NCBI GenBank assembly: GCA_012523405.1
Contig: JAAYIN010000051.1
Span: forward strand, 1 to 64,000
Source: Clostridiales bacterium
GTDB lineage: Bacteria; Bacillota; Clostridia; Christensenellales; Aristaeellaceae
Length of the DNA: 64,000 nt
Reading direction: 5' to 3'
Translations under genes and position numbers: made by a program
Shown here: positions 1-64,000 of the stretch, piece after piece
Layout: each line of letters starts with the position of its first letter
Numbering within the stretch: position 1 is the stretch's first letter
The notes under the pieces: model-generated
What the model was told of the DNA's origin: nothing
The model's input: the letters and a program-made list of their open reading frames with translations, nothing else
The model's database searches: none

Positions 1-175
1 AATATATATTTCAATCCACGCACCCACGAGGGGTGCGACACCGGGTCACATGCACATCATAGGTTCTGCCTGCCGTATTTCAATCCACGCACCCACGAGG
101 GGTGCGACCATGTCCGTAGAGCGCAAAGCGCTCATAACCTGTGATTTCAATCCACGCACCCACGAGGGGTGCGAC
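1..175 (-). CRISPR. Type I-C CRISPR array, leader-proximal end (cut by window edge)
   Basis: Three identical 32-nt repeats are visible at 8-39, 77-108 and 144-175, separated by spacers of 37 nt (40-76) and 35 nt (109-143); bases 1-7 are the end of a further spacer, so the array continues to the left. Read on the minus strand the repeat begins GTCGCACCCC and ends GTGGATTGAAAT, the usual form for subtype I-C, with an internal hairpin (GCACCC...GGGTGC). The cas genes lie to the right on the minus strand, so the array is transcribed leftwards and the repeat at 144-175 is next to the leader. The spacer at 109-143 is therefore expected to be the most recently acquired. Confidence 0.97.
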
Positions 176-355
176 TGCAAAAACAACCAAAACCAATGTC
201 ATCAGCTTGGCCTTTTTCCACATAACAATCATTATTTACGTTCTAGTCTCTGCAATACGTTAAAAACCAATTGAAGTTTTCCACAATAAGCAAGGAATCT
301 CGTGCATGTTTTTGCGCGAAGCTCAGGGCAAAAACATGTCAGCTTATGGTTCGCG
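176..355 (-). promoter_or_regulatory. CRISPR leader between cas2 and the array
   Basis: This is the 180-nt gap between the cas2 stop and the first repeat, where a I-C leader is expected. It is fairly AT-rich and holds no convincing gene. It contains a perfect 11-bp inverted repeat (CATGTTTTTGC at 305-315, GCAAAAACATG at 328-338) with a 12-nt loop. No clear T-run follows it, so it is not an obvious terminator. A leader promoter is expected here but I could not place one with confidence. Confidence 0.7.
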
Positions 356-646
356 CTAGATCATCAAAACACCCTGCGGATCATAGCTTGATTTTGCACC
401 CATGTGTTCGATTTTCTGTTTGTAATTGTCGCCTAGCTTGTAGAACCGAATGCTATCGGTTTCCTTGTTGATGATGTCTTCAAGGGTTTGACGAACTTGA
501 AGATATTGCGCAGAACTCAAGTCACATTCAAAAACACTATTCTGTACCCTCTGCCCATAATTTAGGCATTGCTTGGCAACATGTCGCAAGCGGCGTCGAC
601 CGTCTGAGGTTCCGGTGTTGACGTCATAAGTGATCAAAACAAGCAA
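356..646 (-). CDS. cas2: CRISPR-associated endonuclease Cas2
   Basis: This 96-residue protein begins MLVLITYDVNT, the first beta strand of Cas2 with the conserved Asp. Cas2 forms the Cas1-Cas2 integrase that inserts new spacers at the leader end of the array. Its length is normal for the family. It is the last gene of the cas operon, 4 nt downstream of cas1 and directly ahead of the leader and array, the usual I-C position. Confidence 0.95.
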   Translation of the reverse strand: MLVLITYDVNTGTSDGRRRLRHVAKQCLNYGQRVQNSVFECDLSSAQYLQVRQTLEDIINKETDSIRFYKLGDNYKQKIEHMGAKSSYDPQGVLMI

Positions 647-650
647 ATCA

Positions 651-1682
651 TCACCTCCATAGAAATGGTGGATATCCGTCTAAATCTCCGCGCAGAGAGC
701 GAGCGAGTAGCAAGGCTTGTACATGTGGTACCAATCCCCATTCGATTTTTTCTTTGAGGAAAGGGTGCATGATCTGTTCGCGTTTTCTATCTTGCCATGA
801 TGCTAGGACTGTTTTGCGTCCGCTTTCGTCTAAGTAAACCGCACCATTTTCCTTGACATCAAATTGCTTGGGATGCAAAACTTTGGTATTGATAAGTGTG
901 AGTACGAATCTATCTGCCAGTATCGGGCGTAGTTCCTCCATCAGGTCAAGCGCAAGAGAGATACGCCCTGAGCGATCTGCATGCAGAAATCCCACGAACG
1001 GATCCAGTCCAACGCCTTGTAAAGCCGCCCTGCAATCATGCGCCAATAGCGTATATACGAACGATAATACAGCGTTGATTCGATCAAGCGGTGGACGCCT
1101 CGAGCGCCCTTTAAATGCAAATTCGTCCACATGATGCAGTACAAGCTGATCAAAGCAATCAAAGTATCGTCTTGCCGCATTGCCTTCCAATCCGCGCATG
1201 CTGTCGACATCATGAATTTCTGATAGCTGCATGAGCGTGTTTTTCAGTGCAGCAGATGCTCTTGATAATCGATTGACATCAACCCTTTGCGGATGATCCC
1301 GAACCGCGCGATCAAGCACCACCTTAGAATTCCAGATCTTTCCGAATAAGAAATTCCGCGCCATGTCGCATCGCTTGCTTTGGATATCGGCTTGCCTGAA
1401 TTGTTCGCGGCGAAGCAGCACATTACCTTGCATCTCGCCCGTGACAGAGCATAGATATTTTCCGCGCGGAGTGAACATCGAAAGCAGAATCCCGCGTTCT
1501 ACGCAGGCACCCATTAATGCGGGCGATGCTCCTTTATAGCTAAAGCATAGAATCGATTCCAGCGTGTGCAAAGGAAACCTGCCAATCGTTTCATTTTCCC
1601 TCAGTACGACGATGTTTTCGTTGACTAAGGCGAGGTAAACATCCTCAGATAGCACGAACAAACTGTTCAAGAGCTTTTTCAT
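651..1682 (-). CDS. cas1: CRISPR-associated integrase Cas1 (I-C type)
   Basis: The protein has 343 residues, a normal length for I-C Cas1. It is the catalytic subunit of the spacer integrase. Metal-binding residues appear at Glu166 (in LEGNAARRYF), His234 (in GFLHADRSGR) and Asp246 (in SLALDLMEE), which matches the Glu-His-Asp set of the family. The start is an ATG that overlaps the end of cas4 by 4 nt, so the adaptation genes cas4-cas1-cas2 are translationally coupled. Nothing suggests inactivation. Confidence 0.96.
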   Translation of the reverse strand: MKKLLNSLFVLSEDVYLALVNENIVVLRENETIGRFPLHTLESILCFSYKGASPALMGACVERGILLSMFTPRGKYLCSVTGEMQGNVLLRREQFRQADIQSKRCDMARNFLFGKIWNSKVVLDRAVRDHPQRVDVNRLSRASAALKNTLMQLSEIHDVDSMRGLEGNAARRYFDCFDQLVLHHVDEFAFKGRSRRPPLDRINAVLSFVYTLLAHDCRAALQGVGLDPFVGFLHADRSGRISLALDLMEELRPILADRFVLTLINTKVLHPKQFDVKENGAVYLDESGRKTVLASWQDRKREQIMHPFLKEKIEWGLVPHVQALLLARSLRGDLDGYPPFLWR

Positions 1683-2344
1683 TGATCCATCTCCTTCACA
1701 GCTTTTTGTAGGTATTCACGGACGCTGGAATGGCATTGCAATACAGGAACACAAACATTGTTTAAAGAACAATCCTTGCAGCCTTTGTTTGCTTTCACCT
1801 TTGGCGTATACCCGCGTTTCATATACTCATGCATTTTTTCCAGCATTTGCTTCACGTCATCGCGTAGCTCATCGGTAAAAACCACCATCGTGCGACGCTT
1901 TGGCTCTCCGTAAAACAGCGCGCCTTCTGGGATTGCACATGCAAGCATAGATTCTAAGCACATCGCCTGCGCACATAGCTGCAGCTCATCTGCCTGATGC
2001 GCCTTGGGCTTTCCCTTTTTGTATTCTACGGGATAAACATCCCATAAACCTTTTCTACCATGCAACGGTATCCCCATTTCAGATTGATGAAACTCAACCA
2101 CATCACATGCCCCGCTAATCCCTAGCTCTGCAGAGGAAATACGCATATCACGTATGATAAGCGTATCTCCTCTTTTTTCGGACAAAGAGCCGTCGTGTAC
2201 GCGCTTGTGCATGATGTCGCCCGCAACCGTATGGATATTCTCATTCCACTGCTGTTCGACATGAATCAGCGCCCATTGTCTGGGGCAGTACGCGTAATGC
2301 TGTAAGCCAGAAAGAGAGAGAAAATCCTCTTCTGCATACGCCAT
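1679..2344 (-). CDS. cas4: CRISPR-associated exonuclease Cas4
   Basis: This is a RecB-family nuclease with an iron-sulfur cluster. In I-C systems Cas4 works with Cas1-Cas2 to trim prespacers and select those next to a PAM. Cysteines that would hold the cluster are seen in YCPRQW near the N-terminus and in CKDCSLNNVC near the C-terminus. A longer reading frame begins with a TTG at 2359, but the ATG at 2344 overlaps the cas7 stop as TAATG and gives the expected beginning MAYAEEDFLSLSGLQH, so I take 2344 (221 residues). Confidence 0.94.
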   Translation of the reverse strand: MAYAEEDFLSLSGLQHYAYCPRQWALIHVEQQWNENIHTVAGDIMHKRVHDGSLSEKRGDTLIIRDMRISSAELGISGACDVVEFHQSEMGIPLHGRKGLWDVYPVEYKKGKPKAHQADELQLCAQAMCLESMLACAIPEGALFYGEPKRRTMVVFTDELRDDVKQMLEKMHEYMKRGYTPKVKANKGCKDCSLNNVCVPVLQCHSSVREYLQKAVKEMDQ

Positions 2345-3237
2345 TACATACGCTGGCAAGCAACTCCCTGCGGGAGTGCCGATTCATCAACAGTGACTAC
2401 ATAATCACTGTATGCACGTGGGGTGGTAACGCCCTCTTTGCGCTTCACGGTGATGGTCTCAAACAGACGATAAGCAGGTGCTTCGCCAAGCTCTGAGTCA
2501 TGCTTGAATACGATCAGTTCACGCACAGACATCTTGCCGCGGGCAGCGGAATGGTCATGCTCAAACATGTTCAGGATCGCTTTCCATAGCAATGCCAGAT
2601 CATCCTCAGAAAATCCTGTGGCCTTTCTGGCTAGGTTCGCAGAGATATATCCCTCACAGCGGTAGAGTCCATAGGGAACGATGAATTTATTGCCCATGGT
2701 ATTCTTTTTGTCCTCTGCATCTTTTTCCGTTGTGATAGCGAGACGGGTAATCGTTACTTCTTGGGGCAAAATAGGATCAACAGACTTCGAAAAGGATAGC
2801 TGTACCGGTCCGCGCACCTGACCACAATTGAGCGCACCCTTGACAAATGTCGTCATGACCGCGCCGAAGGTTCGAATATCAAAGAAGTTGCCGCACATAA
2901 ACTCACGCAACTTTTGATCAAGTGCGGGGTCCTTTTTCTTTTCAGCCTTGAGTGATTTATCATCGGATTTTACGCCTACATATGCACAAGCCTCCGCATC
3001 ACTGGTGTTAAGCGGTACATTTTCCTTGATGTAGATACGGTATCCGCTTTCATCTTCTTTGACAGTTTCCACATAGTTGCGAATTTTTCTTTTCAGGCAT
3101 ACATCAGTCACAATACCGCAACCGCTTTCAGGGTCTATGCGGGGCATGTTACCAGCATCAGGATCTCCGTTAGGGTTGCCGTTTTCCACGTCAAATAGGA
3201 TGGTAAACTCATACCTGTTTTTGATTGCTTCACTCAT
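2344..3237 (-). CDS. cas7: Cascade backbone protein Cas7 (Csd2)
   Basis: Cas7 polymerises along the crRNA to form the backbone of the I-C interference complex. The protein begins MSEAIKNRYEFTILFDVENG and contains NPNGDPDAGNMPR, the standard Csd2 N-terminal motif. The chosen ATG at 3237 has GGAGG nine bases upstream and overlaps the cas8c stop by 8 nt; the in-frame ATG at 3246 abuts that GGAGG and the frame further upstream lies inside cas8c. The resulting 297 residues fit the family. Confidence 0.95.
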   Translation of the reverse strand: MSEAIKNRYEFTILFDVENGNPNGDPDAGNMPRIDPESGCGIVTDVCLKRKIRNYVETVKEDESGYRIYIKENVPLNTSDAEACAYVGVKSDDKSLKAEKKKDPALDQKLREFMCGNFFDIRTFGAVMTTFVKGALNCGQVRGPVQLSFSKSVDPILPQEVTITRLAITTEKDAEDKKNTMGNKFIVPYGLYRCEGYISANLARKATGFSEDDLALLWKAILNMFEHDHSAARGKMSVRELIVFKHDSELGEAPAYRLFETITVKRKEGVTTPRAYSDYVVTVDESALPQGVACQRM

Positions 3238-4969
3238 TGATGACATCCTCCTTCTTCTTATAGCGCATTTGCGTCTGATGATAATATCCAAGCTGGAAAG
3301 CTCCCTGCTCAGGCAATGAAAGTCTTGTGGGATATTCCTCGGTCAAAAGCTGCATCAGCTCACCCATTTGCTTCTCAAAGTAAATCCGCCTGCCAGTTTC
3401 AAGCTTGCGCAAATGCTTCTGTGCCAAATTGACTAGGAGCGGGAAAATAACTGCAGGAGTCGCCGCAGCCGAATTGAAATATCGATCCTTGATGGTTGTG
3501 TTAATGCCTTGAATGGCAGAAAGTTGAATATTCTCAAGCACAGAGAAAAGCCTGCCAAGCACATATGGGGTATGCGTGCTTTCACGATTTAAGCTCACTG
3601 TAAGTACCTCCTTTGGACATCCTTGGTTTTCATTTTGTAAGTAATAAGCCTTGATAATGGCGGCCTTTCCTCTTGAAATGTTCTGCTCGGCACGAATGCG
3701 CAGCATGCACCCATTAAGCAAGGTTGCGGGGTAGTATCCATCCGTTAATATGGCACGGAGCATATCACCTGCAAGCTGTGGCTTGGCTGACTTATCCTTA
3801 GATTTTTGATTAACAGTTTCATTCAGCAATTTCCACAGCGATATAGTTTCATTCTTATCAAAGGATGGTCTGTCAATCTCCAGTCGTTCTTGATGCTTTA
3901 ACGCATTTTTAATGAAATCACCAAAGTTATTTTGCAAAAAGAACCGAACAGATAGACGCGCTGCGTTTGGCGCAAGTCCCAGCACATAGAACCTGTTTTC
4001 CGGGTCAAGCGTCGTCTCGTCCCACACAATCGGTATTCCATTCGCTAGTGACTTCATGATAGCCATTAAATCTTGATCGCTGAGTTTGTCATTCGTATCC
4101 GCCATCATCGACATCATACCCATGTCCTGATAGGCCTTGTCGCCACCCGCTGCCCAGCAAACGATGGTGGTATCGCCGATCACGGACACCCGTTCTCGAT
4201 CCGACAGCAGATGATTGAGCGCGGTCGTATAAGCGAAGGCCGCATAGTCGCTCATGGGCGCATTTGCATTCTGTTCGCGCTCATACGAGCAGAATGAAGG
4301 CGCATTGAAGGATACTAGCGCAGCACCTGAGGACTGTGCATCCCTCACCCCTTTAATCGAAGGGTGCGTCAAGGCTACAGGTGCATCCTTCCCCGTAATG
4401 AGGCATGGAAGCACCGCTCCTTCTCCCCCGCCATCATAATGGCTTTGCCATGCAGCTTTGACAGCCGCGTCACTATGAACCGGTCTTCCCATGTAATATA
4501 GGACGATATTGCTGCCATCCATCAGTTCCTCTAAATGATCAGCCACCTGTGGATGATCACTCGCAGGATTCCATTGCTCAAAGAAAGCAACAACTGCCTT
4601 TGCTGACGGAGAATCCACATCCAGCAAAAGCGACAAGTGCAGTTCTTTGCAGAGCCGAAAGCGTTCCGCTGTTTTAGAACTGTTCTCTTCAATATCCACG
4701 CCAAGTATATAGGCTGCTCCGTCGCATAAGAAATTCGCAATCGGTTTGCTCGTGCGTTTAACGGGCATTGGTACGCGAAGGATCTGCGGCCTTGGAACAG
4801 GCTTCCTATCAGTCTCATTGGCGACTTTCAGCGATAGTACCTGCACAATATTCCCTTCATCATCCAGATCAATGGCATAGGATACCTTGCTTTCGCCCCA
4901 TCCGGGCGGTGAGATTTCTCCCAATTCCAGCAAGTCATGATAATGCTGATATAATGCTTGAAGAATCAT
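3230..4969 (-). CDS. cas8c: Cascade large subunit Cas8c (Csd1)
   Basis: This is the signature protein of subtype I-C. It recognises the PAM and starts target unwinding; in some I-C systems an internal start also yields a small Cas11c subunit from its 3' end. The protein begins MILQALYQHYHDLLE, as typical for Csd1, and has 579 residues. The ATG at 4969 overlaps the cas5c stop as ATGA; a TTG five codons upstream is less likely. I did not locate a convincing internal Cas11c start. Confidence 0.94.
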   Translation of the reverse strand: MILQALYQHYHDLLELGEISPPGWGESKVSYAIDLDDEGNIVQVLSLKVANETDRKPVPRPQILRVPMPVKRTSKPIANFLCDGAAYILGVDIEENSSKTAERFRLCKELHLSLLLDVDSPSAKAVVAFFEQWNPASDHPQVADHLEELMDGSNIVLYYMGRPVHSDAAVKAAWQSHYDGGGEGAVLPCLITGKDAPVALTHPSIKGVRDAQSSGAALVSFNAPSFCSYEREQNANAPMSDYAAFAYTTALNHLLSDRERVSVIGDTTIVCWAAGGDKAYQDMGMMSMMADTNDKLSDQDLMAIMKSLANGIPIVWDETTLDPENRFYVLGLAPNAARLSVRFFLQNNFGDFIKNALKHQERLEIDRPSFDKNETISLWKLLNETVNQKSKDKSAKPQLAGDMLRAILTDGYYPATLLNGCMLRIRAEQNISRGKAAIIKAYYLQNENQGCPKEVLTVSLNRESTHTPYVLGRLFSVLENIQLSAIQGINTTIKDRYFNSAAATPAVIFPLLVNLAQKHLRKLETGRRIYFEKQMGELMQLLTEEYPTRLSLPEQGAFQLGYYHQTQMRYKKKEDVINE

Positions 4970-5619
4970 CGGAACACCTCGCAATCGCGTACATCCAGCA
5001 CACCATTATCGAGCTTTGCGCGAAAGAACATGGGCTTGATGTCACTGCTATCCGCATAGTCCATGTCGTAAAGCATCAATCCCAAATCGCGTGATTCGTC
5101 AATGGTTGGAACTTCGCCGCCCTCCCATTTTTTGAAATAGGCAGGAAACTCCCTCGTGCCAAAGTACATCTGATGATAGCATTGACCTTTTTCGAGCCTC
5201 CGCCTAACCATCTCGGCAAATTTCCCTTCGTTGTCAGTGTCGTTTGCTTTGTCTGTCATTTCAAAATGCGCATCGATCACGTAATGCACATCCTGCAAAA
5301 TCATCGCCGCGCGTTGCACAATATCCTCTGATGTCACAATGTACAAATCACTGCTGCCCCTGGTCATGGCAGAGCGTGCTTTTGTATGCGAAGCTTTACT
5401 CTTTACTTCATTGCGCCTGATGTTGGTAAACGTAATGGGATTCATCACATGAATGCGATCAATATGCCATTGCAAGCCAGGGTGCCAGAAAACCGCTTCG
5501 ATCATGCCACGTGCAGCTGAAGGTGTCATCACATCGTAGCTGACGCGTTCCACCTTGAGCTCGGGTCTGCTGAAGCATGCATAATCTCCCCAAACCTCCA
5601 TTCTAATTGCCAATTGCAT
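4966..5619 (-). CDS. cas5c: Cas5c, crRNA-processing endonuclease of type I-C
   Basis: In I-C systems Cas5c replaces Cas6: it cuts the pre-crRNA within the repeat and stays on the crRNA 5' handle. The 217-residue protein begins MQLAIRMEVWGDYACFSRPE and carries the family segment VSYDVMTPSAARGMIEAVFW. The ATG at 5619 follows GAAAGGAGTGA. No cas6 is present, in agreement with subtype I-C. It overlaps cas8c by 4 nt. Confidence 0.95.
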   Translation of the reverse strand: MQLAIRMEVWGDYACFSRPELKVERVSYDVMTPSAARGMIEAVFWHPGLQWHIDRIHVMNPITFTNIRRNEVKSKASHTKARSAMTRGSSDLYIVTSEDIVQRAAMILQDVHYVIDAHFEMTDKANDTDNEGKFAEMVRRRLEKGQCYHQMYFGTREFPAYFKKWEGGEVPTIDESRDLGLMLYDMDYADSSDIKPMFFRAKLDNGVLDVRDCEVFR

Positions 5620-5662
5620 TCACTCCTTTCTCTTTTGTTTTGTTCAGCTCCTTTGGGTGGGG

Positions 5663-7840
5663 TTATATCATCCACCCCTTTCCGCTTTCCACATCAAGTT
5701 TTAATCCAAGTGTGTCGTCATAAGCATCCGCATCAATGAGGATATATTGTTCATCCACGCATTCCACTGCACCTGCCGCCAGCAGCTCCTGTAGATGATC
5801 CGGATAGACATTCACACTGTATCTTCCAAGCTTCCTAAATAGCATGCGATCATACTCAGCACATCGCAATTGCTTTATCAGCTCTGCTCCTTGCCCAAAA
5901 GGAAGATAGATAGCCGTCGTTTGATTTTCAATCAATTTGAAGTTTTTCTCCACTTGTCTAAATGGAAAGCAGCAGCCTTCAATCCCCTTTTCAAACGCTT
6001 TGATCACTTTAGCCTGATCCATAGCGCTGGTTTGGCTTGGATCACCGAGCAAACTTCTATAAAACGAAAAATATTCTTTGATGGCTGACGGCGAGGTGAT
6101 GTCCTCAAAGATGCGCATGATCCGTTGCGTCGAGTCGACGTTTTGCCTGATCATTTGTGGAATCTTGCATTCCTCAAGCTGAAAAATCCACACATGACTA
6201 TCCTGCGCAGGATTCTTTCCTTCACGATTGCAACGACCCGCTGCTTGCAGAATCGAGTCTAGCCCCGCCAATTCTCGATACACCACAGGCAGATCAATAT
6301 CAACACCTGCCTCAATAAGCGATGTGGATATGATGATGCAAGGCAGTTCATTGTCAAGTCTATCCTTGATTTCAGCTAGCTTCTTACTACGATGCTCAGG
6401 GTAGATCAACGTCGTCAGGCAATAGCACCCCTCACTGTCCCGCGCTTCACACAACCGTGCAAATAAATCCTGAGCAGTTTTTCGTTTGTTAACAATGCAT
6501 AGCGCTTGATTTTGCCCAGCAAGCTCCTCCGCCAACACATCCATGGATAGTTTACCGTGATCGGATACTTCGTTTCTGCGGAAATATTCAAAATACGCAT
6601 CAACCCCATCACAGATTTCACTCATTTGAATCGTGGGTGCAAACTCATGGAACAGTTCTCCAAGTGCTGGTTGTGTCGCGGTACAAAGCACAGCCGTTGT
6701 GTGATAATTCATCACAAGCTGGGAAATCGCCGCAACGCACGGACGCAGATGAGCAACCGGTATGGTTTGCGCTTCATCAAAGATGATCACCGCGTTTGCC
6801 AAATTATGCAGCTTCCTGCATCGAGAGCCGCGCGCCGCGTAGAGCGACTCAAAGAACTGTACCGCAGTTGTCACGATCACAGGCGCATCCCAATTTTCAG
6901 TCGCCAACGCTTTGCGGTAGGATCGTTGATCGGTGTCATTCTCCGAAATGTCATACTGAGCCCCCGAATGATGCTCGATCACCTGCTCTGCATCCAGAAT
7001 TTCTTGAAAAACAGCTGCATTCTGCTCAATAATGGAGGTATATGGAACAACGTAAATAATTCTTTCTTTTCCCTGTGCAATGGCATGCGCAAGCGCAAAC
7101 GCAAGCGATGCAACGGTTTTACCGCCGCCTGTTGGAACGGTAAGCGTGTATAAGCCCTCGCCAGCCTCTGCCCCTTGATCCAAGCATCTACGCAGAATCT
7201 TGCAGCGATTCTGATTGATTTCCGACTTTGCATCCCACCAAGGCTCAATATACTCTTGCAGACGCCTGAGCAACTCCGGAAGCGGCGCATATCCCCCGCG
7301 CGAAACATTGCCGCCATTCATGAAGCGTTCTGTATCTAGAAAATCTGCATCCACAAGGCATGAATAGAGCATACGAGTATAAAAGGCATCCGAAAATCCA
7401 CCCTTGCCCTTCGCCTGAGGTGTTATATGCGTAGGCAGAGTAATCTCATCTGTCCAAGATTGATATGGAATTGCTGGTTCTTTCATGCGACCAAATAGCG
7501 TACCGTCATTGGGGTTACTCGCGCTTTTATGTCCGCCATCGGGCAAGCCGCCATGATGCCCTGCAATCGAAAATGCTGCCATGGGATGCTTGGCTTGAAA
7601 TGCTTCCTTTGCGCCTGCATTTGAATGGTTTGTCCTGATTGATGCGCCGCGTATGCGCCTTTGAAAGGCATCGGAGTATTTGCCGATATCATGCATGAGT
7701 CCAGCATAATACCCATCTGCCTCAGCGTCAAAGCTCTTTGCAAAGGATGCCGCCAATTCAGCTGTTTGGTTTAGATGGTCTTTAATGGTTTGGTTCCCAT
7801 AAATTTCGTGAACATGTGCCAAGAAATGATCAGAAGCCAT
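5663..7840 (-). CDS. cas3: CRISPR helicase-nuclease Cas3 with N-terminal HD domain
   Basis: Cas3 is recruited by Cascade to nick, unwind and degrade target DNA. The HD nuclease domain occupies roughly residues 1-200, with the His50-Asp51 pair in YYAGLMHDIGKYSDAF. The helicase follows, with Walker A TGGGKT at 237-242, DEAQ at 355-358, and LCTATQPAL as motif III. Its 725 residues and the HD-helicase order are normal for I-C. The ATG follows GAGGGG. It is the first gene of the cas operon, 43 nt ahead of cas5c, and looks intact. Confidence 0.96.
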   Translation of the reverse strand: MASDHFLAHVHEIYGNQTIKDHLNQTAELAASFAKSFDAEADGYYAGLMHDIGKYSDAFQRRIRGASIRTNHSNAGAKEAFQAKHPMAAFSIAGHHGGLPDGGHKSASNPNDGTLFGRMKEPAIPYQSWTDEITLPTHITPQAKGKGGFSDAFYTRMLYSCLVDADFLDTERFMNGGNVSRGGYAPLPELLRRLQEYIEPWWDAKSEINQNRCKILRRCLDQGAEAGEGLYTLTVPTGGGKTVASLAFALAHAIAQGKERIIYVVPYTSIIEQNAAVFQEILDAEQVIEHHSGAQYDISENDTDQRSYRKALATENWDAPVIVTTAVQFFESLYAARGSRCRKLHNLANAVIIFDEAQTIPVAHLRPCVAAISQLVMNYHTTAVLCTATQPALGELFHEFAPTIQMSEICDGVDAYFEYFRRNEVSDHGKLSMDVLAEELAGQNQALCIVNKRKTAQDLFARLCEARDSEGCYCLTTLIYPEHRSKKLAEIKDRLDNELPCIIISTSLIEAGVDIDLPVVYRELAGLDSILQAAGRCNREGKNPAQDSHVWIFQLEECKIPQMIRQNVDSTQRIMRIFEDITSPSAIKEYFSFYRSLLGDPSQTSAMDQAKVIKAFEKGIEGCCFPFRQVEKNFKLIENQTTAIYLPFGQGAELIKQLRCAEYDRMLFRKLGRYSVNVYPDHLQELLAAGAVECVDEQYILIDADAYDDTLGLKLDVESGKGWMI

Positions 7841-7914
7841 AACAAGCCCCTCTTTTTCTACATATAGATATGTGATTATTTAGCTTTCTCGCGCAAATGA
7901 TAAATACAATTACC

Positions 7915-7923
7915 ATTATATCA
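7915..7923 (-). promoter_or_regulatory. Candidate promoter of the cas operon
   Basis: On the minus strand, 75 nt upstream of cas3, the sequence TGATATAAT provides an extended -10 element (TGnTATAAT). No good -35 hexamer sits at the right distance, which extended -10 promoters do not need. Bases 7841-7980 hold no gene. Confidence 0.45.
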
Positions 7924-7983
7924 TAAGATCTAATCATTTCGATGAAATCCACGCCCATATTTTTCTTTTTTCTCCATCACATA

Positions 7984-8030
7984 ACAAAAACCTCCTGCCG
8001 TAGCTTTATGCTGCGACAGAAGGTTTTTGT
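7984..8030 (-). terminator. Rho-independent terminator of the ABC-transporter operon
   Basis: A 21-bp stem with a few G-U pairs begins ACAAAAACCT at 7984 and closes with AGGTTTTTGT at 8030 around the loop TTTAT. A- and T-rich outer arms give a T-run on the minus strand. It lies 47 nt past the hydrolase stop at 8077 and insulates this operon from the cas operon. Confidence 0.8.
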
Positions 8031-8076
8031 GTTATGGTACGTTTCTTGCGGATCAATGCGTATTTCGCAATCACCG

Positions 8077-8916
8077 CTAAATATTATATAAATCCGCATT
8101 GTAGGTAATGGATGCATTTCCGCAAATATGAAGCTTTAGGCGAATACCCGGATGAATTTCCTCGGCAAACTTAAAATGAGTGATCTCATCTTCCTGCGTT
8201 TGGTCATCAAGCAGTTCCTTGTAGGCATTCAAAAGATCCTGAACCAATGCCTGAGGCAGCGGGCTTTGCGAATGTCCGCTGTAAATCACAGTGCTTGGGT
8301 TAATGATGGTTTGGAAACGTTCCAGCGCATCATGGCAAACCCGAATCCCCTCACGGTTTTCGTCCGACAATGTGATGTTTGCGATCACGGCATCGCTTGA
8401 AAATGCGATGTTTTCCGCCGCATAATACACCGCCAGCGAACCCGGCGTGTGACCTGGCAGCTTGATGATTTCAAGCTCAAGGTCTCCCAAGTCAATGTGT
8501 GCTTGGTCGTCAAGGTTTTGGTACGTAAGCTTTTCGCATGTCACGTAATGCTCAGATGCATATGCGCGCAGCTCCTCATTATTGCCGCTGAACACATCCA
8601 TGTCGCTCAGGCGTTTTTCAATCGGCAATGCCCACGCTAAAATCCAATTGTCACGCTCGTTCATATACACCGTATCAAACAGGCAAGCGCCGCCCACATG
8701 GTCTGGATGTCCGTGAGTAACGATGCAAATAAGTTCCTTGTCCGTCAATGTTTCAATATATCTGCGCAGCCCATCCACAATCCCCATGCCGCTGTCAATC
8801 ACGGCAGCACGCTCGTTCCCAATCACAAGACCAATGGTCAGACCATTGTCATCTGCATAGCCTTCCCTGACGATATATATGCGCTCCGAGAGTTTTTCAT
8901 GTGTAAAGATATTCAT
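8077..8916 (-). CDS. Metallo-beta-lactamase-fold hydrolase
   Basis: The 279-residue protein has the metal-binding motif THGHPDH (His68, His70, Asp72, His73) followed by further histidines in LPGHTPGS and YSGHS, which is the glyoxalase-II-like metallo-beta-lactamase fold. Such enzymes hydrolyse lactones, thioesters or phosphoesters; the substrate here is unknown. The ATG at 8916 has AAAGGGTGAGAG just upstream; the longer frame to 8964 lies within the preceding gene. It is the last gene of the sugar-ABC operon, 4 nt after the YczE-like gene, so it may act on an imported compound. Confidence 0.85.
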   Translation of the reverse strand: MNIFTHEKLSERIYIVREGYADDNGLTIGLVIGNERAAVIDSGMGIVDGLRRYIETLTDKELICIVTHGHPDHVGGACLFDTVYMNERDNWILAWALPIEKRLSDMDVFSGNNEELRAYASEHYVTCEKLTYQNLDDQAHIDLGDLELEIIKLPGHTPGSLAVYYAAENIAFSSDAVIANITLSDENREGIRVCHDALERFQTIINPSTVIYSGHSQSPLPQALVQDLLNAYKELLDDQTQEDEITHFKFAEEIHPGIRLKLHICGNASITYNADLYNI

Positions 8917-8920
8917 TCTC

Positions 8921-9613
8921 TCACCCTTTCTGCTGCGAGGCATCCACCCCGCAAAAGCGCTCAACCCGCGCCTTAAACCCCGTCTTGGTCAGCAGCTTCA
9001 CAACCACGCCCACCAAAACAGCCATGATTAAAGTGCCTTCTCGAATGCCGATAATCCCATGCATAAACACAAGTGAAATCAGCGCCGAGAGCACCACAGA
9101 CGTGATATCAAACCATAGTTTCACCGTAGCAAATTCCTGATTCCAGCGTTCGCAAATCGCCAATATCAATCCCTCAGGCGCTTGCGGAACGATATGCGCA
9201 GACACATACAGCGTCGTTCCCAGCGCAATCAAAACCGTACTTATCAATATGCTTAGAAGCTGCAGCAGATAATGATCGACCACAATCCCCGATAGCAGCG
9301 CCTTTGTCCAATTGACAAAATAACCAAATAGCACAGCGCAAGCAAATTGAAGTAAATCAAAGCTTTTGAAGGACTTTCCTTTGATAGCTATTTCAATCAA
9401 TATATAAACGGCGAACACACCCATTGTCACATAGCCCATCTCAACCATCGAGATTTGACTGATCACAAAAGCCATTACATTGAGCGGGGAAATACCAAGT
9501 CCTGAAATCGTAGAAATCGAAACCCCGAATGCCAGCGACAATAAGCCCGCCATATACACAAGGAGCCGCCTTCCCCAAAAATGCTTTGCTTCATTGTTTA
9601 TTTCTTGATCCAT
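8921..9613 (-). CDS. YczE/YitT-like multi-pass membrane protein
   Basis: This 230-residue protein has about five hydrophobic segments and the N-terminal pattern GVSISTISGLGISPLN seen in the YczE family of integral membrane proteins. The family has no firmly assigned biochemical role. It lies 14 nt downstream of the ABC ATPase gene and 4 nt upstream of the hydrolase gene, so it is part of the transporter operon. It is not a component that sugar ABC importers normally need. Confidence 0.75.
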   Translation of the reverse strand: MDQEINNEAKHFWGRRLLVYMAGLLSLAFGVSISTISGLGISPLNVMAFVISQISMVEMGYVTMGVFAVYILIEIAIKGKSFKSFDLLQFACAVLFGYFVNWTKALLSGIVVDHYLLQLLSILISTVLIALGTTLYVSAHIVPQAPEGLILAICERWNQEFATVKLWFDITSVVLSALISLVFMHGIIGIREGTLIMAVLVGVVVKLLTKTGFKARVERFCGVDASQQKG

Positions 9614-9627
9614 ATTAACCGCCTATT

Positions 9628-11145
9628 TTATTCTGCATTGATTGCCGCGCGCATGAAATTCTCCTGCGTCATCTGGTCTCCTTCAAACTCGCCTGTGATT
9701 TTACCCTCGCTCAGCACGATACATCTGTCGCTCATTGCAAGGAGCTCAATCGCATCGGAGGTCACCATAACGATGCCAACCCCTTGCTGCGTCAGTTCGC
9801 TAAGGATTTTATAAATCTCAGCCTTCGCCTGCACATCAATGCCCTTGGTCGGTTCGTCAACAAAGAGGATTTTCGCATCCTCCAGCAGCCATTTTCCCAA
9901 AACCACTTTTTGCTGATTGCCGCCCGATAGATTGGTAATTCGAGTATCCAGTGAAGGTGCCTTGATACGCAAACGCTCAAACATGCTGCTCGCAATCTTT
10001 CGTTCCGCAGCTTTTTGAATAATCGGTCCTTTTGGCAGCTTGTCCAGAATGCAAAGGGTCAAATTATTGCAGATGGAGAAATTGGGGATAAATCCCGTCA
10101 GGCGGCGCTCTTCAGTGACAAAGCCGATGCCGCATTTCTTTGCTTGACGCGGGCTTGAGATATGAACCTCTTTGCCCTCTACAAAAACCTTTTTCTTCAC
10201 GCCCGCATTATACTGTCCGAAAATACCCGCCAATGCTTCGCTGCGCCCCGCACCGACCAGACCGCCAATGCCCAGTATTTCGCCTTTCTTCAACGAAAAG
10301 CTGATGTCCTGAACAATGTATCGATCCTTGACGCTTGGATGAGGCACAGATAGATGTTCCACACGGAAGACCTCATCGCCGATGACCGCCTCTTCTTTGG
10401 GGTATTGGTTTTCAAGCTTACGTCCCACCATACGCTCAATGAGCTGATCTGACGTGATATCGCTTGCCCGATCCACAGATACAAACATGCCGTCACGCAT
10501 CACCGTAATTCGGTCTGCGATCTGGAAAACCTCTTCCAGCTTATGCGAGATAAAGATGACAGCCGTCCCGCCTGCTTTGAGCTTCGCAATTTCTTGGAAT
10601 AGGATGTCTGTTTCGCTGTCCGTAAGCGAGCTTGTCGGCTCATCCAGCACAATGACCCGCGGCTTTTGCACGACTGCCCGCATGATGGATAGAAGCTGCA
10701 ACTGACCGCTGTTGAGCAAGCCCGCAGGTTGCTTTGGTGAAGCTGAAATATGCAGGTTGTCCAGTATCTGCTGGGTTGCGGTGTAGAGTTCTTTCCAGTT
10801 CACCATTTGCCCCTTGCCGGGCAGATGGCTTAGAAATAGATTCTCCGCAACGCTCGCCGTGAGCACCATATTCAGTTCTTGATAGACCATTTCAATGCCG
10901 CATGCGCTTCCGTCACGCACGCTTGTAAAGCTCACCTTTTTACCATCGAAATAGACATCGCCATCGTATTCAGTATGGGGATAGCTGCCGCTTAAAATGC
11001 GCATCAAGGTAGACTTACCTGCGCCGTTTTCACCGCATATCGCCATGATTTCGCCCTGATTAACCTCCAAGGAGATATCATTGAGCGCAATTACACCAGG
11101 GAATCGCTTGGTTACGTGCTTGACTTCCAGAATCACTTCACTCAT
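9628..11145 (-). CDS. Sugar ABC transporter ATPase, two fused ABC domains (RbsA/MglA/XylG type)
   Basis: The 505-residue protein carries two tandem ATPase domains, as in importers of ribose, galactose, xylose or nucleosides. The first has Walker A GENGAGKST and Walker B VIVLDEPTSS. The second has a degenerate Walker A region (GLVGAGRSE), signature LSGGNQQK and Walker B ILFVDEPTKGID, as is usual in this group. The first signature reads LNSGQ instead of LSGGQ. The ATG at 11145 is preceded by AGGAGGTGAGG. It works with the permease 22 nt upstream and the binding protein before that. Confidence 0.93.
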   Translation of the reverse strand: MSEVILEVKHVTKRFPGVIALNDISLEVNQGEIMAICGENGAGKSTLMRILSGSYPHTEYDGDVYFDGKKVSFTSVRDGSACGIEMVYQELNMVLTASVAENLFLSHLPGKGQMVNWKELYTATQQILDNLHISASPKQPAGLLNSGQLQLLSIMRAVVQKPRVIVLDEPTSSLTDSETDILFQEIAKLKAGGTAVIFISHKLEEVFQIADRITVMRDGMFVSVDRASDITSDQLIERMVGRKLENQYPKEEAVIGDEVFRVEHLSVPHPSVKDRYIVQDISFSLKKGEILGIGGLVGAGRSEALAGIFGQYNAGVKKKVFVEGKEVHISSPRQAKKCGIGFVTEERRLTGFIPNFSICNNLTLCILDKLPKGPIIQKAAERKIASSMFERLRIKAPSLDTRITNLSGGNQQKVVLGKWLLEDAKILFVDEPTKGIDVQAKAEIYKILSELTQQGVGIVMVTSDAIELLAMSDRCIVLSEGKITGEFEGDQMTQENFMRAAINAE

Positions 11146-11167
11146 TTTCCTCACCTCCTCATATTGC

Positions 11168-12151
11168 TTAGGAATTGAGCATCTTCTGACGATACCTGTC
11201 AATGAAAAGAGCGGTAATCAAAATAATGCCGAAAATGAGGCTTTGCCAATAAGCAGAAACGCCGATCATGATCAATGCATTGGTGATCGCCGCCAAAAGG
11301 ATGCAGCCAATGGCAGAACCCACGATGGTACCGCTGCCGCCAAACATGCTTGTACCGCCCACGATAACCGCGGCGATGATGGTAAGCTCCGTGCCATTGC
11401 CAATGGAGGTTTGTACCGTGCCCAACCGAGCGCCGTACAATATGCCAACAAAGGTCGCAACCATCGAGGTGATCATGTATACGGAAATCTGAGTCTTATC
11501 TACATTGATGCCGGCTAGATAAGCTGCATCTCGGTTGCCGCCAACCGCAAGCACCTTACGCCCGACTTTCGTCTTTGACAATATGATATATCCCGCGATG
11601 CCCATCAGCAATGCATACAGAATCGTGATGGGAACAGTGCCAAAGAAGCGATACTGCCCGATGGTTTTGAACGCATCTGGAAAGCGCGAAATGTTCACGC
11701 CGCCTGTCCATACATTGTTAACACCATTGATGACGTATTGCATCGCCAATGTCGCAATAAAGCCGGGCAAACGAAATTTCACAATCGTCAGTCCGTTGAT
11801 ATAGCCAATGGCGAGACCGCATGCAAGGGTGATCAGAATGGCGATCATGATCGGCATTCCCGCCTTAATTGCCGTACCGCAGATAACGCCGCCGATGCTG
11901 ATCGTAGCGCCAAGCGATAAGTCGATTCCGCCGCCTGCCATCAAGAAAGTGATCGGTACTGCTAATATAAAGGAAAAGGAGGCCGTTCGAAGCACATCAA
12001 ATATATTGTTGACCCTAAAGAAGGTAGGGTTGATAAACAAAACCACCAGCAATAGGAGCACCAGCGGTATGGCTGCCCCTGCCTCATTCCGGGAGAAAAC
12101 CGCAAAGAAAACGGAGTTCTTTTGTTTCGCTACAGTCTCTTTTTTCATCAT
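11168..12151 (-). CDS. Sugar ABC transporter permease (RbsC-like)
   Basis: This 327-residue hydrophobic protein has about eight to ten membrane segments and the BPD_transp_2 pattern, including IDLSLGATISIGGVICG and AAVIVGGTSMFGGSGTIVG. It would form the homodimeric channel of the simple-sugar importer. It sits between the binding protein and ATPase genes in the same operon. Confidence 0.92.
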   Translation of the reverse strand: MMKKETVAKQKNSVFFAVFSRNEAGAAIPLVLLLLVVLFINPTFFRVNNIFDVLRTASFSFILAVPITFLMAGGGIDLSLGATISIGGVICGTAIKAGMPIMIAILITLACGLAIGYINGLTIVKFRLPGFIATLAMQYVINGVNNVWTGGVNISRFPDAFKTIGQYRFFGTVPITILYALLMGIAGYIILSKTKVGRKVLAVGGNRDAAYLAGINVDKTQISVYMITSMVATFVGILYGARLGTVQTSIGNGTELTIIAAVIVGGTSMFGGSGTIVGSAIGCILLAAITNALIMIGVSAYWQSLIFGIILITALFIDRYRQKMLNS

Positions 12152-12248
12152 TACTATTCCTTATCATCAATTTTGTGTACAGGCAGCGTCCAAAAACGCC
12201 GCCTGTACACAATTGGAGTCATTCAAAAATGTAAACGCTTAAAGCCTA

Positions 12249-13226
12249 TCAGGTCATGTCAATCCCGTATTGCTCTGCATATGCATCAACATCTTCAGGA
12301 TAGATAATTCTTGCAGGGATGGACTGTGAGTACTCGTACTCTACGCCATTGACCAAAATGTCATAAACGATCTGGACTGCCTGATAGCCGATATCATACC
12401 ACTGTGCAGATACGGTGCAAGCGAGTGCGCCGTCCTTTACAGCATGCAGAACTTCTGCTGTATCATCAAAGCCAATGATGGTGAATTCATCTGCAATGCC
12501 ATAGTCGGATGTGAATGCAACAGAGCCTGTGACAGCTTCGCTGGCAACGGTGATCATGCAGTTCAGTTCAGGATGTGCTAGGTAGGTAGCGGACAGTTTG
12601 TCAGCTGCGTCAGCAGAAGAGGAGCAATCCTCGCGAGCTACAATCGTTGCCTCGGGAGCAATTTCAGCCAACTTCTCTTCAAAAGGACTGATCTGTCCCA
12701 GCTGACCAAAGCTGGTCACATCGGTCATCATTTCAACTACATTGATCTCTTTGCCTTCCATGGCTGTTACCAGTGCCTCTGCAATGCTGTGACCTAGATT
12801 TGCATCATCTGCACCAACGCGCAGGTCTGCATCGTCTGTGGGCTTTGCAAGTGCAACAACGTAGATGCCCATTTCGCGTGCACGCTGCAAAACATCTGCG
12901 AACAATTCGCTGTCTTGTGCAAACACCATGATAACGTCTGCGCCTGCATTGATAGCAGCTTCGCAAAGCTCTACGTTCTCAATGCCAGCAATGTTTGTTG
13001 CGGATACAGGTGCTGTAAACTGACCGTCCCAGCCCTTTTCTTCGCAGGCTTTCAAGAATCCTTCGCCCAAACGTCCCCAAGAATCGCCCGCATTAGGCGC
13101 AACGACGAATACCTTCATCGGTTTTGCTGTTTCTGCCAATGCAACCGAGCCGCAGAGTGTTACCAGCATCATGATTGCCAACATAAGACCCATACATTTC
13201 TTCAAGTTGCCGATTGTGTTCTTCAT
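12249..13226 (-). CDS. Sugar-type periplasmic binding protein (Peripla_BP_4 family)
   Basis: The 325-residue protein has a signal peptide ending near SVALA-ETA and a mature domain of the ribose-binding type (MKVFVVAPNAGDSWGRLGEG, then GADVIMVFAQDSE and IIGFDDTAEVLHAVKDG). It captures the ligand outside the cell for the permease. The ATG at 13226 has GGAGG eight bases upstream and is preferred over the ATG at 13247. The VTLCGS segment is not a good lipobox, so anchoring by a lipid is uncertain. The ligand cannot be read from the sequence. Confidence 0.9.
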   Translation of the reverse strand: MKNTIGNLKKCMGLMLAIMMLVTLCGSVALAETAKPMKVFVVAPNAGDSWGRLGEGFLKACEEKGWDGQFTAPVSATNIAGIENVELCEAAINAGADVIMVFAQDSELFADVLQRAREMGIYVVALAKPTDDADLRVGADDANLGHSIAEALVTAMEGKEINVVEMMTDVTSFGQLGQISPFEEKLAEIAPEATIVAREDCSSSADAADKLSATYLAHPELNCMITVASEAVTGSVAFTSDYGIADEFTIIGFDDTAEVLHAVKDGALACTVSAQWYDIGYQAVQIVYDILVNGVEYEYSQSIPARIIYPEDVDAYAEQYGIDMT

Positions 13227-13255
13227 ACAATTGTCCTCCATTTTCATTTTTCAAT

Positions 13256-13277
13256 GATATCTAATTGGTATCCTTTT
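13256..13277. promoter_or_regulatory. Candidate GntR operator, site A
   Basis: GATATCTAATTGGTATCCTT is an imperfect palindrome (arms ATAyC...GrTAT). A near copy, site B, is found 205 bp away, on the other side of the divergent intergenic region. Site A lies about 20-40 nt downstream of the predicted ABC-operon start point. Confidence 0.5.
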
Positions 13278-13303
13278 CTCGATATCATTTTAATACTAGG
13301 TGC

Positions 13304-13332
13304 ATTATACGACACATCTCGCAAACATGCAA
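13304..13332 (-). promoter_or_regulatory. Promoter of the sugar-ABC operon
   Basis: On the minus strand TTGCAT (13327-13332) and TATAAT (13304-13309) are separated by 17 nt. Transcription would start near 13297. The matching operator candidate at 13256-13277 then lies in the early transcribed region, a good place for repression. Confidence 0.75.
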
Positions 13333-13461
13333 TAGGGATTCTAAATTTATTTACATATAATTTTAGGGATTTACTTGTTCTATCTCATGTTAATTTTTGC
13401 CACTTTGTTCATTTTTGCGAATTTTTATCAATATATAGGGTTTCGTTTTTCAAAAAATAAT

Positions 13462-13483
13462 TATATCTAAATTGTATCTTTTT
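13462..13483. promoter_or_regulatory. Candidate GntR operator, site B
   Basis: TATATCTAAATTGTATCTTT matches site A with one shifted base and the same trailing TTTT. It lies 10 bp upstream of the -35 of the regulator gene promoter, which would allow autoregulation. The rest of the intergenic region 13227-13564 is AT-rich and holds no gene. Confidence 0.45.
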
Positions 13484-13493
13484 ATAAAAATGA

Positions 13494-13522
13494 TTGCCAT
13501 ACGTTTAAAAACAGGGTATAAT
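13494..13522 (+). promoter_or_regulatory. Promoter of the GntR regulator gene
   Basis: TTGCCA (13494-13499) and TATAAT (13517-13522) are spaced by 17 nt. A start near 13529 leaves a leader of about 35 nt before the ATG at 13565. Confidence 0.8.
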
Positions 13523-13564
13523 ACATTATAGCTCATATTATCACGTACAAGGATGGTCACGAAT

Positions 13565-14293
13565 ATGAATAATGCGCCAAAATATATCTCACTCGCTCAT
13601 CAAATCAAAGAGGACATTCTTTCAGGGAAATACATCGCAGGTTCGTATCTTCCGCCCGAAGCAAAGCTTGAAGAACTGTACTCCGCAAGCCGTACTACAG
13701 TGCGCCGCGCTGTGGAAATCCTCAAAAAAGAACATTTGGTCGAGGCTCATCAAGGACGCGGTACACAGGTGCTGTATTCCGAGAATCAGCCAACTGATTT
13801 TAGGAAAGTTCGCGATGTACGGCAGGTGTTCAGCAAGTTCATGATCGACGGCGTTTGCGAGACCAGCACACCGGGGAGCATTGTAGATCAGGTCATGGCC
13901 TCCCCTGTCATCGCGCATGCGCTCCATATCCCAACAGGCTCCCCCGTCTATCGTTTGCAGCATATCGAATCTGTGAACTCGATCCCCTTCGCCTATATGA
14001 CCAACTATATCATTGCAGATCTCGTTCCCAATTTGGATGAATTCAGCGGCAGCATCATCAATATTTACGAATTTCTAAACGATCGCTACGGCATTCGCTA
14101 CCTTTCAAGCGAGGAAACGATCTGCGCCGTTACCTGCGGTTTTCTAGAGTCAAAGCTCCTCAATGTGGAAGCAGGCTCACCCCTCACCATGTTCCAGCGC
14201 GTAGCTCAATGCGAAAGCGGGGTTTTCGAATACGCGGAAACCATCATACGCTCCGATCTGTTCCGCATCGTGCTTAAAATGGGTCAGGAGTAA
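13565..14293 (+). CDS. GntR-family regulator with UTRA ligand domain (HutC type)
   Basis: The protein (242 residues from the ATG at 13565; an ATG at 13553 is an alternative with poorer ribosome-site spacing) has an N-terminal winged helix with the typical GntR sequence PPEAKLEELYSASRTTVRRA and GRGTQV. A UTRA effector domain follows from about residue 90 to the end. Such proteins are usually repressors released by a metabolite. The gene is divergent from the sugar-ABC operon and paired operator-like sites lie between them, so it likely controls that operon and itself. Confidence 0.9.
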   Translation: MNNAPKYISLAHQIKEDILSGKYIAGSYLPPEAKLEELYSASRTTVRRAVEILKKEHLVEAHQGRGTQVLYSENQPTDFRKVRDVRQVFSKFMIDGVCETSTPGSIVDQVMASPVIAHALHIPTGSPVYRLQHIESVNSIPFAYMTNYIIADLVPNLDEFSGSIINIYEFLNDRYGIRYLSSEETICAVTCGFLESKLLNVEAGSPLTMFQRVAQCESGVFEYAETIIRSDLFRIVLKMGQE

Positions 14294-14310
14294 TCGACCG
14301 CAACAAAACA

Positions 14311-14350
14311 AGAAATCCCCTCCTCTGCGCTGGCAGAGGAGGGGATTTCT
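14311..14350. terminator. Bidirectional terminator between convergent genes
   Basis: A perfect 18-bp stem (AGAAATCCCCTCCTCTGC and its complement) closes a GCTG loop. It sits 18 nt after the GntR stop and 23 nt after the end of the convergent DUF2974 gene, and can serve both. Confidence 0.9.
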
Positions 14351-14372
14351 TTCATTACGGATCAATGTCCGT

Positions 14373-15506
14373 TCATTCGTCATCTGCAGGAACCGTCTTT
14401 TCGGTTCTGCCAATTTCAGCGATGCCGGGGAGAATCATGCGCACAACTTCCGATGCACCCGTGGAAAAGAGCGAGCGGATCATCTTGCGCACCTTGCGCT
14501 TGACCTCGGGATCAATTCCGCGAATGGCTTCCAGCATCTTACTTGCACTATCCAGCCAGTCCTCCACCAAATCCGTCACAAGCTCGCTTTGCGCCGCACC
14601 AACCACATCATACAGCGTGTCCACAAGCAGCTTGCGCTCATCCATCTTGATCCCGCCAAGCCACGCATGGAGCGCTTCATCGGTGATCTTACCGCTCATG
14701 TCCAGATCATCAAGCGTGTCAAACTTGCCGTCTTCAATCTGCCAAGTCATTGCGTCATGCTGAAGGATGCCAAGCGCAGATGCCCTAACGACCGTGTAGA
14801 CGGGATGATAATACAGCAGCATGCCAACCACACTGCTTTGGGGAATATAACTTTCAATTCGGTCTGTGACTCGATGATATCCATCGCTGCCCAGCGTCTC
14901 CTCGTCAAGCCCCGGACCGTCAAAGCTGTATACTTGGGCGATCTGCTCCTGCACATCCACAGATACAGTCGCGCTTGCATATACCGCGAGATTGCCGCCT
15001 TTGCTATGCCCGCCAAGCATCAACTGGTGACCGCTCATTGCCGCCCGCTCCACATAGCGCACCGCCTCAAGCTGAGCAGGCACGATCATAAAGGACAGGT
15101 TCAGGTCCTCTTTCCAGCCCGCAATGGTTAAGTCCGTACCGCGAAAGCTGATATGGCTGGTGCCGTTTAGCAGATCAAATGTAGCGGCGCAAAACTGCAT
15201 CTCACGCTGTGCGTCGATTTGATTGACATAATCCCCAACGATCCACTGTGCATAGCGCGAAAGACCGGCGCACGCTTCGGTGAGGCGGTAGCGCTTTTTT
15301 TGAAATACGTCAAGAGTTTCGTAGTCGCAATGCTTTCGCAAGCCCGTCCACGCCTGCGCAATCGTGCAGCGCTCGCCATGATCCATCCAGCCTTCCATCG
15401 GCATGTATACAATCTGTGTTAGAATCAAGCTATCCAAAGCATCAAACGGGCGCCTCGTCAGGCTGACATTGCCAACAAGCTCCGCATGGTCCAAAATAGT
15501 AGGCAT
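14373..15506 (-). CDS. DUF2974 / Mbeg1-like alpha/beta-hydrolase protein
   Basis: The 377-residue protein carries ISFRGTD at about 119-125 and the nucleophile elbow GGHSKGGN with Ser168, as in lipase-3-like proteins and DUF2974. The substrate is unknown and no signal peptide is seen, so it is probably cytoplasmic. The start is the ATG at 15506, with GGGGG seven bases upstream; a TTG two codons before is ignored. It is a single-gene unit convergent with the GntR gene. Confidence 0.85.
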   Translation of the reverse strand: MPTILDHAELVGNVSLTRRPFDALDSLILTQIVYMPMEGWMDHGERCTIAQAWTGLRKHCDYETLDVFQKKRYRLTEACAGLSRYAQWIVGDYVNQIDAQREMQFCAATFDLLNGTSHISFRGTDLTIAGWKEDLNLSFMIVPAQLEAVRYVERAAMSGHQLMLGGHSKGGNLAVYASATVSVDVQEQIAQVYSFDGPGLDEETLGSDGYHRVTDRIESYIPQSSVVGMLLYYHPVYTVVRASALGILQHDAMTWQIEDGKFDTLDDLDMSGKITDEALHAWLGGIKMDERKLLVDTLYDVVGAAQSELVTDLVEDWLDSASKMLEAIRGIDPEVKRKVRKMIRSLFSTGASEVVRMILPGIAEIGRTEKTVPADDE

Positions 15507-15732
15507 CGTCAATCCCCCTTTATATTCGCGGTTTGTGATTCCGTGCTAGTATACACAATTCGATAATCTCATGCAAGTATCGCTCTTGCATGGGATCAGG
15601 TGTTTTGCTATCATTCGCATATCAGCTCGGGAAATGCTGCAATTTACCTAGTATCAAGCCAATATCACATGAATAGTATGCGCACTTTACAAAGATTAAA
15701 ATTTGATGAGATTTGGTTTTTCGCCGCTAGCT

Positions 15733-15777
15733 GCCAAAAGCGCAATGCCCTCATGCTTTTGGCGGTATAAGCATTGC
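15733..15777 (+). other. Interleaved inverted repeats (pseudoknot-capable)
   Basis: In the 387-nt gap between the DUF2974 and glycosyltransferase genes, GCCAAAAGC (15733-15741) pairs with GCTTTTGGC (15755-15763), and GCAATGC (15742-15748) pairs with GCATTGC (15771-15777). The order A-B-A'-B' permits an H-type pseudoknot on either strand. It is upstream of the predicted promoter at 15837, so its transcript, if any, is unknown. The rest of the gap shows nothing else. Confidence 0.4.
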
Positions 15778-15836
15778 AAATAAAGAGATTGTGAATATTA
15801 AGGTTTGGTAATTTGCTATACATTCACTTTTCCAAA

Positions 15837-15845
15837 TGCTATAAT
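15837..15845 (+). promoter_or_regulatory. Extended -10 promoter of the glycosyltransferase operon
   Basis: TGCTATAAT fits an extended -10 element. A start near 15852 lies downstream of the ATGs at 15813 and 15849 and upstream of the GTG at 15894, which supports the GTG as the true start. Confidence 0.6.
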
Positions 15846-15893
15846 GTGATGATTCCATCCTACTTATGGTTATCATCTGAGAGGAGTTTTGAC

Positions 15894-17030
15894 GTGGTTA
15901 TCGGACAATTTTGCGAAACCTATCCCCCTGCACGTGATGGTGTAGGCCGCGTCATGCTCGCATACTGCCAGACCTTGGATCAAATGGGGCACGAGTGTTT
16001 TTATATCGCGCCCCAGGATAGTGCTCGCAGCGAAACCGACGGCTGTAGCACTCTGCTTTATCCAGGCATTGGCATACCGGGCGAGCCGTATCGCGTTGGC
16101 TTCCCCGAAATGAGCAGGACGTTTACAAAGCAAATCTATCACAAGAACTTTGACATCGTGCATGTACATAGCCCATTTCTAGCGGCTCGCACAGCAAGAA
16201 GAATAGCGCGCAAGCAGAATATCCCGCTAGTCGCTACATTCCACAGCAAATACTACGACGATTTTTATCGAGCCACACATTCCAAAACATTGTCCAATTT
16301 GGGCATTCGTTATATCCTTTCCCTCTATCGGTCATGCGATGAGGTGTGGGCTGTGAACGAGAAAACGGCGCAGGTGCTGCGTGGTTATGGCTATGACGGC
16401 GAGATTGTCATCATGCCAAACGGAACAAATGTAAGGGATGTAAGCGCTGCTGAATACGAGGCCTCCCTATCACCATATCCGCTCAAAAACGATCTGCCCA
16501 CCCTTATCTTCGTTGGCCAGATGGATATTAAGAAAAATACCGAAAGCATCATTCGCGCATGCGCACTCCTCAAGGAGCAGGGCGTGCAGTTTCAGATGCT
16601 GATGGTGGGCGACGGACAGGACGTACAGTTCCTCAAGAAGCTGTCAAAAGAGCTTGGCATTCATGAGCAAATACTCTTCACAGGCTTTATTTCTGATCAT
16701 GCCGCCATGCTCTCCCTGTACAAGCGATCCGATTTACTCGTCTTCCCCTCCATCTATGATAATGCGCCGATGGTGGTACGAGAAGCTGCTTCTATGGGCA
16801 CTCCAGCACTATTAGTGGAGAACACATGCTCTGCAGAGGGTGTTATTGACGGCGAAAATGGTTTTCTATGCCAAAACTCCGTGCAAAGCATCGCAGACGG
16901 AATCCAAAACGCACTCTCCCATACCGCACAGGTAGGTGCAAATGCAAAGCTGACCATTCCCATTCCATGGGAAAAGCTAATGGCTGATGTTCTCAGCCGT
17001 TACGAGCAGTTAATTGCCAAAAGGAAATAA
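15894..17030 (+). CDS. GT4-family glycosyltransferase
   Basis: The 378-residue protein has the GT-B fold features of family GT4: an N-terminal PARDGVGRVMLAY loop, HVHSPF, PNGTNV, then FVGQMDIKKN and the EX7E region VREAASMGTPALLVE. It transfers a sugar from a nucleotide donor, likely to a lipid, at the inner membrane face. I choose the GTG start, which follows GAGAGGAG by six to seven bases and gives VVIGQFCETYPP. The next gene, 11 nt downstream, encodes a flippase-like membrane protein, so the pair may build an envelope glycolipid. Confidence 0.85.
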   Translation: MVIGQFCETYPPARDGVGRVMLAYCQTLDQMGHECFYIAPQDSARSETDGCSTLLYPGIGIPGEPYRVGFPEMSRTFTKQIYHKNFDIVHVHSPFLAARTARRIARKQNIPLVATFHSKYYDDFYRATHSKTLSNLGIRYILSLYRSCDEVWAVNEKTAQVLRGYGYDGEIVIMPNGTNVRDVSAAEYEASLSPYPLKNDLPTLIFVGQMDIKKNTESIIRACALLKEQGVQFQMLMVGDGQDVQFLKKLSKELGIHEQILFTGFISDHAAMLSLYKRSDLLVFPSIYDNAPMVVREAASMGTPALLVENTCSAEGVIDGENGFLCQNSVQSIADGIQNALSHTAQVGANAKLTIPIPWEKLMADVLSRYEQLIAKRK

Positions 17031-17041
17031 AGGAGCTTTTC

Positions 17042-18097
17042 ATGAAATCTAGCACCCGCAAGGTACTCAACTTCCTCTTCATCGCCGCAACCATGGCGAT
17101 GGTCATCATCCTTGCTTTTGGGAATAGCGAATTGGAGAACGCATGGCAAGTGCTGTTCACGCTCAATCCATATTGGCTTGGCGGGGCTGTGCTGTGCTGG
17201 TTTTGTTATCTATTTTTTGATGCCTGCGGCTATCATCTATTCCTCAAAAATCAAAACCATCGGGTTAAAATGCGCTTTGCGCTCTTTATCTCCATGATCG
17301 GATTTTATTATGGCAATATCACCCCGGGCGCAAGCGGCGGACAACCCATGCAGGTATACTACATGAAAAAGCGAGACATCCCCATTGGCATTGGCACATC
17401 AGCGATATCCCTGAAGTTCATGTCCAATCAGCTGATGACCGTTACCATTGCCTCTGTGCTTTGGATATGCAACGCAACTTTTATCGCTGCTCAGCTGGAC
17501 GGCGTGATGTGGGCGGTTATCATCGGTTGGATCATTAACTTCTCAGCTGTTCCGCTCATCCTTCTGATCACGCTGCACCGTCCATTCGTGCAAAGCATCG
17601 TTGCATTCTTCGTACGCATGGGCGCAAAGTTCAAGCTCATCAAGAAGCCCGACGACGCCATGCTTCGCATGAACGCCATCCTTGACACCTATCATTCCAG
17701 CGTGCTGCGCCTTGGCCGCCATCCCAAGCAAATTCTGGTGCAGCTCGTGCTCTCAGCGCTCAGCATGCTCGGCCTTACCTGCGTGGTCATCTGTGTATAC
17801 CACGCCTTTGGTGAGGTTGGTACGCCATGGTATCAGCTGCTAACCCTCGCATTTCTGCTGTTCCTGAGTGCTAGCTATACGCCGCTTCCCGGCGCGAGCG
17901 GTGCGCAGGAGGGCGGCTTCCTGGCATTCTACCGCGGGCTGTTTACCTCAGGAACAATCGGTCTTGCGCTGCTGGTTTGGCGCTTTGCAACCTACTACCT
18001 ATTCATCATCATAGGCGCGGTGATGACCATTGCGATGCAGCTGCGTTCAGGCAAGAAGACAGAAGCGGCGGCTAGCAGCGAAACAAAAACCGACTAG
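17042..18097 (+). CDS. UPF0104 / LPG-synthase-like integral membrane protein
   Basis: This 351-residue protein has about eight membrane segments and the pattern PGASGGQPMQ followed later by PLPGASGAQEGGFLAFY, hallmarks of the YbhN/UPF0104 group related to the flippase domain of MprF. It lacks the soluble aminoacyl-transfer domain, so lysyl-lipid synthesis is not implied. It is co-transcribed with the preceding GT4 gene and may translocate or help make its lipid product. Confidence 0.85.
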   Translation: MKSSTRKVLNFLFIAATMAMVIILAFGNSELENAWQVLFTLNPYWLGGAVLCWFCYLFFDACGYHLFLKNQNHRVKMRFALFISMIGFYYGNITPGASGGQPMQVYYMKKRDIPIGIGTSAISLKFMSNQLMTVTIASVLWICNATFIAAQLDGVMWAVIIGWIINFSAVPLILLITLHRPFVQSIVAFFVRMGAKFKLIKKPDDAMLRMNAILDTYHSSVLRLGRHPKQILVQLVLSALSMLGLTCVVICVYHAFGEVGTPWYQLLTLAFLLFLSASYTPLPGASGAQEGGFLAFYRGLFTSGTIGLALLVWRFATYYLFIIIGAVMTIAMQLRSGKKTEAAASSETKTD

Positions 18098-18118
18098 CAT
18101 GACCCTACGGATATAAGC

Positions 18119-18256
18119 AAAGGGGCTGTTGCAGAAGTCTTTTCAAAAGACAATAGCAACAAAAATCCACCTGCGAATTACTTGATTCCCAGGTGGATTT
18201 TTGTATGTATTTACTACTATTTTGTAAGATAATGGCCGTTTTGCAACAGCCCCTTT
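18119..18256. repeat. Nested inverted-repeat element, MITE-like or composite terminator
   Basis: The outer arms are a perfect 15-bp inverted repeat (AAAGGGGCTGTTGCA at 18119-18133 and its complement at 18242-18256). Inside is a second perfect 15-bp pair (ACAAAAATCCACCTG at 18159-18173 and its complement at 18190-18204) with an 16-nt loop and a T-run. The GGGGCTGTTGCA ends resemble terminal repeats of some insertion sequences, but no transposase is present and no target duplication is clear. The inner hairpin can terminate the operon ending at 18097 and the convergent ywlG gene. Confidence 0.6.
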
Positions 18257-18263
18257 TTGTTAT

Positions 18264-18824
18264 TTATCTTTGGGGATACTGCGCTCTTGATCCGCCGATG
18301 AAGGGCAGGCGTGCATACGCCATGACCACATGTGCATGCCCCACCTTGGCCTCCTCGCCTTCCATGCGAAGGGGCACTGCCACAGGGCGTATATGCATGC
18401 CAACCAATGTATCGCCTACATCAATCGCAGCGTCTGCTTCCATGCTTATCGCAACCGCAGGACTATCGAATCGCTTGTACGCCGCCGCGCCTGCACTGCC
18501 GCCCGCTTTTGGCACAGGCATCACGTTCACCTGCGTTAGGCGCAGACGGTCAAGCACCTCCCGCTCCATCACAAGCGCACGATTGAGATGCTCGCAGCAT
18601 TGAAACACAGGATGCAAACCCAGATCATTGCAGGTTTCAATCATAGCCTTTGCAATCGCATCGCCAAGCTCAGGCACGCTGTCCTTGCCAATATGTCCGC
18701 CTGCCACCTCGCTCGTGCTGCATCCAAGCACCACGGTATGGCCTTTGCGCAAACCGCCATGCTCTGCAAGATAGCGAATGCAGCGATCCAGCTGCGCGCC
18801 AATGGTCTTATATTCTTCGTTCAT
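18264..18824 (-). CDS. YwlG-like protein (UPF0340 / TIGR01440)
   Basis: The 186-residue protein matches the TIGR01440 family in length and in segments such as LGCSTSEVAGGHIGKDS, QCCEHLNRALV and GHAHVVMAYARLPFIGG. The family is conserved in Bacillota and has no established function. GGGAGGAATAAGAG precedes the ATG. It lies 17 nt after the SpoU methyltransferase gene and is the last gene of the long minus-strand run. Confidence 0.88.
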   Translation of the reverse strand: MNEEYKTIGAQLDRCIRYLAEHGGLRKGHTVVLGCSTSEVAGGHIGKDSVPELGDAIAKAMIETCNDLGLHPVFQCCEHLNRALVMEREVLDRLRLTQVNVMPVPKAGGSAGAAAYKRFDSPAVAISMEADAAIDVGDTLVGMHIRPVAVPLRMEGEEAKVGHAHVVMAYARLPFIGGSRAQYPQR

Positions 18825-18841
18825 CTCTTATTCCTCCCAAC

Positions 18842-19567
18842 TCATTTGTCTGCATGTACAAACGCATACGAACCGATACCAACTGCTATGGACAGATTGA
18901 GCGAGTCAATCCTGTCGTTATGCGGGATTCTAACGGCCTGTCCAAGCGCTGAAAATTCAGGCGGAAGCCCGCTTCCCTCATTGCCAAACACAAGCGTATA
19001 AGGCAATTTCCGCATAGCTGTCGCTTCTTCAAGGGACACCGCGCCATCCAGCATAAAGGGGTATAGATGATGGCTTGGGTACTCCGCTTGATAATCACTA
19101 AAATCGCTGTATTGCTTCATGCGAAGCGAAAAGATCGCGCCCATCGTAGCCCGCACGACCTTGGGGTCAAAAACGTCTACCGCAGGGGTGATGATTGCGA
19201 TATCCAATATACCAAGCCCCAGCAGCGTCCTTTGAATCGTCCCCACATTGCCCTCATCCATTGGATGATGCAGCACGACATGCGGCGCCTGCGCGTCCAG
19301 CTCGCCCTGCCATTTTTCAAATACAACCGCAGCAAAGCAATTCTGCTTGCCGCTAATGCGGCTGAGTGCCTTGTCCGCAATCTCCTCGCGAACCCCATAC
19401 TCCCTGCACAGCGCCCTTAGCTTCTCAACGCCTTCGCCCTGTGCCTTTTCGGAGAGCAATAGCCGTTTGGCTCTATGAGGTGCTGTCTGCATCACCATCA
19501 GCGACGGGAAAACCCCCGGCGCATAGCTGTAGTCCAGATCAGCACTGTATGATTTGAGTGGCGGCAT
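18842..19567 (-). CDS. SpoU/TrmH-family RNA 2'-O-methyltransferase
   Basis: The 241-residue protein carries the knotted SPOUT-domain motifs: HHPMDEGNVGTIQRT, then LVFGNEGSGLPPE, then RIPHNDRIDSLNLSIAVGI, which bind S-adenosylmethionine and form the trefoil knot. It would methylate a ribose in rRNA or tRNA; the exact site is not known. The ATG at 19567 follows GGAGGGGAATC; the frame continues upstream into the GNAT gene but without support. Confidence 0.9.
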   Translation of the reverse strand: MPPLKSYSADLDYSYAPGVFPSLMVMQTAPHRAKRLLLSEKAQGEGVEKLRALCREYGVREEIADKALSRISGKQNCFAAVVFEKWQGELDAQAPHVVLHHPMDEGNVGTIQRTLLGLGILDIAIITPAVDVFDPKVVRATMGAIFSLRMKQYSDFSDYQAEYPSHHLYPFMLDGAVSLEEATAMRKLPYTLVFGNEGSGLPPEFSALGQAVRIPHNDRIDSLNLSIAVGIGSYAFVHADK

Positions 19568-19592
19568 GATTCCCCTCCGTTCCCTGATCCGC

Positions 19593-20186
19593 TTATTTCT
19601 TTTGTTCTTCGTATTCGGATTTGAGCAGACTGTAGCATACGATATCCGTAATGCTGTCATCAGGCAATTGCTGTGCATGCCTGATGGTTCCCTCGTAGGA
19701 GAATCCCAGCTTTTCAATCACGCGTTTGCTCTGCCCATTGGTCGGAAAATGCGACACACCGATGATAGGCGCTGCCAGTTCCTCAAAGCCGTAGCGAAGC
19801 ACCTCTTGTGACGCTTCCGCCGCATAGCCCTGTCCCCAATGGGTCTCGCCAAGGGCATATCCGAGTTCTTTCGCGCCACCGATGGATCTGACCGTATCCT
19901 TATGCAGACCGATTGAGCCGATCACGCGTCCGCTTTTCTTTTCCACCATCGCCCATACTTCTCCGCCGTCAATGAACATGCGGATGGTTTTTCTGCTATC
20001 CTCAATGGAGGCATGGGGCGCCCAACCGGCCATCGGACCAACCTGATTGCTGTGCGCATAGGCATATACGTCTACTGCATCGTTTTCATCAAAGGAGCGC
20101 AGCACCAGCCGCTCTGTTTGCAGCACAGGAACAGGCGGCGTTGTTGTTTCTATCCTGCGCTTTCTACGCTTCTTAAAAAGCCTCAT
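19593..20186 (-). CDS. GNAT acetyltransferase, RimJ/RimL type
   Basis: The 197-residue protein has TERLVLRSFDENDA at the start of the domain, the acetyl-CoA loop region ELGYALGETHWGQGYAAEA, and RVIEKLGFSYEGTIRHA, as in ribosomal-protein N-acetyltransferases and their relatives. A basic N-terminal stretch (KKRRKRRIETT) precedes the domain. It overlaps the DUF975 stop as ATGA, so the two are translationally coupled. The substrate is unknown. Confidence 0.87.
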   Translation of the reverse strand: MRLFKKRRKRRIETTTPPVPVLQTERLVLRSFDENDAVDVYAYAHSNQVGPMAGWAPHASIEDSRKTIRMFIDGGEVWAMVEKKSGRVIGSIGLHKDTVRSIGGAKELGYALGETHWGQGYAAEASQEVLRYGFEELAAPIIGVSHFPTNGQSKRVIEKLGFSYEGTIRHAQQLPDDSITDIVCYSLLKSEYEEQKK

Positions 20187-21028
20187 TCATCTTCATCCTC
20201 TCCATCCCCATCGCTCTTTTGATCGAGGTCGGGGAAAGTGCTGGTATCCACGCCCATCTCTTGCATCTTGCTTCGTACCTCGCGATGCGCAATGGATACG
20301 CCATTTTCGCTGCTAATAGTGATATAGAAAGATGCAATGGCAGCGTTTTGATACGTCGCGATCATCAGCTGCATAAACTGCGCAGCTACCAGTGCGATGA
20401 TTGTGCTCATGGATATAAGCATGGTCTGAACAACCATCGCCAAAAGCGACCAGCCGACAAAGCTGATCAGCAATGAAAAATAGCTCATCTTCATATTCGC
20501 CATCGAATTTTTGCTTTTTTCAATCGCTTCCATCGCTGTCATCGTCGGGTCTTGTGCCAAGTAATAGGGTGCCATGCTATAGCGAATCGCAGCGATTACG
20601 CCCGGCACAATGAAGAGCAGCGACCACAGAAAAGTGCGGACAAACATGATCACATGCAGCCACAGTGCCTTAAGCCAAATATTCGCACGGCTCGCCAGCG
20701 CATTCACCTCCAGATCATTGCCGCGCAAACGCTCAATGAAGTAGTGATTGCTGCCCAGCAGCAATGCGGGTGTACACACAAACGAAAGAACATTCAGCAC
20801 TGCGTAGGCAATCCAAATACCGCTTGATACCTTTTGAATTTCCACTAAATACTGCTCAATCTGTCCATAGGTAGTGTACATGGTGATATCAGGAATCGAC
20901 ACAGCGCTCAGCGTGCTGAGAATTGTGGTGATGATTCCCGCGAAAAACGTGACCACCAAAGCGGTCTGCCAGTTGCCCTTGAGTGCAACCTTTGCTTTAC
21001 TCTTAAAATAAAAGGAACCTAAAGTCAT
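20183..21028 (-). CDS. DUF975-family integral membrane protein
   Basis: The 281-residue protein begins with SFYFKSKAKVALKGNWQTALVV, the conserved N-terminus of DUF975, and has about six membrane segments plus FIVPGVIAAIRYSMAPYYLA with the family PG. The tail is very acidic (DGDGEDEDE). Function is unknown. A disrupted paralogue lies directly upstream. GAGGAGGATAAATA precedes the ATG. Confidence 0.85.
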   Translation of the reverse strand: MTLGSFYFKSKAKVALKGNWQTALVVTFFAGIITTILSTLSAVSIPDITMYTTYGQIEQYLVEIQKVSSGIWIAYAVLNVLSFVCTPALLLGSNHYFIERLRGNDLEVNALASRANIWLKALWLHVIMFVRTFLWSLLFIVPGVIAAIRYSMAPYYLAQDPTMTAMEAIEKSKNSMANMKMSYFSLLISFVGWSLLAMVVQTMLISMSTIIALVAAQFMQLMIATYQNAAIASFYITISSENGVSIAHREVRSKMQEMGVDTSTFPDLDQKSDGDGEDEDE

Positions 21029-21079
21029 TATTTATCCTCCTCATAACAGCCTATTGTCATGGTCATTGCTAGAAATTCA

Positions 21080-21778
21080 TCATGCTTTCATCATGATGTT
21101 CATTTTACGCCGTGCTTTTGTCACGCCATCTTTACTGCTAACCGTTACATACAAGGATGCAAATGCAGCATTTGAATAAGTAGCTAACACAATATACAGC
21201 ACCTGCCATACAATCAATGTCAGCACCAAACCGGCAGGAAGCAGCGCCCTTACAAAGAGCTGTGCAAATATCGACAGAACAACAAAGCTGACTGTAAGCG
21301 ACACGGTGGTTTGCGTCATATCCGCCATAGCTTCTTGGCTCTTTGCAATTGCCTCGGTAGCGGAAAGCGTAGGATCCTCCGCAAAATAATAACTTGCCAT
21401 GCTACAACGAATCATCTCAATGATTCCTGGAATAATCAATAGCAGTGTCTAAACAACAACATGTACAACGATGCACAAGTTAAGCCAAACCGCTTTGTGC
21501 GCAAAGTTTAGGCGACTTGTAACTGCCTGCATACCCAGCTCCTTGCCACGCAGTTGTTGGGCGAAGTAATAGTTTGCACTTACCATCAGTATAGGGGTAA
21601 CAAATAGTTCAACAAAATAAGTAATATAGGGTACATCATTTAGAATATTCAGATAACGGAGCACAGTCCTAGCAGTCGTGCCCAATCCCACAACGAAAGT
21701 GATAAACAACGCTGTTTGCCAGTTGTTTTTAAGTGCAGTTAATGCTTGCTTCTTGAAACAAACAAACCCAAACAGCAT
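21080..21778 (-). pseudogene. DUF975 paralogue broken by an in-frame amber codon
   Basis: Two pieces in one frame together match the intact DUF975 neighbour from end to end: FCFKKQALTALKNNWQTALF... in the first and IIPGIIEMIRCSMASYYFAEDPT... in the second. They are split by a single TAG at 21449-21451, at the position where the intact copy has Trp (FLWSLL). No frameshift is needed, so a TGG to TAG change explains it. The start is taken as the ATG at 21778, with GGGAG seven bases upstream. A sequencing error or a recent mutation are both possible. It lies 26 nt downstream of ftsY. Confidence 0.8.
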
Positions 21779-21804
21779 TGCAAATTCTCCCATTATGAAT
21801 CAAA

Positions 21805-22716
21805 TCAATCAAAGAGCGCTGAGACGAATTCCTTTGCATCAAAGGCTTGGAGGTCTTCAATGCCCTCTCCAACGCCCACATACATCACAGGCACCTTCAG
21901 CTCCTTGATGATGGAAAATGCGATGCCGCCCTTTGCCGTGCCGTCAAGCTTTGTAAGAACAATGCCGTTGATGCCCGCAGCTTCGCGGAATGCGCGTGCC
22001 TGAGCGAGTCCATTTTGCCCTGTTGTCGCGTCCACCACCAGCAGGCAGCGAACGGTTGCTTCGGGGTACTCACGATCAATCACCCTGCGCATCTTTTCCA
22101 TTTCATCCATGAGGTTCTTTTTGTTATGCAATCTGCCCGCCGTGTCTACGATCAGCAGATCGGCCTGTCTTGATTTAGCAGCCTGCACGCCATCAAATAC
22201 AACGCCTGCGGGGTCTGCGCCTTCCTTGTGACGAACGATGGGGCAACGTGCGCGCTCTGCCCATACTTCCAGCTGATCAGCCGCTGCTGCGCGGAATGTA
22301 TCAGCTGCGCAAAGGATGATCGTGCGTCCAAGCCCTTGGAAGCGAAGCGCCAGCTTGCCGATGGTGGTGGTCTTGCCAACGCCGTTCACGCCTACAGTCA
22401 AAATAACCATCGGCCAATGCAAAGCGGGTTTTTCAACCTCAAGCATTTCAACCAATATCTCTTGCAGCGCCGCCTTGGCTTGCGTTGTCACCTTCAGGTT
22501 CTGCGCCTTCACCTGTGCACGCAGCGATTCAATCGCCTCTGTTGCGCAAGCTGAACCCATGTCAGAGAGAATCAGCGCATCCATCAGGCTGTCGTAGAAA
22601 TCCTCATCAATCGGGCGGTCATCCGCCACCGCATCCTCCATCACCATCGCCATGTTCTCACGGCTCTTAAATAGTCCCTCGCGCAGGCGTGAAAAAAGAT
22701 TTTTCTTTTCACTCAT
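21805..22716 (-). CDS. ftsY: Signal recognition particle receptor FtsY
   Basis: FtsY is the GTPase that docks the SRP-ribosome complex at the membrane. The 303-residue protein has a short N-region, the helical N domain, and the NG GTPase with G1 GVNGVGKTT at 109-117, DTFRAAAADQLE, DTAGRLHN and TKLDGTAKGG. The long acidic A domain of some bacteria is absent, as in many Bacillota. The ATG at 22716 follows AAGGAGGACATACACA. It lies 54 nt after smc. Confidence 0.96.
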   Translation of the reverse strand: MSEKKNLFSRLREGLFKSRENMAMVMEDAVADDRPIDEDFYDSLMDALILSDMGSACATEAIESLRAQVKAQNLKVTTQAKAALQEILVEMLEVEKPALHWPMVILTVGVNGVGKTTTIGKLALRFQGLGRTIILCAADTFRAAAADQLEVWAERARCPIVRHKEGADPAGVVFDGVQAAKSRQADLLIVDTAGRLHNKKNLMDEMEKMRRVIDREYPEATVRCLLVVDATTGQNGLAQARAFREAAGINGIVLTKLDGTAKGGIAFSIIKELKVPVMYVGVGEGIEDLQAFDAKEFVSALFD

Positions 22717-22770
22717 TGTGTATGTCCTCCTTGTTGCCTTCATGCAAATACGCCGCCGAAGGTCATTTCT

Positions 22771-25700
22771 TTATTCATAGTCGGTCAGGTTGACGCTGAC
22801 CATACTGCTAACCCCTCGTTCTTCCATCGCCACACCAAAGAGCGTATCGCAGCGTTCCATTGTGCCCTTTCTGTGGGTGACAACAATAAACTGCGTGTTC
22901 TCGCTGAACTCCTTGAGATAGTCGGCAAAATAGCTGATGTTTGCATCGTCCAGCGCTGCCTCGATCTCGTCTAAAATGCAAAACGGTGTGGGCTTGAGCT
23001 TAAGCATTGCAAAGAGAATCGCAATCGCTGTGAGCGCTCGCTCCCCGCCGCTGAAGAGGCTGAGTATCTGGCGCTTTTTGCCCGGCGGCTGCACGATGAT
23101 ATCAATGCCGCAGCCCAATGGATCGTTTGGATCGCTCAGCGAAATTTCGCCTCGACCACCGCCAAAGAGCCTCACAAAGGTTTCTGCAAAGTAGTCTTGA
23201 AGCAATGAGAATTGGCCTATAAAGACCGTTTCCATCTGCTCAAGCAGCTGACCGATCAGCTCCAGCAAATCCTTCTTCGCCTGTTCAAGGTCGTTGCGCT
23301 GCGCGCTTAGCTGCGTGTAGCGTTCGTTCATCTGCGCATATTCCTCAATCGCAGCGACGTTGACCGTTCCCATGCGGCGAATGCGTTCCCTGATTTCCAG
23401 CGCATCCTGCTCCGCCTTGCCTTCGTCAAAGGGTGCAAGCTCCTGCATCGTGCCCTCGTCCCTTGCCGCATATACCGCAAAGGTCTCCTGTGCACCTGCA
23501 AAGCTCAGTTCATAGGTATTCCAAAGCCTGTCGCTAAGCTGGCTGAGGTCGTTTTTGATGCGGGTGAGCGCCATTTCCTGACGATGCATGCGCTCTGTTC
23601 CCTTGGACACAAGAAGCTGCAACCCATCGATTTCGCCTTGCAGTTCTCTTAGATCGCGCTGCTTCTCGTCGCGCTTGATCTCCATGTCCTTGGCATGCTC
23701 TTTTGCTGCATCCACACGCTTTTGAGAGCTTTCGATCTGAGCCTCGGCATCCGCTTTGCCCTGATTGGCATCCTGCAAATCCTCGGCGCATGTCTTTTGC
23801 TTTTGCTCAAGTGCCGCCAGCTCTCGCTCGCAGCTCTCCCCATCGCCCAACAACCGCTGCTGATCACGCCTGATTCGGTCGCAGTCATGCTCTGCATTGG
23901 TGAGGGTGAGCATCGCATCGGTCAAGGCTTCTTGGGATGATTCGCGTTCCCTGCGCGCCTTGTCCAAACGAATAGCGAGCTGCTCTGTGCGCAGGTTGAG
24001 CTCGTCCGTGCTGATGTCATCCGCGCTGCTCTGGCGCTCGATCTTCGCCAGTTCCTCATTGATCTCATCCAAGCTCTCACATAGCTGCTCAATGGCTTCA
24101 CGCAGCCCCTGGGAGCGCTGGACATGCGCCTGATAATCCGCCTCCGCGTTGCTGAGTCGCTCGCCATCGCGCACCACGGCAATTTCCTGCTGATGCAGCT
24201 CATACTGTGCCTGCTCGCGGCGTTCCTTAACACCCGCGCGCCGGGCTTCCATTTGAGTGATAAGCGCCTGCGAGTCCACAACGCGCTGCGTGATCTCCTC
24301 AAGCGATGCGCCTAGCTCCTTCATTTCGCGCTCTCTGCCAAGCAGGTTTTGCGCCTTTTGCTGGATGCTGCCGCCCGTCATGCTGCCGCCCGAGTGCATC
24401 ACGTCGCCGCCAAGGGTCACAAGGCGAAATGAATGCCGTCCAGCTCTCATGATCTCAATGCCGCACTCAAGGCTCTCAGCGATGATCGTACGCCCAAGCA
24501 AGCTCTCCATCACAGGGCGATAGATCGGATCAAACGAGCATAGCTCGCTCGCAACGCCTACGCAGCCCTTCATGCTCAGTACCGAGCGTTCGCTTTGAGA
24601 AAGGGTACGACCCCGCACAGTGCTCAGCGGCAAAAAAGTCGCACGTCCAAGCCTGTTTTTTCTCAGATAATCGATCATGTCCTTGGCATCGCTCTCGCTT
24701 TGGGTGACAATGTTTTGCATCGCCGCGCCAAGCGCCATGTCAAGCGCAGTTTCGTAGTCCTTGGGGACATGGAGCAGCATCGCTATCACATCATGCACGC
24801 CCGTGAGCTTTTGGCGTTTGGCATAGGTGAGCGCATTTTTGACTGAATACTGATAGCCCTCATAGCCGTCTTGCAGCTCTTTGAGGGTGCGCAAACGGGT
24901 ATCGACCGCGCGCGCACTCTGCGCATCCTCCTGCACCTGTTTTTGCTTTGATAGGATATCGGCAAGAAGCTGCTTGGTGGATTGGTCAAATGCCTCTGCG
25001 CCGCCTCGAAGCCCTTCCAATGTGGTTTCTTCATTTTGCAGGTTCTGCTTTGCTTCCTCAAGTGCCTCGCTCAGCGTCACTTCGCGCTCATCTTCCCCTG
25101 CGAGTTGGTTCTCAATTTCAGTGCGGCGCTGGGTCATCTGCTGCTGCATCGCGGACTGGCGAGCCTGCGTAGTGCGGATGTTTTGGATGCTGTTCATCCT
25201 GTCCATGATAAATGTCTTATGCTCCGAAAGCTCATCTTCCAGCGTCTGTGCCTTTTCAGTCACCTGCGCATGAGAGATTTTTCTCGCTTCCAGCGCTTCT
25301 GCCGCCTGCGCGAGCAGTTCCTCCGCGCCGCTTAGACCGCCGTCGCTTTGGGTCATCGTCGCTTCGATGAGCTTTATGCGGTTGGCAACGCTCTGCGCCT
25401 CGCTTTTGAGGCGCTCCATGCGCTCACGCTCGTTTTCTATTCGGTTGTCAATCGCTGCCGCTACTTCGCGCGCTTGATGAAGGTTGTCATTTTCGAGTAG
25501 CTGATGATCATGCGCTTCGCTGAGCGTATGCTGGAGTTCCTCCAGCTTTTCCTCGCCCGCCTCGCGCTCCATGGCGATTTTTTCCAAATGCTTTTCAGAC
25601 TCCATCACAGAATCAGTTACCTGCAAAAGCGCCAGCTCCGCCGTGCTCTGTTTTTCTTCCAAGCGCTGGTGACGAAGCAAAAACAGCTTGATATCAAGCT

Positions 25701-26370
25701 CTTTGAGCATATCGCTAAGGGAGAGGTATTCCTTGGCAACCTCCGCCTGCTTTTTGAGGGGAGAGAGATGGCTATGAAGTTCTTCAATCACGTCAATCAC
25801 GCGAACGAGGTTATCATCTGCGCGTTTGAGCCGTCCTTCCGCCTCTTCCTTGCGCATGCGGAAGCGGCTAATGCCTGCCGCCTCTTCAAAAATCGCACGC
25901 CGATCCTCGCTTCGCTGGCTCAGGATTTCATCAATACGCCCCTGCCCAACAATTGAATAGCCCTCTTTACCAACACCCGTATCCCGAAAGAGGTCCACGA
26001 TATCCTTTAGCCTGCAGTTGCTTCCATTCATGAGGTACTCGCTATCGCCGCTGCGATAGACGCGGCGCGTGATGCTAACCTCTGCATATTCAACCTTGAG
26101 CTGATAATCGCTGTTGTCAAAGACAAGCGTTACTTCACAATAGTTCATCGGTTTCTTTTTTTCTGTACCGTTGAAAATAACGTCGGACATGCTGTTGCCG
26201 CGCAGCGTCTTCGCGCTTTGCTCGCCCAGCACCCAGCGAACGGCATCGCTTATATTGCTCTTTCCGCTGCCGTTAGGACCCACAATGCCCGTCACATTCT
26301 GCGGAAAAACGATCTCAGTCCTCTTGGCAAAGGACTTAAATCCGTATATTTCTAACTTGGTTAAGCGCAT
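22771..26370 (-). CDS. smc: Chromosome segregation protein SMC
   Basis: SMC dimers with ScpA and ScpB load at the origin and organise the chromosome. The 1199-residue protein has Walker A GPNGSGKSN near residues 32-40, long coiled coils, a hinge at roughly 510-660 (GVASELCSFDPIYRPVMESL and flanks), and the C-terminal signature SLFSGGERALTA followed by Walker B FCILDEIEAALDDAN. Length is normal. AGGAG precedes the ATG. The order rnc-smc-ftsY is the standard arrangement in Bacillota. Confidence 0.97.
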   Translation of the reverse strand: MRLTKLEIYGFKSFAKRTEIVFPQNVTGIVGPNGSGKSNISDAVRWVLGEQSAKTLRGNSMSDVIFNGTEKKKPMNYCEVTLVFDNSDYQLKVEYAEVSITRRVYRSGDSEYLMNGSNCRLKDIVDLFRDTGVGKEGYSIVGQGRIDEILSQRSEDRRAIFEEAAGISRFRMRKEEAEGRLKRADDNLVRVIDVIEELHSHLSPLKKQAEVAKEYLSLSDMLKELDIKLFLLRHQRLEEKQSTAELALLQVTDSVMESEKHLEKIAMEREAGEEKLEELQHTLSEAHDHQLLENDNLHQAREVAAAIDNRIENERERMERLKSEAQSVANRIKLIEATMTQSDGGLSGAEELLAQAAEALEARKISHAQVTEKAQTLEDELSEHKTFIMDRMNSIQNIRTTQARQSAMQQQMTQRRTEIENQLAGEDEREVTLSEALEEAKQNLQNEETTLEGLRGGAEAFDQSTKQLLADILSKQKQVQEDAQSARAVDTRLRTLKELQDGYEGYQYSVKNALTYAKRQKLTGVHDVIAMLLHVPKDYETALDMALGAAMQNIVTQSESDAKDMIDYLRKNRLGRATFLPLSTVRGRTLSQSERSVLSMKGCVGVASELCSFDPIYRPVMESLLGRTIIAESLECGIEIMRAGRHSFRLVTLGGDVMHSGGSMTGGSIQQKAQNLLGREREMKELGASLEEITQRVVDSQALITQMEARRAGVKERREQAQYELHQQEIAVVRDGERLSNAEADYQAHVQRSQGLREAIEQLCESLDEINEELAKIERQSSADDISTDELNLRTEQLAIRLDKARRERESSQEALTDAMLTLTNAEHDCDRIRRDQQRLLGDGESCERELAALEQKQKTCAEDLQDANQGKADAEAQIESSQKRVDAAKEHAKDMEIKRDEKQRDLRELQGEIDGLQLLVSKGTERMHRQEMALTRIKNDLSQLSDRLWNTYELSFAGAQETFAVYAARDEGTMQELAPFDEGKAEQDALEIRERIRRMGTVNVAAIEEYAQMNERYTQLSAQRNDLEQAKKDLLELIGQLLEQMETVFIGQFSLLQDYFAETFVRLFGGGRGEISLSDPNDPLGCGIDIIVQPPGKKRQILSLFSGGERALTAIAILFAMLKLKPTPFCILDEIEAALDDANISYFADYLKEFSENTQFIVVTHRKGTMERCDTLFGVAMEERGVSSMVSVNLTDYE

Positions 26371-26424
26371 TCATACACTCCTAGCTACTCGTGCATCAGG
26401 TCAAACGACCATGGCCGCTGTATC

Positions 26425-27087
26425 TTATTGATCCTTTTGTTCGTAGGTGAGCAATGCCGCCTTAGCCGCCGCTTGCTCCGCCGTTTTTTTGCTATTGCCC
26501 TCGCCTGATGCAATCGCGCATCCCATCACGCTCACCTGCGCTGTAAAGCGGCGGTCGTGATCAGGTCCGCTCTGTCCGATGATTGTATACTCAGGAAGTG
26601 CCATTTGATTGGCTTGCGTATATTCCTGAAGCGCACTCTTATCGTCATGTCCGCGCCATGCAATCAGCTTTTCGTCCTCGTAAAACAACCAGTTTATCAC
26701 TTTTCTGGCGGCATCCCAGCCGCCGTCCATGTAGATCGCAGCGATGACCGCTTCCATCGCATCCGCTAGGATACTGGGCTTTTCCCTGCCGCCCGTTTGC
26801 TCCTCGCCGTTGCCCATAATCAGGCATTTGCCGATATCGAGCATTCGCGCGATTACGCTGAGCGTTCTCTCGCATACCAGCGCTGCTCGCCTTGCGGTGA
26901 GTTCGCCCTCATCCATACTCTCATATTTTCGATATAACATGTCGCTGACGCAAAACTCCAGTACAGCATCTCCAAGGAATTCCAATCGTTGATTATCCGG
27001 CTGCTTTGTGGAGGGATGCGTCAACGCCAGGCGTAAGTATTGAGGGTCTTTGAAGGTATAATGGATCGATTTTTGAAGTTGTTCCAT
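26425..27087 (-). CDS. rnc: Ribonuclease III
   Basis: RNase III cuts double-stranded RNA in rRNA processing and mRNA decay. The protein has the signature RLEFLGDAVLEF at about 34-45 and the later Asp/Glu pair in ILADAMEAVIAAIY, then a C-terminal double-stranded RNA-binding domain ending KKTAEQAAAKAAL. I use the ATG at 27087 (221 residues), which has GGAG seven bases upstream; the ATG at 27111 with AGAGG upstream is an alternative giving 229 residues. Confidence 0.95.
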   Translation of the reverse strand: MEQLQKSIHYTFKDPQYLRLALTHPSTKQPDNQRLEFLGDAVLEFCVSDMLYRKYESMDEGELTARRAALVCERTLSVIARMLDIGKCLIMGNGEEQTGGREKPSILADAMEAVIAAIYMDGGWDAARKVINWLFYEDEKLIAWRGHDDKSALQEYTQANQMALPEYTIIGQSGPDHDRRFTAQVSVMGCAIASGEGNSKKTAEQAAAKAALLTYEQKDQ

Positions 27088-27159
27088 AGGCTCACTCCCA
27101 GTTTTTTTCATTGCTTGCCTCTGTATTGTGTCCCAAGATTTCAAAACTAAATCGAAATG

Positions 27160-27187
27160 CGCGCGGGTGAATCAAATCACCCGCGCG
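27160..27187 (-). terminator. GC-rich hairpin between acpP and rnc
   Basis: An 11-bp perfect stem (CGCGCGGGTGA and complement) closes an ATCAAA loop; on the minus strand it is followed by a T-rich stretch. It may partly terminate or stabilise the plsX-acpP message. Confidence 0.6.
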
Positions 27188-27246
27188 GCAGTGAAAATTG
27201 CGTAATCATATGTACTGGGCTTGGCCGCCGAATTCACCGCTTGGTA

Positions 27247-27474
27247 TTATTGTTGTTTCTGGATATAATCCGCTACGTCGCCAACGGTCTTTAGCTGCAG
27301 GATGACTTCATCCTCAACCTCAATACCGAATTCGCTTTCTAGCTCCAGAATCATGACCATCACGTTTGCGCTATCAGCCTTTAGATCTTCAACCAAACGG
27401 CTTTCTGCGGTTACCTTGTCTGCATCCACCTGCAGCTGTGCAGCGATCATATCACGTACTTTTTCAAAAACCAT
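27247..27474 (-). CDS. acpP: Acyl carrier protein
   Basis: ACP carries growing fatty acyl chains on a phosphopantetheine arm. The 75-residue protein is acidic and has the attachment site at Ser35 in LKADSANVMVM. The residue after the Ser is Ala rather than the usual Leu. AAGGAGGACACAGAAC precedes the ATG. It lies between plsX and rnc, a common arrangement in Bacillota. Confidence 0.95.
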   Translation of the reverse strand: MVFEKVRDMIAAQLQVDADKVTAESRLVEDLKADSANVMVMILELESEFGIEVEDEVILQLKTVGDVADYIQKQQ

Positions 27475-27523
27475 GTTCTGTGTCCTCCTTAAAATAAATG
27501 TCAGTCATGGCGAAAACGCCTAT

Positions 27524-28555
27524 CTATTCGGAAACGGAATCCGCTTCCGGTAAGACCAATAGTTTCTCGATCTTTCCGACCACATCGCCCTCAACCATCT
27601 TGACGGCTTGTTTGATGGCACATGCGAATGCATGACTGTTTGATGAGCCATGCGCCTTGACCACATTGCCGCGAACGCCCAGCAGCGGCGCGCCGCCGAC
27701 TTCATTGTGATCCATGGATTTAGCCACTCGCTTAAAGGCGGGCTTTGCAAGCAATGCGCCGATTTTGCTCTTGGTGTCGCTGAGCAGTTCCTTTTTGATG
27801 GTGCTCATGAGCGTACCTGCTACGCCCTCCATGAACTTGAGGATGATGTTGCCAACAAAGCCGTCACAGACGATGACGTCCGCTGCGTCCTTGGTGATCT
27901 CTCTGGCTTCTACATTGCCTACGAAGTTGAGGTTTTTATCGGCTGCGAGAATCGGGTATGCCTGCTTTGTCAGCTCATTGCCCTTCTCAGCTTCCGCGCC
28001 GTTATTGACAAGACCCACGCGAGGATTCTTCACGCCGCGCATGCCCTCCATATAGGCGCTGCCCATCATGGCGAACTGGTGCAGATATTCAGGGCGGCAG
28101 TCAACATTTGCGCCGCAGTCAATCAGCAGGAAAAAGTCCTTGCCATTGGGCAAAAGAGGCGCAAGTGCGGGACGATCAATGCCGTTAATACGTCCAAGGC
28201 GGAACATGCCGCCTGACAAAACCGCGCCTGTGCTGCCGGCTGATACAAAGGCATCCACCTGCCCGTCGCGCAGCTTGAGCATGCCATCAACAATCGCGCT
28301 TTGCTTCTTTTTGCGCACTGCCATCACAGGGGATTCGTTGTTGGTGATGATCTCCGGACAGTCAATGATTGTCACGCGATTTTTAACGCCCGCATCAGCA
28401 TCGGCAAAGGTGCTGGTGAAAACCGCCTTGACCTCCTCAATCGGTCCTGCCAGTTCAAGCGTCAGCTCCGGATACAGCGTCAGGGCTTCAAGAGCACCCG
28501 CAACCGTTGCCTGCGGCGCATTATCTCCGCCCATTGCGTCAATATAAATCTTCAT
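27524..28555 (-). CDS. plsX: Phosphate acyltransferase PlsX
   Basis: PlsX converts acyl-ACP to acyl-phosphate for the first step of phospholipid synthesis through PlsY. The 343-residue protein begins MKIYIDAMGGDNAPQATVAG and has family segments GALLSGGMFRLGRI-like SGGMFRLGRINGI, LIDCGANVDCRPEYL and GGAPLLGVRGNVVKAHGSS. It lies upstream of acpP on the same strand, the normal pairing. No FapR gene is seen nearby. Confidence 0.96.
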   Translation of the reverse strand: MKIYIDAMGGDNAPQATVAGALEALTLYPELTLELAGPIEEVKAVFTSTFADADAGVKNRVTIIDCPEIITNNESPVMAVRKKKQSAIVDGMLKLRDGQVDAFVSAGSTGAVLSGGMFRLGRINGIDRPALAPLLPNGKDFFLLIDCGANVDCRPEYLHQFAMMGSAYMEGMRGVKNPRVGLVNNGAEAEKGNELTKQAYPILAADKNLNFVGNVEAREITKDAADVIVCDGFVGNIILKFMEGVAGTLMSTIKKELLSDTKSKIGALLAKPAFKRVAKSMDHNEVGGAPLLGVRGNVVKAHGSSNSHAFACAIKQAVKMVEGDVVGKIEKLLVLPEADSVSE

Positions 28556-28663
28556 CCATGTCCCCGCTTTCCTTTGTCACTTTGGTTTATCGCAGCCCCA
28601 AGCATCATGGACCGCTTATGTAGTATATGTATCTCACCGAATGAATACGCATAATGATTCTAT

Positions 28664-28700
28664 ATACTTCACAGGCGCGCCAAGCGCGCCTGTGAAGTAT
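28664..28700. terminator. Long GC-rich hairpin between the propeller gene and plsX
   Basis: A perfect 17-bp stem (ATACTTCACAGGCGCGC and complement) closes a CAA loop, 7 nt past the stop of the gene ending at 28708. No strong T-run follows on the minus strand. It probably ends that transcript; no convincing promoter for plsX could be picked in 28556-28663. Confidence 0.7.
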
Positions 28701-28707
28701 TATGGTT

Positions 28708-31700
28708 TTAGTCGATACGGATGCAGTATACACCGCCCGTATCCTTTCCTGTTGTGCCAATGATCATCAGGTTGCCATAAACAGCGGGGGATGCCTCGAT
28801 CTCAGCTTCCAGCTTGAGGGAATCGAGCACTTTGCCGCTCTTTGCATCCATGAGGTTGATGTTGCCGTTTGATTCAGCTTGGATCAGCCATGCATCGCCA
28901 GCTTCGTTGTACACAGCGACAGGGCTTGATTGGGTGGTGGTTTCAAAGTCTGTTGACCAAACCACAGTTCCCGAATCCTTGTTGAGCGCGAGGACTGTGG
29001 AGCCTTCATCGTCCTTGCTCACGGTATAGATCACAAGGTCGCTGATGCTTTCATTGCCGATCACCGGGCTTGCATAAACGCCGCGCTCTTGCTTGGAATT
29101 ATACTTGAGCTCGGGAATCTCATACTGCCATGCGAGTTCGCCTGTGAGTGCATCAAAGCGGCGAATGGAGCTCACGCCGCCCTTGCTATGAAGGATGTTG
29201 GCGGTATATAGCGAAACATCACCGTTTTCGCTCATGTCAAGGGCAGGTGTGGAGATGATGGTATTCTTTGTATTGACTGCCCAAACAGCGGTCAGCGTAT
29301 TGATATCTACGCATTGCAAGATACCGTCCTTATCGCCATAGTACACATAATTGTTGTACATAGCAACACTGCCATCGATATTGGTTCTTCTCTTGTCCTG
29401 CTTGCCCGCTAATGTCTTGTAGGCTTGTACCTCACTGCCTAGGCTGATCGTACCCGCTTCATGGTTGTACGCCTTGGTTACAGCGCCTAGTTCTGCGCTG
29501 TACACAACGCCGTTCATACCGCCAAAGACCATCGTACCTGTTGTCTTATCAAACAACGCAGAACCCAGAACGCCTGTATAGTTACTGCTCTTATCCTTGC
29601 CATCGTTAGCGATGAGCATTTCCTTCTCGTTGCTGATCAGGTTGATGATATGATAGCCATTGCTGATGGTCTTTTTAACGAGCTTGCTGTTGTACTGACC
29701 AACGCCCAAAATCGGCGTGCCGTTTGTTGCAACAGACAATCCGCCAAAGCTTGGTGCGCCCAGTTCAATAGGCTCACGGGTTGCCGTGCCGTCCACTAGG
29801 TTGTAAAAGTAGATATAGCCGTCCATTGCAGCAACGATTACTTCCTTGAGCGCCTTTGTGCTCTTGGCAGTATCATTGAGGCCCATGCTTTCGCGAACTT
29901 CCGTAGCCCATTTCACAATCACTGCTTGGCCGGGGTTGCCAACGCCAAAGTATGTACCGCTGTCCACCTGCATGCTACCGATGGGCTGTGTCCAAACCTG
30001 CGTTAGTTTTTGCTTCTCCACTTCCGCTGTGCTATAGCTTGCGTTTTGGCGGAAGGGGCCGTTTCTGAAGGTCAGAACGCCCGCTTGCTTCCAAATTGCA
30101 TAGTCATCGCCATCGATGCTCGTGGTAAAAGGCGCGAGCATGGAAATCGTTTTGGTACGCGCGAATGTCTTCATCTTTGAGCCATTCTTATAAAGCGTCG
30201 CAGCGAGCTTGATTTTGCTCGGATCGGTATCCTCTACGCTCAGCGCATCTGCGGAAGGCAATGCCGTTGTCGCGGGAATAGGCGTTGCGGTCGGCTCAGG
30301 CGTGGGGGAGGGTGTGGGGCTTGGAGACGGGCTTGGGGATGGGGTTGCAGAAATCTCTGGCGTCGGCTCAGCCGTAGCGACAATTTCCTCTGCCAAATTC
30401 ACCATGACCGTATACCCTGACATCTCAAATGACTGGGCATCATAGCCCGACTGGTAATGCACCTGATATTCACCCGCATATGCAGACTCTATATCTGCCG
30501 CCAACGTCCAAATGCGGTAGTCGCCATTGTCCTCGACCTGTGCGAATTCATCACTGATATCCGAGTAATACATCGTTGCAATGGGTGTATCATTCTCATC
30601 CACCACGCGAACTGCCGTTACATCAGAGGAGGAGGTGACGGTAAAACGAATTGTCAGCGGGATTTCTCCGCTTTCATTGTCCACTTCAAAGGAGTCAATA
30701 GGCGCCTGCTGCTGCTGGGGTTCTGTGATCACGATGGTTTCAGTGCACCTGATGCCATCGCTCTCATCGCCGTCCTTGTCATGTGCATAGACGGTAAAGC
30801 CGCCGTGGTAAGCCTCCGTTATCGTGAGGGCAGGCTTCCAAAGGTATACGTTGCTATTGCTGATGATCTCTCCTGATTCTTCCTTGCTCTGAGAGTACAT
30901 CCCTTCATATACGACAACGCCGCTATCGTTCACGATGCGAAGATCCGTTACGTTTTTGCTGGTTTGAATCGCGAAAACCACCTCAGTGGGGGCTTGTCCT
31001 TCCGATGCGGTTGCGCTAAAGCTCTTGACCAGCTCTTCCTCGGGGACGATCATATTCTTAACGCTGCTAAAGACCGACACAATGCCGTTTTTCGCTTTGC
31101 TCATGGTTTCGCCGACAGTACCGCCAATGCCGTCCCAATCGGGCAGACAAATGCTTGCGAGCAATACGCCGACAGCCAATATGGTAATGATAATCGGTAC
31201 GAGGATATTGCCGCCGCGATCGTCATCATCATCATCGTCGTCATCGTCCTCAAAATCATAACGATCTCTGGGGGTTGTGGTCGAGGGGACTTGCTTTCTG
31301 CGGAGTTTATTCACAGGAGCAGAGTTTTCGAAATTGGTATCCTCGTCCATTTCAAAGCCATTGCGCTTGTAGGCGATATCCTCCGCCTGATCGCTGTACT
31401 GACTTGCGCTGGGCGCAAACTGCGGCTGCCTTACCTCGCTTGATGGCTGCTGAGCTTGGGGGCGCTGCTGAGGACGGCGAGCTTGCGGGGGTTGTGTCTG
31501 CGTAGTTTGAGCCTGCGGACGCTGCCTCTGGTTTGCCGCGGCGGGTCTTTGGCCCTTTGGGCGTTCACTCTGCGTGCGCTCACCCGTGGGATTTTGCGCC
31601 TGAGCAGCGGGACGCTGGCGCGGTTTTTGTGCGGCAGGGCGGGCTACAGGCTGCTTTTGTTCGGTCTGTGCCGTCTCTTGTGCACCAGTTTGTGCCTGTT

Positions 31701-32454
31701 GCTCTGCGATGACCTGATCGCGCGTTTCGCGTGCGCGCTGAGCAACGCTGCTCTGCGCTGCGCCGCCGCTGGGCATGGCTGTACGAGCCCCTGTATAGCG
31801 TCCGTCCGGCGTTGCCGCCCGACGGCTATGCTGAGGCTTAGCGGGCACTTCGCTATCCCCTGCGCCAAATAAATCAAAATCATTTTCCTGATTCGCAGCA
31901 GGAACAACCACAGCAGGTGCAGCGACTGGCTGAATCTCCTGTGCTTCCTGTTGCCTATTGCGATCCATACGGCTGCGGCGACGCTGCGGCGCAGGCGCTT
32001 CAGCTGCTTTGGTTTCCTGCGGCTCTGCTGCTGCAGGTATTTCTTCATTCACCACTGCCTTGACCCGCGCCAGCGGATCAGGGTTTGAAGCGGATACGCG
32101 CTTGCTGACCATCTGCGCGGTAATCGGCTTACCGATGCGTGTAGGCGCGTCATCTCCTTGAGCCTGAAAACTCAAATTTCCCTGCTGAATTTGCGCACCG
32201 AAAAGCGCCGGCTCATTGGCGAAGAAGTTTTCGCCCTCTGGCATCTTCGGTGATTGCCACGAAGTGAAGTCAGGCTTTTGATCGGATAGATCCGACTGGT
32301 CAAAGCCCACGAATTCCCCTACATGATTCGCGTCATCAGACGATGCAACATGACCCAATTGACCTAGCTGTTCATCCGCCGACGACAGTATATCTGTCAT
32401 ATCCTGTTTCTTTTGTTGACGGCTCTGGGGTTGGTTGCGATTTGATTTACTCAA
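28708..32454 (-). CDS. Large membrane-anchored protein with Gln/Pro-rich region and PQQ-like beta-propeller
   Basis: This 1248-residue protein has a long hydrophilic Gln/Ala/Pro/Arg-rich N-terminal half, a run of about ten Asp near 401-412, and one membrane segment at about 414-437 (ILVPIIITILAVGVLLASIC). Outside follow two related beta-rich modules with FSATASEGQAPTEVVFAI and FEVDNESGEIPLTIRFTV, a Pro/Ser/Thr linker near 695-735 (ATPSPSPSPSPTPSP), and from about 860 a propeller with repeats such as LAWQYEIPEL and GTVVWSTDFETT. The start is a TTG at 32454 with AAGGAGAG eight bases upstream; the ATG at 32400 lacks a good site. Function unknown; a surface or assembly role is only an inference. 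Confidence 0.75.
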   Translation of the reverse strand: MSKSNRNQPQSRQQKKQDMTDILSSADEQLGQLGHVASSDDANHVGEFVGFDQSDLSDQKPDFTSWQSPKMPEGENFFANEPALFGAQIQQGNLSFQAQGDDAPTRIGKPITAQMVSKRVSASNPDPLARVKAVVNEEIPAAAEPQETKAAEAPAPQRRRSRMDRNRQQEAQEIQPVAAPAVVVPAANQENDFDLFGAGDSEVPAKPQHSRRAATPDGRYTGARTAMPSGGAAQSSVAQRARETRDQVIAEQQAQTGAQETAQTEQKQPVARPAAQKPRQRPAAQAQNPTGERTQSERPKGQRPAAANQRQRPQAQTTQTQPPQARRPQQRPQAQQPSSEVRQPQFAPSASQYSDQAEDIAYKRNGFEMDEDTNFENSAPVNKLRRKQVPSTTTPRDRYDFEDDDDDDDDDDRGGNILVPIIITILAVGVLLASICLPDWDGIGGTVGETMSKAKNGIVSVFSSVKNMIVPEEELVKSFSATASEGQAPTEVVFAIQTSKNVTDLRIVNDSGVVVYEGMYSQSKEESGEIISNSNVYLWKPALTITEAYHGGFTVYAHDKDGDESDGIRCTETIVITEPQQQQAPIDSFEVDNESGEIPLTIRFTVTSSSDVTAVRVVDENDTPIATMYYSDISDEFAQVEDNGDYRIWTLAADIESAYAGEYQVHYQSGYDAQSFEMSGYTVMVNLAEEIVATAEPTPEISATPSPSPSPSPTPSPTPEPTATPIPATTALPSADALSVEDTDPSKIKLAATLYKNGSKMKTFARTKTISMLAPFTTSIDGDDYAIWKQAGVLTFRNGPFRQNASYSTAEVEKQKLTQVWTQPIGSMQVDSGTYFGVGNPGQAVIVKWATEVRESMGLNDTAKSTKALKEVIVAAMDGYIYFYNLVDGTATREPIELGAPSFGGLSVATNGTPILGVGQYNSKLVKKTISNGYHIINLISNEKEMLIANDGKDKSSNYTGVLGSALFDKTTGTMVFGGMNGVVYSAELGAVTKAYNHEAGTISLGSEVQAYKTLAGKQDKRRTNIDGSVAMYNNYVYYGDKDGILQCVDINTLTAVWAVNTKNTIISTPALDMSENGDVSLYTANILHSKGGVSSIRRFDALTGELAWQYEIPELKYNSKQERGVYASPVIGNESISDLVIYTVSKDDEGSTVLALNKDSGTVVWSTDFETTTQSSPVAVYNEAGDAWLIQAESNGNINLMDAKSGKVLDSLKLEAEIEASPAVYGNLMIIGTTGKDTGGVYCIRID

Positions 32455-32609
32455 TATATTCGCTCTCCTTATCCTTGGTTCCTCAATGAGGGTACGGTGG
32501 TGTCCTCCACCAGCCTCGATCACTGAGGCAAAAGTTCATTCGTTCATATTGAGGCACGCTGAAATAGCGCGAAGCACACAGTCTATATACAGACGATATG
32601 CCACTTTTT

Positions 32610-32638
32610 ATTATACCAATAAACAACAAAGACCACAA
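32610..32638 (-). promoter_or_regulatory. Promoter of the propeller-protein gene
   Basis: On the minus strand TTGTGG (32633-32638) and TATAAT (32610-32615) are spaced by 17 nt, with TGG before the -10 giving an extended element. The untranslated leader would be about 150 nt. The gap 32455-32876 holds no gene; on the plus strand TTGTGA (32797-32802) with TGTAAT (32821-32826) may serve the next gene but is weak. Confidence 0.65.
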
Positions 32639-32876
32639 CCCCCGAATTATCTTCATTGAATGTAACATTTTTCGTCACACCTTTCATTCCCTATGCATAT
32701 ACTAATGAACACCGCCCTACCCCACTTACCGTGATCAGTAAATTTTTACATCTTGTTTTTGCTGAAAACCATGGGTTAGGCAGGTTTTTTCTTGATTTGT
32801 GAAGAATACTACCAGTCAAGTGTAATCGCTATCGTCATCTATCATATTGGCGCAAAATCGCTTCAAGGAGGCTGTC

Positions 32877-34334
32877 ATGCAAGAAACCATCTTGGTACTC
32901 AGTTCAAACGTAGTGCTGTCTGGGCTTATCGCCCGCACTTTACGTTATCGAAGGATATACTGTATGCCAATTCCGCTTCAAACAAAGGCTACCGATTTGC
33001 TGGTGATCAATCCCCGCGGCATCATCATCGCATTACCAGAGGGCGACGCTGATCTGCTGACGCAGCTGGATCTAGGCATATTAACCTCTGGTATCCCGAT
33101 TTTTGCGCTGGGCAGTGCAGCCATTTCGCTCTGCGAGCATTTTGGCGGGACGATTGATGATATTCTAAGAAGCAATGCGGCTGTGAACCTTGAACTTTCA
33201 AGCGATCCGCTTTTTGATCAGATCAACAGCGGCGAGCGCGTGCTTCGCAGCCTCTGCGCCCTTTCGCTGCCCGCGGATTTGGTCGCGCTTGCCAAAGCGT
33301 CCAATGATGTGATCGGCTTTAAGCACGTGACCTTGCCCATCTATGCATTGCAGTATTCCATCGAGCGCAATGATCCGGACAGCGCGCAGCTGCTTTTCAA
33401 CTTTGCGCATGGGATTTGCATGGCCAATACGAACTGGGACGAGGACTTGGTGATTGACACTGCGGTTGATCAAATTCGCAGCATATCCGGAAACGGGCGC
33501 GTGATCTGCGCGATTTCAGGCGGCCTTGACAGCGCCGTTTGCGCAAAGCTCGCAAGCCTTGCGGTTTCAGACCGTCTTGTCTGCCTCTTTGTGGATACGG
33601 GGCTGCTGCGCCTTGATGAAGCGCAGTCCGTCATTGATAGCTACCGAGATATCATGGGCATTGAGGTTGAGTATATCGATGCGAAGGATTCCTTTTTGCA
33701 TGCACTGGCAGGGGTTACCTCCGCCAGCGATAAAAAGCGCATTACCTCATCCCTCATGACCCAGCTCCTCCTCAAATATGTCCAAGAAGAAGAGCAAACG
33801 CCCACCCTTGTGATGGGTACCAACCTCAATGATACCATATCGGGCTTTGCGCAGGATAACCCCATTCAAAAGTCAAAGGGCGATATGCAGCTGAATATCT
33901 ACGAACCGCTCCTGACGGTGTTTAAGGAGGAGGTTGTGCGCATAGCAACCACCATCGGCATGCCGCCAAGCATTACCCAACGAAAGCCATTCCCGCTGAG
34001 CGGGCTTGCACTGCGCATCTCAGGGGAAGTAACGCAGGAACGGCTCAATGTGCTCCGCGGGGCAGAAGCATGCTTTATGAGCGAGATTCGTCAAGGCGAT
34101 TTCCAAAAGCGCCTCTGGCAATATTATACGTCCCTCATCGAAGACCCCGATCACCCCAAAAGCTATATGATCTGCCTGCGCGCTTTGCAATCCGCGCAAG
34201 GCGGGAAGTACGCCGCACGCTTGCCTTTTGATCTTCTGGAGCGAACCACCAATCGCATTCGCGCAGAGGTTCCCGGCATCTCCCGTGTCGTATATGATTT
34301 AACCCCGAGCACAAACATCGTCGATCCGGAATAG
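32877..34334 (+). CDS. Divergent GMP-synthetase-like protein with degenerate glutaminase domain
   Basis: The 485-residue protein follows the GuaA layout. The N-terminal class I amidotransferase-like domain (1-185) lacks the catalytic residues: the Cys position is Gly79 (IFALGSAAI) and the His position is Ser161 (YALQYSIER). The ATP-pyrophosphatase domain has an intact P-loop SGGLDS at 214-219, FVDTGLLRLDEAQ and MGTNLNDT. The C-terminal dimer domain is recognisable (RLPFDLLERTTNRI, RVVYDLT). Substrate-loop motifs of GuaA are changed: the SHHN loop is missing, PFPGPG reads PFPLSG, and the terminal ATIEWE reads TNIVDPE. It could be an ammonia-dependent enzyme with another substrate. AAGGAGG precedes the ATG. 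Confidence 0.8.
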   Translation: MQETILVLSSNVVLSGLIARTLRYRRIYCMPIPLQTKATDLLVINPRGIIIALPEGDADLLTQLDLGILTSGIPIFALGSAAISLCEHFGGTIDDILRSNAAVNLELSSDPLFDQINSGERVLRSLCALSLPADLVALAKASNDVIGFKHVTLPIYALQYSIERNDPDSAQLLFNFAHGICMANTNWDEDLVIDTAVDQIRSISGNGRVICAISGGLDSAVCAKLASLAVSDRLVCLFVDTGLLRLDEAQSVIDSYRDIMGIEVEYIDAKDSFLHALAGVTSASDKKRITSSLMTQLLLKYVQEEEQTPTLVMGTNLNDTISGFAQDNPIQKSKGDMQLNIYEPLLTVFKEEVVRIATTIGMPPSITQRKPFPLSGLALRISGEVTQERLNVLRGAEACFMSEIRQGDFQKRLWQYYTSLIEDPDHPKSYMICLRALQSAQGGKYAARLPFDLLERTTNRIRAEVPGISRVVYDLTPSTNIVDPE

Positions 34335-34381
34335 CACCCTGATGAACTGCATACCCATACCAATGAAACGGAGGTGTTTTT

Positions 34382-35287
34382 ATGCTCATATGCGATGCCC
34401 ATGCCGATACGCTTTGGCAGATGAAATTCCCCGACCGCCCAGCGGATCTGCCCTTTGATATCACAAAGGAATTTTTGACTCAAGGCGATGATGTACGGGT
34501 TCAGGCACTTGCGCTCTTTGTTGGCAGCAATGGCATGCGGGACTATGATGAAAACATTATTCAGCTAGAGCTCGCTGCCTTTGAAAGGCTAAAGGCGGAT
34601 GGTTTTGTACAGATCACGGAGATTTCGCAGGCAAAAGCAGGGGTTGCTAATGTGATGCTCACCATTGAAGGCGGCGAAGCCTTCGGAGATTCCGTTGATG
34701 CCGTTGATGCGTTCGCCGATATGGGCGTACGCATAGCCGCGCCCATCTGGAACAATGAAAACCTGCTCGCACACTCTGCCACAAGCGGCTCTGGCGAAGG
34801 ACTCAAGCCCCTTGGGCATGCGGTTATCGCTCAAATGCGCAAGCGGCATATGGCTGTTGATCTCTCTCATTTGAACATCCGAGGCACCATGGAGGTGCTG
34901 GACAGCGATATCCCGCCCATCGCAACCCATAGCTGCGCCTATACGCTTTGCAAAGCGGCGCGCAACCTAAACGACGAACAGATTCGCAAGCTCATCTCAG
35001 CAGGCGGTTTCATCGGCGTTAACTTCTATCCTGGATTTTTGGACGATAGCGGCGCAGCAGACATAAGCCGTGTCGTTGACCATATGGCGTATATTTGCGA
35101 TATGGGCGGCGAAAGCATCCTAGGGCTTGGAAGCGATTTTGACGGGATCGATAAATACCCCGAAGGGCTTTACAATGCAGGCGATGTGCCAAAGCTCTTT
35201 GATGCCATGAGGAAGCGGGGCTTTGATGAAAAGCTCGTTGCGCTCATCGCAGGCGAGAACTTCGCGGCATATATGCAGAGGATTTAA
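34382..35287 (+). CDS. Membrane-dipeptidase family (M19) zinc peptidase
   Basis: The 301-residue protein has CDAHADT (His7, Asp9) at its N-terminus, TIEGGEAF with the bridging Glu, VDLSHLN, IATHSCAYTLCKAARNL and LGSDFDGID, the set of metal and substrate residues of renal-dipeptidase-like enzymes. It would hydrolyse dipeptides, possibly those with a D-residue. No signal peptide is present, so it is cytoplasmic. It lies 47 nt after the GuaA-like gene and probably shares its transcript. Confidence 0.92.
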   Translation: MLICDAHADTLWQMKFPDRPADLPFDITKEFLTQGDDVRVQALALFVGSNGMRDYDENIIQLELAAFERLKADGFVQITEISQAKAGVANVMLTIEGGEAFGDSVDAVDAFADMGVRIAAPIWNNENLLAHSATSGSGEGLKPLGHAVIAQMRKRHMAVDLSHLNIRGTMEVLDSDIPPIATHSCAYTLCKAARNLNDEQIRKLISAGGFIGVNFYPGFLDDSGAADISRVVDHMAYICDMGGESILGLGSDFDGIDKYPEGLYNAGDVPKLFDAMRKRGFDEKLVALIAGENFAAYMQRI

Positions 35288-35302
35288 TATTGGTTTGGAT
35301 GA

Positions 35303-35337
35303 CCCGAGCGCAGACAGCTTTGCGCTCGGGGTTTTTT
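35303..35337 (+). terminator. Rho-independent terminator after the dipeptidase gene
   Basis: A 10-bp stem (CCCGAGCGCA and complement) is followed by GTTTTTT, 16 nt past the stop. The convergent gene ends only a few bases further on. Confidence 0.9.
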
Positions 35338-35341
35338 ACGT

Positions 35342-36370
35342 TCATTCGCGGTAGAAATTCATCGGGTAGCTCAGGTGGGTGATCTCCTCCAGATTGTCCA
35401 CCGTCACGTACCCAGCGGGGGCGTTGAGCACTGATGGAATGCGGTTGACCACCGTCGCGCAGGTATGCTCCACCGTTGCGGGTTTCTTCACAAAGAAGGT
35501 GGTATCGGGCTCTCCCGTGATCTTCCAGTCGCACATATCGCCGTCATCAGGACCGTAAACCTTGCCGATGCACTGCGTTTCAATGATCGGACCTTGGAAG
35601 GTTTCCGTGGTCACGACCGCGCTCATGCCGATGCAGTTGCCCTTAGGGATCGTCTCGCCCAAGGTCTCAGAATAGAGATCCTCATCATAGAAGAACGGGA
35701 TGCTCTTTTGGGTCTGGCTCTTAATCGTCCAGCCCATCTTGGAGCAAAGCGATTCGTTGGAGTTCCAGACATAGGCGGGTTCCAGTGTCTCAGGGTGCGC
35801 TATCTGCGCCTCAAACTGGTCAGGGGTTAGCCCCGCGCCATGTGCTTTTGCCAGTGCCAGACCATAGTCCTCCACATTGTAGCTAACCGCGCCTTCGATG
35901 CGGTCAATGCGGTGCACGCCCGCTGCTACAAGCGCAACCATGTGATCCCAGAAGATGTCCTGCATGCCGCTGCCGACAATCGTGCAGCCGTTTTCCTTGG
36001 CGAGCGTGTCCAGCTTGTTGGTAATCGCTGCGGCGGTTGTCCACGGATAGATCGCTTCCTCGCAGGTCGTGATGATATCGATGCCGCGCATTGCACATTT
36101 TTCGAATTGCTCATAGCAATCGTTCATGAAGCTAAATAGCGTCACAATCGCGATATCAGCATCACATTCATCAAGCACTGCATCCGCGTCATCTCTGATC
36201 GTAACGCCGATCTTGCAGCCAAGCTCCGCATAGTCCCCCACGTCCATCCCCACCACTGCTGGATCAACGTCAATCGCGCCTACAATCTCCGCGCCTTTTT
36301 CATACAGGTAGCGCAGGGTGTATTTCGCCATTTTGCCGCACCCATATTGAACCACTCTAATCTTTTCCAT
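35342..36370 (-). CDS. DapB-like NAD(P)-dependent amine dehydrogenase family protein
   Basis: The 342-residue protein starts with a Rossmann motif ([17 protein letters not shown]) and resembles the COG3804 group that includes 2,4-diaminopentanoate dehydrogenase of ornithine fermentation, with an N-terminal domain related to dihydrodipicolinate reductase. A role in oxidative deamination of an amino acid derivative is plausible, but other ornithine-pathway genes are not in the window, so the substrate is open. TTAGGAGG precedes the ATG. It is a single gene convergent with the dipeptidase gene. Confidence 0.75.
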
Positions 36371-36396
36371 CTACTGATAGCCTCCTAACACATTAC

Positions 36397-36438
36397 ATGG
36401 GTTGCCCCATTCATAGCTATCATTCCCCATATAATGGG
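36397..36438. promoter_or_regulatory. Paired ATGGG/CCCAT palindromes upstream of the dehydrogenase gene
   Basis: ATGGG-4-CCCAT (36397-36410) and CCCAT-3-ATGGG (36426-36438) lie in the upstream region, the second overlapping a possible -10 (TTATAT on the minus strand). A third ATGGG is at 36464. They may be operator sites for an unknown regulator. Confidence 0.35.
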
Positions 36439-36473
36439 TTATTATGTTAGGGTATGAAAATTGATGGGTCAAA

Positions 36474-36508
36474 AAAACAGGCATTGCTCATAGAACGCTG
36501 CCTGTTTT
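36474..36508 (-). terminator. Rho-independent terminator of the secreted-protein operon
   Basis: A 10-bp stem (AAAACAGGCA and complement) is followed on the minus strand by a run of seven T. It lies 61 nt past the stop at 36569. Confidence 0.85.
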
Positions 36509-36568
36509 CTTAATCATCCAATATTCTATGTTACACTTTCTCTATCCGCGCCTTTGCATAGTCGCTGC

Positions 36569-37513
36569 TCATTTTCCTTGCAGCAGTATTGGCGCAAGCA
36601 AAACGTTTCCTTCCACCTCTGTCAGTTCCATATAAATGGATGCCGGCAGTTGATCCATTGCTAAGGTGATGGTTTCCGGCGGTGCTCCATTTGGCAAGGC
36701 ATTCCCGTCAGCATCAAGCAATGCGAAGCTGTACTCAAAACTCTGCTCCTCCCTCTTCCACTGAGGATAAACATAGGTCGTAAGTCCGCTTTGAGTCATG
36801 TTCACAGTTTCAAACGGCAAATCCTCCGAGCTGGCAACCGTATAGACCTTTTCTTGCAGCGGCTGAAGGATGGAAACCGTACTTGGATGCTCATATTGAT
36901 TGAGCAAAGTGAAGCTCCCCGTATCCAAGTTAACTTCATAGAGTTGAATCAACCATGTAATGGGCAATGATTCGCCGCCAGTGACGACCCTTGCTCCGCT
37001 AATCAGAGTGGAGACATGATCCGCACCTTGAAAATAGTCAAGAAAATACTCGGGAAGCGCATCAAATTCCTTTGGATAGGCATATACGCACACCAGCTGT
37101 TTGCCGTCTTCCTTCGCAGCCTCGATAAATGTGCGGCTGTCGTCCACTTCGCTTTCCTGATTCATGCCAGAGATCGGGTCATCCATTTCCGCGCCCGCAG
37201 GAAAAATCAATGTATCTGCCTGATCGGCTGGAATCGCCGAGACCGCCGTGTAAACCCATAGACCGTCATATAGGATTTCATCCAGTGTGATTTGCACCTC
37301 GCCGCAATCGAGCGTTTCCGGCGCATTGCCGTCATGCACTTTTTCTTGCACAGCGGATGGCATTTCATAACCATTTCGCTTCATATAGTCACTGATTGGG
37401 GTTGTGCCCTGAGATATATCGGTCTGATCCATTTCCGCCATTGCTCCCATCGTACTGAACATACATAGCAATACTACCATTGCTGCAAAGACCTTTGTTA
37501 TCCTGTTTTTCAT
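36569..37513 (-). CDS. Secreted protein of unknown function
   Basis: The 314-residue protein has a clear signal peptide (KVFAAMVVLLCMFSTMGAMA, cleavage before EMDQTD) and a beta-rich mature part with alternating hydrophobic residues. I do not recognise a family with confidence; DUF4179/DUF5643-like ectodomains have a similar look. It is the last of three secreted-protein genes in one operon, about 50 nt after the second binding-protein gene. Confidence 0.6.
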   Translation of the reverse strand: MKNRITKVFAAMVVLLCMFSTMGAMAEMDQTDISQGTTPISDYMKRNGYEMPSAVQEKVHDGNAPETLDCGEVQITLDEILYDGLWVYTAVSAIPADQADTLIFPAGAEMDDPISGMNQESEVDDSRTFIEAAKEDGKQLVCVYAYPKEFDALPEYFLDYFQGADHVSTLISGARVVTGGESLPITWLIQLYEVNLDTGSFTLLNQYEHPSTVSILQPLQEKVYTVASSEDLPFETVNMTQSGLTTYVYPQWKREEQSFEYSFALLDADGNALPNGAPPETITLAMDQLPASIYMELTEVEGNVLLAPILLQGK

Positions 37514-37562
37514 GATGCTGTGTCACTCCTCATTCCTTTAATTTGTCATATCCTTGGCGCGG

Positions 37563-38921
37563 TTATTGGTTTTCCATTTCAATCATTGCAGCTAATTGAT
37601 CAAGCCGCTCAACGAACTCAGCTGCATCCATGCTCCCTGAGCAGAAGCGTTCCATTAATTGCCTCACATTTTGCCCGTTCTCTGTATTGGGATCAAAGAC
37701 GCTGGGCGGCTGGAAGTATAAAGAATCTCCATAAGAACGGTATACGTCCAATTCCTCTTGGGGCACGATATAGCGATTCCTGGGATTTGATACATCTTCC
37801 AATGCGTCGATGAATACCTCCTGCGTAATTTCAAGCTCGGCTCTTGCAAGCGGGTCCATATCCTGCGTGTTTTCCAATTGACGCTCTATTTCCGCGACTC
37901 TGCCTTGCCATTCTTCAACCATAGGCTCATATTGCGGGTCTTCTACAACAGCGGCATTTGAGTACAGATAGGCCCCTGTTCGATCAGAAAGCGCAGCCAG
38001 CGAGGTTTCGATAAACTTCAATGCCAGTTCCTTATTTGGACTGGCCGCATTGAGAAAGTAAGCGGTTAGCATGGACCTGATCAATATGGGTTGATCCTCT
38101 GTCATTCGAAGGGGGACAAGGGTTGCCAAATCCGCCATGCTATAACCATTTTCATTAAATAATTGCATTTCTCCCTTCTGTTCAGGTTCATTTTCATACA
38201 GCGCTTTGCCCGTTTCTACGCATCGATTCAGCAGCTTTGTGAAAATCGGCGTATCAAACCTGAGCGGTTCGTCAGCATATGAGCGCTGCATGATGTAGTT
38301 TTCTACCAGTCTCTGGACTAAGTACGATATATAGCTGTTCTCATCATATAATTCGGAATCAAATACATTGGTCACGCAGATATTGTATTCAGGTTCATCT
38401 GCAATACGTTCCGCCCACATATCCAGAAAATCCAGCAGCCCTGTAAATGAGGTCGGCACGTCCTTTGCGCTAAGTCCTGCCGCTTCCCATGTTTCAGGCA
38501 CATAGGCATAGTAAATTGAAGCAGACTCATATGGAACGCCATAAATGACCCCGTCACGAATGAACTGCTGCTGCACGGAAGGGTACATTTCGCCAATCTT
38601 TTGAGCGATCAATGGATTGTCCGGCAGGCTGGCGCAATAGCCCTTCGCAATCAACTGATCGATGTCAAAGCTTTGGGTGTACATCGTAAACACATCATAA
38701 GGGAACTCACCCGTCAGCATTTCGCCAATCAACTCATCCGTCGAGTTGTAAATGATGGATTCAAATTTCAAGTCTATTTCTGGATTTTCCCTTACAAACT
38801 GCTTGTACACATCACTGTCCGTGGTAAGCCCTTCAACATGCAGCGTATCAGCCAGCGCAGGCATAGCTAGGCAAATAAGGATAAGCGCGGCGGCTAAAGC
38901 CCTTAGCAGCATATGCTTCAT
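37563..38921 (-). CDS. Extracellular solute-binding protein, family 1-like (orphan, second copy)
   Basis: The 452-residue protein has a signal peptide (ALAAALILICLAMPALA-DT) and type 1 solute-binding features: FPYDVFTMYTQSFDIDQLI, a YGVPYESASIYY segment and SFTGLLDFLDMWAERI. No lipobox Cys is present. The gene before it encodes a paralogue with the same layout. No permease or ATPase gene is linked, so a transport role is not shown. AAAGGAGTGGATATCT precedes the ATG. Confidence 0.75.
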   Translation of the reverse strand: MKHMLLRALAAALILICLAMPALADTLHVEGLTTDSDVYKQFVRENPEIDLKFESIIYNSTDELIGEMLTGEFPYDVFTMYTQSFDIDQLIAKGYCASLPDNPLIAQKIGEMYPSVQQQFIRDGVIYGVPYESASIYYAYVPETWEAAGLSAKDVPTSFTGLLDFLDMWAERIADEPEYNICVTNVFDSELYDENSYISYLVQRLVENYIMQRSYADEPLRFDTPIFTKLLNRCVETGKALYENEPEQKGEMQLFNENGYSMADLATLVPLRMTEDQPILIRSMLTAYFLNAASPNKELALKFIETSLAALSDRTGAYLYSNAAVVEDPQYEPMVEEWQGRVAEIERQLENTQDMDPLARAELEITQEVFIDALEDVSNPRNRYIVPQEELDVYRSYGDSLYFQPPSVFDPNTENGQNVRQLMERFCSGSMDAAEFVERLDQLAAMIEMENQ

Positions 38922-38961
38922 AGATATCCACTCCTTTACATCAGTCGTTTTTGCACCGCAA

Positions 38962-40371
38962 TCACTTCACCAGATCATCCAATCTCTGAGCAAGCTTTTC
39001 AGCCGTGATGCTTCCGGTTGAAAACTGCTTTCTCTGCGCTGTGATTTCGCTGCTGATTGAGTCAAAACCGTCAGGGGAAGCAAAATAGAAACATTCGACT
39101 AGCGAGTGATAGGTATCCAGTTGTTCTTTGGTTGCATAGTACTCTTGATCATAGACCTTTCCAAGAACGTACTGCCAGCGTATGACATTCTCTTCATATT
39201 CTTTACGGGTCAATTCGTCTGTTGCTGGATCTGCTAGTACAGCATTGCCCTCCTCTATTTTCTGTTGCCAAAAATCCACCAACCCGTAATTCTGGGAAGG
39301 CACTGCCTCATGCGTATCTGAAAACAAATCAGCTTTTGCCTTCAGATAATCGGCGTCTTCCGTTGTCTGTTTCATCACATCACAGGTATGGCTGCGCAAA
39401 TTGTTCATGAAAAAAGCCAGGAAGGACGCGGCTTGTTCAGCGTTTTTGCTCGCTGCACTAACAGCGCACAGCTTCATCTCGGATTTAATGAAGATCGGAT
39501 CATCGTCCGTCATGCGCAACGGTATCAGCTGACCGAGTGCGCGTAGTTCGCCTGTTCGATCCGAAAACAGGGCTTCACTATCTTTTATGTCGTCATATTG
39601 GTAGAGCAGCTCTCCCACTGTTTTTGTCCGTTCCAGCAATGCGATGAATTCCGATGTGCTAAACTGCACCGCCATCCCCTGAAACTCGCATTGATCAACA
39701 TAATTTCCAATCAGCAGTTCCAGCAACCAATTCGTATAGGCGGTTGGTCCATAGTTATCGTCGTCAAATGAATAGATGCACACATTGTCTATCGGTTTTG
39801 TGCGGATGCCTTCACAATACCCTTCCAGAAAGTCTAGGAAGCCTGTATATGATGCGGGAACATCCGTCTCCGCCAACCCTGCCAGCTCCCATACGTTTTT
39901 GTCGTAATAGAAATATCTTGGCGAAACACAAAGCGGTACACCATATACCTTTCCATCATAAGTAACCGCATTCATGAGGGACGGATGAATCTGCGCAACG
40001 ACGTCCATAACAGCCTCATACTGCGACAAATCCACGCAAAGACCTTCTGCGATGATCTGTCTGTGATCATGGGACAAGGTATCCATTGTGAACACATCTG
40101 TCTTAAATTCCTTCTTTTCCAAGGCCTTTTGCAAAGACTTCGTTGATTGATAAGGCATCTTCTTATTGGGGGATAGCTTGTTATCGGGATATGCACTCGT
40201 AAAGGCTGCATACCATTGAGCTTCAAGCGATTTATTTTCTTCCGAGTACAGAGTTTTTGGATTAAAGTAAATGCCTTGAATTTTCAAAGTTTCTGCTGCT
40301 GCGAATGCGGATGTGCAGGTACATAGTAATACCAACAGCCATACGATCCATTTGCTGAAAACCGATTTCAT
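38962..40371 (-). CDS. Extracellular solute-binding protein, family 1-like (orphan, first copy)
   Basis: The 469-residue protein has a signal peptide (WIVWLLVLLCTCTSAFA) and matches its downstream paralogue at FKTDVFTMDTLSHD, YGVPLCVSPRYFYYD and SYTGFLDFLEGY. Both proteins end in a helical region around an (E)QLD-Y motif and an RLD-L tail. The start is the ATG at 40371, directly after GGAGGGAAAGGGT; the ATG at 40386 is less likely. It is the first gene of the three-gene secreted operon. Confidence 0.75.
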   Translation of the reverse strand: MKSVFSKWIVWLLVLLCTCTSAFAAAETLKIQGIYFNPKTLYSEENKSLEAQWYAAFTSAYPDNKLSPNKKMPYQSTKSLQKALEKKEFKTDVFTMDTLSHDHRQIIAEGLCVDLSQYEAVMDVVAQIHPSLMNAVTYDGKVYGVPLCVSPRYFYYDKNVWELAGLAETDVPASYTGFLDFLEGYCEGIRTKPIDNVCIYSFDDDNYGPTAYTNWLLELLIGNYVDQCEFQGMAVQFSTSEFIALLERTKTVGELLYQYDDIKDSEALFSDRTGELRALGQLIPLRMTDDDPIFIKSEMKLCAVSAASKNAEQAASFLAFFMNNLRSHTCDVMKQTTEDADYLKAKADLFSDTHEAVPSQNYGLVDFWQQKIEEGNAVLADPATDELTRKEYEENVIRWQYVLGKVYDQEYYATKEQLDTYHSLVECFYFASPDGFDSISSEITAQRKQFSTGSITAEKLAQRLDDLVK

Positions 40372-40412
40372 ACCCTTTCCCTCCATCCATCATGATGATT
40401 CCGCGTTTCTGC

Positions 40413-40424
40413 TCTACCGGTAGA
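40413..40424. promoter_or_regulatory. 12-bp perfect palindrome upstream of the secreted-protein operon
   Basis: TCTACCGGTAGA is a perfect palindrome 42 bp upstream of the first gene, just downstream of a possible minus-strand -10 (TATAGA, 40429-40434). No -35 is clear. It could be an operator. Confidence 0.35.
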
Positions 40425-40481
40425 ATGTTCTATAGATAGTAGACGGAGAGCGATGGGAAATGATCGAGTTTGAAATGTAAC

Positions 40482-40524
40482 AAAAAAACGCCTGCCCTAG
40501 TTTTAACTAGAACAGGCGTTTTTG
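40482..40524 (-). terminator. Rho-independent terminator of the ECF/Mrp/C_GCAxxG cluster
   Basis: Outer arms AAAAACGCCTG (40484-40494) and complement (40513-40523) plus an inner CTAGTT/AACTAG pair form a long hairpin. On the minus strand it ends in a T-run. It lies 11 nt past the stop of the C_GCAxxG_C_C gene. Confidence 0.9.
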
Positions 40525-40534
40525 ATTTTTTCAG

Positions 40535-41005
40535 TTATTCAGCTTTTTCGTTCAGCTCATCCGCGATCATGCCCGCACATGTTTCCACATAGCGCGCGCA
40601 GGGGCGTTGTTTATAGTATTCAGGGGTGCGCTCGCTTGGCTCGCCAGATGCAACGATGTGATTGCGCTTGAGCAGCTCGCGGCATTCGATGGTTTCAAAA
40701 TCCGCCTCGAATTTCGCTACCAATGCCTGCTCCGCTGCGTACAGATGCTTCTTGCCCTGCATGTCCGCCGCATCATCATAGCCGCCATGCGCGCCAACCA
40801 CCATCATCATGCCCGTGATCGCGCCGCATACATTGCGCATACCGCCAATACCGCCGCCAAAACCGCTGCTCAGCTTCAGCGCTTGGCTTTCTGTCAGCCC
40901 CGCTTCCTGTGCATAAGCCGCAAACACGGACTGCGCACAGTTATATCCGCCTAAAAACAGGTCTCTTGCTTTATCAATCTTGGATTGCTTATTAATGATC
41001 TGCAT
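40535..41005 (-). CDS. C_GCAxxG_C_C family probable redox protein
   Basis: The 156-residue protein shows the family pattern of spaced cysteines: Cys23 in GGYNCAQSV, Cys60 in RNVCGAITG, Cys108 in IECREL, and Cys136 in RPCARYV, with an extra Cys143. The family is thought to be redox-active or metal-binding and its role is not settled. It lies 9 nt after an Mrp-type iron-sulfur ATPase gene, which agrees with a link to metal or redox chemistry. Confidence 0.9.
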   Translation of the reverse strand: MQIINKQSKIDKARDLFLGGYNCAQSVFAAYAQEAGLTESQALKLSSGFGGGIGGMRNVCGAITGMMMVVGAHGGYDDAADMQGKKHLYAAEQALVAKFEADFETIECRELLKRNHIVASGEPSERTPEYYKQRPCARYVETCAGMIADELNEKAE

Positions 41006-41014
41006 CGTTTCTCC

Positions 41015-41857
41015 TTACTCGTGAGCAATAGGCTCGAGCTCGTATAGTGCGTCAGCGACCTTGTCCAGCCAATCACCATTAAACAGCTCGATCATACCCT
41101 TGTCCACGCCGCCAGCCAGCTTGGGATCGATGGGGAGCTTGGCGGTGAGTTCAATCCCGTAGCGTTCCGCAATTTCAGCCAAGTGGCTCTTGCCGAACAC
41201 TTCCACCTTGCAGTCGCAATCGGGGCACTGGATGTAGCTCATGTTTTCGACCATGCCCACAACAGGGATGTTCATCATGCCAGCCATCTTCAGCGCCTTT
41301 TCAACGATCATCTCAACCAGCTGCTGAGGGGTCGAAACAAGCACGACACCGTCCACAGGAATGGTCTGGAAAACCGTCAGCATCACGTCGCCCGTTCCCG
41401 GAGGCATATCGATAAAGAGAATATCCTTATCGCCCCAGATGACATCTGTCCAAAACTGACCAACAGCACCTGCAATCACAGGGCCGCGCCATACAACAGG
41501 GTCACTGGCGTTTTCAAGGAGAAGATTGAGGCTCATGACATCAATGCCGGTCTTGGTTGTCACAGGGTAAATGCCCTCATCCGAGCCGCCTGCGCGGTCT
41601 GTCAGGCCAAATGCCTTTGGGATGGAAGGGCCTGTGATATCAGCATCCAAAATGCCGACCTTGAGTCCCTGCCGCTGTGCAAGCACTGCCAGCAATGCTG
41701 TTACCATGCTCTTGCCTACGCCGCCCTTGCCGCTGCAAACACCAATCACCTTTTTGATATGACTCAGCTCATTGGGCTTGGTTAGCATGCTCTGTGGTTT
41801 GGAGCGGTCTCCGCAGCTTTCGCCGCAGCTGGAACAATCGTGTGTACATTCGCTCAT
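41015..41857 (-). CDS. Mrp/NBP35-family iron-sulfur carrier ATPase (ApbC-like)
   Basis: The protein (280 residues) carries an N-terminal cysteine cluster (Cys4, 8, 11, 15 in CTHDCSSCGESC), a deviant P-loop GKGGVGKS at 43-50, FIDMPPGTGD as switch/Walker B, and CPDC near residue 214, all typical of ApbC/NBP35 proteins that bind and transfer iron-sulfur clusters. The start is the ATG at 41857 after AAAGGAT; a TTG two codons upstream is not used. It should not be confused with the Mrp antiporter at the far end of the window. Confidence 0.93.
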   Translation of the reverse strand: MSECTHDCSSCGESCGDRSKPQSMLTKPNELSHIKKVIGVCSGKGGVGKSMVTALLAVLAQRQGLKVGILDADITGPSIPKAFGLTDRAGGSDEGIYPVTTKTGIDVMSLNLLLENASDPVVWRGPVIAGAVGQFWTDVIWGDKDILFIDMPPGTGDVMLTVFQTIPVDGVVLVSTPQQLVEMIVEKALKMAGMMNIPVVGMVENMSYIQCPDCDCKVEVFGKSHLAEIAERYGIELTAKLPIDPKLAGGVDKGMIELFNGDWLDKVADALYELEPIAHE

Positions 41858-41880
41858 TGTCAATAATCCTTTCTATACCG

Positions 41881-42303
41881 TTACTTAAGGGAGGGATCTG
41901 CAAGAACCGCCGCTACCATCTGCGCAGCTTCTTGCACAAGTGAATCAAGCGACTGCTTGCCCACGCCTGCAATCATAAGCCCGCACCGCTCAAGCGGCAC
42001 AAGCACCTTCTTTGCTTCACTTAGGCTGATCGCACCTGCAATACGGGGCGATATCTCGCCTAGCATCGCATTGGCATGTAGTATGCCCGCAACCCCGACA
42101 ATCACATCCGCGCTCTTGCATTGATAGGCAATCGCGCTCTCGCCCGTTGCGCCCATGTCCGCGCCTGCGCGAAGCATCGCGGCGGTTGCCTGTGCATTTG
42201 TGCCCAGTGCAATGATCGTTTGCGCAGGGACTGCTTTTTTGATCGCAGCAATCAGGCTTTTGCCCACACCGCCGCCCTGACCATCCACTACCAGCAGCTT
42301 CAT
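41881..42303 (-). CDS. DUF3842 family protein
   Basis: This 140-residue protein begins MKLLVVDGQGGGVGKS, a P-loop-like glycine-rich motif that defines DUF3842, and includes ALGTNAQATAAMLRAGA and ISLSEAKKVLVPL. The family is found in Clostridia and has no known function. It overlaps the kinase-like gene by 4 nt (ATGA) and lies 23 nt ahead of the Mrp/ApbC ATPase gene, so it is in the same operon. Confidence 0.85.
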   Translation of the reverse strand: MKLLVVDGQGGGVGKSLIAAIKKAVPAQTIIALGTNAQATAAMLRAGADMGATGESAIAYQCKSADVIVGVAGILHANAMLGEISPRIAGAISLSEAKKVLVPLERCGLMIAGVGKQSLDSLVQEAAQMVAAVLADPSLK

Positions 42304-43382
42304 TCCTCATCCTCCCATGTTACGCTTCTTAGGGCGAAATTCGCCCGAGCCTTCATATCATACGCCTTGAAGTACTTTTTTTCAAGGGGAATCCACTGGT
42401 TTTGGAATCTCTCAAGCATTAGAGGATTACGATTGGTTAAGCGTCTTTGCTGCTCAGCCTCGTCCACCCATACGAAAACCTTGATCACATCAAGCTTTTT
42501 ATACGCCTCATCAAAATACGGATGATGGCTGTAGCTCCCTTCGATCAGCGTTACGCCGATGGGGATGTACTGCTTTGCGTGCATCATGCCGCTTTGGCAG
42601 TCAAATGCCTGATAGGTAAACGGCTCGTGCTGCGCCATACCGCAAAGCACCTCGGATGCAAACCTTTCGTAGTGCACATTGCCACCCGCCTGCATCATCC
42701 GCTCCTTGGTTCTCATCTCAAAGGGCAAAAAGAAATCATCCATTTGGATGGGCTTTGTATCATATAGGCATGCTAAAAGCGCCGCAAGCGTTGTCTTGCC
42801 AGCGCCGCAGTCACCATCGATCACCACCGCAGGGTTCTTGTTTTCTTTGAGCGCTTCTTCTATCGCAATCAGTGCGGGCAGCAGCACCGCAAAGTCACTC
42901 ATCACCACGCGATATGCAGGCTGATAAGCCGCGCGGTAGCGCTGGCTATGGCTGACGACTGGATAGCCCGCCTCCTTGTAGTCCGCCAGATACGCCATGA
43001 GCGCATCGGCTGAAAACGGCGTTTCGCCCGCGTCTGCCAATGCCGCCAGAAGTGAAAGGCTCTCTTCAAAGCGCTCCGTGCTTGACTTTTGCTGCTGGGA
43101 TGAAACCTGCATCATCCTAGCGATCAGCTCGGGCGGCAGCTTTGCCGTATCCGGCGACGCGAGGTTGAGCCTCGCCATTCCCCCGCCGATATAGGTTGCG
43201 GGCTCCATCCCAGCATCCTCGCCCGCCTCTGCCATTTCGCGCCTAATCCAGTCCGCGCAGCCTGTGAGGTCATTAAAAAGATGACCGCAGCCAAACTCAG
43301 ATTGAAAAATGAGCTTGACTGCGTCCGTAATCTCCATTCGCGGAGATAGCTGTATATGCTTTTTCAAAAGCTTACCATTCAT
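42300..43382 (-). CDS. Uridine-kinase-like P-loop protein with extra N-terminal domain
   Basis: The 360-residue protein has a P-loop NTPase domain in its C-terminal half, with Walker A DGDCGAGKTT near 187-195, then MDDFFLPFEMRT and IEGSYSHHP, as in uridine kinase and related small-molecule kinases. The first ~175 residues form a separate domain I do not recognise. The start is the ATG at 43382 with AAGGAAG upstream. It follows the ECF S-component gene by 22 nt, so it may phosphorylate the imported compound. Confidence 0.75.
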   Translation of the reverse strand: MNGKLLKKHIQLSPRMEITDAVKLIFQSEFGCGHLFNDLTGCADWIRREMAEAGEDAGMEPATYIGGGMARLNLASPDTAKLPPELIARMMQVSSQQQKSSTERFEESLSLLAALADAGETPFSADALMAYLADYKEAGYPVVSHSQRYRAAYQPAYRVVMSDFAVLLPALIAIEEALKENKNPAVVIDGDCGAGKTTLAALLACLYDTKPIQMDDFFLPFEMRTKERMMQAGGNVHYERFASEVLCGMAQHEPFTYQAFDCQSGMMHAKQYIPIGVTLIEGSYSHHPYFDEAYKKLDVIKVFVWVDEAEQQRRLTNRNPLMLERFQNQWIPLEKKYFKAYDMKARANFALRSVTWEDEE

Positions 43383-43404
43383 CAAATTATCTTCCTTTTT
43401 ACGC

Positions 43405-43941
43405 TCAACCCTTGAGCGGAATCAGTTTGGCACGCTCCAGCGCAAATACCACCATCGGTACCAGCACCACCTGAAGCACCATTCCCGGCCATGCTGCGAC
43501 AAATCCTCTTGCCCAGAATATCGCGAGGGAGAATGTGTTTTCGGTCAGCATGCTGTAGATCGGGATGCTGACAATACCCCATACGATTCTGCCAATGATC
43601 ATCGCTGCAATCAGCGTGACGTAGACATTGATCGATTTTTTGGGGAGTTTCTCATACAGAACGCCTGCAACTGCGCCATAGGCGGCCAGTTCAAATGCCA
43701 TGCCAAGCGCCGTTGTCAGCGGCGGCATACCAAAGAGCAGCATGCGCAGCAGCGGCAGGATAAAGCCGACCGCGAGTCCCCACGGCCAGCCGCAGACAAA
43801 TCCGCAGATCAATGCCGGCAGATGCATGGGGAGCAGCATGTTTCCGATTTCGGGAATCTGCCCTGTGAGCAAGGGCAATACTAACCCAATGGCAAGGAAC
43901 ATCGCTGACAATGCCATTTTCAAAATTGTACTTTTTTTCAT
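43405..43941 (-). CDS. ECF transporter S-component (substrate-binding membrane protein)
   Basis: The 178-residue protein has about five to six membrane helices and features of ECF S-components: a short basic N-terminus, ALSAMFLAIGLVLP, and MHLPALICGFVCGWPWGLAVGFILPLLR-type helix 3 and loop (for example GFVCGWPWGLAVG). S-components bind a vitamin or precursor and share an EcfAA'T energy module encoded elsewhere. The substrate cannot be told. It is the first gene of a five-gene operon. Its leader has a possible ribosome-site switch. Confidence 0.82.
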   Translation of the reverse strand: MKKSTILKMALSAMFLAIGLVLPLLTGQIPEIGNMLLPMHLPALICGFVCGWPWGLAVGFILPLLRMLLFGMPPLTTALGMAFELAAYGAVAGVLYEKLPKKSINVYVTLIAAMIIGRIVWGIVSIPIYSMLTENTFSLAIFWARGFVAAWPGMVLQVVLVPMVVFALERAKLIPLKG

Positions 43942-43950
43942 TCAATTGTT

Positions 43951-44004
43951 CTTCCTTTCAAAGTGCGCTACTAAGCCACGCCCAACCTTTCTTCGGAAAG
44001 GAAG
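43951..44004 (-). promoter_or_regulatory. Candidate cis-regulatory RNA masking the ECF S-component ribosome site
   Basis: On the minus strand the ribosome site GAAAGGAAG (43951-43959), nine bases before the ATG, is perfectly complementary to CTTCCTTTC (43996-44004) upstream. The same CTTCCTTTC can pair locally with GAAAGG (43986-43991) across a CGAA loop. The two pairings exclude each other, as in translational riboswitches. A further small hairpin (GGTATC-GATATC) lies upstream in the roughly 97-nt leader. It does not match TPP, lysine, THF or preQ1-I patterns I know. Confidence 0.45.
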
Positions 44005-44044
44005 CGATATCTTCGTGATACCAATATGAAAAGGGCTATTTTTG

Positions 44045-44073
44045 ATACTAGCATATTTGTCCACAAATGTAAA
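44045..44073 (-). promoter_or_regulatory. Promoter of the ECF S-component operon
   Basis: On the minus strand TTTACA (44068-44073) and TAGTAT (44045-44050) are spaced by 17 nt, with TGC before the -10. Transcription would start near 44038, leaving a 97-nt leader. Confidence 0.65.
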
Positions 44074-44103
44074 TGACCAAAGCTTTTGATGCGTGCCGAA
44101 GGA

Positions 44104-44132
44104 TTGACATCGAAACGCAAGCATGGTATTCT
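44104..44132 (+). promoter_or_regulatory. Promoter of the asd-dapA-dapB operon
   Basis: TTGACA (44104-44109) and TATTCT (44127-44132) are spaced by 17 nt, with an extended TGG. The roughly 114-nt leader holds a small hairpin AAAGTGC-GGT-GCACTTT (44143-44159) right after the start point. I see no lysine riboswitch. Confidence 0.75.
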
Positions 44133-44252
44133 TTACCGAAGCAAAGTGCGGTGCACTTTTATCCCGCAATTGCGTACCCTGAGTAATGCGCGAAGCATTT
44201 GGAAAACATCGTACTTAGATGGAATGATTGAAATTGGAAGCGAGGCATCCAC

Positions 44253-45344
44253 ATGAAGCAGTATCAAGTTGGCATTATTGGTGCAACGGGTATGGTTGGG
44301 CAGCGTTTGGCGCTGCTGCTTGAGAATCACCCTTGGTTTCGGGTTGTCTGCGTGGCGGCGAGCAGCCGCAGTGCAGGAAAGACCTATGAAGAAGCAGTGA
44401 AAAACCGTTGGGCATTTCAAGATAAACCGATTCCCGCCGCTATTGCTAAGCTCATGGTGCTGGATGCATCGGAAGTTGAGGCTGTGTCCAGTCAGGTGGA
44501 TTTCGTGTTCTGTGCAGTTGATATGAAGAAAGACGAAATTCGCGCATTGGAAGAGCTGTATGCCAAAACGGAAACGCCCGTCATCAGCAACAACAGCGCA
44601 AACCGCTTAGCCCCCGATGTCCCCATGATGATCCCCGAGATCAATGGCGACCATGCAAAGATCATTGACGTGCAGAGAAAACGCCTTGGCACCAAGGCAG
44701 GCTTCATCGCCGTCAAACCCAACTGCTCCATCCAGAGCTATGTGCCCGCCCTTTGGCCGCTCATGGACTTTGAGCCCGAAACCGTCATCGCGTGTACTTA
44801 CCAAGCCATCAGCGGTGCAGGAAAGACCTTTGAAACTTGGCCTGAGATGGTGGACAACGTGATCCCCTATATCGGCGGCGAAGATGAAAAGAGCGAAACC
44901 GAGCCGCTCAAGGTACTTGGCTCCATCAAGGACGACCAGATCGTAGATGCTAAGAAGCCGCTGATCAGCGCGCAATGCCTGCGCGTAGCATGCCTTGATG
45001 GACATATGGCGGCGGTGAGCGTGAAGTTTAAAATCAAACCCACCATGGAGCAGATTCTGGATCGCTGGGCCAATACAAAGACTCAAATTGCTGATCTGGA
45101 TTTACCTTCCGCGCCCAAGCAGTTCCTTACATATTTTGAAGATCCTTCCCGTCCTCAGACCCGCCTTGACCGTGATCTTGAAAACGGCATGGGCATTTCC
45201 ATCGGTCGTCTGCGCAAAGACCCCGTCATGGACTACAAATTCGTATGCCTAAGCCACAACACGCTTCGCGGCGCAGCAGGTGGCGGCGTTCTAAGTGCAG
45301 AATACCTATGTAAGATGGGTTATATTCCCCATAAGAACATTTAA
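44253..45344 (+). CDS. asd: Aspartate-semialdehyde dehydrogenase
   Basis: This enzyme reduces aspartyl phosphate to aspartate semialdehyde, the branch point to lysine/diaminopimelate, threonine and methionine. The 363-residue protein has GIIGATGMVGQR for NADP binding, the catalytic Cys158 in KPNCSIQ, and AISGAGKT. The sequence pattern SNNSANR...DVPMMIPEIN resembles the archaeal and fungal-type branch of the family. GCGAGG precedes the ATG. It is followed 15 nt later by dapA. Confidence 0.95.
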   Translation: MKQYQVGIIGATGMVGQRLALLLENHPWFRVVCVAASSRSAGKTYEEAVKNRWAFQDKPIPAAIAKLMVLDASEVEAVSSQVDFVFCAVDMKKDEIRALEELYAKTETPVISNNSANRLAPDVPMMIPEINGDHAKIIDVQRKRLGTKAGFIAVKPNCSIQSYVPALWPLMDFEPETVIACTYQAISGAGKTFETWPEMVDNVIPYIGGEDEKSETEPLKVLGSIKDDQIVDAKKPLISAQCLRVACLDGHMAAVSVKFKIKPTMEQILDRWANTKTQIADLDLPSAPKQFLTYFEDPSRPQTRLDRDLENGMGISIGRLRKDPVMDYKFVCLSHNTLRGAAGGGVLSAEYLCKMGYIPHKNI

Positions 45345-45359
45345 GTAGGAGGTCACACC

Positions 45360-46250
45360 ATGGCAAACACTTCCTTGTTCCGCGGCAGCGGTGTTGCGAT
45401 CATCACACCTTTTCACAATGGGCAAGTTGACATTCCTGCCCTCCGTCGCTTAGTTGAATACCAAATTGCAGGCGGCACAGCGGCTATCATCGCTTGCGGC
45501 ACGACGGGCGAACCTGCTACATTAACCGCACAAGAGCGCGAAACCGTCATTGCTGAAACGGTCGCAGCCGCAGCTGGCCGCGTTCCCGTGATTTGCGGCA
45601 CGGGAAGCAACTGCACCCAAAACGTCATTGATTCCGAGAAGCGCTACCGCGGCCTTGGCTGCGCTGCGCAGCTTGTTGTTACCCCCTATTACAACAAGAC
45701 CACGCAGGAAGGGCTGTATGCGCATTTTATGGCAATTGCCGACAATACGCAGCTCCCCATCTACCTATACAATGTCCCAAGCCGCACAGGGCTTGATATC
45801 GCGCCCGAAACGCTCCGCCGTTTGGTGAACGCATCGGATCATTTCATTGCGCTCAAGGAAAGCAGCTTTAACCTTCCCTTCGTGATGGAGAAGCTGGACG
45901 CAATCAAGGGCAAGCTCGCTTTGTACAGCGGCAATGACGAGATGGTTTATCCCCTGCTCTCACTTGGCGCACAGGGCGTGATCTCCGTTGTTGCAAACGC
46001 ATTACCCGCTCAAATGAGCCAAATGGTCAGCGATTATTTCGCAGGCAATCCATCCGATTCCCTCCAAATGCAGCTTCGCCTCTTGCCTTTGATTCATGCA
46101 TTTTTCGCAGAAGTCAGCCCCATCCCCTGCAAGCACGCCATGGAAATCATGGGGCTATGTGAGGGCGAGCTGCGTCTGCCGCTCATTGATGCAAGCGAAG
46201 GCGTAAAGACCAAACTTCGCGCCGTGCTCACCGAGCTGGGCGTTCTTTGA
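45360..46250 (+). CDS. dapA: 4-hydroxy-tetrahydrodipicolinate synthase
   Basis: DapA condenses aspartate semialdehyde with pyruvate in the first committed step to diaminopimelate. The 296-residue protein has GTTGEPATLT, YNVPSRTG with the active-site Tyr137, and the Schiff-base Lys166 in ALKESSFN. Length is normal. TAGGAGGTCACACC precedes the ATG. It sits between asd and dapB. Confidence 0.96.
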   Translation: MANTSLFRGSGVAIITPFHNGQVDIPALRRLVEYQIAGGTAAIIACGTTGEPATLTAQERETVIAETVAAAAGRVPVICGTGSNCTQNVIDSEKRYRGLGCAAQLVVTPYYNKTTQEGLYAHFMAIADNTQLPIYLYNVPSRTGLDIAPETLRRLVNASDHFIALKESSFNLPFVMEKLDAIKGKLALYSGNDEMVYPLLSLGAQGVISVVANALPAQMSQMVSDYFAGNPSDSLQMQLRLLPLIHAFFAEVSPIPCKHAMEIMGLCEGELRLPLIDASEGVKTKLRAVLTELGVL

Positions 46251-46285
46251 ACCCCTCAAGTCATCAACACAAAGGAGATCAACGT

Positions 46286-47047
46286 ATGAAAATCATCATT
46301 GGCGGTGCTATGGGACGCATGGGTCGTGAGGTCACGGCTGCTGCCCTGAATGCAGGCATGGAAATCGTATGCGGCGTTGACATCATGTACAGCGGTCAGC
46401 CTATGGATATTCCCATGGTGACAGGCTTTGATCTGGTGGAGGAAAATGCGGATGTCCTCATCGACTTCTCACGTGCAGACTCCCTGCCCGAAATCCTAAC
46501 CCTCGCCACATCAAAAGGCATCGCTTCGGTGCTTTGTACCACAGGCTATACGGATGTTGAGGTAGCGCGCATCAATGAAGCATCCCAGCGCATTGCCATC
46601 CTTCGCAGTGCCAACATGAGCCTTGGCGTCAACCTCATGGAAGAGCTCGTTGCGATTGCCTCTCGCGCATTAGCAGATGATTTTGACGTAGAAATCATCG
46701 AGAAGCATCACCGCATGAAGCTTGACAGCCCAAGCGGCACAGCGCTGATGTTCTACGACGCCGTCCGCGGCGAAAAGGGCAAGGACACCGAGCCTATTTA
46801 TGGCCGCTATGGACGCACCCACAAACGCACCTCTCGCGAGATCGGCGTACACGCTGTGCGCGGCGGCACGGTGACGGGCGAGCATGAAGTTGGTTTTTAT
46901 GGCAATGGGGAGCAGATCATACTCACCCACCGCGCAGAGAACCGCGCGCTCTTTGCACAAGGCGCAATAAAAGCGGCGAGCTTCCTGTCAGGAAAGCCCG
47001 CCGGTCTATACTCTATGCGCAATGTCGTGAAAGAAATCCTCGGATAA
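46286..47047 (+). CDS. dapB: 4-hydroxy-tetrahydrodipicolinate reductase
   Basis: DapB reduces the DapA product with NAD(P)H. The 253-residue protein has the nucleotide-binding loop GGAMGRMGRE, the catalytic region EKHHRMKLDSPSGTA, and a C-terminal HRAENRALFAQGA. The ATG at 46286 is preceded by AAAGGAGATCAACGT; the frame upstream overlaps the dapA end and is not used. The stop touches the stop of the convergent XRE gene with no gap. Confidence 0.96.
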   Translation: MKIIIGGAMGRMGREVTAAALNAGMEIVCGVDIMYSGQPMDIPMVTGFDLVEENADVLIDFSRADSLPEILTLATSKGIASVLCTTGYTDVEVARINEASQRIAILRSANMSLGVNLMEELVAIASRALADDFDVEIIEKHHRMKLDSPSGTALMFYDAVRGEKGKDTEPIYGRYGRTHKRTSREIGVHAVRGGTVTGEHEVGFYGNGEQIILTHRAENRALFAQGAIKAASFLSGKPAGLYSMRNVVKEILG

Positions 47048-47374
47048 TTATTCTGTTGGTTTGTTCCAGTCCACCAGCTGACCCTGAATCGTGGATAAAA
47101 TCTCCTGAAGCGCCATGCGCTGATTGGAGTTGAGATTCTGGGGAACAGGTCCAAGACCGCTGTTATTGAGGCTTCCCGCAAGCAAATAATCCAAGCTCAC
47201 ACCAAGGCTATTGGACAGGGCTACGATTGTTTCAAGGCTCGCCTTACGTGAACCACGCTCGACATGACCTACAAACGAAGTGCTGACGCCAATTTTTTCC
47301 GCCAACGCTTCCTGAGTCCATCCAAGTGAGGTACGCTGCTTCCGTATACGCCTACCCAAATCAACATAATCCAT
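47048..47374 (-). CDS. XRE-family helix-turn-helix regulator
   Basis: The 108-residue protein has a Cro/C1-type helix-turn-helix at about 8-62 (RIRKQRTSLGWTQEALAEKI, STSFVGHVERG) and a short C-terminal tail without a known ligand domain. Such small regulators often control sporulation, stress or mobile genes; the target here is unknown. Its stop codon abuts that of dapB. AAAGGACGGG precedes the ATG. Confidence 0.9.
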   Translation of the reverse strand: MDYVDLGRRIRKQRTSLGWTQEALAEKIGVSTSFVGHVERGSRKASLETIVALSNSLGVSLDYLLAGSLNNSGLGPVPQNLNSNQRMALQEILSTIQGQLVDWNKPTE

Positions 47375-47474
47375 AGCTAAGCCCGTCCTTTAAGAGAAAA
47401 TACTAAGTGAAATATATCATTCGACGAGCGTGCATGACATATACGGAAAGAAGTATTTGCTTCCAATGGTATAT

Positions 47475-47520
47475 AAAACAAAAGCTCAACCTGCAAAAAC
47501 AGAGGTTGAGCTTTTGTTTT
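47475..47520 (-). terminator. Rho-independent terminator of the degV gene
   Basis: A perfect 18-bp stem (AAAACAAAAGCTCAACCT and complement) closes a 10-nt loop and gives a T-rich 3' arm on the minus strand, 8 nt past the stop at 47528. Confidence 0.92.
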
Positions 47521-47527
47521 GATCAAA

Positions 47528-48406
47528 TTAGCATGGACGTTCTTTGCCAAGGAAGCAAATTGCAACGGTTCCAGGGCCGCAATGCGCACCGATAACCGGT
47601 CCCACATAACGGTGCTCAACTTCGCCCAGTGCCGGAATACGCTCACGAAGCAGTACTTCCAGCCTCTGTGCATCCTCAATCGCATCAGCATGCAAAATGA
47701 TTGCGCAGGCATTTGCAGGATCATCGATGTTTTCAGCTGCCTTGTCCGCAATCACGCGTAGTGCGCGCTTACGTCCCTGCACCTTATCGGTGCTGATCAG
47801 CTTGCCTTCTCTGCTCTCAACGATGATAGGCTTTAGATCAAGCACAGTACCCAATGTTGCAGCCACTGCGCTGACGCGGCCGCCGCGGCGAAGATACTTG
47901 AGATCCTCTACCGTGAACCACGCTTGAGCGCGCAATTTGTTCTCCTCCAGCCACTGCGCTACCTCTTCCATGCTCTTACCGGCCTTGAAGAGTTCGTACG
48001 CCTTGATAATCAAGATGCTCTGGGGCGCTGAAATGCTCAGGGTATCCACAACGATCATCTTGCGCTCTGGGTATTTTGCCAAAAGCGCTTCACGCGTGGC
48101 GTAGATATTGTTGATGGTGCTTGACAGTTGGCTTGAGAATGCAACAAATAAGATATCCTTTCCCTCTTTGAAGCAAGGCTCAAAATACTCCTCATATGCA
48201 GCTGACGGCAAAAGTGAAGTGACGGGTGCTGCGCCATTGCGCATGTTGTCAAAGTACTCTTTTTGTTTTCCGTTTCTGCCTAGGTCATCCATGTACTCCT
48301 TGCCATCCACCATATAGGGCATGTAGACCATTGTCATGTCTAGCTCGTCCACATAGCGGAATGGAAGATCGGAGTCAGAGTCAGTCATAAATACGTATGG
48401 ATTCAT
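47528..48406 (-). CDS. DegV-family fatty-acid-binding protein
   Basis: DegV proteins (FakB) bind a fatty acid and present it to the kinase FakA. The 292-residue protein begins with YVFMTDSDSDLP and has VAFSSQLSSTINNI, DTLSISAPQ and DLKYLRRGGRVSA, the two-domain DegV signature. The ATG at 48406 follows AAGGAGGAGAACC; upstream in-frame sequence lacks a ribosome site. No fakA gene is near. Confidence 0.92.
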   Translation of the reverse strand: MNPYVFMTDSDSDLPFRYVDELDMTMVYMPYMVDGKEYMDDLGRNGKQKEYFDNMRNGAAPVTSLLPSAAYEEYFEPCFKEGKDILFVAFSSQLSSTINNIYATREALLAKYPERKMIVVDTLSISAPQSILIIKAYELFKAGKSMEEVAQWLEENKLRAQAWFTVEDLKYLRRGGRVSAVAATLGTVLDLKPIIVESREGKLISTDKVQGRKRALRVIADKAAENIDDPANACAIILHADAIEDAQRLEVLLRERIPALGEVEHRYVGPVIGAHCGPGTVAICFLGKERPC

Positions 48407-48536
48407 GGTTCTCCTCCTTGTGTGGGTCAACGACCCGAATAAGAAAAAATAATACATTTTTAATTGTAACCGTTCACTATGTATTTTGCAACTGCCTCAG
48501 CAGCATTTGTCATAATGCGCGCATAAACACAACAAT

Positions 48537-48580
48537 TCGCGCCCTATTCATCGGCATTTGCCGTATTGAATAGGGCGCGA
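48537..48580 (-). terminator. Hairpin after the PRK06851 gene
   Basis: A perfect 14-bp stem (TCGCGCCCTATTCA and complement) lies 6 nt past the stop at 48586. The T-run on the minus strand is imperfect. Confidence 0.75.
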
Positions 48581-48585
48581 TTCGT

Positions 48586-49623
48586 TTATTCAGGGAAAAG
48601 CTCGGACTCGACCTTGCTGAATACCGATTGCCATTTGAGGAAATCCATATTCCCAACATAGAACGCCTCCAGCTCGTCATGCAGCTGCTTTGCTGCCGTA
48701 AGCTGTTCAACTCCGCGCTGCACTAGCAGCTCATACGCATTCAGATCAAATCCGCGTTCCTTTTCGCTCCCGTCCGCCAAGTCAAATGCTCGGTCTGCCT
48801 CCACCCATGTCCCCTGCGCTGCCTCTCCCTTGACGCCCGAGCAAAACGCAATGCCGTGAGCTGGGATCACCACATGCGCAATCTCATTGGGAGAAACGGG
48901 GTCCAGCAGCTCAACGACGTGAAGGCCGCGCATCACAGCCCGCTGGGAAACCGCCTGCATCAGCTGCGTCACATGTTCGCCAAATGGGCAATCCACCGTG
49001 ATGCAGCGCTCCCCTACGACCGTCGGCAGGAAATCCACCCAGCCCTTGGGCGTATACGCCGCCGCAAAGAGCCTTCTGACGCTCCCCTTGCCGCCCCTAA
49101 GGGGCATTTGATCCGCCCATTCATCTGCGAGTGCAAATGCCTTCTGCGGGTTCTCTACGCCCTTCCTTGATGCCTGGTACACGCTCCTAGCGGCCGCCAG
49201 ATACTGATAGCACCTGCCAAACCTTCTGGAAATATCGCTTTGCACCCGCTCGATTTCCTTCGCATGAGGGCGCAGCGCCCCCTCGTCCAGAAAATCGCCA
49301 AGGGAGAGCAGCGTATCGCGCGCACCCGGAACGCTCGGGTCGTAGACATGCGGGGCAGTGCCGTCCATCATGCCCGCGCCGATCTCAGGTAATGCGATGC
49401 CGTCAAGGCTGTCAGGATCGGACGAGCAATGAAAATACTCAACTCGAATGCCTTTTTCCTCCGCACTCTTGGCGACGCGGTGCATCATCGTGCTCTTCCC
49501 AACCCCCGGTCCACCCTTGATGTAGTACATGCGTTTTCTTTGTGTCCTTGGCACAATATCCTCAAAGCAAGTAAAAAAGCCCTGCGCTGTATTCGCGCCT
49601 GCAAAATAATGATTTGGCTGCAT
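48586..49623 (-). CDS. PRK06851-like P-loop ATPase
   Basis: The 345-residue protein begins MQPNHYFAGANTAQGFFTCF and has Walker A IKGGPGVGKSTMM at about 36-48, then EYFHCSSDPDSLDGI. PRK06851 proteins normally carry two related P-loop halves. Here the second half is recognisable (RRLFAAAYTPKGWVDFL) but its P-loop position reads DCPFGEHVTQL without the Gly-Lys-Ser. Function of the family is unknown. The ATG at 49623 follows GGAGGGGACATCA; the longer frame to 49689 is not supported. Confidence 0.85.
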   Translation of the reverse strand: MQPNHYFAGANTAQGFFTCFEDIVPRTQRKRMYYIKGGPGVGKSTMMHRVAKSAEEKGIRVEYFHCSSDPDSLDGIALPEIGAGMMDGTAPHVYDPSVPGARDTLLSLGDFLDEGALRPHAKEIERVQSDISRRFGRCYQYLAAARSVYQASRKGVENPQKAFALADEWADQMPLRGGKGSVRRLFAAAYTPKGWVDFLPTVVGERCITVDCPFGEHVTQLMQAVSQRAVMRGLHVVELLDPVSPNEIAHVVIPAHGIAFCSGVKGEAAQGTWVEADRAFDLADGSEKERGFDLNAYELLVQRGVEQLTAAKQLHDELEAFYVGNMDFLKWQSVFSKVESELFPE

Positions 49624-49703
49624 TGATGTCCCCTCCATTACAAACGTTACTACAGGGTATGCAAAAATAAAGCAAAACAAACCTATCATTTTTAGGGCAA
49701 TGA

Positions 49704-49735
49704 AAAGAGCCTGCAGATTGCTCCGCAGGCTCTTT
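49704..49735 (-). terminator. Rho-independent terminator of the cell-wall protein gene
   Basis: An 11-bp stem (AAAGAGCCTGC and complement) lies 11 nt past the stop at 49747 and gives a TTTCATT tail on the minus strand. Confidence 0.85.
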
Positions 49736-49746
49736 GATTGATTTGA

Positions 49747-52098
49747 TTATTTGACCAATGTAGGCCAGAGTTTCTTTGCCTCAGCATATGCTGTATTGAT
49801 CGCATTGAGATGATCTTTATCCGGTGTAGCTCCGCCATGCGTTGTGCTGTTGGTGAAGTGGATACACATCATGCCATAGTAGTTATTGACTTCATAGAAG
49901 TACTTGCCGCCCGGGAACTTTGACCTAGAGAAGCTATCGTCGCCTTCAAAGCCATGCGGGAAACCATAGATGCTGATCGGATAAACCGTGCCATTGACGT
50001 TTAGCAGAGCAGCTCGGCGATCCCAACCGCTGCCGATATGCGTTGCGCCGCCAAACGAATTCTTGAAGTCAGGCCAGGTGTATGTAACAACATCCTTATC
50101 GCCGTCAGCCTTGATCCTGCTTAGCTGAGAGGAAGTAGGTGCACTGGAATTATAGGGGAAGTTTACGACATCACACATGACCTTCGTATCCGCTGCTGTT
50201 GCAGGGACGCAGTCAGCATGGTTGCCGCCTGACCAGCGATAGATTGAGAAAACCTTACCGGTCTTTACATCCATAACCGTTGCGTACGAGCTCTTGGGGA
50301 ACATCGAAGCGCCGTCATCATCCCTGCTCCATGATCCCTGAACAACCCTGTTCACTGTACCAAAATCGCCCGTTGCGATTCCGCCTGTTGTACCGCCGTC
50401 ACCGGTGTTTCCGCTTGTGCCCGCTAGCTGCGTACGCAGTGCGTTCCATGTTTCAGCACCGCAAGCGCCGTCAACTGTGACCTTTACTTTGCGTTGGAAG
50501 TTTCTCACAGCACTCTGTGTACCGCCGCCGAAGCTGCCGTCCAGACTGCCTGTGTAATAGCCGAGCTTTGAGAGAGCAACCTGCAATGCATATACACGCA
50601 CATCGCCCACAAGACCCAGTTCACGCTTGAGCGAGGTGCTCAGGGCGCTATTCCAAAGGGTTTCAACATATACGCCAAGCTCTGTATCGCTCAGAATACC
50701 AGCCTTTACGTTATCATAGAGCGTATTGTAGGAAGTGTTATTAAAGTATAGGGTGCAGTAGGTAACGCTATTGATGGTATAGGTCTGGGTTGTTACCATT
50801 TGCAATACTGTGCCAAGGCTTGCATTGACAATGCCCGAGGTAGGTCTTGTCTGCGTTGTGAACAGCTCGGTCGTTGCAGGAAGCCTGATAAATACCTTGC
50901 CTGTGGATGCTACGCCGCCGCCTGTGCCTGTGCCAATGGTTGCAGCTGCACAATCGCCGCGAACATAACCGATCAAACCGCTGCCTGTGCGGATCTTATA
51001 CCAAGAGTAGCCGCCTGCTGTGGTCGGCTGGGCGAGCAGATCAACCACTGTACCCTTTGCGAGGACAGTACCTGATTTGGAGCCATTCGGTGTCTTACGC
51101 ACGCGGGTGCTTGGCAAGGTGATGGTCACTGTACCGATCGCCGTTGTGCTGCTGCTCCCGCTGCCGCTTGATCCGCCTGATGAAGAAGAGGAACTTGCGC
51201 TCAGGAATGTACCCATGAGCCAGCCCTTATAGCCGTTATAGATGACGTAGTACCAGGTCACGCCGTTTCTCACCCTTGTATTTGTGTAGGTGAACTTAAC
51301 GCCCTTGGGAACCACTGCAAGACGTGAACTCGTCGTGGATGAAGACTTACGCAGGTTCACGCTTGAGGTTGTCTTAACGGTACCTGTTTCCGAAGCAGTT
51401 GAACCACCCGTGGACGAACCGCCGCCGGTGGTGCCTCCGCCTGTAATCGTATTGCCCGAAGCCAATGAAAACAGCACTGTCTGCGTTAATGGGCCGGCAC
51501 TGCCGTCTCTATCCAGACTGTTTGCGCGCTGAAATAACTTGACCGCTTCCGCTGTTTTATCGCCGTAATTACCATCCGCCACGACCGTATAGCCAAGCTT
51601 GTTAAGAGCATGTTGAACCGCATGTGCACGGATATCGCCAATCACATTATCAGCTGCGCGAAGCGTGACGAAAATCGATTGCTTCCATACGGTATTGGTG
51701 ATATAGTCAACAACTTCAGCATCCGTCATCAAGTCGCCAAGAACATCTGTCTTGAGGACATTGTAACGCTTGCTGAGGTAATATACGCTATAATACTCTT
51801 TTTTATCGGATGTATTGGTGTAATAATCATCTGAAACCAGCTGAAATACCTGCCCAGATGCCGCCGCAACGGTTGAGCCTGTATTGTACACCTCACCTGT
51901 GAAGAAAGTAACATTCTTTGACAGCTTGATATATGTCTTGGTACTGGAAGAGCTTACGTTTGACGAAGACCCTCCCACTGAGGTTCCGGCAAACGCTGTC
52001 GGAAGCATAGAAAATAGCAGACATATCACCAGCGTTAACGAAACCGCTGCGCGTAACGTCCACGCACCCATCCCTATTGCCCGATCATTCGTTCTCAT
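49747..52098 (-). CDS. Secreted cell-wall-binding protein with duplicated module, SH3 and peptidoglycan-binding domains
   Basis: The 783-residue protein has a signal peptide (cleavage near TAFA-GT, residue 37). A module of about 160 residues occurs twice (about 54-216 and 399-556): an unnamed beta-rich part (KTYIKLSKNVTFF / KVFIRLPATTELF) followed by a peptidoglycan-binding domain (ALNKLGYTVVADGNYG / ALSKLGYYTGSLDGSFG). Between the copies lie two bacterial SH3 domains. The C-terminal domain (about 574-783) contains GGNHADCVP, WDRRAALL and CIHFTNSTTHGG and may be catalytic, but I cannot name it. Ser/Gly linkers join the parts. The ATG at 52098 follows TGGAGG. Confidence 0.85.
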   Translation of the reverse strand: MRTNDRAIGMGAWTLRAAVSLTLVICLLFSMLPTAFAGTSVGGSSSNVSSSSTKTYIKLSKNVTFFTGEVYNTGSTVAAASGQVFQLVSDDYYTNTSDKKEYYSVYYLSKRYNVLKTDVLGDLMTDAEVVDYITNTVWKQSIFVTLRAADNVIGDIRAHAVQHALNKLGYTVVADGNYGDKTAEAVKLFQRANSLDRDGSAGPLTQTVLFSLASGNTITGGGTTGGGSSTGGSTASETGTVKTTSSVNLRKSSSTTSSRLAVVPKGVKFTYTNTRVRNGVTWYYVIYNGYKGWLMGTFLSASSSSSSGGSSGSGSSSTTAIGTVTITLPSTRVRKTPNGSKSGTVLAKGTVVDLLAQPTTAGGYSWYKIRTGSGLIGYVRGDCAAATIGTGTGGGVASTGKVFIRLPATTELFTTQTRPTSGIVNASLGTVLQMVTTQTYTINSVTYCTLYFNNTSYNTLYDNVKAGILSDTELGVYVETLWNSALSTSLKRELGLVGDVRVYALQVALSKLGYYTGSLDGSFGGGTQSAVRNFQRKVKVTVDGACGAETWNALRTQLAGTSGNTGDGGTTGGIATGDFGTVNRVVQGSWSRDDDGASMFPKSSYATVMDVKTGKVFSIYRWSGGNHADCVPATAADTKVMCDVVNFPYNSSAPTSSQLSRIKADGDKDVVTYTWPDFKNSFGGATHIGSGWDRRAALLNVNGTVYPISIYGFPHGFEGDDSFSRSKFPGGKYFYEVNNYYGMMCIHFTNSTTHGGATPDKDHLNAINTAYAEAKKLWPTLVK

Positions 52099-52175
52099 TG
52101 TGAAACCTCCAATATTATGGCTATCGCCTAAATCGTTACATCTACCCAACGAATAAATGCTTAAATATCATGCTC

Positions 52176-52204
52176 ATAATATTACATTTTTATTACGTTG
52201 TCAA
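52176..52204 (-). promoter_or_regulatory. Promoter of the cell-wall protein gene
   Basis: On the minus strand a consensus TTGACA (52199-52204) and TATTAT (52176-52181) are spaced by 17 nt. The leader would be about 72 nt. Confidence 0.8.
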
Positions 52205-52297
52205 TGCTTTTTCTTTACTTTTTCTCGATAATGGCTCATTTTCCTATTGTTTTTCGAATGTTTGTCTTAATTGTATCATCATTGCCACCATTTTCAC

Positions 52298-53338
52298 TTA
52301 ATTACCAGCGCTGTTATGAATATCCATGAGAAGTTTTTCCACTTCTTCTTTCTTGGTGAGCACCGAGGTGCAAAACCTCACCGCGCTATGTTTTTCGTCA
52401 ATTTTCTCCATAAAGGAGAATTGATAGTCCTTGGATAGATGATCCAGCTGCGCAGCGGAAAGAATGGGGAAGATTTGATTTGTTACAGTATCGACATAAA
52501 GTTTACATCCACTCTGAATGAATGCATCTTTGAGCTGCTGCGCAAAGCCATTGGCACGCGCGGACTCGTCAATATACAGATCATCCTGCATCAACGCTTC
52601 AAACTGCACGCCCAGCAATCTGCCCTTGGCAAGCATGCCGCCCCGCTGCTTGATATGATAGCGGAAGCAGTCCTTGAGGCTGTGATTGGTTAGCACAATC
52701 GCTTCGCCAAAGAGCAGCCCGACCTTTGTTCCGCCAATGGTGAATGCATCGCAGGTCTTTGCCAGCAGCGCAAAATCGATATCGCGCTCAGCTGCGAGTC
52801 CATATCCGAGGCGGGCGCCATCCAAAAAGAGCGTCAATCCCAGTTCCTTGCAGGTATTTGAAAGCGACACCAGCTCCTCTTTGGTATAGAGCGTTCCAAG
52901 CTCGGTGGGGTGGCTGATATATACCATGGCAGGGCGCACAATATGCTCATGGCTTGCGTCGCTGCGCTGCGCCGTCACTGCCTGCTCCACCTGCGCCGCG
53001 GTGATCTTGCCATCAACGTTGGGCAGTCCCAGCACCTTGTGACCCGTTGCTTCGATTGCGCCTGTTTCATGGACGTTGATATGTCCCGTATCCGCGCAAA
53101 GAACGCCTTCAAAGGGGCGCAGGGCAGCAGCGATTACGGTCGTATTCGCCTGTGTTCCGCCCACCACAAAGTGGACATCCGCGTCCGCAGCACCGCATTT
53201 TTCCCGAATCATCGCCCGTGCCTTTTCGCAATGCGGGTCCTCGCCATAGCCGCTTGTCTGTTCACTGTTGGTGTCAATGAGAGCTTTGAGAACAACGTCA
53301 AGCGCACCGCTTGTATAATCACATTCAAAATGAAGCAT
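52298..53338 (-). CDS. Threonine-aldolase-like PLP enzyme
   Basis: The 346-residue protein matches the low-specificity threonine aldolase/beta-eliminating lyase fold: GGTQANTTVI for cofactor phosphate, HINVHETGAIE, Asp173 in LFLDGARLGYG, and the PLP Lys205 in TIGGTKVGLLF. It would cleave L-threonine or allo-threonine to glycine and acetaldehyde, or act on a related amino acid. It stands alone between the cell-wall protein gene and a divergent glycosyltransferase gene. Confidence 0.9.
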   Translation of the reverse strand: MLHFECDYTSGALDVVLKALIDTNSEQTSGYGEDPHCEKARAMIREKCGAADADVHFVVGGTQANTTVIAAALRPFEGVLCADTGHINVHETGAIEATGHKVLGLPNVDGKITAAQVEQAVTAQRSDASHEHIVRPAMVYISHPTELGTLYTKEELVSLSNTCKELGLTLFLDGARLGYGLAAERDIDFALLAKTCDAFTIGGTKVGLLFGEAIVLTNHSLKDCFRYHIKQRGGMLAKGRLLGVQFEALMQDDLYIDESARANGFAQQLKDAFIQSGCKLYVDTVTNQIFPILSAAQLDHLSKDYQFSFMEKIDEKHSAVRFCTSVLTKKEEVEKLLMDIHNSAGN

Positions 53339-53514
53339 TTCTTCTGCCTTCTTTCTTGACTTATCATCACTTTCTCATCGTACACACAACCTGAAAATTC
53401 GTCAAGTAGTTTTAAATTTTTTCTTAAAAAGAGCCGCTGTTCGCTTGCTCCTGTCCCCCTAGTATGCTAAACTAAAGTCGATTTTTATTTACTTAATAGG
53501 AAGGGCGAGGAACG

Positions 53515-55041
53515 ATGAATGCATCCATGACTAAGCGCACCGCGTCCATTGCACGCGTCTTTGCATATGCAATGTTTATCTCAGCAGTCACGCTGTTTTT
53601 CTGCTCCAAGTCCTCCTTTGGCTACCCGATCAACGACTGGACGGATGCCAATATTTACTTTACCATCGGCAAGGGCATTACCCGCGGACAGGTGGTATAC
53701 CGCGATCTATACGATCACAAAGGTCCGCTTCTTTATATGCTCCATGCGCTCTGTGCCTTGATCAGCCCCATGTCATTTACAGGGGTTTACCTGCTGGAAA
53801 TAATCTGCTCGGCAGCTTTTTTAACGATAGCCTTCCAACTTATGACGATTTATGGGGCAAAAGGTTCACGTTATTTTGCACTTCCTTTGATTTCTTTTCT
53901 CATTTTCACCTCCACAAGCTTTGAGCAAGGCGATAGCGCAGAGGAACTCTGCCTGTGCTTGCTCGTTTTTTCGCTCTATGATATCCTCCGCCACCTCAAA
54001 ACCGAATACCCGCGGCGCATGTCCGCCAAGCATCTCATCATCAACGGTGTGGTTTTTGGCGCTGTGTTTTGGATCAAGTTCACCATGGTGGGACTTTTCG
54101 CAGGCTTTTTGTTGACGCTCTTCCTGCTGCATGGGGCAAGGCGTGAATGGAAGCATGCTTTTTCATCTGTGGGTTGGTTCTTGCTCGGGTTTGTGATTTC
54201 CACGCTGCCATGGCTCCTGTATTTTGGCATAAACGATGCCCTCCTGCCATGGATGAAGACCTACCTATATGACAATCTCTTCCTATATTCATCCAGCGAG
54301 GAGAGCGCGGGGCTTGTGATGCGCCTTGGAGACATCGCAAAGTCTGCGCTGTCTTGGGGCGTATCAAACCTACGCTATACGCTGCTGATCGCAATCGGAC
54401 TTGCATTCGGCATTTTCCATAAGAGCGCCTCCAAATGGCAGCGCATATCGCTTCTCCTCATGTTTTTGATCGGTGCGCTCGGCGTGTTCATCGGCGGAAA
54501 AAGCTATCCATATTATGGATTGATACTCGCCGCCTTTGTCCCCCTTGGCATGATTCCCCTTTGCCTGCTCGCAGACCGTTTCATTCAGCGTCTGCCAAAA
54601 GCACAGAAGTTCCTCCCCGCGCTATGCTGCATATGCTGCGCTATGTGCTTTGCGCTTTCCTATCAGCTCAGCCCCAATGTGAAAACTTCGTTTGGGCAGG
54701 ACAGAAGCACCACCATGCAGTACCAGTTTGCTGCAATCCTCAGCGAGTACGAAAACCCCACACTCCTAAACTACGGATTTATGGATGCAGGGTTTTATAC
54801 TGCATCGGGCATCACGCCGGATGTTAAATACTTCCACCAGACCAATGTTCCTCTTGAGGAAATGACGCAGGAGCAAATCCGCTATATCGAGGGAGGCGTA
54901 TGTGATTTCATTGTTACGCGCGGGAAACAACCGGAAAGCATCGATAACCTGTATGAACTAATCGCCACAGCCGATGCACCCGATCACTTCTGGTACGATC
55001 ACGTGTACCTGTACAAACTCAAAACCTTAGCAAGCCCTTAA
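53515..55041 (+). CDS. Multi-pass membrane glycosyltransferase (ArnT/PMT-like)
   Basis: The 508-residue protein has around ten to twelve membrane segments and the first-loop motif NDWTDANIYFTIGKG followed by YRDLYDHKGPLLY, as in GT-C enzymes that use polyprenyl-phosphate sugars. The C-terminal 130 residues are a soluble domain on the outside. It would glycosylate an envelope lipid or protein; the acceptor is unknown. GGAAGGGCGAGGAACG precedes the ATG. Confidence 0.8.
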   Translation: MNASMTKRTASIARVFAYAMFISAVTLFFCSKSSFGYPINDWTDANIYFTIGKGITRGQVVYRDLYDHKGPLLYMLHALCALISPMSFTGVYLLEIICSAAFLTIAFQLMTIYGAKGSRYFALPLISFLIFTSTSFEQGDSAEELCLCLLVFSLYDILRHLKTEYPRRMSAKHLIINGVVFGAVFWIKFTMVGLFAGFLLTLFLLHGARREWKHAFSSVGWFLLGFVISTLPWLLYFGINDALLPWMKTYLYDNLFLYSSSEESAGLVMRLGDIAKSALSWGVSNLRYTLLIAIGLAFGIFHKSASKWQRISLLLMFLIGALGVFIGGKSYPYYGLILAAFVPLGMIPLCLLADRFIQRLPKAQKFLPALCCICCAMCFALSYQLSPNVKTSFGQDRSTTMQYQFAAILSEYENPTLLNYGFMDAGFYTASGITPDVKYFHQTNVPLEEMTQEQIRYIEGGVCDFIVTRGKQPESIDNLYELIATADAPDHFWYDHVYLYKLKTLASP

Positions 55042-55073
55042 CACCTGCCCTGCCTTAACTACAGCCGATTCGT

Positions 55074-55102
55074 TTGACTATTGTAACCCCTCCGTGTACA
55101 AT
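55074..55102 (+). promoter_or_regulatory. Promoter of the Mrp/Mbh antiporter operon
   Basis: TTGACT (55074-55079) and TACAAT (55097-55102) are spaced by 17 nt, with TG before the -10. A start near 55109 leaves a 76-nt leader. Confidence 0.8.
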
Positions 55103-55184
55103 GAGATATGTTCGGCTTTTTCACTATCAGTATGCATAAGGGGCATCCAATGTTCCGCATTACCAAAAGCAGAGGAGTAGAAAA

Positions 55185-55664
55185 ATGTTCTTTGTATTTT
55201 TTTTGTTGTGGGTAATTTTCAATAGCCGGCTTACCTTGGAGATTGCGATCTTCGGCATCGTTTTCTCAGGTGCGCTGTATGCGTTTTGTTGCGCATTTCT
55301 TGATTATAGCCCCAAAAAGGATCTTGCCGCTGTCAAGCGAATCCCCAAGATGTTTCGCTATGTTGGACTGCTGCTCAGCGAGATCGTCAAGTCCAATGTC
55401 GCGCTGATCCAGATCGTGCTCAACCGCAAGATCGAGGTCAAGCCGCAGCTGGTGAAGTTTACCACCCCAGTCACGGGCCCTGTCGCCCAAAACATACTCG
55501 CCGATTCCATCACATTAACCCCCGGCACCATTACCGTGCTGTCCGAGGGCAACGAGCTGACCGTCCACTGCTTGGATGAACGGTTCATGGATGGCATTGA
55601 TGACACCCCATTTCAGCAAATGCTGCTAACAATGCAGGAGGAGGGTATGGCTCATGATGCTTGA
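55185..55664 (+). CDS. mrpE: Cation antiporter subunit MrpE/MbhA
   Basis: The 159-residue protein has two N-terminal membrane helices and a soluble tail with VKFTTPVTGPVAQNILADSITLTPGT and VHCLDERF, which marks the MnhE/MrpE family. It is the first gene of the antiporter operon, with AGAGGAG upstream, and overlaps the next gene by 11 nt. MrpE is a structural subunit of Mrp antiporters and of membrane-bound hydrogenases. Confidence 0.93.
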   Translation: MFFVFFLLWVIFNSRLTLEIAIFGIVFSGALYAFCCAFLDYSPKKDLAAVKRIPKMFRYVGLLLSEIVKSNVALIQIVLNRKIEVKPQLVKFTTPVTGPVAQNILADSITLTPGTITVLSEGNELTVHCLDERFMDGIDDTPFQQMLLTMQEEGMAHDA

Positions 55665-56001
55665 AAATGCTTATTCCGCGCTATATGCAGGCGCTTTGTT
55701 ATTCCTGAGCATACTGACGCTCTTTTGCCTGTTCCGTGCCATTCTCGGTCCCCGCATTGCTGACCGTGTCGTGTCCATCAACATGATCTCAACCCTCACC
55801 ATGGTCATGATCAGCGTGCTGGCGATGTACCAAGGGCAGGGATACCTGGTTGACGTTGCGTTGATCTATGCGCTCCTTGGCTTCCTAGCTGTGGTTGTGC
55901 TATGTAAGATTTACATGGGCATCGCGCTTGAAAAGCAGGAAAAGCGAATGGCCGCAGCGCAGCGCAGCATTGATGCAAAGGAGGCGGGCGAAAATGCTTG
56001 A
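55654..56001 (+). CDS. mrpF: Cation antiporter subunit MrpF/MbhB
   Basis: The 115-residue protein has three membrane helices with RAILGPRIADRVVSINMIST, the conserved Asp-Arg motif of MrpF. A charged tail of about 25 residues follows. It begins inside the end of mrpE and its end overlaps mrpG by 8 nt, so the first three genes are translationally coupled. Confidence 0.92.
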   Translation: MMLENAYSALYAGALLFLSILTLFCLFRAILGPRIADRVVSINMISTLTMVMISVLAMYQGQGYLVDVALIYALLGFLAVVVLCKIYMGIALEKQEKRMAAAQRSIDAKEAGENA

Positions 56002-56311
56002 TTGGATTCGTTTCGCACTGACCGCAGTGTTTCTTGTCAGCGGTCTTTTTCTACTGATGATCGGCGTGATCGCGCAGTATCGCTTCCAATACGTGCTCAA
56101 CCGCATGCATGCCGCATCCATGGGCGATTCACTTGGTCTTTTTCTTGTAATGGTCGCGCTATCCATCAGCTGTAACGAGGGCTGGATCATCGTTAAGCTC
56201 CTGATGGTCGCACTCTTTGTATGGCTGACCAGCCCCACAGGCAGCCATCTAATCGCAAGGCTCGAGCTCACCGCAAATGAACATCCCGAGCAGGAAATGG
56301 AGATAAAGTAA
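55994..56311 (+). CDS. mrpG: Cation antiporter subunit MrpG/MbhC
   Basis: The 105-residue protein has three membrane helices with RFQYVLNRMHAASMGDSLGLFL, the MrpG motif (R-HA-S-GD-LG). The ATG at 55994 is preceded by GGAGGCGGG within the mrpF end; the longer frame from 55895 overlaps mrpF and lacks support. Confidence 0.92.
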   Translation: MLDWIRFALTAVFLVSGLFLLMIGVIAQYRFQYVLNRMHAASMGDSLGLFLVMVALSISCNEGWIIVKLLMVALFVWLTSPTGSHLIARLELTANEHPEQEMEIK

Positions 56312-56313
56312 TT

Positions 56314-56586
56314 ATGATCGATTTATATAATGTCATCGTACTTGGGTTTTTGCTCATCTGTGCAGTGGCTACTTGCCTGAGCCGTAATCTGCTGGTGAGC
56401 GTGGTCATCTTCATGGCGTACAGCCTGCTGATGAGCATCGTATGGATGCTGCTTCAAGCGCCTGATCTAGCCATCACCGAGGCGGCTGTCGGTGCAGGCG
56501 TCACATCAATTCTGTTCTTTATTACGCTTAAGAAAATTCATGCGATTAAAGACGAGAAGGGAGAGCAGAATGAATCAAATGAGTAA
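56314..56586 (+). CDS. DUF4040 antiporter subunit (MbhD-like, part of the MrpA C-terminus)
   Basis: This 90-residue protein has three membrane helices and QAPDLAITEAAVGAGVTSILFF, the DUF4040/MbhD motif. In classic Mrp antiporters this domain is fused to the C-terminal end of MrpA; a free-standing gene is the arrangement of Mbh-type hydrogenases. The end overlaps the start of the next gene by 17 nt. Confidence 0.88.
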   Translation: MIDLYNVIVLGFLLICAVATCLSRNLLVSVVIFMAYSLLMSIVWMLLQAPDLAITEAAVGAGVTSILFFITLKKIHAIKDEKGEQNESNE

Positions 56587-57589
56587 AAAAATCTCCTCAT
56601 TGCAAGAGCGCGCAAAGCGCTGGATGATGGAGGATGATAACGAGCTGGATCAAAGCATCGCCAAAAGCTTTGATGAGCTATCCGATCACGAGCAGCAAGA
56701 TCAGCACCCCGAGATTTTTGCTAAGCGTGAAAGTGAGATAGAAGCGCAGCTCCACGACATGCGCGAGCAGGAGGAGCAGCACTACCTGCGTATGCATGCT
56801 TGGACAGTGAATCGCGGTTCCAAATGGCTCGACCTTATCTACCGCACACTTTCCATTTTGGTTTGTGCGTTTATCGTGGTCTTCCTGCTGCAAACCGTCA
56901 TCGCCCTGCCGCCCTTTGGTGCGGCTGACGCGCCGTATAACAACGAAGTGTCCCAGCGCTATATTGAGAGCGGTGTGGAGGAAACAGGTGCGGTAAACTT
57001 TGTGGCTGGTATGATTTTGGACTACCGTGCCTTTGATACATTCGGCGAATCAACGGTGCTGTTTGTGGCTGCATGCAGCGTGCTATTGCTGCTCAAGCTT
57101 CACGATCATTCTCCAGACAACCCCTCCCCCACCATGATCGAAGCGGAGTTTGACGACCGCCATCACGAACCCAAGAACGATTCGATTCTTCAGTTCGCTG
57201 CGCGCGTTCTCGTCCCCATCATATTGCTCCTTGGGATATACATTGTCCTCAACGGACATATCAGCCCGGGCGGCGGCTTTAGCGGCGGCGCGGTGATGGG
57301 TGCAGGACTCATCCTCTATCTCAATGCCTTTGGCTTTAAGAAAACAGAGCGCTTCTTCACCTACAAGACCTTCCGCTGGATCACATTCGTCTCGCTCATG
57401 ACCTACGGACTGCTCAAAAGCTACTCCTTCTTCATGGGTGCCAACCACCTGCCAAGCGGCATCCCGCTGGGCACGCCCGGCGCCATCCTGTCCGCAGGGC
57501 TCATATTGCCGCTGAATATCTGCGTGGGACTTGTCGTTATGTGCACGATGTATGCCTTCTACACGCTGTTTCGCAAAGGAGGTTTTTAA
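56570..57589 (+). CDS. Fusion of MbhE-like domain and MrpB subunit
   Basis: The 339-residue protein has an acidic and charged soluble N-terminus (1-80), a membrane helix at about 87-112, the MbhE/MrpA-tail motif VNFVAGMILDYRAFDTFGE at about 142-160 with a helix after it, then from about 205 the MnhB/MrpB domain with LNGHISPGGGFSGGAVMGAG and SGIPLGTPGA. MbhE and MrpB (MbhF) are usually separate proteins. The ATG at 56570 has GGGAGAG upstream; ATG 56579 is a weaker alternative. Confidence 0.87.
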   Translation: MNQMSKKISSLQERAKRWMMEDDNELDQSIAKSFDELSDHEQQDQHPEIFAKRESEIEAQLHDMREQEEQHYLRMHAWTVNRGSKWLDLIYRTLSILVCAFIVVFLLQTVIALPPFGAADAPYNNEVSQRYIESGVEETGAVNFVAGMILDYRAFDTFGESTVLFVAACSVLLLLKLHDHSPDNPSPTMIEAEFDDRHHEPKNDSILQFAARVLVPIILLLGIYIVLNGHISPGGGFSGGAVMGAGLILYLNAFGFKKTERFFTYKTFRWITFVSLMTYGLLKSYSFFMGANHLPSGIPLGTPGAILSAGLILPLNICVGLVVMCTMYAFYTLFRKGGF

Positions 57590-57591
57590 CG

Positions 57592-57966
57592 ATGCTAACC
57601 TTGTTTACCGAGCATTTGGAAGAGACGGTTGCGATGCTGCTCTTTGGCATCGGCTTTACCACATTGCTGCTTGAGCGGAACCTGATTAAGAAAGTCATCG
57701 GGCTGAATATCATGGATACCGCGATCTACCTATTTCTGACCGCAACAGGCTATATCGAAGGCCGCATTGCGCCTATTATGGTGGATGGAATCACTTCCTC
57801 CTCCTACTACATCAACCCCATCCCAAGCGGCCTTGTCCTCACGGGCATCGTTGTGGGCGTTAGCTTTACCGCCCTATCCCTTGCCCTCATCGTCAGGCTG
57901 TACAGGCGTTACCATACGCTTGATCTTGACCAGATCACACTACTAATGAAGGGAGAACACCAGTAA
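57592..57966 (+). CDS. mrpC: Cation antiporter subunit MrpC/MbhG
   Basis: The 124-residue NuoK-like protein has three membrane helices with GIGFTTLLLERNLIKKVIGL and PIPSGLVLTGIVVGVSFTAL, the MrpC pattern (P-P-ALVLTAIVIG). AAAGGAGG precedes the ATG, with the first bases of the gene just after the MrpB stop. The longer frame from 57541 lies inside the previous gene. Confidence 0.93.
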   Translation: MLTLFTEHLEETVAMLLFGIGFTTLLLERNLIKKVIGLNIMDTAIYLFLTATGYIEGRIAPIMVDGITSSSYYINPIPSGLVLTGIVVGVSFTALSLALIVRLYRRYHTLDLDQITLLMKGEHQ

Positions 57967-57967
57967 C

Positions 57968-59461
57968 ATGCTATTTGTTCAAAACGTTCCCTTCTTTTGC
58001 ATCATGCTTTGCATGATCAGCGGTATCGCATCCGCCATGATGCCCCACCGCCTAAGCAAGTGGTGGACAGTCGGGCTTTGCGCCCTTGTCGCGGCGCTGA
58101 ATGCATGGCTGCTCTCCTACCTTCTTGTAAGCGGCGAAAGCTACACCTATATGATGGGTCATTTCCCCGCACCCTGGGGCAATGAGCTCCGCGCGGGTAT
58201 TCTGGAAGCACTGCTAGCCGTTTGCTTCAGCGTGATCATGCTGATGAGCGTGCTTGGCGGCATGAAGAAGATGGAGCAGGATGCCGATCCTGCAAAGTTC
58301 AACCTGATCTTTGTCATGCTTGATCTCGTGCTCGCCTGCATGATGGCCATGCTCTACACCAACGACCTTTTCACCGCTTATGTCTTCATCGAAATCCTGA
58401 CCATCGCAGCCTGCTCGCTGATCATCACAAGGCAGATCGGGCGCACGCTGGTTGCCGCGATGAGGTATGTGATCATGAGCCTGCTGGGCTCGGGTCTGCT
58501 GCTAATGGCGATTTCCATCACCTATAACATCACAGGGCACCTGCTCATGGAAAACATTCAGACTTCGCTATCTGCTCTTCACCAAACAGGGCAGTACGGC
58601 CTTCCCTTAACCGTCATCATCGGGCTATTCTTTGTAGCCCTTGGCATCAAAAGCGCACTATTCCCCTTCCACACCTGGCTGCCCGACAGCTACGGCTACG
58701 CAACACCAACAGGCGCGGCGGTTCTGAGCAGCATTGTGAGCAAGGCGTATGTATTCCTGCTCATCAAGATTCTCTATCGAGTGATCGGGCTGCAAATCGT
58801 CGTGGAAAATCAAGCCTTAAACCTACTCTTCCTCTTTGGTATTGTGGGCATGATCATGGGCAGTCTCAGCGCCATCAAAGCGCCCGAGCTTCGGCGCATG
58901 ATCGCCTTTAGCTCCGTTGCCCAAATCGGCTACATATACGCCGGCATGGGACTTGGCACAAACGCAGGCTTTGTGGCAGCGATCTATCATATGATCATGC
59001 ACTCCTTTGCCAAAAGCTCGCTGTTCATCTCCGCATCAGGCCTCTACGATGCATCGGGCAACAGCAAGCGCTTCTCCGATCTTCGCGGCGCAGGCTTTCG
59101 GTATCCCGCGGCAGGCGTGAGCTTTTGCGTGAGCGCGATGAGCCTAGTGGGCATTCCCGTCTTTGGCGGCTTTGTTTCCAAGCTCTACCTGAGTGAGGCG
59201 GCGATGCAGCGCGGCGGCGTTCACATGTGGACGATGCTGATTGTGCTGGCACTGAGTACGCTTCTGAACGTATTTTACTTCATGAAGACCATCATCACCC
59301 TCTATCGCCCCGCGCGTGAGGGATTTATTCCCCCGCCCTTTGAGAAAAGTAAGCTTTCCACCTGCTCCATGTGGGTGTTTGCTATCCTGAATCTATTGGT
59401 CGGCCTGCTCGCACAGCCCATCGTTACGGCAATTGCGCGCGGCCTGAATATGTTTGCGTAA
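57968..59461 (+). CDS. mrpD: Proton-conducting antiporter subunit, MrpD-like (first of four)
   Basis: The 497-residue protein has about 14 membrane helices. It keeps the key Glu142 (YVFIEILTIAA, helix 5) and Lys228 (LGIKSALFPFHTWLP, helix 7) of the NuoL/M/N family, and ATPTGAAVLSSIVSKAYVFL, which is closest to MrpD. These residues couple proton movement to cation export. It begins 1 nt after the mrpC stop and overlaps nothing else. Confidence 0.93.
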   Translation: MLFVQNVPFFCIMLCMISGIASAMMPHRLSKWWTVGLCALVAALNAWLLSYLLVSGESYTYMMGHFPAPWGNELRAGILEALLAVCFSVIMLMSVLGGMKKMEQDADPAKFNLIFVMLDLVLACMMAMLYTNDLFTAYVFIEILTIAACSLIITRQIGRTLVAAMRYVIMSLLGSGLLLMAISITYNITGHLLMENIQTSLSALHQTGQYGLPLTVIIGLFFVALGIKSALFPFHTWLPDSYGYATPTGAAVLSSIVSKAYVFLLIKILYRVIGLQIVVENQALNLLFLFGIVGMIMGSLSAIKAPELRRMIAFSSVAQIGYIYAGMGLGTNAGFVAAIYHMIMHSFAKSSLFISASGLYDASGNSKRFSDLRGAGFRYPAAGVSFCVSAMSLVGIPVFGGFVSKLYLSEAAMQRGGVHMWTMLIVLALSTLLNVFYFMKTIITLYRPAREGFIPPPFEKSKLSTCSMWVFAILNLLVGLLAQPIVTAIARGLNMFA

Positions 59462-59474
59462 GGAGACAGTACAG

Positions 59475-60959
59475 ATGCAAGCGATCTTATTGATTATCAC
59501 CCCACTGCTGCCCATGATCTGCGGAGCAGCCTGCTGGTTCATTCCCGCTCTTGATGAGCAAAAGCCCCGCAATATCTTTGTTACAGCCACCTTGATTGTG
59601 AGCTTTGCGCTCACCATCTGCCTTTGCCTCACAGGCGACGGCGCGGCTACCCTCTTTTCCATCACCGATTCACTGCCCATCATCATGCAGTCAGATGCCA
59701 TTGGCAGGCTGTTCGCGCTGCTGGTGGGTGCCATGTGGCTGGCTGTTGGCATTTTCAGCTTCGGCTATATGGAGCACGAAGGATCTCAGCGCAGATTCTA
59801 CACCTTCTACCTGCTCACATTGGGTACGCTGTACGGCATTACCTTTGCAGGAACGATGGTCACCATGTACCTGTTCTTTGAAATGATGACATTGCTCTCC
59901 CTTGCATTGGTGCTTCACTCCATGTCAAAGGAAGCCATCGCAGCCGGCATTAAATACCTGATCTACTCCATCGCAGGCGCGATGATGGGTCTGCTCGGTA
60001 TTTTCTTCCTATCCCAGCACACCACCTCCGCCCTCTTTATCGCAGGCGGCTCGCTAAGCCCCGATGCGGCGCTTGGGAACCAAACCCTGCTGCTGTGGAT
60101 TCTCTTGATCACAGTCATTGGCTTTGGCACGAAGGCAGGTATGTTCCCCATGCACGGTTGGCTGCCTACCGCTCACCCCGCTGCTCCCGCCCCTGCAAGT
60201 GCATTGCTCTCGGGCGTGATCACTAAGATGGGTGTGCTGTGCATCATTCGCATCATCTACTACGTCGTTGGCGCGGACTTCATGCGCGGCACTTGGGTGC
60301 AGACCGTACTGCTCATCCTCGCGCTGATCACGGTATTCATGGGCTCGATGATGGCGTTTAAGGTCAAGGGGCTCAAGAAGCGCCTTGCTTACTCCACCAT
60401 CTCTCAGGTCAGCTACATGCTCTTTGGTCTGTTCCTGCTCAATGAAGTTGCGTTTTCGGGCGCACTGCTTCACGTATACTTCCACAGCGTCATCAAGAAT
60501 GCGCTGTTCATCTGCGCAGGTGCTGTGATTGTCAAAACAGGGCTCACCTCCGTTGATGACCTGCGCGGCATCGGCAAGCGCATGCCCATCACCATCTGGT
60601 GCTTCACCATCGTCAGCCTTGGCCTTGTCGGCGTTCCCCCGCTGAGCGGATTTTTCAGCAAGTGGCAGCTCGCACAGGGCTCGCTAAGCAGCGGCATTGC
60701 CGTGTTTAGCTGGCTAGGACCTGTTGTCCTGCTGGTATCCGCGCTGCTGACAGCTGCTTACCTACTGCCCATCAGCATCAACGGCTTCTTCCCTGCAAAG
60801 GGCGAGGAGGGCGTGGCGGCAGTTTCCTATCCATCATGCGAAGTTGGTCCAAGCATGTACGTTCCCATGATTGTCCTCGCTGTGCTCACGCTGCTCTTTG
60901 GCCTGTGCCCGTCGCTGTTGCAAGCGGCCACAACTGCCATCGCATCAGCTGTGCTATAA
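59475..60959 (+). CDS. Proton-conducting antiporter-like subunit (second of four)
   Basis: The 494-residue NuoL/M/N-family protein keeps Glu136 (YLFFEMMTLLS) and Lys220 (GFGTKAGMFPMHGWLP), with AHPAAPAPASALLSGVITKMG. It is about 13-14 helices. It is more like the MrpD/HyfB/MbhH-type channel than a quinone complex I subunit, but the exact orthologue cannot be fixed by eye. The ATG at 59475 follows AAGGAGACAGTACAG. Confidence 0.88.
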   Translation: MQAILLIITPLLPMICGAACWFIPALDEQKPRNIFVTATLIVSFALTICLCLTGDGAATLFSITDSLPIIMQSDAIGRLFALLVGAMWLAVGIFSFGYMEHEGSQRRFYTFYLLTLGTLYGITFAGTMVTMYLFFEMMTLLSLALVLHSMSKEAIAAGIKYLIYSIAGAMMGLLGIFFLSQHTTSALFIAGGSLSPDAALGNQTLLLWILLITVIGFGTKAGMFPMHGWLPTAHPAAPAPASALLSGVITKMGVLCIIRIIYYVVGADFMRGTWVQTVLLILALITVFMGSMMAFKVKGLKKRLAYSTISQVSYMLFGLFLLNEVAFSGALLHVYFHSVIKNALFICAGAVIVKTGLTSVDDLRGIGKRMPITIWCFTIVSLGLVGVPPLSGFFSKWQLAQGSLSSGIAVFSWLGPVVLLVSALLTAAYLLPISINGFFPAKGEEGVAAVSYPSCEVGPSMYVPMIVLAVLTLLFGLCPSLLQAATTAIASAVL

Positions 60960-60971
60960 GGAGGAAATGAC

Positions 60972-62429
60972 ATGTTAATGGTTTCAATCCTTATTCCCAT
61001 ACTGGCTGCCGCTGCGCTGTTCATATGGCGACCAAAGAGCCGCAAGGTACGAAACGCCTTTACTTTTCTTGCGACCCTTCTGACCTCCCTATGCACCGCT
61101 TGGTGTATCATCACCGCAGGCGGTCACCAGTTTACCTTGCTAAGCCTAAGCTCCACGCTCACCATCAGCTTTAAGCTGGATGGTCTTGGACGTGTCTTCT
61201 CTGGGCTGGTTGCCTTTCTGTGGCCGCTGGCTACGCTGTATGCATTTGAGTATATGGAGCATGAAGGCGGCGAAAACACCTTCTTTGGCTTCTACCTGCT
61301 CAGCTATAGCGTAACCCTTGGCATCGCGTTTGCAGAGGACCTGATGTCGCTGTACATCTTCTACGAACTGCTCACGCTGGCTACGCTGTTCCTCGTAACT
61401 CACGGCATGAAGCCTGCGAATGTCTATGCAGGCCGCAAATATGTGTACTACTCTCTTGGCGGCGCTGCCCTTGCGTTCCTCGCATTGGTCACCGTCATTC
61501 ACTACAGCAGCAACTCGAACTTCACCATTGGCGGTATCCCCGCACTCGCCGCTGCACCTATGGAGCTGCTGCTTCCCATGTTCACCCTCGGTTTCCTTGG
61601 CTTTGGCGTAAAGGCCGCGATCTTCCCGTTCCACGGCTGGCTGCCTACCGCAAGCGTTGCCCCAACCCCTGTGACCGCGCTGCTGCATGCTGTAGCGGTT
61701 GTTAAGGCAGGTGCATTCGCCGTGATTCGCCTCGGATACTACTGCTTTAGCCCACAGCAATTACAAGGCACTTGGGCACAGACCGTCTGCCTTGCTATTG
61801 CGCTGATCAGCATCCTATACGGAAGCATCAATGCTGTTCGCGAGCCCCAGCTCAAACGCAGGCTCGCCTACTCCACCATGAGCAACCTGAGCTATGTGCT
61901 CTTTGGCGCCATGCTCTTCACCCCCGCAGGTCTTCAGGGCGGCTTGATGCACATGGTATTCCATGCGCTGATGAAAATCACACTTTTCAGCTGCGCAGGC
62001 GCTATCATCGTAAAGACCGGCAAAACCTATGTGGAGGATTTACGCGGTCTGAGCAAGAAAATGCCCACCGTTATGGCGGCATTCCTCTTTTGCGCTATTG
62101 CACTGGTCGGTATTCCGCCCTTTGTCGGCTTCCAAAGCAAATGGTCGCTGGCAACAGCCGGCTTTGAAAGCACCAACCCGCTGGGCTCCGTCGGCGCGAT
62201 CGTGCTGATCATATCCGCCGTGCTGACCGCTATTTATCTGCTCGTGCCTGCGCTGTCCGCCTATGTGCTGCCCCTTAGCGAAACCGCAGGGCTGCCCAAG
62301 GATGACTATGACCCGGGCATGCGCATGCGCTTTCCGCTCATCGCTGTTTGCGCTGTGATGCTTGTACTTGTGTTCTACTCCGCGCCGCTTGTTCAATACC
62401 TTGGACAGGTCGCAAGCGGACTACTGTAA
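60972..62429 (+). CDS. Proton-conducting antiporter-like subunit (third of four)
   Basis: The 485-residue protein keeps Glu132 (YIFYELLTLAT) and Lys214 (GFGVKAAIFPFHGWLP), then SVAPTPVTALLHAVAVVKAG with a His-Ala-Val sequence as seen in NuoL/MrpA-type subunits. About 14 membrane helices. Start after AAGGAGGAAATGAC. The distance to the previous stop is 12 nt and to the next start 15 nt. Confidence 0.88.
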   Translation: MLMVSILIPILAAAALFIWRPKSRKVRNAFTFLATLLTSLCTAWCIITAGGHQFTLLSLSSTLTISFKLDGLGRVFSGLVAFLWPLATLYAFEYMEHEGGENTFFGFYLLSYSVTLGIAFAEDLMSLYIFYELLTLATLFLVTHGMKPANVYAGRKYVYYSLGGAALAFLALVTVIHYSSNSNFTIGGIPALAAAPMELLLPMFTLGFLGFGVKAAIFPFHGWLPTASVAPTPVTALLHAVAVVKAGAFAVIRLGYYCFSPQQLQGTWAQTVCLAIALISILYGSINAVREPQLKRRLAYSTMSNLSYVLFGAMLFTPAGLQGGLMHMVFHALMKITLFSCAGAIIVKTGKTYVEDLRGLSKKMPTVMAAFLFCAIALVGIPPFVGFQSKWSLATAGFESTNPLGSVGAIVLIISAVLTAIYLLVPALSAYVLPLSETAGLPKDDYDPGMRMRFPLIAVCAVMLVLVFYSAPLVQYLGQVASGLL

Positions 62430-62444
62430 GGAGGGAGAAGCGAT

Positions 62445-64000
62445 ATGCAGGGATCTATTCTGTTGTTTGTTGCCGCGGTATTGCCTATGCTTGCCGCACC
62501 TCTGGCTTGGGTGCTCGAGCGAAAGCACAAGGGCGCAGCCATCCTTACCATGATCATCACCTCAGCCGCTGTGCTGGGCATGCTGGTGACTCTCTTTGTC
62601 TCAGCCCTTGGCGGACAGGAGACCTTCCTCATATGGGACGGCTTTTGCGGTCTTGGTCTCCAGATGCGTGCGGACGGCTTCCGCGCACTATATGCATGCA
62701 TCGCAGGCGTGATGTGGCTGGTAACATCCATATTCAGCCGTGATTACTTCAAGCACGGACACGCCATCGGGCGCTATGCGCTCTTCACGCTGATTACCTT
62801 TGGCGCGATGGTCGGTCTGCTATTGTCGGACACGTTCTTTAGTGCCTTCATCTTCTTTGAGATCATGTCCCTTGCGAGCTATCCTTGGGTTGCTCACGAG
62901 GAAACGCCCGACGCTATGCGCGCCGCTGAGACCTATCTTTACATCGCTGTGATTGGCGGTCTGGTCATGCTCATGGGCATCTTCCTATTGCCAAACAGCA
63001 TGGCTTCGATGTCATTCTCCCAGCTTCCCGCGGCTGCGCAGAGCGTTGGCGTAGAAAGCCTGATGCTGTCCGCGATTTTGATTCTCGTTGGCTTTGGCGC
63101 AAAAGCGGGTGCTTTCCCGCTTCATATCTGGCTGCCAAAGGCTCACCCCGTTGCCCCTGCACCTGCCAGTGCGCTGCTATCGGGCATGCTCACCAAGGCG
63201 GGTATCTTCGGCATGATCGTGCTCACCACTTTCCTGATGAGGGGGAGCGACACCTTCGCTGATTTACTCTTCCGCTTAGGCGTGATCACCATGTTCCTTG
63301 GTGCACTGCTTGCGGTATTCTCCGTGAACCTCAAGCGCACACTCGCCTGCTCCTCCCTCAGCCAAATCGGCTTCATCATGGTGGGCGTTGGGCTATGCGG
63401 CTTGCTGCAAGGCGAGAATGGTCTCGCTGCCTACGGCACAGTCCAGCATATGGTCAACCATTCCCTCTTTAAGCTCATACTGTTCATCAGCGCAGGTGTT
63501 GTGGCGATGAACACGGGCATGCTTCATCTCAACGATGTGCGCGGCTACGGCAGAGGAAAGATCGTGCTGCACATCGCGTTCCTCACAGCTGCGCTTGGTA
63601 TCAGCGGTGTTCCGTTCCTAAGCGGCTACATCAGCAAATCACTATTGCATGAGGGTTTGCTTGAGTACATTGCGCATCTGCAGCATATGGGTCTGAGCGC
63701 CACGCCCTATGCGATTGCTGAATGGGTCTTCATCATCTCAGGCGGCATGACCTTCTGCTACATGCTCAAGCTCTACATCTGCCTGTTCTGGCAAAAGCAC
63801 CCCACAAAGCAAGCGGAGTTTGATGCTCAGAAAAAGTATCTCTCCCCCCTATCCTCCATTGCGCTCCTGCTCTGCACGGCGATCATACCGATTCTTGGCA
63901 CACAGCCCGATCTGTTCATGACAGGCATTGGCGAGCTGTCCAGCAGCTTCCTAAACGCCGCTGCGCCCGCGCATCATATCGAGTATTTCAGCTCTGAGAA
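62445..64000 (+). CDS. Proton-conducting antiporter-like subunit (fourth of four), 3' end outside the window
   Basis: The frame is open from the ATG at 62445 (AAGGAGGGAGAAG upstream) to the window end, at least 518 residues. It keeps Glu139 (FIFFEIMSLAS) and Lys220 (GFGAKAGAFPLHIWLP), then AHPVAPAPASALLSGMLTKAG. After about residue 400 additional helices follow (AIAEWVFIISGGMTFCYML and beyond), so it may be one of the longer family members. Downstream genes are not visible, so it is unknown if redox subunits follow. Confidence 0.88.
   Translation, partial: MQGSILLFVAAVLPMLAAPLAWVLERKHKGAAILTMIITSAAVLGMLVTLFVSALGGQETFLIWDGFCGLGLQMRADGFRALYACIAGVMWLVTSIFSRDYFKHGHAIGRYALFTLITFGAMVGLLLSDTFFSAFIFFEIMSLASYPWVAHEETPDAMRAAETYLYIAVIGGLVMLMGIFLLPNSMASMSFSQLPAAAQSVGVESLMLSAILILVGFGAKAGAFPLHIWLPKAHPVAPAPASALLSGMLTKAGIFGMIVLTTFLMRGSDTFADLLFRLGVITMFLGALLAVFSVNLKRTLACSSLSQIGFIMVGVGLCGLLQGENGLAAYGTVQHMVNHSLFKLILFISAGVVAMNTGMLHLNDVRGYGRGKIVLHIAFLTAALGISGVPFLSGYISKSLLHEGLLEYIAHLQHMGLSATPYAIAEWVFIISGGMTFCYMLKLYICLFWQKHPTKQAEFDAQKKYLSPLSSIALLLCTAIIPILGTQPDLFMTGIGELSSSFLNAAAPAHHIEYFSSE

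Follow-up and report, generated by a model that had tools for sequence, protein, structure and literature searches.

Bacterial GMP synthetase (GuaA) combines a class-I glutaminase (GATase) domain with a Cys-His-Glu triad, an ATP-pyrophosphatase (ATPPase) core and a C-terminal dimerisation domain. For the Plasmodium enzyme (PfGMPS), the available text of PMC10526850 reports that mutation of the lysine or of one histidine of the lid abolished adenyl-XMP formation, and that mutation of the other lid histidine slowed it. Glutaminase-less forms are the stand-alone ATPPase subunit of archaea and a truncated form (GuaA-T), in which the glutaminase domain is largely or wholly missing and the IK(S/T)HHN lid, the PFPGPG motif and the C-terminal IEWE are kept. 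LarE is a PP-loop sulfur transferase. A dead glutaminase domain is retained in CPS1, whose synthetase domains are of the ATP-grasp type and unrelated to those considered here. According to the available text of PMC4655335, CPS1 uses free ammonia and keeps an inactive class-I glutaminase domain, the cysteine of which is Ser294 in the human protein.

A paralogue of GuaA is encoded in the stretch of 64,000 nucleotides (the window) analysed from contig JAAYIN010000051.1 of a Clostridiales bacterium of the Aristaeellaceae. The gene occupies 32877..34334 on the + strand and encodes 485 residues plus stop when counted from its ATG, or 495 residues from an alternative TTG upstream at 32847. The three-domain order, the full-length fold, the PP-loop, the Lys of KDEVR and the core of the dimerisation domain are those of bacterial GuaA, but the glutaminase triad, the lid, the Glu of DxxES and the XMP contacts Arg102, Lys302 and Arg249 are missing. 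As in the glutaminase-less forms, no working glutaminase is expected on the chain; the architecture is nevertheless the reverse of that of GuaA-T, since the glutaminase domain is kept and the synthetase motifs are lost. The likeness to CPS1 lies in the retention of a presumably dead class-I glutaminase domain, and the use of ammonia by the paralogue is predicted by analogy.

The glutaminase domain (32877..33422, +; about residues 1–182) carries Gly79 and Ser161 in place of the triad Cys and His, and keeps Glu163. The ATPPase core (33438..33995, +; about residues 188–373) lacks the lid motif. It contains an intact PP-loop SGGLDS (33516..33533, +; residues 214–219), the motif GTNLND (33816..33833, +; residues 314–319), in which the Asp of DxxES is kept and its Glu, three residues on, is lost, and PFPLSG (33987..34004, +; residues 371–376) replacing PFPGPG. 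In the C-terminal dimerisation-type domain (GMP_synt_C; 34083..34331, +; residues 403–485), the GVMGDxR loop is shortened, Lys302 (M. jannaschii numbering) corresponds to Ser478, and the chain ends with TPSTNIVDPE instead of KPPATIEWE. The TNIVDPE tail is peculiar to the window genome, whereas that of most genus members is HYGELE-like. An earlier note on this DNA had pointed out the intact SGGLDS loop, the two substituted glutaminase positions, the absence of SHHN, the altered PFPGPG motif and the unusual C-terminus, and the alignment bore out all of these.

The scores of the protein against GuaA models were far above chance but under both equivalog cut-offs, as befits a clear GuaA homologue that is not at equivalog level: 277 bits with the NCBIfam full-length model PRK00074 (cut-off 400) and 225.9 bits with NCBIfam guaA_Cterm (cut-off 338.75). 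Pfam GMP_synt_C was matched over its cut-off with 37.1 bits and Pfam NAD_synthase with 36.5 bits (cut-off 21), and Pfam GATase gave 19.4 bits, under its cut-off of 22.8. The NadE model TIGR00552 (30.9 bits, cut-off 63.65) and the LarE model TIGR00268 (30 bits, cut-off 150) were not passed. A PP-loop SGGxDS in an ATP-PPase fold defines the superfamily of N-type ATP pyrophosphatases, to which the protein belongs by its SGGLDS loop, its NAD_synthase match and its modelled fold; by its anatomy it would work like a member of this superfamily. It is not filed as GuaA because several defining GuaA features were tested and found to be missing.

A structure was predicted with AlphaFold2 from an input alignment of the window protein and 44 proteins from named contigs. 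The mean pLDDT was 90.5, and the only stretch of at least three residues below 50 was 481–485. In the structural alignment of the model, GMP synthetases or domains of such enzymes filled the first 16 rows, including row 2, 9kpv, which has just 'enzyme' as its title but is listed with the sequence of 1gpm. Z-scores of the 12 full-length GMP synthetase rows were 29.3–37.2 over 447–479 residues, with 37.2 for 3tqi and 36.3 for 2ywc with XMP; the XMP-bound archaeal subunit 6jp9 gave 33.2. As GMP synthetases match along the full length, all three domains are present in the model, and the complete GuaA fold, the three-domain layout of which the earlier note had read from the sequence, is predicted to be kept. 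LarE followed the GMP synthetases as the best other fold, mixed with other glutaminase rows, with Z of 20–22 over 232–250 residues; its match comprises only residues from about 185 on, with 16–18% identity.

A separate canonical guaA with all motifs was looked for in the window genome (3.56 Mb, 130 contigs, 96% complete) and was found at G000:C15:74501-76003. Its product is 28% identical to the paralogue and scores 463 bits with guaA_Cterm, which passes the cut-off. An IMPDH (guaB-type) gene is also present.

Relatives were searched in 60 genomes, the window's own included. All 17 genomes of the genus carry the paralogue in open, full-length frames, 43–53% identical to the window protein outside its own genome. 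In the family, 100 genomes from 50 genera were scored against the paralogue alignment: 71 had a match of at least 394 bits, the canonical GuaA rows listed having at most 371 bits, and G061 was added as a member by its whole open reading frame, which brings the count to at least 72 of 100. Rows of at least 394 bits were checked by motif, and rows below this value only where fetched. One of the latter, in G017 (L252:2722-4170, +), turned out to be a paralogue, if a very divergent one, and further matches lay beyond those listed; 72 is accordingly a lower bound. The G017 protein, a likely member, has lost both the PP-loop Asp (SGGLLS) and the GT motif, and as the longest branch in the tree its placement is unsure. 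By hand tally, the paralogue is spread over some forty sampled genera of the family. An order-level search of 297 genomes at a strict threshold gave 51 matches outside the family, of which 8 were inspected, together with one weaker match (G057); the spread outside the family is accordingly a lower bound. Of these nine, four are canonical. In two, the glutaminase is dead and both the lid and the XMP motifs are intact. The remaining three, which belong to a single further family, lack the lid as well as a working glutaminase and are likely members. With the single window protein as query, the contig collection returned no match; the alignment as query did match, and the best 80 matches were taken. 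A description of such a GuaA paralogue was not found in a literature search that was thin for subscription journals and preprints. The proteins form a large family, mostly from uncultured Clostridia, that has apparently gone undescribed so far.

Catalytic residues and XMP contacts were taken from the available text of PMC10526850 and mapped onto the paralogues by alignment, both in the 17 genus members and in 94 rows family-wide, at least two of which repeat a contig (L079 = L215, L082 = L218). The position of the glutaminase Cys is occupied by Gly in 16/17 genus members and 92/94 rows. The His is replaced in all 17 and still His in three of the 94 rows, and the triad Glu and Asp166 are conserved in 93 rows each. 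The IK(S/T)HHN lid is absent from all genus members, and HHN is complete in a single row of the 94. Of the DxxES motif, 16 of the 17 genus members have the Asp and none has the Glu. Arg102 (M. jannaschii) corresponds to Lys287 in the window protein, and the remaining 16 genus members have an acidic residue (Glu or Asp) there; family-wide, the position is still Arg in 38/94 rows. The Lys302 position is Ser throughout the genus and Lys in 9/94 rows. The Arg249 loop is shortened, and the aligned residue, in an uncertain part of the alignment, is His in the window protein and Arg in 3/17 genus members. Ile307 is replaced by Pro in the window protein, a Glu is aligned with Glu308 in all 17 genus members, that of the window included, and Arg294 is kept in 16. 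For Arg102, Arg249, Lys302, Ile307 and Glu308, the window protein has therefore Lys, His, Ser, Pro and Glu. The PP-loop is intact in 17/17 genus members and 84/94 rows. The core of the dimerisation domain is kept, with the near-invariant residues Arg448 (88/94), Asp452 (92/94) and Glu455 (91/94).

Judged from these alignments, the glutaminase triad of the window protein is broken, and the lid and most XMP contacts are gone. Since lid residues essential in PfGMPS are absent, the known GuaA reaction should not run, and identity as an ordinary GMP synthetase was ruled out on these grounds. The earlier note would have accepted a degenerate but ordinary GMP synthetase if the genome had no second guaA and the XMP contacts were conserved; a guaA is present and most contacts are replaced. 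A degenerate GMP synthetase that still works with ammonia is very unlikely for the same two reasons, the canonical guaA of the genome and the loss of lid and contacts. Persistence of Arg102 in part of the family would fit such an activity, as would 8 of 14 hand-picked genomes that have IMPDH (guaB-type), no GuaA over the cut-off and only the paralogue. Two of these eight (G068, G119), however, have a paralogue without the PP-loop Asp, and the 7 of 72 paralogue-bearing family genomes without any other match are to be compared with 7.4 predicted from genome incompleteness alone. The glutaminase model TIGR00888 had a match over its cut-off in 3 of the same 14 genomes, so that a separate GuaA glutaminase subunit was not seen, at this cut-off, in genomes with only a truncated GuaA.

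Trees were computed by quick searches, with SH-aLRT support only. In a tree of 48 rows, a branch with a support of 99 separated the paralogues from the GuaA of the family and of other phyla, and in a tree that included the three likely members from another family the paralogue clade had a support of 97, with the glutaminase-less GuaA-T as the nearest outside group (support 92). A phylogeny with real GuaA and other ATP-pyrophosphatases had been proposed as a check in the earlier note. A further tree joined four rows of GuaA to 91 rows from the family, L079, L082 and G061 being left out. In this last tree the protein of G092 was sister to all other family members, with a support of 99. It has a dead glutaminase beside intact KAHHNVGGLP, PFPGPG and KPPATIEWE motifs, and with 481.9 bits its ATPPase part is above the cut-off of guaA_Cterm, which would fit an ammonia-dependent GMP synthetase. 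Its position indicates that the glutaminase was lost before the XMP site. The paralogue clade probably arose, within this clostridial order, from a GMP synthetase duplicate deficient in glutaminase.

GuaA-T was encountered in L071, L072, L241 and L242, and in the frames L248:2524-3498 and L253:2528-3493, which are cut by the locus end; the lid and XMP motifs are intact. In the genus genomes G001, G003 and G014, the sole GuaA over the guaA_Cterm cut-off is a short GuaA-T-like frame (judged for G014 from frame length alone). A GuaA-T-like frame directly follows a canonical guaA in G267 and G274. The GuaA proteins L246:3989-5494 (+) and L249:971-2512 (-) come from two further families of the order; their synthetase motifs are intact and their glutaminase is dead. 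They group with canonical GuaA in the tree, so that glutaminase losses were apparently independent.

The dN/dS ratio was 0.12–0.49 in 15 of 16 pairs, the remaining pair being not computable because synonymous sites were saturated. The paralogue family is under purifying selection. This contradicts a decaying pseudogene or an assembly artefact, which the fast divergence within the genus and the progressive loss of motifs might have suggested. The full-length open frames in 17 genomes and the same-strand neighbours, mostly at short spacing, also speak against decay, which is hardly credible.

Conservation of the ATP site was compared between clades. A set of eight ATP-site residues was 98% conserved in the clade of the window protein (21 rows), compared with 64% for the protein at large, and none of 20000 random site sets was as high; it was 99% conserved in a basal group of 22 rows. 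In a sister clade of 23 rows, most of which adjoin a CHAP-domain gene, the set was 80% conserved and the PP-loop Asp 61%, whereas a control set made up of further conserved positions was 98% conserved; the ATP-site set was still above most random sets (66/20000 as high). Both sets were chosen by the authors, the control being drawn from residues whose conservation was already apparent, and the figures therefore represent a clade-to-clade contrast rather than an unbiased test. The Asp is lost in 9/94 rows, all in this CHAP clade, with six changes by parsimony. As other residues stay conserved, catalysis would be dispensable in these nine, although 14 of the 23 keep the Asp, so that some members may still be active. 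The nine without Asp, a large share of the CHAP clade, are probably pseudoenzymes. In the window clade, the contrast favours a working ATP site, but a conserved PP-loop could also reflect nucleotide binding without turnover.

The window protein might itself be a nucleotide-binding pseudoenzyme, which would sense ATP, AMP or a purine nucleotide and regulate a partner, perhaps GuaA through the dimerisation domain. HisZ is a dead paralogue that acts as a regulator. The trypanosome prozyme is likewise described as a dead paralogue regulating its partner. This possibility deserves serious weight, if well short of even odds. The residues that mark the dead glutaminase (Gly, Glu and Asp166) are conserved almost throughout the 94 rows, in which a complete lid is so rare. 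The dimerisation core is kept with near-invariant residues of its own, and genes that have lost the PP-loop Asp are still under selection (dN/dS 0.35 between G022 and G093, both without it). Some paralogues stand beside guaB, purE or purD, guaB being immediately upstream in three genomes of one genus. The near-invariant ATP site of the window clade argues against a regulator, as does the co-occurrence of the paralogue with different types of GuaA, full-length and truncated. Moreover, 28 of the 100 family genomes gave no paralogue at the threshold used, and a GuaA match of some kind is present in 27 of these 28.

Gene neighbours were compared using ORF calls by codon score, in which several starts are over-long and some gaps consequently negative. 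An M19 dipeptidase gene (34382..35287, +) begins 47 bp downstream of the paralogue on the same strand. The functional link to this gene suggested in the earlier note holds as a pairing at the genus level, in 17/17 genomes, and outside the genus in G024. The upstream order smc-rnc-acpP-plsX (names by eye) is common to nine genus members, so that block synteny explains part of the pairing, but the pair is kept with different upstream genes in G010 and G024. The link does not extend to the family, where an M19 relative occurs once in each of 83 of the 100 genomes, mostly unlinked to the paralogue, and where the paralogue has other neighbours. By hand tally over the 100 genomes, 63 have both genes, 9 the paralogue only, 20 M19 only and 8 neither (Fisher p 0.075, without correction for relatedness), and M19 was rejected as a family-wide functional partner.

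Elsewhere in the family, the immediate same-strand upstream neighbour is MazG-like in 17 of 94 loci and a CHAP/PG-binding gene in 22, and the immediate same-strand downstream neighbour is a GNAT gene in 33, loci cut by contig ends being included in the 94. GNAT was also rejected as a linked partner: a relative is found in 71/100 family genomes, and the four genus genomes drawn have it and the paralogue on different contigs. Neighbouring CHAP, dapF and dapL, with dapA and dapB (the last two by eye), suggest a role in peptidoglycan or DAP amidation, but the dap neighbours are confined to a few genera and may be old synteny. Since none of the neighbours recurs throughout the family, the substrate cannot be read from the gene context. 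Riboswitch control was looked for with Rfam, and no match over the gathering score was obtained in the window or in 20 paralogue loci. A defence role was dismissed: PADLOC gave only SspD, with 17.3 bits over the PP-loop region, which was taken as superfamily noise.

Other genes of these loci were recorded. At 28708-32523 (-), the window encodes a 1271-residue protein whose N-terminal part looks low in complexity by eye and whose C-terminus matches PQQ_2; in 15 loci, relatives lie upstream of the paralogue in divergent orientation. The protein at 35342-36370 (-) resembles 2,4-diaminopentanoate dehydrogenase, with DAP_DH_C over the Pfam cut-off, and was not seen as a neighbour elsewhere among the loci. 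Two adjacent related proteins at 37563-38921 and 38962-40386 (-) are extracellular solute-binding-like by eye and cluster together. Directly upstream of the paralogue in seven loci is a protein of about 675 residues with a GH127 middle-domain match (L204:6595-8619, -, and similar).

The reading favoured over a regulator, though held with slightly less than even confidence, is that the paralogue of the window clade is an ATP-using, ammonia-fed enzyme acting on an acid other than XMP. ATP would be bound through SGGxDS, a small acid would be adenylated in a pocket reshaped where the lid is missing, and AMP would then be displaced by free ammonia or a different nucleophile. The dead glutaminase would have been retained in a structural role or to guide ammonia, comparable to the dead domain of CPS1. 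LarE, the first fold listed after the GMP synthetases, is an example of a PP-loop enzyme with another substrate. The earlier note had likewise proposed retained ATP chemistry on another compound. With an ATP site near-invariant in its clade, a second guaA in the genome and most XMP contacts lost, this part of the proposal is reasonable. That the window protein is an enzyme is less secure, as the lid Lys and His, essential in PfGMPS, and the Glu of DxxES are lost, members of the sister clade often lack the PP-loop Asp, and neither a family-constant neighbour nor an Rfam match was found. For the family as a whole, it is tentatively proposed, as one plausible account, that a GMP synthetase scaffold with a structural, dead glutaminase serves to amidate or activate another acid, and that one branch has become a selected pseudoenzyme.

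GuaA generally passes for a housekeeping enzyme with a single function, and genes of the paralogue would be readily annotated as GMP synthase; GMP synthesis should not be inferred from such annotations. Within one clade, the paralogues form a stepwise series, from a dead glutaminase with an intact XMP site, through loss of the XMP site, to loss of the ATP-site Asp. Such a natural series lends itself to asking what purpose a retained, dead amidotransferase domain serves, and these proteins may also provide a new ATP-dependent reaction.
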